In this document: in pieces, positions 1-37,749 of the stretch
Position numbering within the stretch: position 1 is the stretch's first letter
How the letters are laid out: every line of letters begins with the position of its first letter
From: a virus
Reading direction: 5' to 3' (one strand)
Virus record (IMG/VR): IMGVR_UViG_3300021138_000088
Coordinates: 1 to 37,749 of that record
DNA length: 37,749 nucleotides
Position numbers and translations under genes: made by a program
Notes under the pieces: model-generated
Database searches by the model: none
Told to the model about the DNA's origin: nothing
Seen by the model: the letters and a program-made list of their open reading frames with translations, nothing else

Positions 1-224
1 TGCATGAGTTTTAGTTCGTTTCTGGTGTAATTTGTATTAACCCTTCCGTCTAAAATATCGTGACAATTTGAGCAGCAAAAAGCCCCATGCAGATTATGGG
101 ATTTAATCCCCATTCCTGCGCCTCCGATATGGGCTAAAACAACAGTTTCAGGATTAAAATTGCAATGGTTTGGAATACGAACTAAACACTCTTGTCCACG
201 CGCTGATTTTCTTAATTTACTCAC
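1..224 (-). CDS. ybcO: YbcO/DUF1364-like putative nuclease, N-terminal part (cut by window end)
   Basis: The translation begins VSKLRKSARGQECLVRIP and carries the DUF1364 hallmarks: NPETVVLAHI, a Gly-rich GGAGMG turn, and CCSNCHD, the putative HNH-like metal and catalytic region. E. coli YbcO of prophage DLP12 is the reference member. The chosen start is GTG at 224, overlapping the TGA of ninB (GTGA); an in-frame ATG at 236 is the alternative. The frame is open to base 1. The missing C-terminus (EGVKRTQEYWLKNGFIKA) is at 37693-37749, so both pieces are one gene split by the window boundary. It sits between ninB and rusA, a typical phage recombination set. Confidence 0.85.
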   Translation of the reverse strand, partial: MSKLRKSARGQECLVRIPNHCNFNPETVVLAHIGGAGMGIKSHNLHGAFCCSNCHDILDGRVNTNYTRNELKLM

Positions 225-652
225 TCGACACCCCATGCCTCTGCATCTCGTTTTGAAACCGGAATTTTTACATTCCGTTCAGCCGCGAACCACAATAGAA
301 ATTCTATCCACTCCGGCCATTCTTCTCGTTTAAATTCCCGTGTTCTCAATCCAAGCATCACAAGTCCGCCACTAACCCCCATTGCAACTCTTGGAACTTC
401 TTGGCGATATGCAGCGGTTAAAATTATTTTAAATTCTTCGGCTGTAAGCTGTGACTGCACTCCGTTCACAGGCCACATTACCTGGGCAGCAATCGCGTTC
501 AGGATAGGCCATTGAGCACGATTCCCAGCCAGCGTTCGGGTTTCGGGTTTTATCTCAACCTGCCATTTTTTTTCTTTTGGTAAATCAGCTATAAATGCAC
601 ATGCTTTTCTGTTATCGAGTTCGTTGTTGATGGTAAATGTGGTTTTGCTCAC
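221..652 (-). CDS. ninB: NinB-like recombination protein (lambda Orf family)
   Basis: A 143-residue protein resembling lambda NinB/Orf, a recombination mediator that binds SSB-coated ssDNA and can replace RecFOR. Family features seen are the (T/S)xxxNRAQWPIL segment (Orf: RSLDQNRKLW), the central VMWPVNG and LTAEEFKIILTAAYRQE stretch, and the C-terminal LLWFAAERNVKIP. I chose GTG at 652 rather than the upstream ATG at 667, because GGAGG (665-661) lies 8 nt before it and GTG overlaps the preceding TGA as GTGA. It is translationally coupled on both sides in the leftward early operon, between a zinc-binding small protein and YbcO. Confidence 0.85.
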   Translation of the reverse strand: MSKTTFTINNELDNRKACAFIADLPKEKKWQVEIKPETRTLAGNRAQWPILNAIAAQVMWPVNGVQSQLTAEEFKIILTAAYRQEVPRVAMGVSGGLVMLGLRTREFKREEWPEWIEFLLWFAAERNVKIPVSKRDAEAWGVE

Positions 653-825
653 AGCCCCGCCCTCCATTTATTCTCAAGCGCACACCTAGGTCCGTGTAAT
701 TTGCTTGTTCTGCCATGTCCGCACACTGGACACTTGCCTTTCACTTCCAGGATCATAGTTAAAGGGGCGCGTTGTTTTTCAGTTTGTAGAGCTAGGGCGC
801 TGTCGTTTCGGTATGTGTTTCTCAT
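649..825 (-). CDS. Small zinc-finger-like protein
   Basis: A 58-residue protein starting MRNTYRNDSA. The C-terminal half holds CPVCGHGRTSKLHGPRC, a Cys-x2-Cys pair plus a later His and Cys that could bind one metal ion. ATG at 825 overlaps the preceding TGA (ATGA), and its own TGA overlaps the ninB GTG. This coupling and its place inside the nin-like cluster support a real gene. Similar short Cys-rich proteins are frequent near ninB in lambdoid phages, but I cannot name a family. Confidence 0.65.
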   Translation of the reverse strand: MRNTYRNDSALALQTEKQRAPLTMILEVKGKCPVCGHGRTSKLHGPRCALENKWRAGL

Positions 826-1211
826 GCTGCTACCCCATCGCATGGGCTTTCATTAATCCATTCGCCTGATTTGTCTAAAAATATGTAGGGTTTTTCGTAG
901 TCGTGAAACGTGGCCGTAACATTTATTTTTGACGCTCCATGATGATTAAGTGATTCAACAACTGAATTTATTGTGTTAACGCTTGGCCCTTCTCCCCACT
1001 CGATCAAACATAAGCAATCCTTAACAGGCCATGTTAGTTCGTGTGGAAATTGGTCATGACGAAGGACTAACGCACTAAATGCAGCGTGTTTGTTCCATGC
1101 CTCGGCTCGTTTCATTGATTCTCCACCCACACAGATAATCACTAAATCGGGCTTGTTGTTCCATTTGATACGCTTTTCTAAACTTAATCCAAAAACAGGT
1201 AGTTTCTTCAT
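822..1211 (-). CDS. Hypothetical protein
   Basis: A 129-residue protein of no recognised family. It has an N-terminal hydrophobic strand (PDLVIICVGG) and a Trp-rich middle (HELTWPVKDCLCLIEWGEG) but no signal peptide or membrane segment. ATG at 1211 overlaps the helicase TGA (ATGA) and its TGA overlaps the next ATG. It is therefore translationally coupled in the early operon between the helicase and the zinc-finger gene. A DNA-metabolism role is only suggested by position. Confidence 0.65.
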   Translation of the reverse strand: MKKLPVFGLSLEKRIKWNNKPDLVIICVGGESMKRAEAWNKHAAFSALVLRHDQFPHELTWPVKDCLCLIEWGEGPSVNTINSVVESLNHHGASKINVTATFHDYEKPYIFLDKSGEWINESPCDGVAA

Positions 1212-3655
1212 GCTGACACCCTATTTTTCATGCCTTTTGCATAGCGCATATTCAAATTAGTTATTTTTCTTGATATGGCGTCTGATACCGGAACCAAAAT
1301 TGATTTTTCAAATGTCATGCCGGCTTCTGGATCAAGTCCGGTAATGCCTTTGTATAAATGCTTTGAACGTGCTTTTTGATTGATTGGCGTACTATGCAAT
1401 TTAGAATGACTACAGCATTGATTCCAAATATCAGTTTTTTTCATTACAGGGGAATTTTTAGACTTTCCAATTTGTATTTCTTCAAGACTTCCAGCGACTG
1501 CAATAACCTGATTAACTCTTGCTCGCGTATATCCGCAATGGGTGCATGTGTCGCCTCGTGTTTCCCATAATCCACCGCATTTAGGACATTTAGCCGCCTC
1601 TTTTTCGGTTTGAGTGGGTTCTTTTTTTGGTTTTTCTGCCCCATCATCTAAAGCATGTACCCCATTTTCAAAAAGATCATCCCATTGATCTCTAAACCTT
1701 AAAAAATTACCTGAATGATCTAACCAAATCGCCGCCGTTTTTTCCCCGTGAGGTCTCATGATCCGACCTAGCTGTTGAACATGGCTAGAAAATGACTTTG
1801 AAAACGGCCTGGCTGATATCCCTATCATTACGTCAGCACAGTTGTGCACTAGAAGTCCATTGCAAGTGAAGCTATTTCTTGGTCCGGCGTTGAGAATGTC
1901 CCATACACGCCCTTTGGCTTGTCCGACTTCTTGTTGTATCTTTCTATTATCATTTCCGGCGTGAAACCCATTGAAAACAGATTCCTGAACGTCTTGTCTG
2001 CATACTTTATTTCCGGGTGATCTATTTTGAACTTGTGCATCATTGATACCCATCCCCCTCTTCGAGTATTGCAATTCTGCAACTGCCGACTTGCCCACCT
2101 TAAATTCCCGTCCTCGTAGTGACCATTGTTTTTTATTCTGTCTATCTGCGTGCTTTTGCTCTGCTTTACTATTCCTAGGTTTTGCGCTATCCAGTCCGCG
2201 CATTCTCTTGGAGTATTGAATCTGAACTCTATCCCACGCCCCCCATAATTTTTGTAATGCTTGTTTGAAGGATTTTGACAACGCTGCCTCATGTTTTCGC
2301 ACCGTCTTACTATCCAGATAGGCGTTTTTTCCTTGCTCACGCAACTCTTGCATCCTGCAAACTTCTCGTTGATTAAAACATTTCTTATGATGTTTAATTT
2401 TTCTCCACAATCTACGCACTCGCATTGATAATAAAGAACGCTTGACCACTTCTTTTTCCCCGGTTTTCTTATTAATTCCGGTGAAATAATTTTCATGCTC
2501 TTGAATTGCTTCCCTACCATTTCCGGTTGTAATGATTTCAATTTGTTTTTCGGCGCAAACCCCAAAGGGTAGCCAGCCTTCTGCTGTTTTGACTCTATGA
2601 TCTCTGGTTGCTGTAAGTCCGCAGTAAGTAATAACATCTTTTTCTCCACGATAAATAGCGCCGCCGTGATTGACATATTCGCGCCCATCCCATACTTTAT
2701 CATTTAACGAAAGTTTGTCAATAGGTATTAATCCATTATTTGTATTTATTAAGCTTCCCTCCAGTATGCAGTCAAAACCCTTTGTCAAAATATCTGTTGC
2801 TATCAACCCATGAATTGAGCTGTCAGGGCGTGAAAATTCTTTTAAAACTGCTTCTTTTTCTTCATCCGTATCTTTGTAACTGATTGATACAAAGTTGTAG
2901 CCTGCTTCTTTAAATTTTAAAGATAAATCTTGCCCATGCGCTACACCCGCACAAAAAACGATTGTTTTCTTAGGTCCATTGAATATTTCATAGGTTTTTT
3001 TAATCCATTCCTGAACAATATCGCCCGTGATTTTAATGCCTCGCTCAGTAACATCATCAGATGACCATTCGCCCATTTTCTTTTTTGCGCCGTCCATATC
3101 AATTTCTTTGGCGATAAAGACACGAAGGGGTGCAAGGCTGCCATTTTCCACTAACTCTTTAGTCGTCGATTTACTTATAACGTTGGTATAAATTGCCCCT
3201 AATCCTTTGGTGAATGGGCTTGCAGATAATCCAATGACTCTAATCTCAGGACGGTTTTTAATTAGCTCTCTGATTGATTCGCGTGAATTATGTGCCTCGT
3301 CAATGATAAGAAGATTCATACCTGGGAAAGATTCCCGTTTTTCTAAAGTTTGAGCTGAACATATTTGTATGTGGCTTTCTGGATTATATCTCCAGTGACC
3401 AGCCATCATGACGCCGTGATCTATATCGTATTTATCAAGTCGTTGGCTAGTTTGATCTACCAATACCCGTCTATCCATAACCATAGCTCCCTTATTTCCA
3501 GCTACTGAGGTTTTATCAAGCATTGAAATAGCTATTTCTGTTTTGCCGCCGCCTGTTGGCAGATAAAGCATTTGTGCTCTATGACCTGCTCTAAACCCTG
3601 CGCGTACAGCATCAATAGTATCATGCTGATAATCTCGAAGCGATAAACTAGCCAT
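1208..3655 (-). CDS. SF2 DEAH-type DNA helicase interrupted by an intein
   Basis: An 815-residue precursor; after removing the intein (residues 296-605) the helicase is about 505 residues. Superfamily 2 motifs appear in order: Q-like RDYQ (7-10), Walker A PTGGGKT (33-39), DEAH box IIDEAH (117-122), motif III SASP (144-147), motif V ATDILTKGFD (286-295, cut by the intein), and motif VI QQLGRIMRP (627-635). A C-terminal zinc ribbon has CPKC (690-693) and CTHC (704-707). The layout resembles RadD- or restriction-helicase-like phage replication helicases. It starts 8 nt inside the DUF3102 gene's 3' end. No polymerase or primase is visible, so this is probably the phage's main replication or repair helicase. 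Activity requires splicing. Confidence 0.93.
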   Translation of the reverse strand: MASLSLRDYQHDTIDAVRAGFRAGHRAQMLYLPTGGGKTEIAISMLDKTSVAGNKGAMVMDRRVLVDQTSQRLDKYDIDHGVMMAGHWRYNPESHIQICSAQTLEKRESFPGMNLLIIDEAHNSRESIRELIKNRPEIRVIGLSASPFTKGLGAIYTNVISKSTTKELVENGSLAPLRVFIAKEIDMDGAKKKMGEWSSDDVTERGIKITGDIVQEWIKKTYEIFNGPKKTIVFCAGVAHGQDLSLKFKEAGYNFVSISYKDTDEEKEAVLKEFSRPDSSIHGLIATDILTKGFDCILEGSLINTNNGLIPIDKLSLNDKVWDGREYVNHGGAIYRGEKDVITYCGLTATRDHRVKTAEGWLPFGVCAEKQIEIITTGNGREAIQEHENYFTGINKKTGEKEVVKRSLLSMRVRRLWRKIKHHKKCFNQREVCRMQELREQGKNAYLDSKTVRKHEAALSKSFKQALQKLWGAWDRVQIQYSKRMRGLDSAKPRNSKAEQKHADRQNKKQWSLRGREFKVGKSAVAELQYSKRGMGINDAQVQNRSPGNKVCRQDVQESVFNGFHAGNDNRKIQQEVGQAKGRVWDILNAGPRNSFTCNGLLVHNCADVMIGISARPFSKSFSSHVQQLGRIMRPHGEKTAAIWLDHSGNFLRFRDQWDDLFENGVHALDDGAEKPKKEPTQTEKEAAKCPKCGGLWETRGDTCTHCGYTRARVNQVIAVAGSLEEIQIGKSKNSPVMKKTDIWNQCCSHSKLHSTPINQKARSKHLYKGITGLDPEAGMTFEKSILVPVSDAISRKITNLNMRYAKGMKNRVSA
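1841..2770 (-). other. Intein coding segment inside helicase motif V
   Basis: A 310-residue in-frame insertion, Cys296 to Asn605. Splicing blocks visible: block A starting CILEGSLINTNNG (Cys1); block B with Thr-x-x-His in TATRDHRVK (T350, H353); block F RVWDILNAGPRNSFTC; block G LLVHN, followed by Cys606 as the +1 nucleophile. All catalytic residues for class 1 splicing (Cys1, block B His, penultimate His, terminal Asn, Cys+1) are present, so splicing is expected. Removal joins KGFD to CADVMIGISARPF and rebuilds helicase motif V. Between blocks B and F the intein frame has no recognisable in-frame endonuclease, only about 200 basic, Gln-rich residues. That stretch overlaps an HNH gene in another frame. 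Confidence 0.93.
1849..2520 (-). CDS. HNH homing endonuclease encoded out of frame inside the intein
   Basis: A 223-residue reading frame on the same strand as the helicase but in a different frame, wholly inside the intein. It has a four-Cys zinc site (CECVDCG with CKSC), then RRCENMRQRCQNPSNKHYKN, YGGRGIEF, and the HNH-like IDRIKNNGHYEDGNLRWA followed by NCNTRR. This pattern is common in phage HNH homing endonucleases. The start is unclear: ATG at 2520 or ATG at 2496 are plausible with weak ribosome sites, and the frame stays open up to 2703. The stop lies 8 nt before the intein end, so the C-terminus overlaps intein blocks F and G. It is expected to cut intein-less helicase alleles and mobilise the intein. 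Translation inside another frame is inferred. Confidence 0.8.
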   Translation of the reverse strand: MVGKQFKSMKIISPELIRKPGKKKWSSVLYYQCECVDCGEKLNIIRNVLINEKFAGCKSCVSKEKTPIWIVRRCENMRQRCQNPSNKHYKNYGGRGIEFRFNTPRECADWIAQNLGIVKQSKSTQIDRIKNNGHYEDGNLRWASRQLQNCNTRRGGWVSMMHKFKIDHPEIKYADKTFRNLFSMGFTPEMIIERYNKKSDKPKGVYGTFSTPDQEIASLAMDF

Positions 3656-4430
3656 TGTTCACCTCCAAGAATTTTTTGATTCTTTTCTCTAGGCTTTGAA
3701 TTTGTCTAGTTTGCGCCGCTATGGTGTTCATTTTTTGGTCAATGGATGACTCAAGCGAGGTGTTCAATATTTTCAATATTCTTATTTCTTCAAGCGCGGC
3801 TGCCAATTTGTCATCAGCGCCCATAACCTTTACTAAATAGTCATTTTCTTTTTGCAGTTTGGCATTAACAGAAAATACTTCCTCGACAATGTTATCCAGC
3901 TCTTGTTCTTGGGTAATGTATTCTTCGGTATCTTTGTCTGTGACCGGATCATAAACAGGCACTTCTTTCACGATCTCAACAAATTCGCCTTCTAAAATTT
4001 CCGGCTCAACATTTCTTGATGCTAATTCTGCTAATTTTCGTTCACGTTCGGCTTTTGCTTCGGCTTGTTTTTGCTCTTCAATAGCGGCCAATTCTTCGGC
4101 GCGTTTAAATTGTTCTTCGGTAGAATCAGATATTGCCAAAGTAATTCCATTTATTGACGACTCCCCTTTAAAATATTCCAAAACAAGGAATTTATGAGAA
4201 GCAATTTGCATTATTTTTTGAGCCTGGCGACTATCAAAAGCGAACTCGGAGTGCGCTTTTATAAACTTTTCCCAGTGACCATGCGGCACTAATTTTTTCG
4301 CTTCAATCAGTTTTTCGCCTAACACGATGACTGATTGAACATAACTTTTTTTGGTGTTTTCCATCTTGTCAAAAGCCTTGTTTATTCCTAAAACAAGTTG
4401 CTTTTCATTTGGAATTAAATCTTTGCTCAT
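3648..4430 (-). CDS. DUF3102-like phage protein with coiled coil
   Basis: A 260-residue protein. The N-terminal part (about 25-85) has the DUF3102 pattern: LGEKLIEAKKLVPHGHWEKFI, then FDSRQAQKIMQIA. The middle (105-140) is a charged helix rich in Glu, Ala and Lys. The C-terminal third (about 175-258) is predicted coiled coil with LQKEN and LEKRIKKFLE. Members occur in phages and plasmids next to replication or partition genes; their biochemical role is not established. Its 3' end overlaps the helicase start by 8 nt, so the two are coupled. A GAGGAAAAG ribosome site lies upstream. Confidence 0.75.
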   Translation of the reverse strand: MSKDLIPNEKQLVLGINKAFDKMENTKKSYVQSVIVLGEKLIEAKKLVPHGHWEKFIKAHSEFAFDSRQAQKIMQIASHKFLVLEYFKGESSINGITLAISDSTEEQFKRAEELAAIEEQKQAEAKAERERKLAELASRNVEPEILEGEFVEIVKEVPVYDPVTDKDTEEYITQEQELDNIVEEVFSVNAKLQKENDYLVKVMGADDKLAAALEEIRILKILNTSLESSIDQKMNTIAAQTRQIQSLEKRIKKFLEVNNG

Positions 4431-4461
4431 GTTATACTTTTCCTCGTTGATTTATTTCAAT

Positions 4462-4498
4462 AAAGCCCGCTTTTACTTTCACGGTTCAGCGGGTTTTT
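4462..4498. terminator. Hairpin with CCCGCT/AGCGGG stem at the end of the DUF5710 gene
   Basis: CCCGCT (4466-4471) pairs with AGCGGG (4488-4493), followed on the plus strand by TTTTT. In the leftward (gene) direction the tail is CTTTATT, a weak U-run, and the stop codon of the DUF5710 gene lies in the stem. It probably attenuates rather than ends leftward transcription, since the operon continues. Confidence 0.45.
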
Positions 4499-4677
4499 CT
4501 GTTTCTAGCATTTACTTCTTTGTGTGGCGTAACATGTTCCCTACACATCCACTTTAAAAATGGCTCTAGGTTTTCCACGTTAACTACATACCAGCATGAT
4601 TTGATTCCATCCCATTTAGCACCAAGTTTTTTGGCTTCGTCTTTTTGTGAAAACGGTACTATCAAGTCTATTCTCAT
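4486..4677 (-). CDS. DUF5710-domain small protein
   Basis: A 63-residue protein starting MRIDLIVPFSQKDEAKKLGA. The pattern (I/L)xVPFxxKDEAKxLGAKWD, then CWYV and LEPFLKWM, is that of DUF5710, a short domain found alone or attached to plasmid and phage DNA-processing proteins; its function is unknown. ATG at 4677 is chosen because the homology starts there, although the frame runs upstream to 4728. A GGGAA sequence 11-15 nt upstream is a weak ribosome site. The gene lies directly behind a large structured RNA (4690-4990) that may be its leader. Confidence 0.7.
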   Translation of the reverse strand: MRIDLIVPFSQKDEAKKLGAKWDGIKSCWYVVNVENLEPFLKWMCREHVTPHKEVNARNRKTR

Positions 4678-4689
4678 ATCAGCATCTTG

Positions 4690-4990
4690 TTCCCGGTGAG
4701 GTGAGCCGGCAAAAGAACCCCTTCCCAAACAGTTTGGGAGAGTGGATAGTTCTCTTGCCGTAAGTTCTGGTAAATACCCTTTTTAAAAGGCATTTGCCGG
4801 ACTTTACAGTGATCCAATTAAGCAAGTGCGCCGTAACCTCACCTACTCCCTTCGACTATGGATTTCGAACCGTCGTGTGGACTTTTAAGGAATTGCACCC
4901 CGCGATTAAAAGGATTTCCACCTTACATAACTGCCGCGTACCACATGAGCCTATAGGGGCCTTAATCCTGCAAAGTTTTGTGACAATCAG
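4690..4990 (-). ncRNA. Large structured RNA, unassigned, in the leftward early transcript
   Basis: No protein gene fits here. Paired regions: an 8-bp closing helix (4695-4702 with 4836-4843) encloses a 12-bp stem (4707-4718 with 4749-4760) capped by a TCCCAAA/TTTGGGA hairpin (4723-4739), and a 10-position hairpin (4769-4778 with 4789-4798). Further 5' in the RNA, TTGCA (4893-4897) pairs with 4969-4973 and GATTAA (4904-4909) with 4962-4967, plus a CGAC/GTCG hairpin (4853-4875) holding a T-loop-like GGTTCGAAATCC. Two stem positions pair as G-U only in the minus-strand RNA, which fixes the strand. It resembles no RNA class I can name. Candidates are an antitermination RNA, a regulatory leader of the DUF5710 gene or a stable trans-acting RNA. 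Confidence 0.65.
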
Positions 4991-5031
4991 CCCTATGCAA
5001 TGGCTAAACTAAAGTGTGTCGTGACTTTTAA

Positions 5032-5125
5032 AGCAAAAAAAAACACATAATACTCGATCGGGCCGGATAAAGTATTATGTGTTTCGGGGTTTTAGATATT
5101 GTCCCGGCCCAGGAATATCTAAAAC
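5032..5125 (-). promoter_or_regulatory. Two perfect hairpins with complementary GC-only loops and a U-run
   Basis: In leftward RNA, hairpin 2 (5114-5125 with 5089-5100, 12 bp) is followed by hairpin 1 (5071-5084 with 5041-5054, 14 bp) and then a run of T (minus strand of 5035-5043). The stems are almost pure A-T, but the loops hold GGGCCGG and CCGGCCC (plus-strand 5060-5066 and 5104-5110), perfectly complementary over 7 nt. Two flanking G-U pairs extend this to 9 only on the minus strand. Hairpin 1 plus the U-run looks like an intrinsic terminator for the short regulator transcript; the loop-loop kiss could stabilise or control it. Confidence 0.75.
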
Positions 5126-5142
5126 TTGATTTATATTACACA

Positions 5143-5364
5143 TTAATATTTATCGTGTAAAGATTTAAAATGCAAACATTCCCTTTTTTCCGTTCCTCCC
5201 CAAAAAACATCGCAGTCTCTTGGTTGCCCCAATTCCATCAAAACATGTTCCCGAAATATGGTTCGCGAACATGCCCAAGTGTAGTATTTACACTGTCCTA
5301 CACCATAACCGCTACCGATTGTGTCAGGAATAAACCCTTTGCAGTCACGGCAACAAAAAAGCAT
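5143..5364 (-). CDS. Cys-rich small protein
   Basis: A 73-residue protein starting MLFCCRDCKGFIPDTIGSG, with eight cysteines including CCRDC, GQCKYY, WAC, RDC and a C-terminal KREC followed by HFK. The pairs suggest one or two structural metal sites. No family recognised. The start ATG at 5364 overlaps the TAA of the upstream HTH regulator (TAATG), so the two are coupled as the first two genes of the leftward early transcript, before the kissing-hairpin terminator. That position is typical of small phage regulators or host-takeover proteins. Confidence 0.6.
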   Translation of the reverse strand: MLFCCRDCKGFIPDTIGSGYGVGQCKYYTWACSRTIFREHVLMELGQPRDCDVFWGGTEKRECLHFKSLHDKY

Positions 5365-5555
5365 TACTTGTTTGCATAAATTTCTTTAAAATGGGCTTCC
5401 TGAAAGGCCACCACTTTTTTTGCAATAGACAAATAACAATCCTTGCCCTTGCTTATCCTATTAATAGTAGGCTGAGTAACGCCAGACTTATCAGCAATTT
5501 CTTGTTGAGTCATCCCAGCATTTAATAGCAACTTAACACTTACTTGCGGGTTCAT
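5364..5555 (-). CDS. Cro/XRE-type helix-turn-helix regulator
   Basis: A 63-residue protein. MTQQEIADKSGVTQPTINRI (about 15-34) is a clear XRE-type helix-turn-helix with the recognition helix TQPTINRISKG. At 63 residues there is no C-terminal oligomerisation or cleavage domain, so it is Cro-like rather than CI-like. It is the first gene of the leftward transcript and faces the rightward operon across an AT-rich intergenic region with palindromes, its likely operators. A GGAT sequence precedes the ATG. No larger repressor or integrase exists in the window, so this may be the only switch-type regulator. Confidence 0.85.
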   Translation of the reverse strand: MNPQVSVKLLLNAGMTQQEIADKSGVTQPTINRISKGKDCYLSIAKKVVAFQEAHFKEIYANK

Positions 5556-5586
5556 TATATATCCAAAAAATAAAAAACTATAGTTA

Positions 5587-5614
5587 ATTATACATGAATA
5601 AATTAATTTATAAA
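5587..5614 (-). promoter_or_regulatory. Leftward early promoter candidate
   Basis: On the minus strand TATAAT (5592-5587) is preceded at a 16-nt spacing by TTTATA (5614-5609), a 4/6 match to the -35 box. Start of transcription would be near 5580, about 25 nt before the HTH regulator ATG. Confidence 0.55.
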
Positions 5615-5647
5615 TTATAAAAATAATGCTTGATTCATTAATTCATT
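5594..5647. promoter_or_regulatory. Candidate operators for the HTH regulator
   Basis: Between the divergent promoters lie a perfect 14-bp palindrome ATAAATTAATTTAT (5598-5611) and ATTCAT elements at 5634-5639 and 5642-5647, with the inverted ATGAAT at 5594-5599. The last pair falls in the spacer of the rightward promoter. Binding is inferred from position and symmetry; the AT-rich background weakens the case. Confidence 0.4.
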
Positions 5648-5657
5648 TCTGTATAAT
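5630..5657 (+). promoter_or_regulatory. Rightward early promoter
   Basis: TTGATT (5630-5635), 16-nt spacer, TATAAT (5652-5657). The -10 is perfect and the -35 matches 4 of 6. It drives the long leader and the rightward early operon. Confidence 0.7.
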
Positions 5658-5860
5658 TCTTCACTAACGGGACTAGCAACCTCGACCAGCTTCAAGCAAG
5701 CAAGGCGTTAAGAGCCTCGAATCTTAGCAAGACGATATAATAATCACAGACCTTGCAACACAGCTCTTTTAGTTTTAATCAAGATAATCGCTTAACCATT
5801 CCTAACAAGACCATTCGTAAAACATCCGATCCATGTTTTATAGCTTGTAATCAAGGGTTA

Positions 5861-5941
5861 ATTTTTATTTAACTTCGACTTAAATAAAAATAATGAATTA
5901 AGTGATTATCTTAATTACTTCTAAAGGGTAATCCACTACCC
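5861..5941 (+). promoter_or_regulatory. Leader hairpins upstream of the attenuator
   Basis: In the rightward leader, ATTTTTATTTAA (5861-5872) pairs with TTAAATAAAAAT (5880-5891) around a CTTCGAC loop. Then GGGTA (5926-5930) can pair with TACCC (5937-5941). The second pairing uses bases that also form the left arm of the terminator, so the two are mutually exclusive. The rest of the leader (5665-5860) shows no credible gene; the only mini-ORF (5833-5850, five residues) lacks a ribosome site. Confidence 0.5.
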
Positions 5942-5961
5942 CGTTTCGACGGGGACTTTTT
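5939..5961 (+). terminator. Intrinsic terminator inside the early leader (attenuator)
   Basis: CCCCGT-TTCG-ACGGGG (5939-5954), a six-bp GC stem with a UUCG tetraloop, then AC and TTTTT (5957-5961). It lies 49 nt before the first gene of the rightward operon, so it must be bypassed for expression. Confidence 0.75.
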
Positions 5962-6009
5962 AAATAGCATTTACGAGTGTTATTTAAAAACTTAACTTGG
6001 AGAAAAACA

Positions 6010-6222
6010 ATGGCAGGACAAGCGTTTAAACGATACCATCTAGTGATGGCTGCAGTATCAAGATTAATGGCGGGCGACGCGTCAAAAGGAATTTTATCGA
6101 TTCCTATGGAACAAGCTTTATTTGAAACACCCGCCTATGTTTCTCGTGGTAAAGGAGGTAAACAAGCGCACAAAACAGGACATAAGCACATGGCGTATGT
6201 TCGTGCTCAAAGAAAAAAATAA
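6010..6222 (+). CDS. Small basic hypothetical protein
   Basis: A 70-residue protein starting MAGQAFKRYHLVMAAVSR. ATG at 6010 has TTGGAG 8 nt upstream; an earlier in-frame ATG (5977) lies inside a leader hairpin and lacks a site. The C-terminal third is strongly basic (RGKGGKQAHKTGHKH, then VRAQRKK), suggesting nucleic-acid binding. No family recognised. It is the first gene of the rightward early transcript, after an attenuator and immediately before a structured RNA. An N-like RNA-binding or antitermination role is possible but unproven. Confidence 0.65.
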   Translation: MAGQAFKRYHLVMAAVSRLMAGDASKGILSIPMEQALFETPAYVSRGKGGKQAHKTGHKHMAYVRAQRKK

Positions 6223-6228
6223 ACAAAA

Positions 6229-6480
6229 GCGGATACGTTGATCGTGCTGGACGTGCCAGTTGGCAGCTAGAGCCATAACTAGATGACGTGACGAAAGAGT
6301 CACCCATACCGGATTATTTAGCAATCTGAGTACGTGGAATAGAGACAGCTAGATGACCGCTTGGAAAGACAAGCATTAACAAAGATAGACTCTTAAATCA
6401 GAAATGATTAGGTGGGGAAATCCGAGAGCATGGCAATAGCGATGCCAATTATCCGTAGAGTCTATCTTTATTAATTCCTG
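6229..6480 (+). ncRNA. Structured RNA with twin GAAAGA-loop hairpins, unassigned
   Basis: No gene fits this stretch. Two similar motifs, 70 nt apart, consist of CTAGATGAC (6279-6287 and 6349-6357) followed by a 5-bp hairpin with loop GAAAGA: GTGAC/GTCAC (6288-6303) and GCTTG/CAAGC (6359-6374). The stems differ but both pair, while loop and 5' flank are kept, as expected for RNA. A 13-bp perfect stem (6381-6393 with 6457-6469) encloses an AATCA-GAAA-TGATT hairpin with a GNRA loop (6396-6409) and TGGCA/TGCCA (6431-6447). A CGGATT/AATCTG hairpin with a G-U pair lies at about 6310-6328, and TGCC/GGCA near 6254-6265. It matches no class I know. Confidence 0.65.
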
Positions 6481-6533
6481 TGCACAATTTTAGCGAAATT
6501 TAACACATCACAACTTGTGTGAATATAAGCCGA

Positions 6534-6556
6534 GCACTTGTGAGAGTGCATTTTTT
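6534..6556 (+). terminator. Intrinsic terminator after the structured RNA
   Basis: GCACT (6534-6538) pairs with AGTGC (6545-6549), loop TGTGAG, followed by A and TTTTTT (6551-6556). A weaker CACA/TGTG hairpin lies just before it. It precedes the ERF-SSB gene block, so early expression of that block needs readthrough, antitermination or an unseen promoter. Confidence 0.7.
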
Positions 6557-6573
6557 AAATTTAGGGGGGATTT

Positions 6574-6831
6574 ATGAAATCAGAATATGACTTATTAAGA
6601 AATTTTGTGCCAACTGAAGAAGAATTGAAAGCAAGCATGAAAGCGGCGAGAAATACATATGTTAATAGGGATTATATGCCAAGGATTGAATCCCTGGATA
6701 ACAATCACCCAAACTGGCGCAATCCTATAAAAAATCGCTACGAAGAAAGCAGCAAAATCACTGCTTATTGTTTTATCGCGGGTGTTTTAACTGTAATTCT
6801 GGCTGTTTTGGTAGATTTATGGGGTGGATAA
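6574..6831 (+). CDS. Small membrane-anchored hypothetical protein
   Basis: An 85-residue protein: a charged N-terminal two-thirds and a C-terminal membrane helix (about 63-81, YCFIAGVLTVILAVLVDLW). It would be tail-anchored with the bulk in the cytoplasm. A strong ribosome site (AGGGGGG) precedes the ATG. It is the first gene after the terminator at 6556, and its TAA overlaps the next ATG. No family recognised. Confidence 0.65.
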   Translation: MKSEYDLLRNFVPTEEELKASMKAARNTYVNRDYMPRIESLDNNHPNWRNPIKNRYEESSKITAYCFIAGVLTVILAVLVDLWGG

Positions 6832-6965
6832 TGAAAATCTTGGCACGTTGGGACTTTGAGCATAATCACGAGCCAAGATTTAAAAATGAATTTTATTTAT
6901 CAGAATATGGTAACTGCTATGCGAAAGCAGAAACCATTACTTATATTACACGGGAACCGTTATGA
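6831..6965 (+). CDS. Short hypothetical protein
   Basis: A 44-residue protein starting MKILARWDFEHNHEPRF and ending TYITREPL. ATG at 6831 overlaps the preceding TAA (TAATG), and its stop TGA is entered by the ERF gene ATG (6962), so it is coupled on both sides. Rich in aromatic and charged residues; no motif seen. Confidence 0.55.
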   Translation: MKILARWDFEHNHEPRFKNEFYLSEYGNCYAKAETITYITREPL

Positions 6966-7594
6966 ATAAAAGCGAAACTACTGCTGAGCTTGCAAAAGCT
7001 CTTAGTAAAGCACAGGGAGAGATTGTTCACGCAATCAAAGATACAAAAGGGGCATTTAGCGGTAAGTATGCCACGCTTGCTGGTGTAATAGATGCAGCAA
7101 AGAAACCATTGTCGGATAACGGATTAAGCGTATCTCAAATTGTTGATGTTACAGAAAATGGTGATGTAATTTTAGAAACAATTTTAATGCACACGTCTGG
7201 TGAGTTCTTAACTGGTAAATACCCCATTAAACCCATTAAACAAGACCCGCAAGGTTTTGGAAGTGCTTTATCGTATGCCCGTAGATACTGTTTTAGCTCA
7301 ATAGTTGGTGTTGCTGCTGATGACGACGACGGGCAAGCGGCATCAGAGCCAGACAAACCATCAACAAACAATCAACAAAAACCGCCCATACAAGTGCAAA
7401 TACAAGTTCCACCCAAAAATCCAGAATTATCGCATGAAGATGAAGTTCGATATTCAAACGAACTTGAACAAGCTAAAACCATGCAAGAGCTTGGAAAGGC
7501 TTGGGCATCAATTCCAAATGAATTAAAACCTTATTTTGAATCATATAAAAACACTTTGAAAGCAAAGTTTTTACCACCTAAAGAGGCTGCATAA
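6962..7594 (+). CDS. erf: ERF-family single-strand annealing protein
   Basis: A 210-residue recombinase of the ERF superfamily, which anneals complementary ssDNA in phage recombination and genome circularisation. The core shows GKYATLAGVIDAAKKPL (34-50), GLSVSQ (54-59), LMHTSGEFLTG and the signature GSALSYARRY (100-109) followed by SSIVGVAADDDDG. The C-terminal part (125-165) is a Pro/Gln/Lys linker before a short helical tail. It shares its operon with the coiled-coil protein (stop directly followed by its ATG) and SSB, the usual partner set for phage annealing systems. Confidence 0.9.
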   Translation: MNKSETTAELAKALSKAQGEIVHAIKDTKGAFSGKYATLAGVIDAAKKPLSDNGLSVSQIVDVTENGDVILETILMHTSGEFLTGKYPIKPIKQDPQGFGSALSYARRYCFSSIVGVAADDDDGQAASEPDKPSTNNQQKPPIQVQIQVPPKNPELSHEDEVRYSNELEQAKTMQELGKAWASIPNELKPYFESYKNTLKAKFLPPKEAA

Positions 7595-8809
7595 ATGGCA
7601 AAAGTAAACGTAAATCCAGAAACAGGCGAAATAGAAAGCGGCTTTGCAGTCGTAGAAATAGAAAACACGCTGCCTATAACTGTTAGTGAAGCTGAGGTTA
7701 AGAATTTTTATTTTGAACCACAAAAAATCATTGATTTGATTAGTGAGAAAGCGGGTAGTCCGGTATTTGATATAAGCACTAAAAAAGGCCGTGACGAGTG
7801 CAAGAGCCACGCTTTTAAGATTATTAAGTGCATTACTCCAATATCTGAAATATCAAAGCGTGAAGCGGCTGATGCAAAGAAAATCGTTAATCAAGATGTT
7901 AATTTTAGGAATATTGTTGAAGCAGGAATACGTAAATTAGCCGCGATACATCGTCAACCTTTAACTGAGTGGGACGAAGAACAGGCAGCCATAATAGCCG
8001 AGAAAGAACGCATAGAAGCTGAACGCATAGCTGAATTAGAGCGTCTGGAAGAATTACGACTTGCTGAAGCTAAATTTTTAAATGACTGGAATGATGCTTT
8101 GCAAATGGACGAGCTGTTTGATTTACGCAAAGAAAAAGAAATTGCTGATCGTGAAGCCAAGCGAATTGCTTATGAAAAGGCCGAAGCTGAACGCATAGAA
8201 GCAGAAGTACAAAGACGGCTAGAAGAAAAAGCAAAATTTGACGAGGAAAATAAAAATAAACGCATTGCTGAAGCAGCCAAAGAAGCTATAACAGCAACTG
8301 AAAATTTAGTAATTGGGCTTACGGATGAATTAGAAGGCCATATAAAAAATGGAAAAATCACACTAAGTGACGAAGAAGTTAAAAAGTTTCGTGATTCGCT
8401 GCCTGAACACTTAAAACAGAAAAAACCACTTACCGCTGCTGAACTTAGAGAAAAAGCCGCAAGCTGTAGATTACGTGGCGCCCATTCTGACAAAGCGGAA
8501 TATGCAAGACAAGATTATGCAGATGCTGATGAATATGATGAACTTGCTAATCAACTAGAAGCGAAAGAAAAAGCAGAATCAACACTGCTTGAATTAACGC
8601 CGGAAATAGAAGCAATAATTGCCGAAGCCGTTGAGCAATATCATGAAGATTATGAAGAATACAAAGATTTTGAATCGCTTGCAGATGAAAAAATTGAGTC
8701 AATACCTGGACAACCGAGCAATGACGAAATTATCAACGCCGTTGCATTTTATTTTGAAGTTGAACCAAAAACCGCTGTTAGTTGGTTGAAAAATATGGGA
8801 GAGTTTTAA
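7595..8809 (+). CDS. Long coiled-coil protein between ERF and SSB
   Basis: A 404-residue protein. Residues 1-120 form a compact N-terminal part with PETGEIESG and a helical AADAKKIVNQDVNFRNIVE segment. About 125-240 is a long acidic/basic coiled coil of Glu-Ala-Glu-Arg repeats; 270-340 holds a second helical domain (LTAAELREKAASCRLRG). Related proteins occur beside annealing recombinases in several phages, with no proven function. Its ATG follows the ERF stop with no gap, and its TAA overlaps the SSB ATG. A partner of the recombination complex is the natural guess. Confidence 0.6.
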   Translation: MAKVNVNPETGEIESGFAVVEIENTLPITVSEAEVKNFYFEPQKIIDLISEKAGSPVFDISTKKGRDECKSHAFKIIKCITPISEISKREAADAKKIVNQDVNFRNIVEAGIRKLAAIHRQPLTEWDEEQAAIIAEKERIEAERIAELERLEELRLAEAKFLNDWNDALQMDELFDLRKEKEIADREAKRIAYEKAEAERIEAEVQRRLEEKAKFDEENKNKRIAEAAKEAITATENLVIGLTDELEGHIKNGKITLSDEEVKKFRDSLPEHLKQKKPLTAAELREKAASCRLRGAHSDKAEYARQDYADADEYDELANQLEAKEKAESTLLELTPEIEAIIAEAVEQYHEDYEEYKDFESLADEKIESIPGQPSNDEIINAVAFYFEVEPKTAVSWLKNMGEF

Positions 8810-9267
8810 TGAGTAACGTCATTAGTTTTACAGGCACAGTTGGAAAAGATGCTGAAGTTCGTTACATGCCCTCTGGATCTGCTTTTTTAAGCGTAAGTGT
8901 TGCCAACAATATCGGTTTTGGTGACAAACAACAAACTATGTGGTTTAGAGTGGTTGTATTTGGTAAACGTGCTGAAGGACAATTACAAAACTACCTTAAA
9001 AAAGGGCAGCAAGTTTTTGTTTCTGGCGAGTTTAAAACGGGCGAGTATCAAGCCAATGACGGAACAACCAAAACTACGCTTGAAATTAACGCCACCATTC
9101 TTGATTTAATCGGAAAGCGTCAAGATGGTAATAGCCAACCAGCACAATCAAGACCAGCGCCAAGTAAAGCACCTACACAGGCTAATTCTGCGCCGTATGA
9201 AGATGATTGGAGCGATGATATTCCTTTTGTTAGCTTAAATAGCGCGATTAAAGGTCATCTGGTGTAA
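8809..9267 (+). CDS. ssb: Single-stranded DNA-binding protein
   Basis: A 152-residue SSB with an OB fold: FTGTVGKDAEVRYMPSGSAF, then TMWFRVVVFGKRAEGQLQNYLKKGQQVFVSGEF and a TLEINATILDLIG strand. A flexible Gln/Pro/Ala linker leads to DDWSDDIPF, the acidic tip that recruits partner proteins. Unusually the tip is not terminal: about 13 more residues (VSLNSAIKGHLV) follow, which may mask or alter partner binding. ATG at 8809 overlaps the previous TAA. Confidence 0.93.
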   Translation: MSNVISFTGTVGKDAEVRYMPSGSAFLSVSVANNIGFGDKQQTMWFRVVVFGKRAEGQLQNYLKKGQQVFVSGEFKTGEYQANDGTTKTTLEINATILDLIGKRQDGNSQPAQSRPAPSKAPTQANSAPYEDDWSDDIPFVSLNSAIKGHLV

Positions 9268-9269
9268 TC

Positions 9270-9488
9270 ATGACTGAAATAATCCGACCAAAAGAAATTA
9301 TTGAAATACTTGGAATTACAACAGCAAACCCAAGAAGTACATTTAATAATTTAAAAACACGGGACGACGATTTTCCACGATATTTGTATCGAGACGCCAA
9401 AGGACTGGCGTATTCAAGATCAGAAATATTAGAGTATTTTAAATTAAAAAACGAATCACCTAAAAAGCCGAGTTTTTTGATTTTATGA
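9270..9488 (+). CDS. Small AlpA/excisionase-like protein (tentative)
   Basis: A 72-residue protein. RPKEIIEILGITTANPRSTF looks like a helix-turn-helix, followed by a short wing region (RYLYRDAKGLAYSRSEILEYF) as in AlpA- or Xis-type winged helix proteins. No integrase is present to pair with an excisionase, so a transcription or DNA-architecture role is more likely. It starts 2 nt after ssb; its TGA overlaps the next ATG. Confidence 0.5.
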   Translation: MTEIIRPKEIIEILGITTANPRSTFNNLKTRDDDFPRYLYRDAKGLAYSRSEILEYFKLKNESPKKPSFLIL

Positions 9489-9598
9489 CCGGAAATCTTG
9501 ACCCGATAGATAAAAAGACATCCGCTGCAATGCTTAAGATGTCAACAAAGTTTAGGCAGCCTAAAACACAAACTGTAAGCATACAAGGGGACTGGTAA
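9485..9598 (+). CDS. Very small hypothetical protein (37 residues)
   Basis: MTGNLDPIDKKTSAAMLKMS and further to QGDW. Its ATG overlaps the stop of the upstream gene (ATGA at 9485-9488) and its TAA overlaps the next ATG (TAATG at 9596-9600). This double coupling and the absence of any gap in the operon argue for translation. Charged, no motif. Confidence 0.5.
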   Translation: MTGNLDPIDKKTSAAMLKMSTKFRQPKTQTVSIQGDW

Positions 9599-9801
9599 TG
9601 AAAAAATCTAAAAATAAAAAATTTATAAAACATGTTGGTAATGATTGCCCTGTTCCACCGAAAACATTGGTATCTTATCGTACTAAAAACAATGAAGTCC
9701 AATTAAGTCATGAGCATTTACCAACAATTGCTAGTGACTTGGATTGGAGCGATAAGCCGAAAGTTGGTCGCATAGTTGATTATAGAGTTTGGGGGAAGTG
9801 A
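9598..9801 (+). CDS. Hypothetical protein with CPVPP motif
   Basis: A 67-residue protein: a basic N-terminus (MKKSKNKKFIKH), then NDCPVPPKTLVSYRTKNNEV and a C-terminal DWSDKPKVGRIVDYRVWG. The (D/E)CPVPPxTxVxxR segment followed by a Trp-containing strand recurs in many small phage proteins of unknown role. Coupled at both ends (TAATG and TGATG). Confidence 0.6.
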   Translation: MKKSKNKKFIKHVGNDCPVPPKTLVSYRTKNNEVQLSHEHLPTIASDLDWSDKPKVGRIVDYRVWGK

Positions 9802-9890
9802 TGATTTTAAATAAAAAAACGTCAGAAAAATTACTTGAAGAACTTAACACCCGTCACGCCTCTTTGTGTACAGTGCTTGCAGGTAGATAG
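9801..9890 (+). CDS. Very small hypothetical ORF (29 residues)
   Basis: MILNKKTSEKLLEELNTRHA and further to LAGR, ending TAG at 9888-9890. ATG overlaps the previous TGA. An amphipathic helix (SEKLLEELNTRH) is likely. Support rests on coupling and position only. Confidence 0.35.
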   Translation: MILNKKTSEKLLEELNTRHASLCTVLAGR

Positions 9891-9912
9891 GATGATTAAA
9901 GGGGAAGAAAAA

Positions 9913-10041
9913 ATGACACTACAAAAAGCAACTCTGTTAGCAAATAAATTTACTAAAGAATTTGGTCATTATTACACAGCAATTAGGTGTGGTGATGGAT
10001 GGAAACCGTCTAAAAAATATCATCCTGTGAGGTTGAAATGA
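9913..10041 (+). CDS. Small hypothetical protein
   Basis: A 42-residue protein, MTLQKATLLANKFTKEFGHY to HPVRLK. ATG at 9913 has GGGGAAG at the right distance; an in-frame ATG at 9892 is the alternative. Basic, with a C-terminal WKPSKKYHP. Its TGA overlaps the next ATG. No family recognised. Confidence 0.5.
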   Translation: MTLQKATLLANKFTKEFGHYYTAIRCGDGWKPSKKYHPVRLK

Positions 10042-10274
10042 ACACTTGGCCCAACGGTATCAGACGACCATTAACACAATGCGAGCATGAACGACATAAC
10101 GCCTCACATTATCCAGGAACACGCCAATTATGTGTTGAATGTGGTGATGCAACCGGACGCTGTGAGGAGGATTCCATTTATCTGGATGACCACATCATTT
10201 ATGACAAAGAGCGTGGGCCTTTTTGCGAACAATGTTATGACGAAATAATGAAAGGGGGGATAAGTGATGACTAA
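10038..10274 (+). CDS. Small Cys-rich putative zinc-binding protein
   Basis: A 78-residue protein with Cys pairs LCVEC and FCEQC plus early QCEH and a GRCEED Cys, a plausible two-site treble-clef or ribbon arrangement. ATGA overlap with the preceding gene; its TAA overlaps the following ATG by 8 nt. Role unknown. Confidence 0.55.
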   Translation: MNTWPNGIRRPLTQCEHERHNASHYPGTRQLCVECGDATGRCEEDSIYLDDHIIYDKERGPFCEQCYDEIMKGGISDD

Positions 10275-10635
10275 AGAAGAAGTGCTGGAGGCGTTAAAAA
10301 ATAATGAAAAGATAATTAGCCAGAACGGTGATGAGATTGATATTTATAGATTACTTGATATTTATAGATTACTTGATGGATGGAATACTTCAAGATGGAA
10401 AATAAAACCACGAACAATCACAGTCAACGGTATTGAAGTACCTGAGCCGTTGAGGGTTGAGCCTAAAATTGGTGATAAAGTATACAGAGTAGCGCCTTGG
10501 AAGCACCCAAGTGATGCAATTATACCGTACATGCAATGTCGTGAAGAATTTGAAAATGGTGCATTACACTCAACACAAGAAGCCGCCCAAGCTCATTATG
10601 ATGCTTTGTGGGCTCCATCGAGGTTAGTTAAATGA
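10267..10635 (+). CDS. Hypothetical protein with internal six-residue duplication
   Basis: A 122-residue protein starting MTKEEVLEALKNNEKI. ATG at 10267 is preferred over the GTG at 10264 because AGGGGGG lies upstream at good spacing. Residues DIYRLLDIYRLLD come from a perfect 18-nt tandem repeat. The middle (RVEPKIGDKVYRVAPW) and the tail (HSTQEAAQAHYDAL) resemble a widespread group of small phage accessory proteins of unknown role. Confidence 0.55.
   Translation: MTKEEVLEALKNNEKIISQNGDEIDIYRLLDIYRLLDGWNTSRWKIKPRTITVNGIEVPEPLRVEPKIGDKVYRVAPWKHPSDAIIPYMQCREEFENGALHSTQEAAQAHYDALWAPSRLVK
10339..10374 (+). repeat. Perfect 18-nt tandem duplication in coding sequence
   Basis: GATATTTATAGATTACTT occurs at 10339-10356 and again at 10357-10374, adding six codons in frame. 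Lack of divergence suggests a recent slippage event. Confidence 0.9.
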
Positions 10636-10844
10636 AACGGCTACACGTCCAAACATCACCCTTAACTAATACCATATTTTGTGGACATGTTTTGAAAGAT
10701 AATCGCACTTGGGCAGCCAATAAACAGGATGTAACTATGGAGGCGTTAATTGCAGTTGCTAATCATGTTTTACAGTTTGGTAAGCCTGTTGAAATAACAA
10801 ATAACGATAAACCTGAATTTAGAATAACGGTGGAAAGATTATGA
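10632..10844 (+). CDS. Conserved small phage protein
   Basis: A 70-residue protein: LHVQTSPLTNTIFCGHVLKD, WAANKQDVTMEALIAVANHV and a closing strand (PEFRITVERL). I recall closely similar proteins of the same length in many proteobacterial phages, so it is likely a conserved family, but no function is known. ATGA overlaps at both ends. Confidence 0.6.
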   Translation: MKRLHVQTSPLTNTIFCGHVLKDNRTWAANKQDVTMEALIAVANHVLQFGKPVEITNNDKPEFRITVERL

Positions 10845-11437
10845 AAGAGCTAATTGAAAAACTAAAAAATGGTTATGTAGAGTTAGAGCGTGGACATCCT
10901 GAATATGGAGTAGCCGGATATTTCTCTGTCGATATAGAAAAAACAGATAGACTAATGCAACAAGCCGCTGAAAAAATTGAAGATCTACCGAGGTTAGTTA
11001 ATGGTAAAAAATCGTTTGATGATTTAATTGAGCGATTAAATAAAGGGATGATCTATTACGACTCATGGGACATGTATGCAGTCAACGAGAGAGAGACAAA
11101 ATTACTTATTGCTGAAGCTGCTGAAGCTATCAAGTTGTCTGAAAAAAGACTTGCTGAGCAATTTGAGATATCAAGCAAAGCGATTGAAACAATAGTTAAG
11201 CGAAGCATTGAGTCAAGAATTGCCACTAATAATTTTTCTGACATAGAAAAGGAGATTCTTGATGGTGTTTATCAGGTGTTGGACGGTTCGCCCATGAAAG
11301 ACGCTTTTCGTCAGTTTAATGAGGTTGAAGCAATTATGTTTTTATGTAACGAACTTTATGGGAAAGAATTTATGGCAGAACGCAATCTTGAAAAAGTGCT
11401 TATAAAACTAGGGATAATAGAGGTTGATGATGAGTGA
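10841..11437 (+). CDS. Paralogous-module protein 1 (two module copies)
   Basis: A 198-residue protein with two copies of a short module: KELIEKLKNGYVELE...RLMQQAAEKIEDL (about 2-48) and DDLIERLNKGMIYYD...LLIAEAAEAIKL (about 60-100). The module recurs in the next three genes. The second half is helical and unlike its neighbours. ATGA overlap with the gene before; the stop is overlapped 8 nt by the next ATG. Function unknown. Confidence 0.55.
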   Translation: MKELIEKLKNGYVELERGHPEYGVAGYFSVDIEKTDRLMQQAAEKIEDLPRLVNGKKSFDDLIERLNKGMIYYDSWDMYAVNERETKLLIAEAAEAIKLSEKRLAEQFEISSKAIETIVKRSIESRIATNNFSDIEKEILDGVYQVLDGSPMKDAFRQFNEVEAIMFLCNELYGKEFMAERNLEKVLIKLGIIEVDDE

Positions 11438-11717
11438 TGTTAAAGAGCTAGTTGAAAAATTAAAGGCTGGAGTTATTAATACTGATAAAGATAGTTATAA
11501 CTATGATGATTTTTACACTATCAATATTGATGCAACAGAAGAATTGATGCAAGAAGCCGCCAATGCACTTGACTATCTAAAGAAAAAGCGGGAGCCGCTG
11601 AGTGATGATGAAATATCAAAAGGCTGTCCTTACCGAATTGATGTGTTTAAATCAACATTTCTTGAAGGCGCAAGATATGCTGAAAAAGCGCACAAAATAG
11701 GTATTGGCAATGAGTGA
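11430..11717 (+). CDS. Paralogous-module protein 2
   Basis: A 95-residue protein starting MSDVKELVEKLKAGVINTDK, then EELMQEAANALDYL: the same N-terminal module as its neighbours. The C-terminal part PLSDDEI...FLEGARYAEKAHKIGIGNE is shared with the next gene. ATG at 11430 is set by the ATGAGTGA overlap with the previous stop and by the match of MSD starts among paralogues. Function unknown. Confidence 0.55.
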   Translation: MSDVKELVEKLKAGVINTDKDSYNYDDFYTINIDATEELMQEAANALDYLKKKREPLSDDEISKGCPYRIDVFKSTFLEGARYAEKAHKIGIGNE

Positions 11718-12000
11718 TATTGAAAAGCTAGTTGAAAAACTTAATGAAGGGATTGTGCATTATTACAAAACCCCATTCATTAATCTTGTTGGTACTAAAA
11801 AACTAATGAGAGAAGCCGCTGAAAAAATTGAATATCTTTATGTACAGATTAACGAGTTGAAGAAAATAAAGCCGCTTAGTGATGCTGAGATAGAAAATGA
11901 ACATTATAAATTTAGAATGCCTTTTGCTTGGGACAGGGGATTTGAGGCGGGCGTTAAGTTTGCTGAAAAAATGCACAAAATAGGAGTTAGTGATGAGTGA
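11710..12000 (+). CDS. Paralogous-module protein 3
   Basis: A 96-residue protein, MSDIEKLVEKLNEGIVHYYK, then LMREAAEKIEYL, and a C-terminal PLSDAEI...FEAGVKFAEKMHKIGVSDE. It is a paralogue of the gene immediately upstream along its whole length. It starts with the same ATGAGTGA junction. Function unknown. Confidence 0.55.
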   Translation: MSDIEKLVEKLNEGIVHYYKTPFINLVGTKKLMREAAEKIEYLYVQINELKKIKPLSDAEIENEHYKFRMPFAWDRGFEAGVKFAEKMHKIGVSDE

Positions 12001-12637
12001 TACTAATGCGCTGGTAGATAAATTAAATGAAATGGCGGTCTATTGGAGCGGAGATGATTACGATACGTGCAGAGAAGCCGCTGAAAAACTTGAATCGTAT
12101 CAGCGCGTATTTATTGTATATAAAGCCTGTATGGATAATTTGGAAAAAAGGGCTAAATCACTTCAAGCCGAGATAGATGCGCTTAAATCTGATGATCCTT
12201 TCGGGTGGCTGTTTGAAGAAAAGCATATCTCGCCAAGATTGATTTATAACAATCGTTTAATGGGTAGTCCAATTGGGCCGAGTGATGATTTTTTAGAGCA
12301 GAATAAAGATAAGTTAACACCACTTTTTAAGAGCGTACAACCTAATAAATCAAGCGAACCAGTGGCTTGGATTTATGATTACTATGGTGCACATGGAATA
12401 CAAAAAAACAAATTAACCATACATAAATCTTATTTTGATGATTTTGTTTTATACGATAAATATAAAAATATTCGTCCACTATACCTACGCTCACAACCTA
12501 ATGCGCCATTGCTGAGTGCTAAAGCAATAGCAGATACTTGGAACAAACACGCTGTAAAAAATGAGCTATATTCAATAGTAATAGATAATTTTGCTAGAGA
12601 TATTGAGTCACAAGTGAGGAGTCAGTATGAAAGTTGA
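11993..12637 (+). CDS. Paralogous-module protein 4 with long C-terminal extension
   Basis: A 214-residue protein. The N-terminus MSDTNALVDKLNEMAVYWSG...CREAAEKLESY is a shorter version of the shared module. A coiled-coil helix (DNLEKRAKSLQAEIDALKS) follows, then a segment EPVAWIYDYYGAHG...IRPLYLRSQPNAPLLSAKAI that resembles the PVAW...PLY accessory domain common in small phage proteins. The start is defined by the third ATGAGTGA junction. Function unknown. Confidence 0.5.
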   Translation: MSDTNALVDKLNEMAVYWSGDDYDTCREAAEKLESYQRVFIVYKACMDNLEKRAKSLQAEIDALKSDDPFGWLFEEKHISPRLIYNNRLMGSPIGPSDDFLEQNKDKLTPLFKSVQPNKSSEPVAWIYDYYGAHGIQKNKLTIHKSYFDDFVLYDKYKNIRPLYLRSQPNAPLLSAKAIADTWNKHAVKNELYSIVIDNFARDIESQVRSQYES

Positions 12638-12902
12638 ACAATATCTAAAATCGGTGGGATTGAAAGTCATAAATGACAGCGTTTTAAACTGCACTTATGA
12701 CACAACTGTTTTGCCAAACATCAAACAGATTGAAAGCTTAGGAGACATTATCAAACATAATATAATCGCAGAAGATGATAAAAATATTCGTGGTTTAATC
12801 GAGTATTACACGCACTTAACCGCTAAATTAACAGGCGCTTTGATTGTTTTATCATGTGTCGTGGTGTTTGAGTTTTTGTGGTTTATGGGGGGGTTAGAAT
12901 GA
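12627..12902 (+). CDS. Small protein with C-terminal membrane helix
   Basis: A 91-residue protein with a soluble N-terminal part and one membrane helix near the end (about 69-88, TGALIVLSCVVVFEFLWFMG). GAGGAG lies 5 nt before the ATG, which overlaps the previous gene by 11 nt. Tail-anchored topology; role unknown. Confidence 0.55.
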   Translation: MKVEQYLKSVGLKVINDSVLNCTYDTTVLPNIKQIESLGDIIKHNIIAEDDKNIRGLIEYYTHLTAKLTGALIVLSCVVVFEFLWFMGGLE

Positions 12903-13219
12903 ATATTATTGATGATATAAATAAATTTGTATCTTCTAGATATAAAGAATCTGCTGATTATTTCCAGTCTATCGCAATAGATAGACAAAATGAATGTATT
13001 AGACTTGAGTCTGTAATTAAATCATTGCAAGCAAAGAAAAACGACCAAGAATTTTTTGACAAAGCGGCTATTTCTGCAATGCAAAGCATTATTAATGATC
13101 CATACACGCCACTAAATAATGTTGATTTAAGTAAACATGCAGCCATGGCTTATATTATTGCCAACGCACTTCTAACAGAAAGAAAACGATTGCAGGGTGT
13201 GGATAATGGAACTAATTAA
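12899..13219 (+). CDS. Hypothetical protein
   Basis: A 106-residue protein starting MNIIDDINKFVSSRYKESAD. GGGGGGG upstream and an ATGA overlap fix the start at 12899. Mostly helical, with AAMAYIIANALLTERKRLQG near the C-terminus. No family recognised. Confidence 0.55.
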   Translation: MNIIDDINKFVSSRYKESADYFQSIAIDRQNECIRLESVIKSLQAKKNDQEFFDKAAISAMQSIINDPYTPLNNVDLSKHAAMAYIIANALLTERKRLQGVDNGTN

Positions 13220-13604
13220 TGATCTACAATCCCGTTATGACGCGCTCATAGCAGAAAAGAAAAAAATTGAGGATTATTTAAGTAAGGTTCCTGAGCTTGA
13301 AAAAAGACTAAGACAATTAGTTGGTGGTTGGGGATATCCTGGTAAAATAAAGGAAGCTCAGTGCGCTATTAATGATAATAAATATCCTGTTCATGAGTTA
13401 AACGTATTTTTTGAGCGTCACAAGCGAATCATTGATGTTGATAAAAAATGGATCTATATGAAAATTGATGGCGTGAATGGTCCTCATTTTGAATACAACA
13501 TAAAAACAGGAAGGCCAAAAGCATCACGCTCAGACGCTAATTCGATTAATGTTAAGAGGGCGTTAGAAATATGGGATATACATATTAAAAGTTTGCAGAA
13601 ATAA
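13206..13604 (+). CDS. Hypothetical protein, last gene of the rightward operon
   Basis: A 132-residue protein starting MELINDLQSRYDALIAEKKK: an N-terminal coiled coil then a mixed domain (WIYMKIDGVNGPHFEYN). ATG at 13206 overlaps the previous gene by 14 nt. It is followed by the convergent hairpin at 13614-13651. No family recognised. Confidence 0.55.
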   Translation: MELINDLQSRYDALIAEKKKIEDYLSKVPELEKRLRQLVGGWGYPGKIKEAQCAINDNKYPVHELNVFFERHKRIIDVDKKWIYMKIDGVNGPHFEYNIKTGRPKASRSDANSINVKRALEIWDIHIKSLQK

Positions 13605-13613
13605 ATATAAATT

Positions 13614-13651
13614 CCGCTATTTTAGATATTTGGAGTTTTCTAAAATAGCGG
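13614..13651. terminator. Convergent hairpin between rightward early and leftward late genes
   Basis: CCGCTATTTTAG (13614-13625) pairs perfectly with CTAAAATAGCGG (13640-13651) over 12 bp. It sits between the stops of two convergent genes. The U-runs are poor on both strands, so termination may be partial, or the hairpin may protect 3' ends. Confidence 0.6.
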
Positions 13652-13652
13652 A

Positions 13653-14117
13653 TTAAGCGTATTTCCCTGTTCGCATTTGCTCACTCAATTCTTTCGCTCT
13701 ATCACCCACTTGCTCAGCCCACTGACTATCAAGCATCTCGTCGGCGGCTAAAATATAGTTGCCGTTCATGACGTTATTAAGGGTTTGCTTAAACGCAAGA
13801 ACACCTTTAACACCCATGTTATACGCCATGTTAATTAAAACATCCTGCCTTTCACCTGGAACTTTTGACCACCAAGGAAGTGCCTCATGGATATCTTTTG
13901 CCGTCTGGTTAACCATCAAAATAAGCAGTCTTTCAGCATCTTCTTTTGTAATGCCATTTTGATAATAATGTTTTAGCTCAATGCTTGTTAAATGCAATGG
14001 ATTAGCGTCTAAATTGTAGCCATAGCCAATCGTATTATGTCCGGCAGTGCATTTGTAGCATTGCGACCTGTATCCCTCATGGCGCTTAAGTTGCTCTACA
14101 AGTTTATCGTTCATCAT
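13653..14117 (-). CDS. GH24 endolysin (T4/P22-type lysozyme)
   Basis: A 154-residue muramidase that cleaves the MurNAc-GlcNAc bond of peptidoglycan. The catalytic triad is of the E-x8-C-x5-T type: Glu14 (RHEG), Cys23, Thr29 (TIGYGYN), as in P22- and P1-like enzymes where Cys replaces the Asp of T4 lysozyme. The C-terminal half has NMAYNMGVKGVLAFKQTLNN and WAEQVGDRAKELSEQM, as in the family. No signal peptide or SAR segment is visible, so release needs a holin; candidates lie upstream. ATG at 14117 has AGAGG 5 nt before; 14114 is an alternative. Confidence 0.92.
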   Translation of the reverse strand: MMNDKLVEQLKRHEGYRSQCYKCTAGHNTIGYGYNLDANPLHLTSIELKHYYQNGITKEDAERLLILMVNQTAKDIHEALPWWSKVPGERQDVLINMAYNMGVKGVLAFKQTLNNVMNGNYILAADEMLDSQWAEQVGDRAKELSEQMRTGKYA

Positions 14118-14144
14118 TCGCACCTCTTATCAGTAAAAGTATTT

Positions 14145-14888
14145 TCATGCTGCCTCTATCCTTTTCTTTGCAATTTCAAAATAACCAGAATCCAATTCCA
14201 TGCCGATAAATGAGCGGTTAAGGTTTTTTGCTGCTACTCCGGTTGAGCCGCTTCCCATTGTGTTGTCTAACACTGTTTCACCTTCATTAGTGTAGGTTTT
14301 GATTAGGTATTCAAGTAGTGCTACTGGTTTTTGGGTTGGGTGAATCCCTCTTTTTGCGTTTGAAAACTCTAGTATAGAGACAGGGTAATAGCAATCATTT
14401 ATAGATTTACTCATTTCCATGTTTAAAATTTTACTTATACCGCCTCCTTTTGTTCTCATTTTACCTTTTCGCATTTTTGGATTGTAAAAATGTTTTTTAT
14501 TACTGAAAACACAAATATCCTCATGCGTTTTTAATGGTTGATGCTTGGCTAATAATGGATTTCCGCTTATTTTTTTATCCCAAACCCAGCAATATTTAAA
14601 CCACTTAGGATTACTCATAACAAGCGCACTGGTAAATGGTTGAGAGCCAAACAACACTATTGCCCCATTAGGTTTAATAATCCGCTTGTAGTGCGCCCAC
14701 AATGGCTCAAATGGAATAACTGTGTCCCACTTACAAGCTGTTATTCCTATTCAGCCGTAGGGCAAATCGCACAAAACCATATCAATACTTCCATCCGCTA
14801 TATCCTGCATAGCTTTTAAACAGTCTTCATTGATTAAGGTAATATGTGATGATTGCCCTACGGACTCGTCACCTTTAATATTAGTCAT
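14145..14888 (-). pseudogene. DNA methyltransferase broken by an in-frame TGA
   Basis: The 744-nt frame codes for a beta-type adenine/cytosine-N4 methyltransferase with motif IV DLPYG near residue 45, then FGSQPFTSALVMSN, HPTQKPVALLEYLI and a C-terminal motif I region VLDNTMGSGSTG. A TGA at 14753-14751 directly follows DLPYG; after three further codons the frame resumes with TACKWDTVIPFEPLW. Without readthrough, translation yields a 45-residue fragment, and an internal start (for example TTG at 14702) gives a C-terminal piece without motif IV. The N-terminal 45 codons may have been supplied by the upstream homing endonuclease element, since a second copy of this region lies at 15588-15677. 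Probably inactive. Confidence 0.75.
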
Positions 14889-15523
14889 ATATAAAATAAA
14901 TCGCTTTTAGTATTTGTTTCTAGTTTAAATTTTTCCCATTCATCATGATTCATTTCAGCTTTAGCTCTATTTTCAAACCATGTTAAAAATTGAAGATTAT
15001 CAAGGCTCCAATTTTCCCCATTAAACTTACTTACTTTGTGATCTAGTGAAGGTAAATACCACTTGTTCTTTCCTGTTTCTTGCCATTTGTCATATATTCG
15101 ATTGAATTGTTCATCAAAATAAAACTTGTCAAGAAACGACTTTCTTACATAATCATCAAAACCTAAATAATTTTTATGCTTTGATAGGTAGTGAGTTAAA
15201 AACTTCAATTTCTCATAATTAGGGTAAAGACTTATCAAATCTATAGATGTCTTTAATTTGCCCTTCATGTTTTTCCGTTTAAAGACTTCATCCATTTTTA
15301 ACCCTTTTTGCCAAGACACATAACCCATAGCTTTTCTAGCATTAACTATCTTTTGCTTGTGCTCATCAGTCATTGGTTTACGGCGTTGTTTTTCGGTAAT
15401 CGGTATGTTGTGTTTGTTTAGTATTCTCTTAATCCTATGATGATCTGTGGAGAAGTGATCTGCCACCATTCTTAAAGTCCAAAGTTCATCGACGTATAAT
15501 CTTATAACTTCCTGCTCATTCAT
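14885..15523 (-). CDS. HNH homing endonuclease inserted in the methyltransferase locus
   Basis: A 212-residue protein. An N-terminal helix-turn-helix (about 1-42, RMVADHFSTDHHRIKRILNK) is followed by a modular DNA-binding stretch RRKPMTDEHKQKIVNARKAMG (48-67) like NUMOD repeats. The nuclease centre is SLDHKVSKFNGENWSLDNLQFL (159-180; D161, H162, N176) and ENRAK (184-188). It is flanked by two N-terminal copies of a methyltransferase gene. Its stop overlaps the ATG of the downstream copy (ATGA). A GGGA ribosome site sits in the arm of a 14-bp hairpin, so translation is likely regulated. Confidence 0.85.
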   Translation of the reverse strand: MNEQEVIRLYVDELWTLRMVADHFSTDHHRIKRILNKHNIPITEKQRRKPMTDEHKQKIVNARKAMGYVSWQKGLKMDEVFKRKNMKGKLKTSIDLISLYPNYEKLKFLTHYLSKHKNYLGFDDYVRKSFLDKFYFDEQFNRIYDKWQETGKNKWYLPSLDHKVSKFNGENWSLDNLQFLTWFENRAKAEMNHDEWEKFKLETNTKSDLFYI

Positions 15524-15531
15524 TGCTTATT

Positions 15532-15582
15532 ATCCCAGTTACATGTTGATTGCATACTTATATTATACCATGTAACTGGGAT
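15532..15582 (-). promoter_or_regulatory. Hairpin with internal promoter upstream of the homing endonuclease
   Basis: On the minus strand ATCCCAGTTACATG (15582-15569) pairs perfectly with CATGTAACTGGGAT (15545-15532). The 3' arm contains the endonuclease ribosome site (GGGAT, 8 nt before ATG). The loop contains TATAAT (15567-15562), with GTGAAA 18 nt upstream as a weak -35. Long transcripts from upstream would hide the ribosome site; transcripts starting in the loop (about 15555) would lack the 5' arm and leave it free. This mirrors the known arrangement at T4 I-TevI. Confidence 0.65.
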
Positions 15583-15587
15583 ATTTT

Positions 15588-15677
15588 TCACGGTAAATCA
15601 CACAAAATCATATCAATAGAGCCGTCAGGAATATCCTTCATTAGCTCTAAACAATCGCCGTGCCTTAAGTCGATCAT
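15588..15677 (-). pseudogene. Truncated methyltransferase N-terminus (29 codons)
   Basis: It encodes MIDLRHGDCLELMKDIPDGS, then IDMILCDLP, and stops at TGA where motif IV DLPYG should continue. It aligns with residues 20-44 of the downstream copy (EDCLKAMQDIADGSIDMVLCDLPYG), but the DNA has diverged. ATG overlaps the stop of the upstream gene (TGATG), as expected for the original operon start. The break point is the presumed insertion site of the homing endonuclease element. Confidence 0.8.
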
Positions 15678-15925
15678 CAATGCCTCGTAAAATAGTAGGT
15701 AACAAACGCAAAAACCGCACTAACTACAAAAGTTACGCCCCCCATAAAGCCTTTTTGACGGTCAAGACTTGACGTAATCAGCTCTAAACTGGCTTCAATT
15801 CTCTCGATTGATTTTTCAATTTTCGCTTTATCTTCGGTTAGCAACCTTGAAAGATTTTCGTGCTTATCCTCCATGCGAGTCATTCTTGATTCTATCTGAC
15901 TAAATCGGCAATCTATATCACTCAT
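15677..15925 (-). CDS. Coiled-coil protein with C-terminal membrane helix (lysis module)
   Basis: An 82-residue protein: coiled-coil heptads over residues 5-58 (FSQIESRMTRMEDKHENLSR) and one membrane helix at 60-79 (MGGVTFVVSAVFAFVTYYF). The shape resembles XhlA-like holin accessory proteins. It lies between a lipoprotein gene and the endolysin side of the lysis block. A holin-assisting or Rz-like role is inferred. Confidence 0.6.
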   Translation of the reverse strand: MSDIDCRFSQIESRMTRMEDKHENLSRLLTEDKAKIEKSIERIEASLELITSSLDRQKGFMGGVTFVVSAVFAFVTYYFTRH

Positions 15926-15928
15926 GTT

Positions 15929-16084
15929 TTATTCCCATATATCGCATTTTAAATTAATTTGTAAACCTGTCACATCTACCCGACCATTTAAATATGTGGC
16001 TATGGGATAGGGCGTAATACTGCAATTTTGTTTAATGACTGGCGTGCATCCTGATAAAAGCAATGCAACCAGCCACCATTTCAT
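15929..16084 (-). CDS. Small lipoprotein, possible Rz1-like outer spanin
   Basis: A 51-residue protein with a signal sequence and lipobox (MKWWLVALLLSGC, acylated Cys13), leaving a mature chain of 39 residues. ATG at 16084 overlaps the stop of the holin-like gene (ATGA), and the TAA is 3 nt before the next ATG. Location among holin and endolysin genes suggests an outer-membrane lysis lipoprotein. It lacks the Pro-rich character of many Rz1 proteins and I see no clear inner spanin other than the neighbouring coiled-coil protein, which could be its partner. Confidence 0.6.
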   Translation of the reverse strand: MKWWLVALLLSGCTPVIKQNCSITPYPIATYLNGRVDVTGLQINLKCDIWE

Positions 16085-16359
16085 TTTTTTGTAATGCCTT
16101 TGCTGGGTGTCGTAGCAACATGCAAATAAGCGACCACTGTACCACCGACCGAAGCAATCGCCCCTGCAAGCTGTACAAGTTGGTCGTCTGAAATGGGGAT
16201 ATTAATCCCCGCTGTTTTAGCTCCGACAAGCACGAAGCCGAAAACAATAATTAAAGCATGTGAGGCGTTCGCTACATTGCTCCATGTGCTTACATTAGCC
16301 AGTGTTTTCCCATTTTCAAGTGCAGGGGATAATTTTAACAGTAAATCTAATACGTTCAT
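16081..16359 (-). CDS. Holin-like protein with two membrane helices
   Basis: A 92-residue protein with hydrophobic helices at about 34-52 (ALIIVFGFVLVGAKTAGI) and 61-81 (LVQLAGAIASVGGTVVAYLH) and a short basic C-terminal tail (SKGITKK). Size, two-helix layout and operon position fit a class II holin that releases the endolysin. ATGA overlaps on both sides. Confidence 0.65.
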   Translation of the reverse strand: MNVLDLLLKLSPALENGKTLANVSTWSNVANASHALIIVFGFVLVGAKTAGINIPISDDQLVQLAGAIASVGGTVVAYLHVATTPSKGITKK

Positions 16360-16676
16360 TTTGATAACTCCGTTTCTGCTACATGACCCACTGCACCAGC
16401 AATGGGCGCCGCGACTGGATAGGCAAGCGAGACATAAGCCACACCCAACTCGATTAAAAGATTTAATACCGATTTACCGACCGGCTCAACCACGTCCTCA
16501 AAGATGATTTTAAGATCCGCAATAACGCGATTTTTCTTATCTTCACCCGTTGCGTTTGGTAATGCTGCATTTGTGCGTTTAATTTCATCAATGACGCGGC
16601 TAAATATTTCACCGTGGCCGAGCACTGAAATTAGACTCGTGATTGCTGTTTGTTTTACTTGATTTGCTACTGACAT
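16356..16676 (-). CDS. Hypothetical protein of the lysis module
   Basis: A 106-residue protein starting MSVANQVKQTAITSLISVLG. A charged middle (TGEDKKNRVIADLKIIFEDV) and a hydrophobic C-terminal stretch (VLNLLIELGVAYVSLAYPVAAPIAG) may enter the membrane. ATGA overlap with the holin-like gene. It could be a holin partner or antiholin; no family recognised. Confidence 0.5.
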   Translation of the reverse strand: MSVANQVKQTAITSLISVLGHGEIFSRVIDEIKRTNAALPNATGEDKKNRVIADLKIIFEDVVEPVGKSVLNLLIELGVAYVSLAYPVAAPIAGAVGHVAETELSK

Positions 16677-16684
16677 TTTTAATC

Positions 16685-16918
16685 CTATAGTGCGTTAATT
16701 TGATCTTTGGTAAAGCCAAAGCGTGTAATAGTGCTTAAGTCCTCAACATCTTGCCAAACAGGTTCAATTATTGGGCCTGTGTAATCTGAAAGCCCGTATC
16801 CAGATGGATAGTTTTGGGTATCCTGCTTGCGCGTCATTGAGCCTTTTAGTAGTGCAATAAAATCAGTGTGTGCTTGGGTGCCCTTTAGGGCGTCTAGGTC
16901 TTGTCTTGTGTTTATCAT
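16685..16918 (-). CDS. Small protein following the tail fibre gene
   Basis: A 77-residue protein starting MINTRQDLDALKGTQAHTDF. Central SGYGLSDYTGPIIEPVWQDVEDL. It lies 5 nt after the receptor-binding gene; small proteins there are often fibre chaperones or assembly factors. No domain recognised. Confidence 0.5.
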   Translation of the reverse strand: MINTRQDLDALKGTQAHTDFIALLKGSMTRKQDTQNYPSGYGLSDYTGPIIEPVWQDVEDLSTITRFGFTKDQINAL

Positions 16919-16923
16919 GGTGT

Positions 16924-17943
16924 TTACTCGATGATTAGGTGATCTGCTATGCCGCGTGTCGAGACGTAGCTATTCGAGAGTGTGGGGGAATAGGCCCAAG
17001 TAGAGTAACGCGAACCGGCGTTTGTAGTGTCTGACCAGCTTCCCCCAAACATTACGACATTGCATAACTGATAAGTATTCCCTCTACCACCTGTGTTAGC
17101 TGTCCATGCTGCTGTCCCAGCTCCACCGCCAAAGTCTTTACCCCAAATACCCATCACTCCCGTTGATTGTATAATCCCCCATTTAGAAGTATATGCAGCA
17201 TTTAACTGGGTTGTAATTTGATCAGTGCCTATAGCCGATGCTTCTGTAGTGCCATAAGCCAATGTAGCATATTCCTGATACGATGCCGACCGTTTGCCGT
17301 ATGCTGCTAGTATCTCGTTAGCTTCCCACCACGTAAGACTGCTATAACTATTTGATCCATTACCGCCAAAAGCGATAGGTATAATAGCTGGGCTGCTACC
17401 ATCACATATCTGCACACCGTATTTGCTAGTGCCATTGACATCAGGATTAGTATTTAATAGATAAATATCAGCCCAGAAGTTATTAGCTACCAGTGTCATG
17501 CCGTGTGGGTCTGGGCATCTGGGCTTCCATTTTAAATCCCAGAAAGAGTAGGGGTTGATTTGAGGAGTAGTATTGCCGCCGGAGTTAGCCGCTGCATTGC
17601 CACCAGGTGCATAGTGGAAACCGCCGATTTTTCGCGCTCCGGTGCTTGGGGCGCTGATGAAGTTAGTTGATGCTGTTAGGGTTCCACCCACTTCAGCCCA
17701 GATAGCATAGTCTGTACCTGCGGTTAGAGAGGGTAAATTAACTGATGTTCCGACTGCAATGCTATATGTAACTCCACCCACGTCAACATAAAATTGCATA
17801 GATGTTAATACATTTTGTCCTGTTGTTTGAAATACAACCTGACCAGTAATGCTTTTAACAAATAAACCATTGGGCGAAAAAACAGACGCCGGAGGGCCTA
17901 ATGTTGGTAAAAGATTTGTATTTTGAAAAGCTGATGATGGCAT
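16924..17943 (-). CDS. Receptor-binding tail protein with C-type-lectin-like (Mtd/FGE-like) C-terminus
   Basis: A 339-residue protein. Residues 1-110 are beta-rich (VVFQTTGQNV...TAGTDYAIWAEVGGT). From about 130 on (WKPRCPDPHGM, SLTWWEANEILAAYGKR, ASYQEYATLAYG) it follows the FGE-sulfatase/C-type lectin fold of major tropism determinants. It ends in MFGGSWSDTTNAGSRYSTWA...YVSTRGIADHLIIE, the region that is variable in BPP-1 Mtd. It is expected to sit at the tail tip and bind the host receptor. No reverse transcriptase or template repeat is seen here. It is the penultimate gene of the tail module. Confidence 0.8.
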   Translation of the reverse strand: MPSSAFQNTNLLPTLGPPASVFSPNGLFVKSITGQVVFQTTGQNVLTSMQFYVDVGGVTYSIAVGTSVNLPSLTAGTDYAIWAEVGGTLTASTNFISAPSTGARKIGGFHYAPGGNAAANSGGNTTPQINPYSFWDLKWKPRCPDPHGMTLVANNFWADIYLLNTNPDVNGTSKYGVQICDGSSPAIIPIAFGGNGSNSYSSLTWWEANEILAAYGKRSASYQEYATLAYGTTEASAIGTDQITTQLNAAYTSKWGIIQSTGVMGIWGKDFGGGAGTAAWTANTGGRGNTYQLCNVVMFGGSWSDTTNAGSRYSTWAYSPTLSNSYVSTRGIADHLIIE

Positions 17944-17946
17944 TTT

Positions 17947-18369
17947 TTACACCAATTCTAAGGGTATATTAAAAGATAAAGCAGCCGATTTAATAGCTGC
18001 ATATTGGGTTGTATTGATTACATTTTTTGACTGAGCATCAAGAACAAGTGCCTTAACATCTGCCCACTGCTGGGTTGCTATAGCGTCAAAAAATAAAGGG
18101 TATGCAACCGCTAGAGCATTGATAGCTACAATGCCACCTAACTCTGATTTAATTTCCTGTACAAAGCCCGCTGAGTTTGGCAATGCTGCAATGATAGCCG
18201 CCTGTGCTTTTTCATTTTCTGTAATAATGGCTTGCGCCTCTGCATCTGTAATAAGTATGCAGCCAGAAGGTAGTAGGGTTGTGTTATCTATAATAACACC
18301 ATCATCCAGCTCTTGAGTTGCTGAATCTAAATAATGCAGTCCGTTATTTATGTCTTTGTAATATGGCAT
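17947..18369 (-). CDS. Tail fibre assembly-like protein
   Basis: A 140-residue protein: an N-terminal MPYYKDINNGLHYLDS, then SGCILITDAEAQAIITENEKAQA, the (L/I)TDxEAxxI segment typical of tail fibre assembly proteins, followed by a helical C-terminal part. It is placed between two fibre genes, with its ATG overlapping the upstream stop. It probably helps fold or trimerise the fibre. Confidence 0.55.
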   Translation of the reverse strand: MPYYKDINNGLHYLDSATQELDDGVIIDNTTLLPSGCILITDAEAQAIITENEKAQAAIIAALPNSAGFVQEIKSELGGIVAINALAVAYPLFFDAIATQQWADVKALVLDAQSKNVINTTQYAAIKSAALSFNIPLELV

Positions 18370-19568
18370 TATCTACACTCCGACCATCTTAATAAAGGGT
18401 AATTTGAGTTTACTTGGTAGCCAACCCCAGGCGGGACGGTTCCGTAAACAGTCGAAACAGTGGCTGATCCCCTACTTGTTCCGGTAGATCCGTTAAAGGT
18501 TTCACTGCCAATTGTTAATTGAGTATTATTATAAGTATCTGTAAGTCCGCCTTGAGTGGATATACAGACATCAATACTTTTAGTGGTGGTGTTGTAGACC
18601 GTAAAACCTAACGCCCTGCCGCTCACCCCTGTCATGTTTTGCCATGACTGCCCAATTCCTGCGGTTTGATCTATACGTGCCGGACGATTAGGACTAAGTG
18701 ATGACTTAACAATTATGTCCCCAGATTGAGATGTAACTATCCAATTTGTTCCATCAGAAAAAAGCTCAGTTGTTACAAATTGAAGCGCCAGAATCGGAGT
18801 TGATGCAGGAATACTACTTCCATCGGGACAATAAATTAATGACGCGCCTTGTGACTGAAAGGTACCTGATCCGTTTCCATAAATTTTAAATCGTAATCCT
18901 GATTGAGCGGGGGGCAATATAACTGCACCGGATGTTATTGATACAATCGACCCCGATTGCGCTGCTGTTAGTGTGGTGTTTGATGCTATATAAAACGTTT
19001 GTGAGTATGACGCTGGAGCATTTCCGGCGGATGGTTGATACATTTCCTCACGCCAAACACCACCGCCCAAACTTCTAAAAATAGACGAATCCCCCGCGCT
19101 GTTTGTGCGATTTGCGCCGCCAATCAAAATCAAATTAGATGAATTTACAATGGGTGTAGCAGCAAACCACTCAACAAATCGCATGATGCCGCTTGCAACT
19201 ATATCAAATGCGTTTATTGTGGTCGTACCGGTAATACCTACCGTGTTAGTCCCAGACGCACCGATATTCGTAGTCGAAGTCGCTGCTAATGATGATGCTG
19301 TTGATAAAGTGGCTGCATTAATACCATTTTGAAACTGAGCATATTCAACCGAGTCACCCGCTGTACTTCCAGCGCCTAAGCCAGTTAGATGATAGCCCGC
19401 TGCCGGAATATTGGCTAGAAAACCGCCCTTTCCCGTTCTGTCAAGTGATGCAGTAAGATCATTGTAAATGTCAGTTAAATCAGCATTAGCCTGTGAGGGT
19501 AATATCTGGTTATTAGTGGCGTAGGTTGATGTTACGCGGGCGGACGTGCCGCCGGATGTTCTTGGCAT
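18369..19568 (-). CDS. Tail fibre protein
   Basis: A 399-residue Ser/Thr/Gly-rich protein. The N-terminus (residues 30-85, LTDIYNDLTASLDRTGKGGFLANIPAAGYHLTGLG) is the fibre N-terminal region seen in podovirus fibres that attach to the tail. The C-terminal two-thirds are predicted beta-structure. Its ATG overlaps the TAA of the ejection protein gene (TAATG). Confidence 0.7.
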   Translation of the reverse strand: MPRTSGGTSARVTSTYATNNQILPSQANADLTDIYNDLTASLDRTGKGGFLANIPAAGYHLTGLGAGSTAGDSVEYAQFQNGINAATLSTASSLAATSTTNIGASGTNTVGITGTTTINAFDIVASGIMRFVEWFAATPIVNSSNLILIGGANRTNSAGDSSIFRSLGGGVWREEMYQPSAGNAPASYSQTFYIASNTTLTAAQSGSIVSITSGAVILPPAQSGLRFKIYGNGSGTFQSQGASLIYCPDGSSIPASTPILALQFVTTELFSDGTNWIVTSQSGDIIVKSSLSPNRPARIDQTAGIGQSWQNMTGVSGRALGFTVYNTTTKSIDVCISTQGGLTDTYNNTQLTIGSETFNGSTGTSRGSATVSTVYGTVPPGVGYQVNSNYPLLRWSECR

Positions 19569-21154
19569 TATTTAGATTCCTGTAAAGTTTGATTTCCAGC
19601 ATTTCTAAGTGCATCCGCTAATAGTTTCTGCCTAGTAGCGTCTAATGATGTTTGTTTTTCCATATCTATCAATCCCTTTGAAAGATAACCGTCTTTTTTC
19701 CACATTGCTCTAGCTGCTACTTTAGGCCCAAGAATAGCAGCCATTAGGCTTAACCCACCAACTCCCAACGCTTCTGCTGGGTCATGATTAATAGCTTCGT
19801 CCATTCCAGCTATTGCGCCTGATCCTGTTAGAATTTTAATCATCATTGCTCTTTGTGCGGTTCCAGAATCTGGAACACTAGGAGGTATAAATTTGTTTCC
19901 AACTTTGGCAATATCATTTAACTTCTGATCTCCCTGACCATATATAACTCTGTTAGGATCTCTTATTTTTAACCCCTGTAAAAGCATGGACGGTCTAATG
20001 GTTGACGTAGTAGGATCGACGCCACGCTCTAATGACTTCATGACGGACCAGTCATTATTTGCGCCTTTCCATGCAGATAAATCATTTCCATTTACACTTC
20101 TTTCCATAGCTAAATCAAGAGCGTTCCTAATGCTCCTTAAAGATTCCGATTCTGCTGGATTAGTGTTTCTAAGTGCTTTTGATTGCTTATCAAGCATTGA
20201 TCTTGAGTTTTGATAACCAATTCCTGAAAATGTAGCCCCTACAGGTGCAGAATTAAATTGCCTTAGATATTCTTCCACTATAGGTTTATGGTTAGGTGAC
20301 AATATATTCATGTTTCGACTACTAGCCACATTGTTTAATGAGTCTTTTAATATTTGATCTACATTAATATGGTTTCTACTTGCTACGTCATTATAAACAT
20401 TAGATATTCTATCTTTCATCCCCCCCATAACTTCAGGGGTTGCCATGTTTGCATCTTCCCCCCCCTGCTTAAAAAGCGCTTCTTGCCATTTTAGCCGTTG
20501 GGCTTCTTTTTTGGCTTGTTGATATCCGCTTGATGATGGTATTGAATCCAGCGCACTATCAATATATTGAAGTGATTTATTTCCCGTTGCTTGGGCTGCA
20601 TTAAGATCAAACAGATTAGACGCTTTGTCCCTTAATTCCTGGGCGACATTATCAATATCTGATCCTGATCTTCTAAAAGGATGCGCTAAAAATCCAAGGG
20701 CATTGGCTGCCCCCTCTCCAACACCTGCGCCAAGCGTAGAAAGTCCGGTTTCTTTTAGCTTATCAACTAATCCACCATTATGCGTAATGCCTTCAATAGC
20801 GCCTGTAACTAATGATCGGATAGGTGCCGTTGCTCCACTACCTGCGGGCGCAGTAATAGCCATATCAGCTAACATTGAGCCGATACCATGCGTATTTTTA
20901 TCAACCCACTCTTTTTCAGCTTGTACTTTTTTATTATCTGCTTCAGATGAAAAGGGATTAATAGCATTAAATGCTTCATGACCACGTGCCGAGAAACCCA
21001 ACGCTTCATTTTTAGCCTGATTTAAAAACGATTCTTTTGGCTTTTCTTGTTCGCCCATATCGGCATAGGCTTGAGCTAATATCTTCGCGTGCTCAATATT
21101 TCCAGCCTCGTGAGCTGCTTGCAATGCCCTTCCTATTTCTTCACGGGTTGCCAT
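19568..21154 (-). CDS. Internal virion / DNA ejection protein
   Basis: A 528-residue protein, mostly helical: MATREEIGRALQAAHEAGNIEHAKILAQAYADMG at the N-terminus, glycine-alanine-rich hydrophobic stretches (around 90-160) and a C-terminal hydrophobic patch (GVGGLSLMAAILGPKVAARAM). Length, composition and position after a second helical virion protein fit podovirus ejection proteins that form a trans-envelope channel. No lytic-transglycosylase motif seen. Confidence 0.6.
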   Translation of the reverse strand: MATREEIGRALQAAHEAGNIEHAKILAQAYADMGEQEKPKESFLNQAKNEALGFSARGHEAFNAINPFSSEADNKKVQAEKEWVDKNTHGIGSMLADMAITAPAGSGATAPIRSLVTGAIEGITHNGGLVDKLKETGLSTLGAGVGEGAANALGFLAHPFRRSGSDIDNVAQELRDKASNLFDLNAAQATGNKSLQYIDSALDSIPSSSGYQQAKKEAQRLKWQEALFKQGGEDANMATPEVMGGMKDRISNVYNDVASRNHINVDQILKDSLNNVASSRNMNILSPNHKPIVEEYLRQFNSAPVGATFSGIGYQNSRSMLDKQSKALRNTNPAESESLRSIRNALDLAMERSVNGNDLSAWKGANNDWSVMKSLERGVDPTTSTIRPSMLLQGLKIRDPNRVIYGQGDQKLNDIAKVGNKFIPPSVPDSGTAQRAMMIKILTGSGAIAGMDEAINHDPAEALGVGGLSLMAAILGPKVAARAMWKKDGYLSKGLIDMEKQTSLDATRQKLLADALRNAGNQTLQESK

Positions 21155-22545
21155 TATTTACCACCTAAATAATGCTTTACTAAGTCATCAGGGGAAATTG
21201 TTTGCTCTGCATTGTTAGTTGTTGATTCTGTTTTTATACCCGCTTTTTTTGCTAAATTTTTCCGGCCAATTTCAAGAATTTCCTTTAAATCAGCTAATGA
21301 TTGTTTAAATTCATCTTGCGTTTGGGCTGTGCTTAATCTTGCTATTGCAGCTGTGGCTTTTTCACCTTCTGGGTTTGTAATCTGACCACCACCTCTTAAT
21401 CTGTCAAATGCTTGCAAAAAGCTTTGCCCTTTAATCTGATCTAGTCGAGCCGAAAAATTTGCCGCTTGAGTTCCAGGTATGCTTGATAAATGCAGGATTG
21501 ATGGAACCCCTACTGCTGTTTTTAAGCCTGGATGACTAACCATTTCATCAATAAATTTTATTTGACTATCAATGGCGGATGCCTTAGTTGGGTAATCTTG
21601 AGCAGATTTTAATTGTTCTAATTGAATATTTTTTGCATTTTCAATATCCGCTTTACCTTGAGCCTCATTAAGATTAATCGGCACTTCTTTGGATTTTTGA
21701 TCCAACACTTGAGTTTTTTTAATTTCCTCTAGTGCGTTTTGTTTTGCATAGGGGTTGCTCCCAATATTCGGGAATCTATTGCCACCGGAAAACATTTGTT
21801 GCTCTTGGGGTGTTGGTTGGGCATTAGGCAGACTTTCCGCTTGTCTTGGTGATAAAGGCGGTTGATTTGAAAATTCAGGAGGAACCGCATTGAACGGCAT
21901 CACATTACCTTGTGTTGCTTGATTAGGAATAGGATTGCCCTGTAATAAAGCTGCTAAAGCGTCCTTATTTTTCATGGGTACGTTTTCAATACCATTTACG
22001 GTTTGAGGCGTTATTTGCTCGCCCTCTTTAGCCGCTGCAATTTCACCTTGCAGTCGTGGGCTATCGGTGCCTTTTGATAAGCCTTGACCGTCAATTATTA
22101 ATTTCTTCCCTAGTCCGGTTCTAGCGTCAAAATCAACATAACCGCCTTCACTGGGTAAAGCTGTATGATATGGCTGTCCACCTGCCGACTCGTGTCGCTT
22201 TAATAATGCCATGGCGTACTGTTCAGGTGATATTAAACCCGCTTGCGCCATTTTCTGTGGATCTACATCCCCAGATTGAGCAAGCTCATTAAGTTTAGCC
22301 GTCTTTGATTCTTCAAGCTTTGCAGCATCTTTGTGTGATTTTGCATCAAGATAAGACCCGTATCCCTCACTTAATCCATTAATCAATGCCGTCAATGGGT
22401 TTAATTTTACAACCCGACCGGACACCATTTGATTAGGGTCTGGCATACTGGATTTCATTAATTCAGCCGCCAACGCCTGAGCGCGTTTTATTTCCTCCGC
22501 TTGTTGGCTAAATCCAACTGATTGAGATTGGTTTATAATGCCCAT
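21154..22545 (-). CDS. Internal virion / ejection protein
   Basis: A 463-residue protein: MGIINQSQSVGFSQQAEEIK at the N-terminus, a GSYLDAKSHKDAAKLEE helix, a long Pro/Gln/Asn linker (about 200-265) and a helical C-terminus (AIARLSTAQTQDEFKQSLADLKEIL). The arrangement matches the large ejection proteins beside tail genes in BPP-1-type phages. One-base TAATG coupling to the next gene. Confidence 0.55.
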   Translation of the reverse strand: MGIINQSQSVGFSQQAEEIKRAQALAAELMKSSMPDPNQMVSGRVVKLNPLTALINGLSEGYGSYLDAKSHKDAAKLEESKTAKLNELAQSGDVDPQKMAQAGLISPEQYAMALLKRHESAGGQPYHTALPSEGGYVDFDARTGLGKKLIIDGQGLSKGTDSPRLQGEIAAAKEGEQITPQTVNGIENVPMKNKDALAALLQGNPIPNQATQGNVMPFNAVPPEFSNQPPLSPRQAESLPNAQPTPQEQQMFSGGNRFPNIGSNPYAKQNALEEIKKTQVLDQKSKEVPINLNEAQGKADIENAKNIQLEQLKSAQDYPTKASAIDSQIKFIDEMVSHPGLKTAVGVPSILHLSSIPGTQAANFSARLDQIKGQSFLQAFDRLRGGGQITNPEGEKATAAIARLSTAQTQDEFKQSLADLKEILEIGRKNLAKKAGIKTESTTNNAEQTISPDDLVKHYLGGK

Positions 22546-22547
22546 TA

Positions 22548-23390
22548 TTAACCTCCCATATAAGCACCGGCCACTTTTGCACCTGCACCCATTCCTGCCC
22601 CTAATAATCCATTTTTAGATGCCTGATTAGCGTTAGCATTGGCTGACTGAGCTTGATAATTTTGCTCTATCATTGACGCAATGTTAGGCGCTCCTGATAC
22701 TCCAGCGCCCGTATTTCCCGTCTGGGTTGGCATGGTCACATTACCACCTAAAGCGTTTAACCCGTTTTGATTAGATAGTGCTTGGTTTTGGTAACTGTTT
22801 TGTATGCCTTGCTGTAATCCAGCATTAGCCGCTGCCCCCGTAATTGATTGCAAGATAGCATTATTGTTAGCCACTCCGTTATGACGCATCGCTGTTTCAT
22901 AAGCTTGTGTTCCTGGTGCCAACCCTTGATTGGCTAGCTGGGTTTCAAGAGCGTTTGTATTTTGCGTTAAATCCGGTTGCATTTGAGCAAGTAATGCTTG
23001 CTGCTGTGCTTGTTGATCGCCAGGATTATAAGCACCATGCCCTAACGCATTTTCAGTATTTGACAGATTCGCGTTACCCATTTGAGCGCCCGTGTTTTGG
23101 CCCTGCATTTGGGTATTATAAAGCTGCTGTTGCTCTGGGCTTAATGTGGTGGTCTGTACGTAGTTAGGATTTTCAGATGTACCGGTATTCGTCCAACCCA
23201 CCGAACCCGTAGGCCCTTGGCTTGTAAACTGGTTAAACTGTGCATTTTGCGCGGCTGTCTGTCTATTCTGCGTTTGCTGACTCGCTGCCATTGCATTAGG
23301 GTCTGGAGGCGCTGGAGAATCGCTCCCGATATTAAAACAAGGGCCTTTTAAAAGGTATTTTAAATAATTTGTGAATTTTCTAACAGCCAT
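22548..23390 (-). CDS. Gln/Asn-rich virion protein
   Basis: A 280-residue low-complexity protein: a short basic N-terminus (VRKFTNYLKYLLKGP), then Gln, Asn, Ala and Gly-rich sequence throughout, with a C-terminal Gly-rich hydrophobic tail (GLLGAGMGAGAKVAGAYMGG). Similar proteins precede ejection proteins in podoviruses and are packaged in the head. It overlaps the GNAT gene by 31 nt. Confidence 0.6.
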   Translation of the reverse strand: MAVRKFTNYLKYLLKGPCFNIGSDSPAPPDPNAMAASQQTQNRQTAAQNAQFNQFTSQGPTGSVGWTNTGTSENPNYVQTTTLSPEQQQLYNTQMQGQNTGAQMGNANLSNTENALGHGAYNPGDQQAQQQALLAQMQPDLTQNTNALETQLANQGLAPGTQAYETAMRHNGVANNNAILQSITGAAANAGLQQGIQNSYQNQALSNQNGLNALGGNVTMPTQTGNTGAGVSGAPNIASMIEQNYQAQSANANANQASKNGLLGAGMGAGAKVAGAYMGG

Positions 23391-23788
23391 TTACATTCGT
23401 TCCTAAGCATTCCAAAAATCAGGATGTCATTATTATTTAATGACGCCTGTCTTAAAGTGCCCTCGTGAACAAACCCTAGCTGTCGTGCAAGATTTATCGA
23501 AGGGGTATTACAGTTTTCAATCATGCAAACTAAACGATTACATGATAATTTTATAAAGGGATATTCAAATAATTCCCTTAATTTTTGTCTATTTAACGCT
23601 CTTTTGTCAGTTAATGCAATAGACACGCATACAGATTTAGCTATGGGCCTGTAGTTATCAAAAACAACCGCACCGATCAACTTATCTTGCTTAAGTATAC
23701 CAAACCCGACCGGATTATCAAAGCCTGGATTGCCCACAATCTTAGAGTTTGCCCAGTCAACAATAGGTTGACCAAAAACGAAGCTCAA
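23360..23788 (-). CDS. GNAT-family acetyltransferase-like protein in the tail module
   Basis: About 142 residues. GNAT features: GILKQDKLIGAVVFDNYRP (strands 2-3), KSVCVSIALTDKRALN, and CMIENCNTPSINLARQLGFVHEGTLRQA, the conserved N-xxS-xxLAxxLGFxxEG acceptor-side helix. The usual Q/R-x-x-G-x-G/A acetyl-CoA loop is degenerate, so activity is uncertain. Start: TTG at 23788 with GGGGGG upstream and a TTGA overlap with the preceding stop; upstream in-frame starts to 23830 are possible. Confidence 0.7.
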   Translation of the reverse strand: MSFVFGQPIVDWANSKIVGNPGFDNPVGFGILKQDKLIGAVVFDNYRPIAKSVCVSIALTDKRALNRQKLRELFEYPFIKLSCNRLVCMIENCNTPSINLARQLGFVHEGTLRQASLNNNDILIFGMLRNECKWLLENSQII

Positions 23789-25377
23789 AGCAAGCCCCCC
23801 TGCATGAATTGGATATCCCAAGCTTGCCACTTACAGTATTGATTATTCGTGATGACTTGCAATTTTAGAGCTACATTATAACCATCGCCACTGACTCCAA
23901 CCCATTTAAAGCTTGGCACATTTTCACTTGACCACAATGACGTTCCCCAGATTGCCGTACCCCAGTATGAGGAGTTAGCATTGCCTACTATTTCATTGCC
24001 CTGTATCGGGTAATCGGTTAAATTTGTGTTGATATTAACAATAGGTGTAATGGCATCTGAAGCGTAAATCATTGCCCGCGCCATCGTAAAAAACTTATAT
24101 CTCGAAGCGCCGCCTACATATTGAAAAGCCGTTTTTGCTAATGCAGTTATTGGGTTTCCTGCATAGCTTGATGTAACAAAATCGTTTTGATTGTCAACAT
24201 CAACCTGATAGATTGAGGTTCCAATAATCGCATAAATCAAGCCGTTCCATATTTCAAAACATGTGGCGTTCCATCCCGTAAACTTACACCATGCGTTTGT
24301 AATGGTGTTCATAACGTATTGATAGCTTGTAGTGTCGACGCCCGTAGGCACATTAATAATTAACTTGTTTTGTGCTGAGCATAGAATAATTTGCCAGCCA
24401 AAATTATTAATATACTGACTCGTATCATTAGTCACTGTATTAATAATCTTATTGCTGATTGTTACCCGCTGGGCTACCACGTCATTACTGATTAAATCCT
24501 GTAATGCTGTAAATCCATCTTGAGTAATCGCTATGACATTAGCCCCGAACTTGGTTAAAAACCTTCCGCCTTGGCTATCAGTGCCATTTGCTAACGGTGG
24601 CCCCATGCGATATGAGCCGACTAGACTAAACGTCGTTGAGCTACTGGGATCGGTTCCGCTGTAAACAAAGCACTCACCATTTGATGTAATAGCTACAAGG
24701 TGATCGCCAAGCGTCACGCCTGCCGTTGTTGATACGCTACATACCGCGACTAGATGACCGCCAAGCTTTGCCAATCCTGAAAAATCCAGCATTGACGCCG
24801 CGCCACCGATTGCCTGCGTGGGAAGATACCAGCACCGTAAACTGTTCTTTTCCACGAAAAACAAACGGTTCATCCAGACAGCAACTTGAGAAAACAGCGC
24901 CGCACTGGTTAAAATACTGAGCGCGTCTGTGATAGCTGTAGCGTAACCCGTCCCTGATGGTGTCCATGTTGAGCCATTGTAAAACATGGGTAAGTCTGTA
25001 CCGTTAACGGCGACTAGATAATGACCACCATTATTGCCAAAATTAACATAATCCCATCGACTATTTGATTTACCCGACACAACCGCCGCGCCAATGGTGC
25101 CACCCGCTGTAGCATCGTAAATATTGCCGCCAGAAGCAGCAAATAGTTTACTCGATGCTGAGGCATTATAAGCCATCAAAGACTCACCCACGGAAGGCAA
25201 TCCTGTTGCATACTGAATTGAGCCACCGCGCACATCTACCGAGTTAGTAGATGGGAACCAGTTTTCGAGTATTAAAGCGTCTGTTGGTGGCATTGCCGCG
25301 ATAGAATCACGGTCGTTTAATCCGCCAACGGGTGCTGGAGTGCTAACAGATGAGGCTTTGAGAGAGCGGTTAACCAT
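23785..25377 (-). CDS. Tail hub / beta-propeller-like tail protein (gp10-like)
   Basis: A 530-residue protein starting VNRSLKASSVSTPAPVGGLNDRDSIAAMPPTDALILENWFP. The PVGGLN...A.....A..LxNWFP start and repeated strands (FAASGGNIYDAT, YLVAVNGTDLPMFYNG, HLVAITSNGECFVYSG) suggest a propeller-type tail-completion protein comparable with P22 gp10-like stabilisation proteins. It lies downstream of the head-tail adaptor and upstream of the ejection proteins. Confidence 0.65.
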   Translation of the reverse strand: MVNRSLKASSVSTPAPVGGLNDRDSIAAMPPTDALILENWFPSTNSVDVRGGSIQYATGLPSVGESLMAYNASASSKLFAASGGNIYDATAGGTIGAAVVSGKSNSRWDYVNFGNNGGHYLVAVNGTDLPMFYNGSTWTPSGTGYATAITDALSILTSAALFSQVAVWMNRLFFVEKNSLRCWYLPTQAIGGAASMLDFSGLAKLGGHLVAVCSVSTTAGVTLGDHLVAITSNGECFVYSGTDPSSSTTFSLVGSYRMGPPLANGTDSQGGRFLTKFGANVIAITQDGFTALQDLISNDVVAQRVTISNKIINTVTNDTSQYINNFGWQIILCSAQNKLIINVPTGVDTTSYQYVMNTITNAWCKFTGWNATCFEIWNGLIYAIIGTSIYQVDVDNQNDFVTSSYAGNPITALAKTAFQYVGGASRYKFFTMARAMIYASDAITPIVNINTNLTDYPIQGNEIVGNANSSYWGTAIWGTSLWSSENVPSFKWVGVSGDGYNVALKLQVITNNQYCKWQAWDIQFMQGGLL

Positions 25378-25380
25378 TGT

Positions 25381-26358
25381 TTATTTGTACCTGTTTATTA
25401 AATCTTTCAATGAGATATCGCTTAATTTATCCCCTGACAATGGGTAAGATTCGCGCCGTTGCTGCATGTTTAGATTCATCCGGTCTTGTGTTGCTCTGGC
25501 TTGGGCTTCGCCCGTTAGTCTTTTATATAGTTCAAACTGAATTGCCTCTGGGTTTTGTTTGGTCATTTGATGTTGACGTAACATTAATTTTTTTCTTTCT
25601 GCCATGATCGCGTCTTTTTCTTCCTGATTTGTTGCCGCCTTATATCTTGATGCTGTTTCTGGCAATAAAACGCTTGCTATATCATTATATTCTTTTTGCC
25701 TTAATGGTAAAAACTCATCAAGATTAATCTCTGATGGATTACCGCCACGCGCCCACCCTTCCATTTTTTGAATTGCGTGTTGAAATTCATGTGCGGCAAT
25801 ACTAGACATATCACCATTAACTCCCAGCGTCATTTTTTGGCTGTTCATGTCAAGTGAGCCATTAGGCCCCGCAGTGTGTTGGATTCCAATGTCTTTTAAT
25901 AGTGGATATTGCTCAAATAAATTATTATGCTTAAATGCTCTATCAGCTTTTCCAGAACTATAGCCGCCTTCATGATTGTCTATATACTTCGCACCACTAT
26001 CATCTATCTCGCTAAACAGCGATTTATCAGGCATACGTCCGATAAGATGCTCTTTCCATACTTGTGCGGGGTCTGCACCTTCATCCAGTAGTTTTGTTGC
26101 TGTATTGGCTGCTTCATGGTTCCATCCAGTAGATTTAGGCCCGACAAACATTAACCCCATCGGAGCATTTAAAGCCGCCGCCAATGCAAAATTATTCATT
26201 TTTTCAGGTGATTGAAAATCCTGATTACTGGGAATATGCTGCTCTACATTGGATTTTAATGCTTGTGCAAATTTTTGAGCATTAGGGTAAGCGTCCCCTA
26301 ACTGGCTATAATCATCTTTCGCGGACTGCAAAAATTGTGCAATCTTTGAAATATCCAT
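25381..26358 (-). CDS. Virion-module protein with HExxH metallopeptidase-like motif
   Basis: A 325-residue protein. SSIAAHEFQHAIQKMEGWARGG holds a zincin motif HEFQH (190-194), and the C-terminus has YKRLTGEAQARATQDRM, the GExxAR element often paired with such domains in phage polyvalent proteins. The N-terminal 110 residues are helical. A metal-dependent protease or ejected effector acting early in the host is plausible. It sits between two tail genes, coupled at its 5' end (ATG overlapping the upstream TAA). Confidence 0.7.
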   Translation of the reverse strand: MDISKIAQFLQSAKDDYSQLGDAYPNAQKFAQALKSNVEQHIPSNQDFQSPEKMNNFALAAALNAPMGLMFVGPKSTGWNHEAANTATKLLDEGADPAQVWKEHLIGRMPDKSLFSEIDDSGAKYIDNHEGGYSSGKADRAFKHNNLFEQYPLLKDIGIQHTAGPNGSLDMNSQKMTLGVNGDMSSIAAHEFQHAIQKMEGWARGGNPSEINLDEFLPLRQKEYNDIASVLLPETASRYKAATNQEEKDAIMAERKKLMLRQHQMTKQNPEAIQFELYKRLTGEAQARATQDRMNLNMQQRRESYPLSGDKLSDISLKDLINRYK

Positions 26359-27260
26359 TACTGCCCAAACCCGCTATCAGGTAAATTAGACGTAGTGATT
26401 AACATGTTAGATATATCCGGCGCTAAGCTCAATGTATCTGCCCCACTTTCAGCCGCTTTAAACTTGGATAACTCACGTTGAAAAAGTGCTGCGTTTGCAG
26501 ACGAATCTAACCCTTTAGCATCTTGATAGCCGACCTTTGCAGCTAGAACCATTAATGCGTCTGGAAAAACACATGTATCAGTATCAGCCAAGAAGCGCGT
26601 TTGAGGTGCGCCACTTGCGCTGGATGCCCAAGCATTAGATTGATATTCAAACCCCATGATTTGATTATTGCTTGTTGGCATAGGCCAAAAAACAATTTCA
26701 TTACCCATTATCCTGAATCGGATGCGTGGACCTATGGTAACATAAGACGATTTAAGCCACTGCCATTCCTGCGGGGACTTAGGGCCTAGATTAGCCCATC
26801 TATTCGATTTGTTATAACTGGTTTTATCAATTATCCGCCTAAAATCGGACGGCATCGCATACTTTGCTTGTCCAAACGTAAACAACGCTGTTCCGGTTTC
26901 TGTCGCTGGAATAGATAAATTAAGAGTTACTCCGTCCCCTACCGGAGTGACAAAGGTATCAGCCTGAATACCTGTACCTGTCACCATAAAATCTGTAGTG
27001 ATTCCAGACGTGCTAGAAACTACAATCTGAGTTAAATTAGATTGTATTGTCCCTGTGAGCTGAGTCACTACGGTTTTAAACCGATAATCTTTAGCAAGTA
27101 CCTGCCAGTCCTGTTCAGTTGATAAATATTGTCCAACACGCTGCATGATCGCTAAAAGCTGTAAAGCTCCCGTATCACCTGAGCCGACAATACTGCTTGA
27201 TGCAGATAAGCCCAGTTCAAGTTGAGCGTCTTGGATGTTTTGCAGGACTGACGAGGGCAT
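26358..27260 (-). CDS. Head-tail adaptor / tail tubular-like protein
   Basis: A 300-residue protein: helical N-terminus (LQNIQDAQLELGLSASSS, then LLAIMQRVGQYLSTEQDWQVLAKDYRF), a beta domain (about 65-130), then YAMPSDFRRIIDKTSYNK and helical C-terminus. The WxxLxKxYxF...MPSDFRRIID pattern is typical of podovirus adaptor proteins joining portal and tail. Its stop overlaps the start of the HExxH gene. Confidence 0.65.
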   Translation of the reverse strand: MPSSVLQNIQDAQLELGLSASSSIVGSGDTGALQLLAIMQRVGQYLSTEQDWQVLAKDYRFKTVVTQLTGTIQSNLTQIVVSSTSGITTDFMVTGTGIQADTFVTPVGDGVTLNLSIPATETGTALFTFGQAKYAMPSDFRRIIDKTSYNKSNRWANLGPKSPQEWQWLKSSYVTIGPRIRFRIMGNEIVFWPMPTSNNQIMGFEYQSNAWASSASGAPQTRFLADTDTCVFPDALMVLAAKVGYQDAKGLDSSANAALFQRELSKFKAAESGADTLSLAPDISNMLITTSNLPDSGFGQ

Positions 27261-27805
27261 TATGCTAACTCTGCAACAGCTTCTTTAACGGCTTTCGGTG
27301 CAGCATCAAGCAAGATTTTTAAAATACGCGCCTGATTTTTGTTTTCGTCGCTTAATTTTTCATTTGCTTCACGCAATTTTTCCAGCTCATCACTGATAAC
27401 AGGCTTGTTTTTGTTGGTAAACAAAATTGCTTTAGTGCGCCATGTGTGTCCTCCTGGCAATCGTGTAAAGGCTCCATCTGGGGCCGCTGCAACTTGCTCA
27501 ACAAACTCAAAACCTTGATGAATAAAATCTTTACGAAGTTGAAAATCCATTTCTTCCCATTCGATTAGAGGTGTTCCGGTTATGTCCCGTAAATTGACAT
27601 AAGCATCCCATTTTGCATAAAAACGCTGTTTAAATGACTCGTCAACGGGTCGCTCGATAACGGTCGTTGACATTGAGCCAAGCGGTTTAATACGGATAAA
27701 ATCAACTAATTCACCGTCATGGTGATCTTTGTAAAATGTTACGTCTAGCGCGTCATTTGATTGATCGCCTACATAACTAATCCCGTCGTCTGTTTTTTGT
27801 ACCAT
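27260..27805 (-). CDS. Hypothetical structural-module protein
   Basis: A 181-residue protein. VTFYKDHHDGELVDFIRIKPLG...ERPVDESFKQRFYAKWDAYVN is an ordered N-terminal part; the C-terminus (LEKLREANEKLSDENKNQARILKILLD) is a coiled coil. Position between capsid decoration and adaptor genes suggests a virion or assembly protein. Function unknown. The 44 bases before it carry only a short GGACA/TGTCC hairpin. Confidence 0.55.
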   Translation of the reverse strand: MVQKTDDGISYVGDQSNDALDVTFYKDHHDGELVDFIRIKPLGSMSTTVIERPVDESFKQRFYAKWDAYVNLRDITGTPLIEWEEMDFQLRKDFIHQGFEFVEQVAAAPDGAFTRLPGGHTWRTKAILFTNKNKPVISDELEKLREANEKLSDENKNQARILKILLDAAPKAVKEAVAELA

Positions 27806-27849
27806 AAATATTCCTGTAGTGGGGAGGACATCCGTGTCCGGTGAAAATA

Positions 27850-28626
27850 TTAGCCGTGACCTTGCATGATGGGGCTGTTTAACTGACCATATGCTAATCC
27901 AGCGCCAAGAGCCGCAACGGTAAAGTTTAATCCGTCGATTTGGTTAGTAGCCGAGACGGTGCCGTAAACCTGACCAGTTGTACCGGATGGATAAACTACC
28001 GCGTTAGCAGTAATAGCCGCTGAGGTGTAAACCAAGCCAGTACCTTGAACCTGATACCATGCATATTGCACACCACCAGTCGTAGCGTCATAACCAACGG
28101 TTGCAATCGCCACGTTTCCGCGAGACGTTGCCGCCGCAAGTGCTACGGTCATCGAGGCCGAACCGTTTAAAATACCATTACTTGCTGGTGAAATAGAGGC
28201 GTAAGCGGTTGATGCCGAAACAGTTCCACCCGTCCAAGCAACCGCCGTAGAACCATTAGTTAAAGTAACGACACGAGATTCGCCGTTGCTAAAATTAATA
28301 TTATAACTACCCGTTGTACCGCTAAAGTTGCCTGTTAAAGTGCCGCTTGTTGCGCCCGATGCTACGACTGCCGTGAACGTCAGGTTTGAAGTAACTGGAT
28401 TGCTATTGTACGTAACAGCATAGCCAGGTAACACGCCTGAAATTATGGGCAGATAGACAAACTCACCGGACCCAAGAATTGGATCAGTAAATTGGTGGGA
28501 AACGCCTAACGGAAACTTAGGCCCATAAGCGCCGACGGGGTTGCCTGGTATGTTAGTTGTTGGTGCAGCGTAGTCAATACGACCAACGCTGATTTGACCA
28601 AAGACCGGATCAATAGTTTGATACAT
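27850..28626 (-). CDS. Capsid decoration-like protein with Ig-like insertion
   Basis: A 258-residue protein. The N-terminus (PVFGQISVGRIDYAAPTTNIPGNPVGAYG...DPILGSGEFVYLP) and C-terminus (AVVYPSGTTGQVYGTVSATN) look like a small beta-sheet head protein. The middle (about 75-170) is a Thr/Ser/Gly-rich Ig-like repeat (SNLTFTAVVASGATSGTLTG). It lies 9 nt downstream of the capsid gene. A GGAGAA site precedes the ATG. Confidence 0.65.
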   Translation of the reverse strand: MYQTIDPVFGQISVGRIDYAAPTTNIPGNPVGAYGPKFPLGVSHQFTDPILGSGEFVYLPIISGVLPGYAVTYNSNPVTSNLTFTAVVASGATSGTLTGNFSGTTGSYNINFSNGESRVVTLTNGSTAVAWTGGTVSASTAYASISPASNGILNGSASMTVALAAATSRGNVAIATVGYDATTGGVQYAWYQVQGTGLVYTSAAITANAVVYPSGTTGQVYGTVSATNQIDGLNFTVAALGAGLAYGQLNSPIMQGHG

Positions 28627-28635
28627 GAGTTCTCC

Positions 28636-29625
28636 TTAAACCACGTTTAGCCAGCCGTGAAACTGGGCGCCTGAACATGTCAGATTACCAGATACACCCA
28701 TCAACTTGACAACCGCGTCTTGATTTACAGACTGACGATCTCCACCAATAGGAACAAAATTTCTATCTTTGTGAGGGCGCCAATTCAAAAACTTGGTGTT
28801 GATAAATGCCATCACGTTTGTGGGCTGATTACCACCAATACCACCACCATAGATAACATCAGCCGATTGACCTGCGCCATAGTATTTTAGAGAAGCAAAA
28901 CCTACACCAGCATTGCTTGTATCTTCAGACGTGATACGTTGGATCGCTTGCAAGCTGTTTAAATAGAGCTGAAAAGCGTTAGCACCCGCGTAAATCAAAT
29001 CAGGATAATCATTGCCACGCACTAGATTTAATGCAATGGTGTTCATCGCTGCTTGAATGGTTGCTGATGTCAGTGTTACGCCGCCTTGATACTGAGGACG
29101 CCAGAACGCCCATGTAGCACGCGAGATGCCGCCATAAGTGCCTGATGAGGGGCTATTGGTTAGCAATGCGTACAAACCATCAAGGTTTTTAGCGCTGTTA
29201 CCCGTACCGTCACCATGCAAATCTAAATCTATTTTGTTAAGCAATCGCGCTTGAGCAATGTCAATGCGCGTGCTTAATAAATCAATCATCTGCTCTTTGC
29301 TAGAGTTAGCCAGCAATTCTGGCCCTGATATGGATACCGCGTCTGCGTAATGCTTAATGTTGAACTGAGCCGCTGAAATTGGCGAGTCAGGCGCAATATT
29401 AATTGTATCGTAACCGCTATAACTAGCTGCGTAGTTTGTTGATGGATCGTTGTAAATAATTTCCTGATCGATTACTGAACCGCCGGAAACTGTTTTAATG
29501 TTCCCGCGCTCTTTTAATCGACGAATCAACGCATTATTGTTTGTTAAATTGTCCTGCACTTTGCCAGTACGTGACTCAATCGTTGTAGCGATTATGTCCG
29601 ATACGGCACTATTTGCCCAAGCCAT
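28636..29625 (-). CDS. Major capsid protein
   Basis: A 329-residue protein, MAWANSAVSDIIATTIESRT at the N-terminus. ALIRRLKERGNIKTVSGGSVIDQEI, KHYADAVSISGPELLANSSKEQMIDLL, DLDLHGDGTGN and a C-terminal INTKFLNWRPHKDRNFVPI match the HK97-fold capsids of BPP-1-like podoviruses. It follows the scaffold gene by 12 nt with AAGGA as ribosome site, as expected for the most highly expressed late gene. Confidence 0.88.
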   Translation of the reverse strand: MAWANSAVSDIIATTIESRTGKVQDNLTNNNALIRRLKERGNIKTVSGGSVIDQEIIYNDPSTNYAASYSGYDTINIAPDSPISAAQFNIKHYADAVSISGPELLANSSKEQMIDLLSTRIDIAQARLLNKIDLDLHGDGTGNSAKNLDGLYALLTNSPSSGTYGGISRATWAFWRPQYQGGVTLTSATIQAAMNTIALNLVRGNDYPDLIYAGANAFQLYLNSLQAIQRITSEDTSNAGVGFASLKYYGAGQSADVIYGGGIGGNQPTNVMAFINTKFLNWRPHKDRNFVPIGGDRQSVNQDAVVKLMGVSGNLTCSGAQFHGWLNVV

Positions 29626-29637
29626 AAAATTGTCCTT

Positions 29638-30552
29638 TTAAAAGCCGTGTGCCTCCATAGCGAGACGAACGGCATCTTCTGTATTGGCTGGACTGGTTAA
29701 GGGTGTTTTTGTTGGTGCGCCTTTTACTTGTACAGCCGCCGATTTTGCAGCTTTCGCCGCTTGGTTGGCTTTCAGATTTTCGGCCTTCTTAAGTTCTTCA
29801 AGCTGTTTTGCTTGATATGAGCTAAATAGATTGTCGTCTAACCTGATCGCTTTGACGTATGCGCTTTCTAAATCAGTAGCCTGTCCGGTTTCCAGGAGTT
29901 TGCCCATAACCGTTTTTACCGAATCGAAATGCTCATGCGTTTGAGCAAAATCCTCAATAACTGATTGAATTTGCTCTGTCTCTGCGGTCTGTCGTGACGC
30001 TTGTGACAAATGTTGTTCAGATTCAAACTGAGCAACTTTATTTTGTAATGCGTGGGCGTGTGGATCAAATGCGACTTGTTGTAGCCACTCTTGATCTATC
30101 CCGTAATCTTTCATTATACCCTGTAAAGCTCTGACTCTAGTGATAGGGTCGGGCGCTCTTAACTGCCGTTCAACGCTTGTTAATTTTGCGACATACGTAT
30201 CAGGCGTGTAGCCTAATTGTTGCATGATTTCTGTGTCTGGGGCAAGTATATTTTTAACCCGCTCACCAAAGTCTGATTTTTCCTTAAATTTCTTTGTTCC
30301 TTCTAAAAAATGCTCCTCCCTGTCATCTATCATTTTTAAGATATTAGACGGCAACGTTTTTAATACTTCCTTTTGATCCCCTTTATATCCGCCCAGTCTT
30401 GGCACATATTCAGGTTCATTATTTTCGGCCTCGACAGTCTCTTTTGATTCCGTTTCTGGATTATCAATTTCAACCGCGTCGAGTGCTGTACTGACTAAAT
30501 CAGCCGTTGATAGTTCGGGTTCAATCTCTGTATTTTCTACAACTTCGCTCAT
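29638..30552 (-). CDS. Scaffolding protein
   Basis: A 304-residue, acidic, helical protein: Glu-rich N-terminus (1-50), YVPRLGGYKGDQKEVLKTLP, a long central helix region, and an Ala/Lys-rich C-terminus (KANQAAKAAKSAAVQVKGAP) that likely binds capsid protein. Position immediately before the capsid gene and composition are typical. Overlaps the zinc-ribbon gene by 4 nt. Confidence 0.75.
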   Translation of the reverse strand: MSEVVENTEIEPELSTADLVSTALDAVEIDNPETESKETVEAENNEPEYVPRLGGYKGDQKEVLKTLPSNILKMIDDREEHFLEGTKKFKEKSDFGERVKNILAPDTEIMQQLGYTPDTYVAKLTSVERQLRAPDPITRVRALQGIMKDYGIDQEWLQQVAFDPHAHALQNKVAQFESEQHLSQASRQTAETEQIQSVIEDFAQTHEHFDSVKTVMGKLLETGQATDLESAYVKAIRLDDNLFSSYQAKQLEELKKAENLKANQAAKAAKSAAVQVKGAPTKTPLTSPANTEDAVRLAMEAHGF

Positions 30553-30893
30553 AGTCTTGCGGCCTCAATTCTGTGTGATAACTCTGTTTTCAATTCGTGC
30601 ATTTCTTTTTTATCCAACGCAAAATCAACCTTTTTCGATTCGATATTTTCGTTGCCCACTTCAATGCAGTTATGCTCCCTCAATAACTGCTTGTGTCGCC
30701 GCCCGCTTGTGACCATTTCACCTGTCAACATCGACTTATAAAGTACTTTTGTATCTGCATTAAAATTAACGGGCGCAATTTTGACGTTTGTCATTTGCCC
30801 ACAACACATAGGTCTACGGTCAAAATCTGCGATTCTAATAATCAACTCCTCGACCTTGCCGCACACATCACACCGCACATCATATCTAGGCAT
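30549..30893 (-). CDS. FmdB-like zinc-ribbon protein
   Basis: A 114-residue protein, MPRYDVRCDVCGKVEELIIR. CDVC (8-11) and CC (30-31) with GQM form a zinc ribbon like FmdB (MPxYxYxCxxCG). The C-terminal half is helical and charged. Such proteins occur between portal and scaffold genes in several podoviruses, role unknown. ATG overlaps the portal gene's 3' end by 8 nt. Confidence 0.7.
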   Translation of the reverse strand: MPRYDVRCDVCGKVEELIIRIADFDRRPMCCGQMTNVKIAPVNFNADTKVLYKSMLTGEMVTSGRRHKQLLREHNCIEVGNENIESKKVDFALDKKEMHELKTELSHRIEAARL

Positions 30894-33015
30894 TTAAACT
30901 CTCCACCTCTTTATTTTCCGCTGCCATTGCCGCCGCGTCCATTTGCACTTTAGCGCCGATTTCAGCAATGATTATTTTCGTTGATTCCTGTAACTCTGTT
31001 TTCCACCGTTCAAAATCTTGTCTCGACTGCTCTAGCATCATTTCATTTTGTGCCTGCAGCCGCTTCATTTCTAGTTCGCGGGTTTCAATATCGCGCTCGC
31101 GCTGGTTTTCTAGCTGCATTTGAGCATGTTTTAGCTCTAATTCTGCTTGCGCCTTGGCTTGCTCTAATGCCGCTCTGCCCTGCTCAATTTGCTGCTCATG
31201 TTGCTGTTTTATCGCTTGCGCTTGTTGATCCGCTTGCAGCTTCATTTGTGCAATTTGCTGATCGGACTGGATTTTTAATTGCTCTGGGCTTGGCTGTTGG
31301 GGTTGTTGGGATTTCGCTTGCGCTGCCTGTTGCATATCGTCAATCGCTTTCTCAAAAGCCGCCTCAATGACCGCGCCCGTTTTAAATGACCTCACTGCAA
31401 ATAAAAGCATCTGAGCCATTAATGGGGCTAAAGCGGGCGTTGAAACCGCAACTGGAACAACCTTTTCCATGAAACTGGAAACTGAATCAAGAAAAGCCAT
31501 TCTGTCAGCTTTATCCTGATTTTCGTCCATTTGGACTAAAGTGTTATCCTCGATATCAATGCTGAAATTACGTGCGCCTTCATTTTTTAGTATTTGTATC
31601 GCTTCTTGAGCGTGTACAGCGTCCGGTGTGTACATAATACCGGACATTTCAACAAGTGTTTCAGGCTGATATTTTGAGCAAATAATGTGGGCTTTCATCC
31701 GCAATATATCACGCGCGAAACGTGCGATATCTTGCTTGATGTCACCTAGCCTAATACTTGCGTACTGCCCTTTCATTGTTTGGGCGGTTGCTGTCTCTTG
31801 TGCATCCGTAGCGCCACGTAAAATATCGCTTATTCCGGTTATCTGATAAATAATCTGTATCAAAGCATCACGTGATTTATACAGCTCCGCAAGCGCTTGA
31901 ATGACATCACTCAACGGCACCCAGTGAATCATTTTGTCTAAGCCGCCGGACTCCATAAATTGCGGCCAGTTTTCAATGGGGACAAGCGTTCCATCCTCTT
32001 GGCCCTCTTTAAATAGCCTTTGGATGCTCTTTTCTTCAGCCGGATATAAACCGATTACTTTTAGCCCTGCTGTCAGTTTACGTATTCTAAAGCTGATCTC
32101 GTCTAACTCATTAGCCTGATCCTGATACATTGCAAAATCAGCAACGGGAATCATTGAGCCTGTCGTCATCGTTGCCAGCAAGGGCTTAGGACACGGAAAA
32201 AAGTCCTCAAATTCTAACGGGTCGTCGCGCTCGTCTAAGATCTCGTCAATGTCTTTAGCTATCCAGATTACTTTTTTTTCTGGTTTATTCCATATTTCCC
32301 AAACAATGCTATTTTTACCACTATCTTTATCGGTCGAGTCTTTATCCCCCGCGACTTGGCTAGATTGCGGGATTGTTTTAAACACCTCACCAAACCGCTC
32401 CACACCCTCAGCTTTTGTCATGTAAACACGACGTGCTACCCACGTGACTTCTTCCCACGTCCGCGCTTTCGGGGTGTGCGCAAAATCTTGCCAATACACA
32501 TAATCCACGGGTGTTAGCTCCGACGTTATACGCTCTAGCGGTTCCTCACCTGCTATTTCGTTGGTGTCTGGATTTCCCTCGATGCCGTTATCTTCATCCC
32601 AATTTGACACCTCCGGCTCTATCGCTTCTGTTTTTGGCTCATAGCGTAGCCATACCACACCGCGACCAGGCAACAGACGATCATCCACCGCGTTTGACAT
32701 TGCACTGTGATAATCGGTATGCTGCGTTATCTCATATGATAGACACCGCTCAATAATAGATGCTGCACATCGAGCGGCTGGATTTCCGTCTTTAAACCGC
32801 CTAGAAACTTCTGGCTGTGGAACCTGTGCGTAAATAGCGGGCTTTAATATTTTGATATTCGACCATAAAATATTAAAACGTGTGTTTTTATTGTCGATAT
32901 CTTTACGATCATCACGAAACCGCTTAACGATTTTATTACCACGCTCAATAAAATCCGCTTTAAATTCATCGTCATACAGCTTAATTTGATCTTTCCAGAC
33001 CTGTGCGCTACTCAT
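30886..33015 (-). CDS. Portal protein
   Basis: A 709-residue P22/BPP-1-type portal, which forms the dodecameric DNA entry ring. N-terminal clip and stem region: RFRDDRKDIDNKNTRFNILWSNIKILKPAIYAQVPQPEV, VDDRLLPGRGVVWLRYEP and VDYVYWQDFAHTPKARTWEEVTWVARR are characteristic. ITGISDILRGATDAQETATAQ is the conserved portal segment. The last 120 residues are an extended Gln/Lys/Glu coiled coil (barrel-like tail). Overlaps TerL by 4 nt (ATGA). Confidence 0.92.
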   Translation of the reverse strand: MSSAQVWKDQIKLYDDEFKADFIERGNKIVKRFRDDRKDIDNKNTRFNILWSNIKILKPAIYAQVPQPEVSRRFKDGNPAARCAASIIERCLSYEITQHTDYHSAMSNAVDDRLLPGRGVVWLRYEPKTEAIEPEVSNWDEDNGIEGNPDTNEIAGEEPLERITSELTPVDYVYWQDFAHTPKARTWEEVTWVARRVYMTKAEGVERFGEVFKTIPQSSQVAGDKDSTDKDSGKNSIVWEIWNKPEKKVIWIAKDIDEILDERDDPLEFEDFFPCPKPLLATMTTGSMIPVADFAMYQDQANELDEISFRIRKLTAGLKVIGLYPAEEKSIQRLFKEGQEDGTLVPIENWPQFMESGGLDKMIHWVPLSDVIQALAELYKSRDALIQIIYQITGISDILRGATDAQETATAQTMKGQYASIRLGDIKQDIARFARDILRMKAHIICSKYQPETLVEMSGIMYTPDAVHAQEAIQILKNEGARNFSIDIEDNTLVQMDENQDKADRMAFLDSVSSFMEKVVPVAVSTPALAPLMAQMLLFAVRSFKTGAVIEAAFEKAIDDMQQAAQAKSQQPQQPSPEQLKIQSDQQIAQMKLQADQQAQAIKQQHEQQIEQGRAALEQAKAQAELELKHAQMQLENQRERDIETRELEMKRLQAQNEMMLEQSRQDFERWKTELQESTKIIIAEIGAKVQMDAAAMAAENKEVESLNA

Positions 33016-34406
33016 ATGCGTTTATCCTTTTTGGGCGTATCAGCCCATAATTCTGCTAGGGTTTGAGAGTCCCAGAATATGGGCTTAATAATTTTTGTTT
33101 CGACTGGTTTTTGTAGATTAATAATTACACAGCCATAGCTAAATCCGTCCCCGTCATGAGACGCCCAATCGTGCAAAGGGTCGCTGCTAAATGTTTTTGT
33201 TGCTTCGTTGTACTCATACGCCCACGCTCTAAGACCTTTTAAACCCTGCTCGCAATTTGTTTCGTTAAATTCGCAACGCATAATTATTTTACGCGCTGCG
33301 TTAACTCTATCCGCTTTAGAGCACATGGGGGTTATACCGATTTTGGTATTGCCAAAACGTTTCATAAACACTTCAACTGCGCTGTACTTAGCAGAAAATG
33401 TTTTGTTTCTAGCGTCGTGTGGAAGCCATATTTTCCCAAGTGCGGGCTGCCCATTGCTTAATTTATATTGTGATAATTTTACTTGCAGATTATCGCACCA
33501 CTCATCCGCATCAATACCCCATCCACCGTCATAGTCTATGATTGAGTGACCACCTATGCGAGGTTGCCAGAAATACCAAGTCGCTGTATCTCTGCGTCCA
33601 ATGTCGGCGCTTATAAATATCTCACCGCCATCAGGATCAAATTTTACGTTGTCATTAACGCGACCAAGCCGCTCTATTTTTGTAATGCTTGACGCAAGTA
33701 TTGCCCCAAGATTTGCAGCGTCAAATGAGCACATATATTCCTGCTCGAATCTTGCCGTCCCATAATCTAATCCAAAATCATCAATGTATGCGTCAAGCTC
33801 TATCTGTAACTGCTCTTTTGTAAAAACGCTTGTTTGAGTAGCGTCTAATATCTGTGCAAATGATCCCTTGGTTTTTTCAGCCGCCTTAAGCGTGGTGTGT
33901 GCGTGATTTCGTCCACGGGGGGTTGTAATGAAAACTTGCCAGCCTTCATTTTCTGCCAGTATCGGGCGTAAATATGACCGCGCGTTTGGATTAGCAAGCG
34001 CCCACTCTGAGTACACAATACCCACCGGATTTGACCCGACCAGCGAGTTGTAATTGTCAGACCCGACGACCTGCCAAGTGCTGCCATTTTTAAAAACAAT
34101 TTGCATTTCCTGTTCGCGCGTCGTAGCACGTAATTCGACCGGAAAAGCCTTGTCTATCCTTCTCTGCCCCGTATGCGCGTCAACAGCACCCCATATCGCC
34201 TTCCTTGCTTGACTGGCTTCCGGTAGCATGTGCCAATAATTTCCGACCCGCTCGTGAGCTTTACATGCTGCATGATGTAGCGCAACCTCGTCCTTCCCTG
34301 CTCGCCTGTGTACAATCCACTCAGCGTGCTTTCCGCCATGCTCTAAATATTGCCATATTGGGATCTGGTAATCACGGGGTTTCCAGTTGGACGCGGGGAG
34401 TATCAT
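33012..34406 (-). CDS. terL: Terminase large subunit
   Basis: A 464-residue packaging motor. ATPase: Walker A-like HRRAGKDE (33-40), Walker B GIVYSEWA (129-136), coupling FITTPRGRNH. RNase H-like nuclease: ISADIGRRD (Asp268), LPHDARNK (Asp331) and HDWASHDGD (412-420). It translocates DNA into the prohead and cuts concatemers. ATGA coupling to TerS upstream and to the portal downstream. Confidence 0.95.
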   Translation of the reverse strand: MILPASNWKPRDYQIPIWQYLEHGGKHAEWIVHRRAGKDEVALHHAACKAHERVGNYWHMLPEASQARKAIWGAVDAHTGQRRIDKAFPVELRATTREQEMQIVFKNGSTWQVVGSDNYNSLVGSNPVGIVYSEWALANPNARSYLRPILAENEGWQVFITTPRGRNHAHTTLKAAEKTKGSFAQILDATQTSVFTKEQLQIELDAYIDDFGLDYGTARFEQEYMCSFDAANLGAILASSITKIERLGRVNDNVKFDPDGGEIFISADIGRRDTATWYFWQPRIGGHSIIDYDGGWGIDADEWCDNLQVKLSQYKLSNGQPALGKIWLPHDARNKTFSAKYSAVEVFMKRFGNTKIGITPMCSKADRVNAARKIIMRCEFNETNCEQGLKGLRAWAYEYNEATKTFSSDPLHDWASHDGDGFSYGCVIINLQKPVETKIIKPIFWDSQTLAELWADTPKKDKRI

Positions 34407-34789
34407 TCTGGTTTATCTGTAAACCGAATGATTTGAACGGGGGGGATATTCCCGCTAATTTCCTGCTTTGCTGGCGCTTTAAAACCCTCCATATCATTGA
34501 TTTCTTTGATCGCCGCTATGATGTCACCGTTTTTTTCGGGGTTTTCAATGACTTTTATGAGTGTACGTAGACTATCTTCTCTGGTCCATAAATGTTTTTC
34601 TGCTAACTCATTCTTTAATAAATCAATTCTCGCCGCTACATCGGGGTCACAAAGAATTTTATATGCTGAGTTGGTGACCGTTTGAGGTTTCATTTTTTCG
34701 CAGTTATAAGCCGACCTATACGCATCACTCGCGTTTTTACCGCTTAGATAGCTCTGTATAAATGCCTCAACTTTAACCATTATTTTCAT
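34403..34789 (-). CDS. terS: Terminase small subunit
   Basis: A 128-residue protein with VEAFIQSYLSGKNASDAYRSAY (N-terminal helix-turn-helix), VTNSAYKILCDPDVAARIDLL and a helical oligomerisation part, as in Terminase_2-type small subunits that recognise the packaging site. Start 34789 or in-frame ATG 34780; neither has a strong ribosome site. First gene of the late block. Confidence 0.85.
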   Translation of the reverse strand: MKIMVKVEAFIQSYLSGKNASDAYRSAYNCEKMKPQTVTNSAYKILCDPDVAARIDLLKNELAEKHLWTREDSLRTLIKVIENPEKNGDIIAAIKEINDMEGFKAPAKQEISGNIPPVQIIRFTDKPE

Positions 34790-34795
34790 TAAACC

Positions 34796-34849
34796 ACTGC
34801 ATATAGTATCTGATAGATAAAATTATACTACATATAGTGTTTTTGCAAA
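34796..34849 (-). promoter_or_regulatory. Late promoter with paired operator-like repeats before the terminase
   Basis: Minus-strand TTTGCA (34849-34844), 16-nt spacer, TATAAT (34827-34822). Two near-identical 13-mers, ACTGCATATAGTA (34796-34808) and ACTACATATAGTG (34827-34839), lie 31 bp apart, three helical turns. One overlaps the promoter and the other lies downstream of the start site. Likely repressor or activator sites for late genes. Confidence 0.55.
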
Positions 34850-34885
34850 TAGTTATGATTTATTTAATTTATATTTAAAATTATG

Positions 34886-34913
34886 TTGACAATATTAAAT
34901 AATTGTATATACT
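34886..34913 (+). promoter_or_regulatory. Rightward promoter of the small-gene block
   Basis: TTGACA (34886-34891), 16-nt spacer, TATACT (34908-34913). A perfect -35 and near-perfect -10. Downstream AGACACA is repeated at the second promoter at 35660. Confidence 0.75.
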
Positions 34914-34977
34914 AGACACATGTTTTAAAGAAATTGAAACACCGACCCGACGGCATCGGGATTTTTGGAGAGAGAAG

Positions 34978-35160
34978 ATGACCACATATAGCATACAAGA
35001 ATACGATGATAATTTAGCCTCGCTTGCAAACTTGTACCCTAATCTTGCACAACGTGACATTGAGATACTTAATGACATCTATTTTAATGAGCCATTAACT
35101 GATCCTCAATCAAGGCGTTATGAGAACCTACTTGATGAGCTATATAGCGACCAACACTAA
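34978..35160 (+). CDS. Small acidic hypothetical protein
   Basis: A 60-residue protein, MTTYSIQEYDDNLASLANLY, with further Asp/Glu-rich helices (LDELYSDQH end). GGAGAGAGAAG precedes ATG 34978; longer in-frame starts lie over the promoter and are excluded. Size and acidity are typical of phage host-takeover or DNA-mimic proteins, but nothing shows its role. Confidence 0.6.
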   Translation: MTTYSIQEYDDNLASLANLYPNLAQRDIEILNDIYFNEPLTDPQSRRYENLLDELYSDQH

Positions 35161-35202
35161 CCAACCCCACTACCGCCATGGACGGCTAACCGGAGAATGA
35201 AA

Positions 35203-35433
35203 ATGAAAACAATGAAATTAAAAAACACTTTTCATGGAACTGAAGCAAGCTTTAAATCTGATTTTGAAGGATCGTCTTTAGAAGCCTTTCAAGAATTAGA
35301 AGCTTTGGCTAATAGAAGCCAGTGGAGTACTAAAGAAGATGACAAAAAGGCTAAACTGACATTAAACAGGATTAATAAAAAATTATGCGGTAGTCGTCAT
35401 TGCGATTGTGGCGGAATGATTAGAAGCGCTTAA
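35203..35433 (+). CDS. Small hypothetical protein with C-terminal Cys cluster
   Basis: A 76-residue protein starting MKTMKLKNTFHG. ATG 35203 has GGAG at 7 nt; an ATG at 35197 would be too close to it. The C-terminus CGSRHCDCGG could bind metal. Its TAA overlaps a following ATG (TAATG). Confidence 0.55.
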   Translation: MKTMKLKNTFHGTEASFKSDFEGSSLEAFQELEALANRSQWSTKEDDKKAKLTLNRINKKLCGSRHCDCGGMIRSA

Positions 35434-35447
35434 TGGGGAAAATACTG

Positions 35448-35648
35448 ATGACTAAAACTAAGCCGCACGCCCTAACGGGTAGACCATCGAACAACCTGGG
35501 AAAGATTAAGCCTGATAGCGACAAAAAGCTATCAAGGCTAAATATCGCGGTTTTTACTCATGATAAAGCGTCTTGGGTTAAAGCTGCTCAAGCTAAGGGT
35601 ATTAACTTGACGACGTTTGTTATTGATGCTTTGAATAAAGCAACATAA
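35448..35648 (+). CDS. Ribbon-helix-helix-like small regulator (tentative)
   Basis: A 66-residue protein starting MTKTKPHALTGRPSNN. KLSRLNIAVFTHDKASWVKAA (strand then helix) and GINLTTFVIDALNKA (second helix) fit an Arc/MetJ-type ribbon-helix-helix fold. ATG 35448 has GGGG 8-9 nt upstream; ATG 35433 is the coupled alternative. Possible ligand: the operator repeats near 34796-34839 or the twin promoters. Confidence 0.6.
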   Translation: MTKTKPHALTGRPSNNLGKIKPDSDKKLSRLNIAVFTHDKASWVKAAQAKGINLTTFVIDALNKAT

Positions 35649-35659
35649 TTAAAATTATG

Positions 35660-35687
35660 CTGACAAAGTAGAATAATAATCTATAAT
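35660..35687 (+). promoter_or_regulatory. Second rightward promoter, near-duplicate of the one at 34886
   Basis: CTGACA (35660-35665), 16-nt spacer, TATAAT (35682-35687). Both promoters are preceded by TAAAATTATG (T or A rich before) and followed by AGACACA. Confidence 0.7.
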
Positions 35688-35723
35688 AGACACAACTTAA
35701 CAAAGACACGAACCGGAGAGAAC

Positions 35724-35984
35724 ATGAAAACAGAATTAAAAGTAGTTACAGGGCTTTTTGCCAAGGTTGCTACTGGCAACGCCACCTTTGGATTTATCAT
35801 TGATGGTGATGATGTCCAAGAACGCGCTAACGCAGCTTATCCTGATTATTTTGGTGGTACTGGAATTGTTTATGAGCGAGGATTAGAGGGAGCAGCGGTA
35901 TTTGTAGGAAATAACGAAGTTTCCAGAGAGCTTTATATTAATAAAGAATTTGCTGATAGAAGCGTAGCAAGAAGATTGGATTAA
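35724..35984 (+). CDS. Hypothetical protein
   Basis: An 86-residue protein: KVVTGLFAKVATGNATFGFIIDGDDVQERANAAYP, then GIVYERGLEGAAVFVGNNEV. GGAGAG lies 3 nt before the ATG. It has its own promoter and ends before the terminator at 36040. Mixed alpha/beta; no family recognised. Confidence 0.6.
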   Translation: MKTELKVVTGLFAKVATGNATFGFIIDGDDVQERANAAYPDYFGGTGIVYERGLEGAAVFVGNNEVSRELYINKEFADRSVARRLD

Positions 35985-36039
35985 TCCCTTCTTAATCAGG
36001 GCGTTTGTTAAATGAAAAAATCCTATAACCTATAACATT

Positions 36040-36060
36040 AAAGGGCCTCACGGCCCTTTT
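36040..36060. terminator. Bidirectional intrinsic terminator between convergent operons
   Basis: AAAGGGCC (36040-36047), loop TCAC, GGCCCTTT (36052-36059), then further T on the plus strand and TTTAATGTT on the minus strand. It ends both the rightward small-gene block and the leftward early operon. Confidence 0.85.
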
Positions 36061-36231
36061 TTATCTCTGATGTTTCGGCATCACTGAAACAATCGTCTGT
36101 TTTACATCGCAGTCATAACACCAGCGTTGATTAAAAGAGTGCAATACTAGCCAGTGCGTGTGTCGGCAAATTTTGTTTTGTATGGGTGGATAAAAATTTG
36201 TTGATTGAGCGCGTGGAGCTGATCTAGTCAC
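36061..36231 (-). CDS. Small hypothetical protein, last gene of the leftward early operon
   Basis: A 56-residue protein starting at GTG 36231 (VTRSAPRAQSTNFYPPIQNK). GGAG 5 nt upstream and a GTGA overlap with the previous stop support this start. ICRHTHWLVLHSFNQRWCYDCDV has three Cys and two His that could form a metal site. Confidence 0.5.
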   Translation of the reverse strand: MTRSAPRAQSTNFYPPIQNKICRHTHWLVLHSFNQRWCYDCDVKQTIVSVMPKHQR

Positions 36232-36464
36232 AAATACTCCATCCAATCGCCTGGATTAACCTCATCCAAATATTTACCCGTTTGGCAAAAATGGATGAAA
36301 TTAGCCATGCGTAGATCTTCTTTTAATTTGCTGAGGGCCGCTACTAATTCGCTCTGTTTTGCTAGACGCCGACGCTTATAAAATTTAAACGCTTCGTAAT
36401 GACTTTTCTCTAAATCTATTTGCTCGTTAGTTTCTGCTGTCAAACGCTCAATATACTCAATCAC
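36228..36464 (-). CDS. Hypothetical helical protein
   Basis: A 78-residue protein from GTG 36464 (VIEYIERLTAETNEQIDLEK). GGGGAGG lies 6 nt upstream, far better than the ATG at 36512. Basic helical middle (FYKRRRLAKQSELVAALSKLKED). It overlaps the previous gene by 8 nt. Confidence 0.55.
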   Translation of the reverse strand: MIEYIERLTAETNEQIDLEKSHYEAFKFYKRRRLAKQSELVAALSKLKEDLRMANFIHFCQTGKYLDEVNPGDWMEYL

Positions 36465-36642
36465 CAAACACCTCCCCAAACGCCTGCTCTCGCGCTGTTG
36501 TTTCGTCAACATTAGCTAAAGCGATTTTAATACTAACGCGCTCCAAAAAATCTTCTTTTTTATCAGTCGATTCTTTACGATCACCAAGCTTTTTATCTAG
36601 CCAGTGGATATCAAATTCAATTTCATCAGCTTGTTCAGTCAT
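36457..36642 (-). CDS. Small charged hypothetical protein
   Basis: A 61-residue protein, MTEQADEIEFDIHWLDKKLG at the start, acidic and helical. Eight-nt overlaps with both neighbours. No motif. Confidence 0.55.
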   Translation of the reverse strand: MTEQADEIEFDIHWLDKKLGDRKESTDKKEDFLERVSIKIALANVDETTAREQAFGEVFGD

Positions 36643-36874
36643 TTATCACCTCAGAATTTTCAAAAACATAAACAATTGGCTGTCTTAAAGTAGCATTTTT
36701 TAGCTCTCTTGATAACATTTCGTTAGCGTCCATCAGTTGTATTATTGTATTTATCATTAGCTGATGTTTTTTAACATCGGATTCATACATCATAAAAAAT
36801 TCAATAAAATTTTTTGCAATGAAATTATTCTTGGACCGCTCAATAATTCCTGAAAAATCTAATTTTTCATCCAT
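36635..36874 (-). CDS. Hypothetical protein
   Basis: A 79-residue protein, MDEKLDFSGIIERSKNNFIA, helical with FIEFFMMYESDVKKHQLM. Starts with an 8-nt overlap (ATGGATGA) with the tiny membrane ORF before it; GGGGG lies upstream. No family recognised. Confidence 0.5.
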   Translation of the reverse strand: MDEKLDFSGIIERSKNNFIAKNFIEFFMMYESDVKKHQLMINTIIQLMDANEMLSRELKNATLRQPIVYVFENSEVIND

Positions 36875-36995
36875 ATTTACCCCCTATTTTTATATTTTTA
36901 TATTTTTTATTACTGATAAATTTGTCGTGTAACAATAAAGCCGCTAACCAGATCGGACTGGATAGCAGCAACAGCAACCAGATTATTGTTTTCAT
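36867..36995 (-). CDS. Tiny membrane protein (42 residues)
   Basis: MKTIIWLLLLLSSPIWLAAL and further: one hydrophobic helix (4-22) and a basic tail (NKKYKNIKIGGK). GGGGA lies 7 nt before the ATG. Its stop overlaps the next ATG by the same 8-nt pattern used throughout this operon. Confidence 0.5.
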   Translation of the reverse strand: MKTIIWLLLLLSSPIWLAALLLHDKFISNKKYKNIKIGGKYG

Positions 36996-36998
36996 TTA

Positions 36999-37067
36999 TT
37001 ATCCCCAAAAATGGTAGTTATACAACGCGCTGAACACAAATAAAAATATGCTCATTACTTCAATCAT
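36999..37067 (-). CDS. Tiny hydrophobic ORF (22 residues)
   Basis: MIEVMSIFLFVFSALYNYHF, then WG. It begins inside the 3' end of the DksA-like gene (ATGATTGA, 8 nt) and ends 3 nt before the next ATG. A single hydrophobic helix. Translation rests on the coupling pattern only. Confidence 0.35.
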   Translation of the reverse strand: MIEVMSIFLFVFSALYNYHFWG

Positions 37068-37278
37068 CTGCACGCTCCCAAGCTGTACGACACTCAACAC
37101 AACACCATCGAGGTGTAATTATTTTCATGCCGGATAAAACAGGTTCAACCTCAATGCCACACGACAAACATATTCCGTCCCCGTTAATGTAAAAATTAGC
37201 TTTTCGACAGCTTTCTTTTATCGCTGCGTCAAGCAAGTGTTGTTGCTTCTTTTCTGCGTCGTCTACGATATCAGCCAT
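37060..37278 (-). CDS. DksA/TraR-family zinc-finger protein
   Basis: A 72-residue protein, MADIVDDAEKKQQHLLDAAI. A short N-terminal helix leads to a C4 zinc finger: CLSC (37-40) and C60-x2-C63. This is the phage/plasmid TraR layout; such proteins bind RNA polymerase through the secondary channel. Start at 37278 rather than 37308, by homology and GGGAGG upstream. It could tune host transcription early in infection. Confidence 0.75.
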   Translation of the reverse strand: MADIVDDAEKKQQHLLDAAIKESCRKANFYINGDGICLSCGIEVEPVLSGMKIITPRWCCVECRTAWERADD

Positions 37279-37348
37279 GTAAAACCTCCCTAATACACCA
37301 AATTGCAAACACCACGCACGCTAAATAAATCCAGTGCCAAAACATCAT
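37271..37348 (-). CDS. Tiny hydrophobic ORF (25 residues)
   Basis: MMFWHWIYLACVVFAIWCIR, then EVLHG: one membrane helix. GGGGAG lies before the ATG pair, just after the rusA stop, and its TGA overlaps the DksA-like ATG by 8 nt. Plausible but unproven. Confidence 0.4.
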   Translation of the reverse strand: MMFWHWIYLACVVFAIWCIREVLHG

Positions 37349-37351
37349 TTT

Positions 37352-37696
37352 TCACTCCCCACTTGTAATTTTTATACTCACACAGCCGCCCTTTACAACA
37401 CAATCACTCACAAATGGGTGTGTTATAAATCGACTGTCATTAACTTTTAAAGCATCTGCAACCCCATCACGCCCACTTTTAAAACTGGCAATCAGGTTAT
37501 CATCATCCCTTTTTCTTTTATCGGGCGGGTAAAACGTAATCCACAAATGCAGCTTTTCAGATTCCGGTAAAGTGATTTTATTGACTGATAGCAATTTGCA
37601 ATCCAGCCTATATTTTTTGGCTATTTTGCTTTTTTTTGCCCAAAATACCCTAGCGTTTGGGCTTAATTCTTTGGGGGGCCACGGAAGATTTATCAT
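37352..37696 (-). CDS. rusA: RusA-like Holliday junction resolvase
   Basis: A 114-residue protein starting MINLPWPPKELSPNARVFWA. RusA signatures: LPWPPxxLxPN, then PPDKRKRDDDNLIASFKSGRDGVADAL, with the catalytic acidic residues in RDDDN and GRDG, and NDSRF. It resolves four-way junctions formed during recombination. ATG 37696 overlaps the YbcO TGA (ATGA); a longer frame to 37723 is not preferred. Confidence 0.92.
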   Translation of the reverse strand: MINLPWPPKELSPNARVFWAKKSKIAKKYRLDCKLLSVNKITLPESEKLHLWITFYPPDKRKRDDDNLIASFKSGRDGVADALKVNDSRFITHPFVSDCVVKGGCVSIKITSGE

Positions 37697-37749
37697 GCTT
37701 TGATAAACCCGTTTTTTAGCCAATATTCTTGAGTCCGTTTTACACCCTC
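37693..37749 (-). CDS. ybcO: YbcO/DUF1364-like protein, C-terminal part (cut by window end)
   Basis: The last 18 codons, EGVKRTQEYWLKNGFIKA, match the C-terminus of E. coli YbcO (EGMARTQVIWLKEGVIKA). The N-terminal part is at 1-224. Joining base 1 to base 37749 directly shifts the frame by one, so one base (or four) is missing at the junction. TGA overlaps the rusA ATG. Confidence 0.85.
   Translation of the reverse strand, partial: EGVKRTQEYWLKNGFIKA

Follow-up and report, generated by a model that had tools for sequence, protein, structure and literature searches.

The window analysed here, the whole 37,749-nucleotide stretch of viral DNA, encodes on its minus strand an 815-aa SF2 helicase precursor (1208-3655), an open reading frame matching the Pfam models ResIII and Helicase_C and the helicase family phrog_16. 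The helicase gene is interrupted by a 310-aa intein (C296-N605 of the precursor; 1841-2770, minus strand), which separates the N-extein (2771-3655) from the C-extein (1208-1840) and is inserted after helicase motif V (ATDILTKGFD/CADVMIG). Another contig, L001 (IMGVR_UViG_3300021137_001216), matches the window without a difference, and in it base 1 and base 37749 are linked through 4 additional bases; the window therefore probably represents a whole phage genome in circularly permuted form.

The original prediction of an intein with intact splicing blocks was borne out. The element presents a cysteine nucleophile at position 1, a block B T-x-x-H motif (TRDH, T55-H58; 2597-2608, minus strand), a block F (VWDILNAGPRNSF, containing DILNAG; 1868-1906, minus strand) and a block G (1841-1864, minus strand) that ends in HN and is followed by a cysteine at the +1 position. 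All the key residues (C1, T55 and H58, D291, H309, N310 and Cys+1) were invariant or nearly so among 66 relatives, with T55, H58, D291 and G296 conserved in every sequence of the alignment. In an AF2 model of the intein frame the splicing blocks reached pLDDT values of 91-97, and Foldseek searches with this model matched the Ssp DnaB, Npu DnaE and RecA inteins, indicating a Hint fold. Every match in profile searches with the window intein was itself an intein, but these matches were weak (E 0.015-0.06); the TIGR01445 model (intein_Nterm) recognised just one of the 66 family inteins, and a search against plasmids returned no match to the window intein. An intein-free homologue was found in the phage helicase MW202426, which is 63% identical across the insertion site, presents ATDILTKGFDVPDTMIG at the junction and has Val at the +1 position where the window has Cys, showing that the host protein is continuous without the insert. 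The window intein is hence a Hint-fold protein-splicing element, predicted from its conserved residues and fold to be capable of splicing.

The filler that joins blocks B and F in the intein frame (1907-2515, minus strand) had been described as basic, Gln-rich and devoid of endonuclease motifs. In agreement with this description, a Pfam search of the intein frame between the splicing blocks detected no domain, and most of the filler was modelled at pLDDT 38-50 and is predicted to be disordered. The endonuclease is instead encoded in the +1 frame, in which a complete HNH protein with a 223-aa core occupies positions 1849-2520 and the frame remains open upstream as far as 2703. This protein matched the HNH endonuclease family phrog_374 (E 1.4e-21), and the same HNH PHROGs (374/3377) were matched by all 59 aligned HNH relatives. 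It contains a four-Cys site of the form C-x2-C ... C-x2-C, which probably binds zinc (2341-2418, minus strand; C35, C38, C57 and C60), and an HNH core (KNYGGRGIEF ... IDRIKNNGHYEDGNLRWA; 2092-2253, minus strand) in which Y92, G93, R128, Y135 and N139 stand out; both sets of residues were invariant in the 59 HNHs. The HNH assignment and the four-Cys site of the original prediction were thus upheld, whereas its start at 2520 was not (see below). The AF2 model of the core had a mean pLDDT of 89.5, and a Foldseek search of the HNH model against the PDB gave no confident match. The protein is presumably a homing-type nuclease, and cleavage and homing are predicted activities.

Elsewhere in the window, a free-standing HNH-like open reading frame (14885-15523) was found within a DNA methyltransferase gene (14145-15680, minus strand). 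It is preceded upstream by methylase N-terminal sequence that ends in DLP, and is followed downstream by a second N-terminus (DCLKAMQDIADGSIDMVLCDLPYG), then by an in-frame TAG and the remainder of the N6_N4_Mtase domain. This arrangement is suggestive of another nuclease insertion, placed at the DPPY motif. The window also encodes a YbcO-type putative nuclease (3-236) and an ERF recombinase (6962-7594), and the recombination genes of this phage could be used for homing.

Conservation of the two-frame layout

Separate tblastn searches with the intein frame and with the HNH frame retrieved the same phage loci. The gene that hosts the element in these loci is not a helicase but PolA, in Gardnerella phage vB_Gva_AB1 and in Streptococcus Javan phages. 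A search based on the splicing-block alignment returned at least 558 relatives in IMG/VR, of which 80 were kept, and 25 in GTDB genomes. Within the family, the host genes were phage PolA and SF2 helicases; the relatives are inserted at several PolA sites and at helicase motif VI, a position distinct from the one after motif V occupied in the window.

The HNH was located in the inteins of these relatives by an HMM scan over all six frames (E<1e-5). Among the matches listed, it lay in +1 in every full-size locus with an HNH match (108 loci, 93 distinct sequences) apart from L017 (see below), and no family member presented an HNH in frame 0. The same relation between frames was obtained when the search started from the HNH. 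The separation of splicing and nuclease by frame, initially proposed for this one locus, is therefore supported and holds across a whole family. The DNA polymerase intein of EBPR siphovirus 2 (L017, 2057-2848) encodes its HNH in frame +2 and constitutes a separate case of overprinting.

Natural mini-inteins of 121-168 aa (e.g. L014-L016, L195-L199 and L203) were also detected. The filler is absent from them, and the HNH is either missing or reduced to a remnant, such as the 52-codon stub of L014 and a weak stub in L197. Since full-size queries were used to rank the full-size set by similarity, the ratio of full-size to mini-inteins is not a census.

Predicted translation start and selection in the two frames

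Throughout the family, a Shine-Dalgarno (SD)/ATG unit was found written into the intein codons shortly ahead of block B. In the larger of the two clades of nested HNHs this unit takes the form of AAGGAGGTnATnnnnTATG over K-E-V-I-T-Y at intein codon 48, or of GGAGAAA.ATG at codon 44. The window belongs to the codon-44 class, in the same register as L030, L031, L035, L059, L065 and L070, and presents the SD TGGAGA (2643-2648, minus strand; cgTGGAGAaaaagATG) 5 nt upstream of ATG 2637. In 39 of 62 loci, the combination of SD and ATG scored better than 95% of the shuffles that kept the intein protein unchanged. Protection of the +1 frame pointed to the same region, with 7 stops against 82.5 expected over the roughly 36 codons that precede the MVG column of the alignment, and no protection beyond them (165 stops against 126 expected). 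At the MVG column itself, a conserved M, L or V ahead of VG that corresponds to the originally predicted start at 2520, the large clade showed no SD (mean -0.53, control -3.11), and ATG was common, as were TTG, CTG and GTG, with a few loci lacking any NTG. A start at 2520 was consequently rejected as the main start of this clade, given the lack of an SD and the selection for an open frame upstream. In the smaller HHR clade, an NTG at approximately codon 66 is preceded by an SD about 8 nt upstream (mean -7.25, control -3.26).

The ribosome-binding site (RBS) of the window is of only moderate strength (-6.4 kcal/mol), marginally below that of one ATG farther upstream (-6.9), and the start was chosen by homology. 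On this basis, the HNH coding sequence most likely begins at ATG 2637 and is predicted to yield a 262-aa product (1849-2637, minus strand). Because the embedded SD and ATG supply a start of its own, synthesis of the nuclease is predicted to proceed by internal initiation, independently of splicing.

The intein frame had been reported to remain free of stops over the DNA encoding the HNH. The stops expected in this frame were estimated by recoding each HNH with synonymous codons taken from its own host gene. None was observed in 92 loci, against a mean of 12.7 expected, and the window, also with none, was expected to contain 25.1 on average, which places its open intein frame beyond chance. In the equivalent frame, 52 free-standing HNH relatives contained between 2 and 38 stops (mean 14.1), compared to none in 89 nested HNHs. 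The notion that the +1 frame was favoured for its few stops was rejected, since in the free-standing HNHs this frame contains 14.1 stops and the other frame 7.0.

Substitution rates were obtained by classifying changes in both frames in 13 non-overlapping pairs of relatives. The HNH frame displayed an omega of 0.20-0.23, and the filler one of 0.95-1.10. In the same kind of pairs, the pN/pS of the intein frame was 0.25 for blocks A-B and 0.52 for blocks F-G. As originally noted, the HNH C-terminus overlaps blocks F and G, with its stop codon inside block G, and in this overlap constraint falls on the intein frame. These rates indicate that both the HNH and the splicing blocks function as proteins, and that the filler is a by-product required only to avoid stops. 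With an omega of about 1 and predicted disorder, most of the filler was rejected as a candidate for a second functional domain.

The protected +1 frame upstream of the conserved HNH N-terminus is also what would be needed if ribosomes left the intein frame by programmed frameshifting, a process that would generate a fusion of N-extein, IntN and HNH and no free HNH. The open stretch, however, ends approximately at the SD/ATG unit and stops exceed expectation farther upstream, and the HHR clade uses a different NTG endowed with a good SD; we therefore regard frameshifting as unlikely. Less likely still is a decaying or inactive element in which the intein frame matters and the HNH is a relic. 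The stubs found in mini-inteins illustrate that the HNH can be lost, but its omega of about 0.2 in recent pairs denotes strong purifying selection, and its Cys and core residues do not vary across 59 sequences.

The original prediction had cautioned about a sequencing frameshift. That caution is the sole point in favour of an error of sequencing or assembly, or of a self-splicing RNA intron mistaken for an intein, and we attach practically no probability to either. A second public contig is 100% identical to the window over the intein/HNH region, which argues strongly against a sequencing frameshift, and the layout is common to more than 100 relatives; the artefact was rejected on these grounds. 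A group I or group II intron was likewise rejected, as no Rfam intron was detected in the window and both the intein fold and its blocks were recovered.

Proposed mechanism, known systems and origins

The evidence from sequence and modelling leads us to propose, with considerable confidence, that the element is a mobile intein of phages whose nuclease is encoded by overprinting. Translation of the helicase mRNA would take place in two frames. Ribosomes in frame 0 would make the helicase-intein precursor, whose short splicing halves (blocks A-B and F-G) would fold into a self-excising Hint domain, with the long middle stretch tolerated as a disordered loop. In the +1 frame, initiation at the RBS hidden in the codons just ahead of block B would yield a free-standing four-Cys HNH nuclease terminating inside block G. 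This nuclease would presumably cut intein-less alleles, into which the whole element would then be copied by recombination. Selection would maintain the HNH protein and the splicing blocks, and the filler would need only to stay free of stops.

In canonical homing-endonuclease inteins (LAGLIDADG or in-frame HNH, e.g. PI-SceI), the nuclease forms one of the domains of the intein protein itself. The window shares with them blocks A, B, F and G and a nuclease coding region between B and F, but its nuclease is a separate protein from another frame and its intein frame contains no endonuclease. From these comparisons, the element is not a canonical homing-endonuclease intein but an intein together with an HNH gene. 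Group I introns with HNH open reading frames (I-HmuI type) also have a nuclease translated apart from the host gene; the window element differs in that its removal would take place at the protein level. Dassa et al. (2009; cited in PMC10448857) reportedly described fractured genes, in which a free-standing homing endonuclease gene lies between the halves of a split intein. There, as in the window, the nuclease is a protein of its own placed between IntN and IntC; the window intein, in contrast, is a continuous open reading frame that overlaps its nuclease gene.

Several relatives lie close to the fractured state. In L109, L111 and L113 the intein frame contains stops and IntC starts with its own SD and start codon; these genes are therefore split, with two open reading frames flanking the HNH. 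The intein frame of L147 is likewise broken, with no clear IntC start observed. A further locus, G001 (C1:1347-2299), presents IntN, HNH and IntC with stops in the intein frame, and combines this split copy with an overprinted intein in nearby sequence.

No description of an intein with an out-of-frame nuclease was found in the literature examined; a preprint said to deal with actinobacteriophage inteins of 'non-canonical architecture' (10.1101/2025.01.02.630785) lies outside that coverage. In phage APSE-1 (AF157835), the P46 coding sequence is annotated inside the intein of DNA polymerase P45 and corresponds to the +1 HNH, but the record notes only overlapping open reading frames and describes neither an intein nor an HNH. 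The closest published case is the out-of-frame HNH of the ShiLan domain, described in mycobacteriophage DNA methylases (Arsenault, Gosselin and Gogarten 2025, PMC11855218). This insertion is open in the host frame, and a different frame on that strand codes for an HNH endonuclease that has zinc-finger-like sites. Its host-frame translation has no known function and no splicing motifs, it is thought to be retained, and no RBS was found (PMC11855218). The window resembles the ShiLan domain in carrying an out-of-frame HNH within an insert open in the host frame; it differs in that its host frame encodes a bona fide intein with splicing motifs, and in that its HNH lies in +1 relative to the host and its family shares an embedded RBS.

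The nested HNHs separate into two clades that differ in start site and have free-standing genes between them, and the well-supported branches of the HNH tree force at least two changes. This distribution may reflect two captures, or one capture and one escape. Within the large clade, splicing-block and HNH distances were correlated (Mantel r 0.43, p 0.001), as expected under joint inheritance. We lean towards a broader view, held with some reserve, in which these elements constitute a widespread class of phage inteins whose homing endonuclease has moved out of frame, with its own RBS in conserved intein codons, having arisen at least twice (the two clades, plus the +2 case) and serving as a stepping stone between mini-, overprinted and split inteins.

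Inteins had been regarded as carrying the nuclease within their own polypeptide, as one of its domains. Here, a single piece of DNA appears to encode two unrelated functional proteins, and the nuclease could be made without relying on splicing. Current models mostly miss this intein family, and the polymerases and helicases that carry it are annotated as plain enzymes. The embedded RBS offers a concrete answer to the question, raised by the ShiLan domain, of how a hidden HNH is translated. The recent origin of each clade, the neutral 'host' frame and the natural deletion controls make overprinting directly measurable, and the family ranks among the clearer phage dual-coding systems. It also suggests a possible origin for split inteins with intervening nuclease genes.

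Follow-up and report, generated by a model that had tools for sequence, protein, structure and literature searches.

Twin AU-rich hairpins with complementary loops at a putative leftward terminator in the early control region of an uncultured freshwater phage

Intrinsic (Rho-independent) terminators combine a stable hairpin with a short GC-rich stem and a U-tract that follows it, shortly past a stop codon. In plasmid kissing pairs of the RNAI/RNAII type (ColE1), fully complementary 7-nt loop segments lie on separate antisense RNAs. Loop-loop contacts also bear on terminator formation in corrinoid riboswitches, where the L5-L13 kiss joins the loop of an upstream hairpin to the expression-platform hairpin and stabilizes a stem that allows the terminator (PMC10653944). 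Among phages, the put RNA of HK022 acts on the polymerase through two adjacent stem-loops, with non-canonical pairs and a triplex in their stems (PMC9378689).

Here, we analyzed a 37,749-nt stretch of viral DNA, referred to below as the window, which is a complete or nearly complete phage genome (~37.75 kb, 41% GC) with terminase relatives at 60 to 66% in viral contigs. A further contig (L004), identical to the window, bridges both window ends with 4 extra bases (L004 positions 5587-5590), which indicates a circular or circularly permuted genome of which the window lacks 4 bases. In its early control region the window carries two neighboring hairpins, the features of which are as follows.

5089-5125, minus strand: hairpin A, the upstream hairpin of the leftward RNA, with a perfect 12-bp stem and a 13-nt loop (fold prediction)
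5041-5084, minus strand: hairpin B, the putative terminator hairpin of the leftward RNA, with a perfect 14-bp stem and a 16-nt loop (fold prediction)
5104-5110, minus strand: loop 7-mer of hairpin A, read as GGGCCGG in leftward RNA and as CCGGCCC on the plus strand
5060-5066, minus strand: loop 7-mer of hairpin B, read as CCGGCCC in leftward RNA and as GGGCCGG on the plus strand
5035-5040, minus strand: U-tract of six T past the stem, or nine (5043-5035) counting the stem T at 5041-5043

Compared with an intrinsic terminator, the locus shares the stable hairpin, the U-tract and the position shortly past a stop codon, but its stem of 14 bp is AU-rich and closes a 16-nt loop, and 4 nt upstream of it stands a second hairpin whose loop is complementary to that of the terminator hairpin. 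The loop segments resemble those of the ColE1 pairs in being 7 nt long and fully complementary, whereas here both loops lie on one strand of one transcript. The corrinoid riboswitch offers the best precedent for steering a terminator through a loop-loop contact, with an upstream loop that reaches a downstream hairpin; membership in that class is not supported here, and the differences are that the locus has no aptamer, no Rfam match and no competing antiterminator, that the candidate kissing partner is the terminator hairpin itself, and that the partners are adjacent. Among phages, HK022 put RNA is the best precedent for a pair of stem-loops that acts on polymerase, and the likeness—one of arrangement, not of compared put sequences—is that two stem-loops lie side by side, possibly close to where a leftward phage transcript begins; membership is again not supported, and here the stems are perfect and a U-tract directly follows the second hairpin.

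Structure and gene context of the twin hairpins

Read on the minus strand, hairpin A (12 bp) is followed by a 4-nt spacer (CCCG), hairpin B (14 bp) and the T-run. The arms of hairpin B are AAACACATAATACT and AGTATTATGTGTTT, with the loop CGATCGGGCCGGATAA on the plus strand and UUAUCCGGCCCGAUCG on the minus strand; those of hairpin A are GTTTTAGATATT and AATATCTAAAAC, with the loop GTCCCGGCCCAGG on the plus strand and CCUGGGCCGGGAC on the minus strand. Three of the 14 pairs in the stem of hairpin B are G-C, and its foot is AU-rich. A previous sequence-only reading of this DNA had described perfect stems of 14 and 12 bp with 7-nt, GC-only complementary loops, and also two G-U pairs possible on the minus strand alone; the letters bear out both descriptions, with one U-G and one G-U pair extending the seven GC pairs and with unpaired flanks on the plus strand. 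The same reading counted about nine T after the second hairpin: nine are indeed present, yet three of them form the foot of the stem and six follow it. This U-tract exists on the minus strand only, the plus-strand exit from hairpin A being TTGATTTATATT.

The twin-hairpin structure is real and non-random, and not a chance fold: the minus-strand fold reaches -35.6 kcal/mol, compared with -18.3 ± 2.7 for shuffled sequences (z = -6.5; 0 of 200 shuffles reach it), and the plus-strand fold has a z of -3.9 in the corresponding shuffle comparison. No pair of perfect stems of at least 9 bp and at most 15 nt apart was found in 2.1 Mb of other DNA examined. The sole other strong loop match, of 8 nt and with shorter stems, occurs in contig L177 and was rejected as a comparable pair, since it sits inside an array of ACGTG palindromes; this array (L177 8950-9060) is dense, and very stable folds are possible there on both strands.

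The genes around the hairpins, and a promoter-like site next to them, are listed below.

5364..5555, minus strand: helix-turn-helix (HTH) regulator gene, 63 aa, first in the leftward unit (Pfam HTH_3, 4.1e-07; phrog_6831, transcriptional regulator, 6.8e-13)
5143..5364, minus strand: ORF73, a Cys-rich orphan directly after the HTH gene, ending 18 nt before hairpin A
5133..5161, minus strand: promoter-like site TTTACA-17-TAATAT, matching the consensus at 9 of 12 positions, with a predicted RNA start at ~5126, one base before hairpin A
4735..5030, minus strand: moderately structured stretch (z = -2.4) of ~300 nt that separates the hairpins from DUF5710 and has no recognizable gene
4486..4728, minus strand: DUF5710 gene, the next leftward gene past the hairpins (Pfam, 7.1e-17)
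3648..4430, minus strand: DUF3102 gene, farther downstream and leftward (Pfam, 8e-09)
1208-3655, minus strand: helicase ORF, 815 aa, following DUF3102 on the leftward strand

Rightward genes, which include ERF and SSB, begin at ~6010. ORF73 belongs to no Pfam or PHROG family, its IMG/VR relatives all come from the same phage, and it has no similarity to the Cys-rich ORF that follows the HTH gene in contig L012. The hairpins had been placed in a control region after two regulator genes. They do lie in the early control region, by the HTH regulator; ORF73 lacks a family match, and, judged from sequence, the HTH gene is the only flanking gene recognizable as a regulator, ORF73 not being a demonstrated one. 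The 4735-5030 stretch has no Rfam match and no homologue was found for it.

A probable leftward terminator after a small repressor operon

Our preferred reading, to which we assign a probability of about 0.6, is that the twin hairpins form an intrinsic terminator for leftward (minus-strand) transcription, in which the upstream hairpin is an accessory, placed after a small repressor operon. We infer termination and its direction from the U-tract on one strand and the position just past a stop codon, which together favor a leftward intrinsic terminator: a stable hairpin with a 14-bp stem stands directly before six T on the minus strand, and hairpin A starts about 18 nt past the stop codon of ORF73, as expected at the end of a transcription unit. 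Against this reading, the stem is AU-rich, the loop is wide and a consensus terminator scan does not list hairpin B; with 3 of 14 G-C pairs and a 16-nt loop, it departs from the consensus model of a GC-rich stem and a short loop. The earlier identification of hairpin B as a leftward terminator hairpin is thus partly supported, position and T-run speaking for it and the composition of the stem and the result of the scan against it. A convergent, bidirectional terminator shared with a rightward gene at 4794-5012 was rejected, as this plus-strand ORF has no family match and there is no U-tract on that strand.

If the element acts as a leftward terminator, RNA polymerase would read through the HTH gene and ORF73, or would extend a short RNA begun at the 5161-5133 site. 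Hairpin A would fold first and hairpin B next, as the polymerase arrives at the U-tract (5040-5035), and the transcript would be released with the two hairpins as its 3' end. Termination at this point would split the regulator unit from the 300-nt noncoding stretch and from the DUF5710-DUF3102-helicase genes. Once both hairpins had formed, their loops could pair through seven GC and two G-U pairs; this pairing would anchor the loop of the terminator and may help to keep hairpin B closed despite its AU-rich stem and wide loop. Possibly the terminator also ends a separate RNA of 90 nt that consists of the two hairpins and has a promoter-like site of its own.

Possible loop-loop pairing and competing explanations

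Whether the two loops pair at all we put at about even odds. Their complementarity goes beyond chance: given these loop sizes, a match of at least 7 nt has p = 0.008 when the loop composition is kept and p = 0.004 under the window composition, and 0.4% of loop shuffles attain the duplex energy of the loop pairing. On the minus strand, the predicted kiss gains -7.1 kcal/mol over the nested fold, counting both hairpin-loop penalties and one duplex initiation but no topological penalty; a gain as good is seen for 3.5% of loop shuffles and for 1.1% of loops drawn from the window. The plus strand gains more (-10.2 kcal/mol) because the loops are less self-structured there, and since the kiss is at least as favorable on that strand, it is no pointer to a leftward RNA. 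The proposed loop contact is thus predicted to be energetically favorable on the minus-strand RNA, but it is not specific to that strand.

A loop-to-loop contact is physically plausible. In the minimum-energy structure of the minus strand, loop A folds on itself in a 5-bp helix (UCCUG/CGGGA), and since the nested fold prefers this helix, a kiss would have to open loop A first; the loop of hairpin B shrinks from 16 nt to 6 nt if an inner 3-bp helix is counted. Only four bases join the hairpins, too few for a kissing complex stacked end to end. In a rigid-helix model with the real loop flanks of 3 to 5 nt and the 4-nt linker, every start gave arrangements that satisfied all linkers, whereas no arrangement was found for loops of seven paired bases without flanks; the model is coarse and cannot rank geometries, and since it forbids coaxial stacking, the control with a long linker failed to converge. 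The two 7-mers, GGGCCGG (5060) and CCGGCCC (5104), occur once each on the plus strand of the window and nowhere else on that strand of the genome, which makes another target within the phage unlikely.

The strongest competitor, which we rate somewhat short of even odds, is a plain terminator whose loop complementarity is coincidental and has no structural role; it overlaps with the terminator reading, and the confidences need not total one. A 7-nt match has a 0.4 to 0.8% chance per hairpin pair, and this pair was chosen for being striking; the self-folding of loop A and a kiss that is no stronger on the U-tract strand are likewise in keeping with coincidence. What speaks for a role of the loops is that all matched letters are G or C in a genome of 41% GC, that the two G-U pairs extend it on the U-tract strand, and that so few loop shuffles equal its duplex energy.

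A stand-alone small RNA of ~90 nt, made up of the two hairpins, started from its own promoter (TTTACA-17-TAATAT, ~5126) and ended at the same U-tract, seems unlikely, although it is compatible with hairpin B as a terminator. Through its complementary loops, this RNA would fold compactly or dimerize, and its target in trans would be host RNA or a protein. A start one base before hairpin A and a U-tract after hairpin B would delimit exactly two hairpins, and chance would place a start no more than 3 nt from the hairpin in near 1% of cases (from ~1.6 one-strand matches per kb in shuffles). Promoter-like matches in this AT-rich region are, however, no commoner than in shuffles (6 found against 7.9 expected), so that only the position of the 5133-5161 site is suggestive; moreover, the RNA has no Rfam family and its loop 7-mers have no other match on the phage plus strand.

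We regard as quite improbable the stronger version of the terminator reading, in which the loop of the upstream hairpin pairs with the terminator loop and thereby sets the efficiency of stopping or passing at the border between the regulator unit and the leftward early operon. Switching could in that case possibly be brought about by a protein or an RNA that binds one loop. If the contact forms and alters termination, the element would be a compact, protein-free way of tuning a terminator through tertiary pairing with a neighbor hairpin, simpler than riboswitch expression platforms; if it has no effect, this is an ordinary phage terminator, though an unusually AU-rich one.

A site acting as DNA with no role for RNA, at which a repressor or recombinase binds the two interrupted palindromes or these extrude as cruciforms, is very improbable. 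The control region by the HTH gene, the perfect palindromes and a predicted kiss energy as good on the plus strand would suit such a site, but the U-tract is on one strand only, the arm sequences and half-site spacings differ between the palindromes, unlike those of repeated operators, and no recombinase was found among the proteins scanned (a subset of the ORFs). GC-rich palindrome centers disfavor cruciform opening, and both centers are GC-rich here.

Least probable of all is an antitermination or attenuation element of the leftward early operon with a logic like that of HK022 putL, in which the RNA or the loop contact would switch between a state that lets polymerase past the U-tract and one that stops it there: two stem-loops do lie directly downstream of a possible leftward promoter (a consensus match only), the region 5030-4430 has no further minus-strand promoter-like match, so that the downstream genes may need read-through, a separate hairpin with a short U-rich stretch precedes DUF3102 in this phage and in contig L087, and kissing loops steer a terminator in corrinoid riboswitches (PMC10653944), but the genome holds a single copy where put occurs on both the left and right early transcripts, folding of growing transcripts gave no alternative structure competing with hairpin B, and the stems are perfect, unlike put stems with their non-canonical pairs and triplex (PMC9378689).

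Relatives of the locus and other features of the genome

Among the collections searched, the element is carried only by identical copies of the same phage. Searches of viral, phage, plasmid and Methylococcales collections found no homologue of the control region: its DNA gave no homologue among phage records, only DUF5710 fragments among plasmids, one 20-nt match and no homologue among 46 terminase-related viral records, and only short, low-scoring matches among 311 genomes from the order of a Crenothrix MAG with a DUF3102-helicase relative. Searches by protein led to the same phage only (DUF3102 alone), to one distant relative (ERF) and to nothing in phages (orf70). A helicase search and a DUF3102 alignment brought up L087 (contig 3300046005_001339), L187 (a Crenothrix element) and G128; the first two break off just upstream of DUF3102, and G128 and L012 have different DNA upstream, the hairpin pair being absent from the related loci compared. 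A loop-motif scan of viral contigs returned, besides the same phage, only L216 and L217, which were rejected because both motifs are the arms of one hairpin in unrelated sequence; the scan of the 311 genomes gave 22 rows, a count similar to that of the reversed control, with no twin hairpin seen when the sequences were read by eye. None of these searches gave a diverged homologue of the element in which compensatory loop changes, or stems kept with non-complementary loops, could be sought. At the gathering threshold, Rfam gave no match anywhere in the window; at E values relaxed up to 5, the interval 4480-6620 had no credible match.

The hairpin and short U-rich stretch just before the DUF3102 start codon, at 4430-4500 on the minus strand and at 60-146 in L087, have different stems in the two phages (CCCGCU/AGCGGG and AAGCCCC/GGGGCUU) with flanking TTATTGAAAT, and are possibly a conserved attenuator or terminator. 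The helicase ORF (1208-3655, minus strand) contains an insert of ~300 residues that is absent from the homologues in L087 and L203; it starts with CILEGSLINTNNG and ends with LLVHNC, intein-like features, with no Pfam intein match at an E value of 0.001. On the plus strand, a strongly structured noncoding stretch follows the first rightward ORF (6222-6480; z = -5.25, 0 of 200 shuffles), with the closing stem GATAGACTCT/AGAGTCTATC and no Rfam match.

Farther along, a DNA methylase on the minus strand (14145-14888) is apparently split in two ORFs, 14751-14888 and 14145-14702, apparently as an interrupted or decaying gene, and the neighboring ORF at 14885-15523 has no Pfam match. The tail protein at 16924-17943 (minus strand) has an Mtd second domain like that of the tropism determinant of BPP-1; no template repeat was found within the window. 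Finally, related small genes form a tandem array on the plus strand at 10841-12640, with common repeats of 25 to 82 nt.
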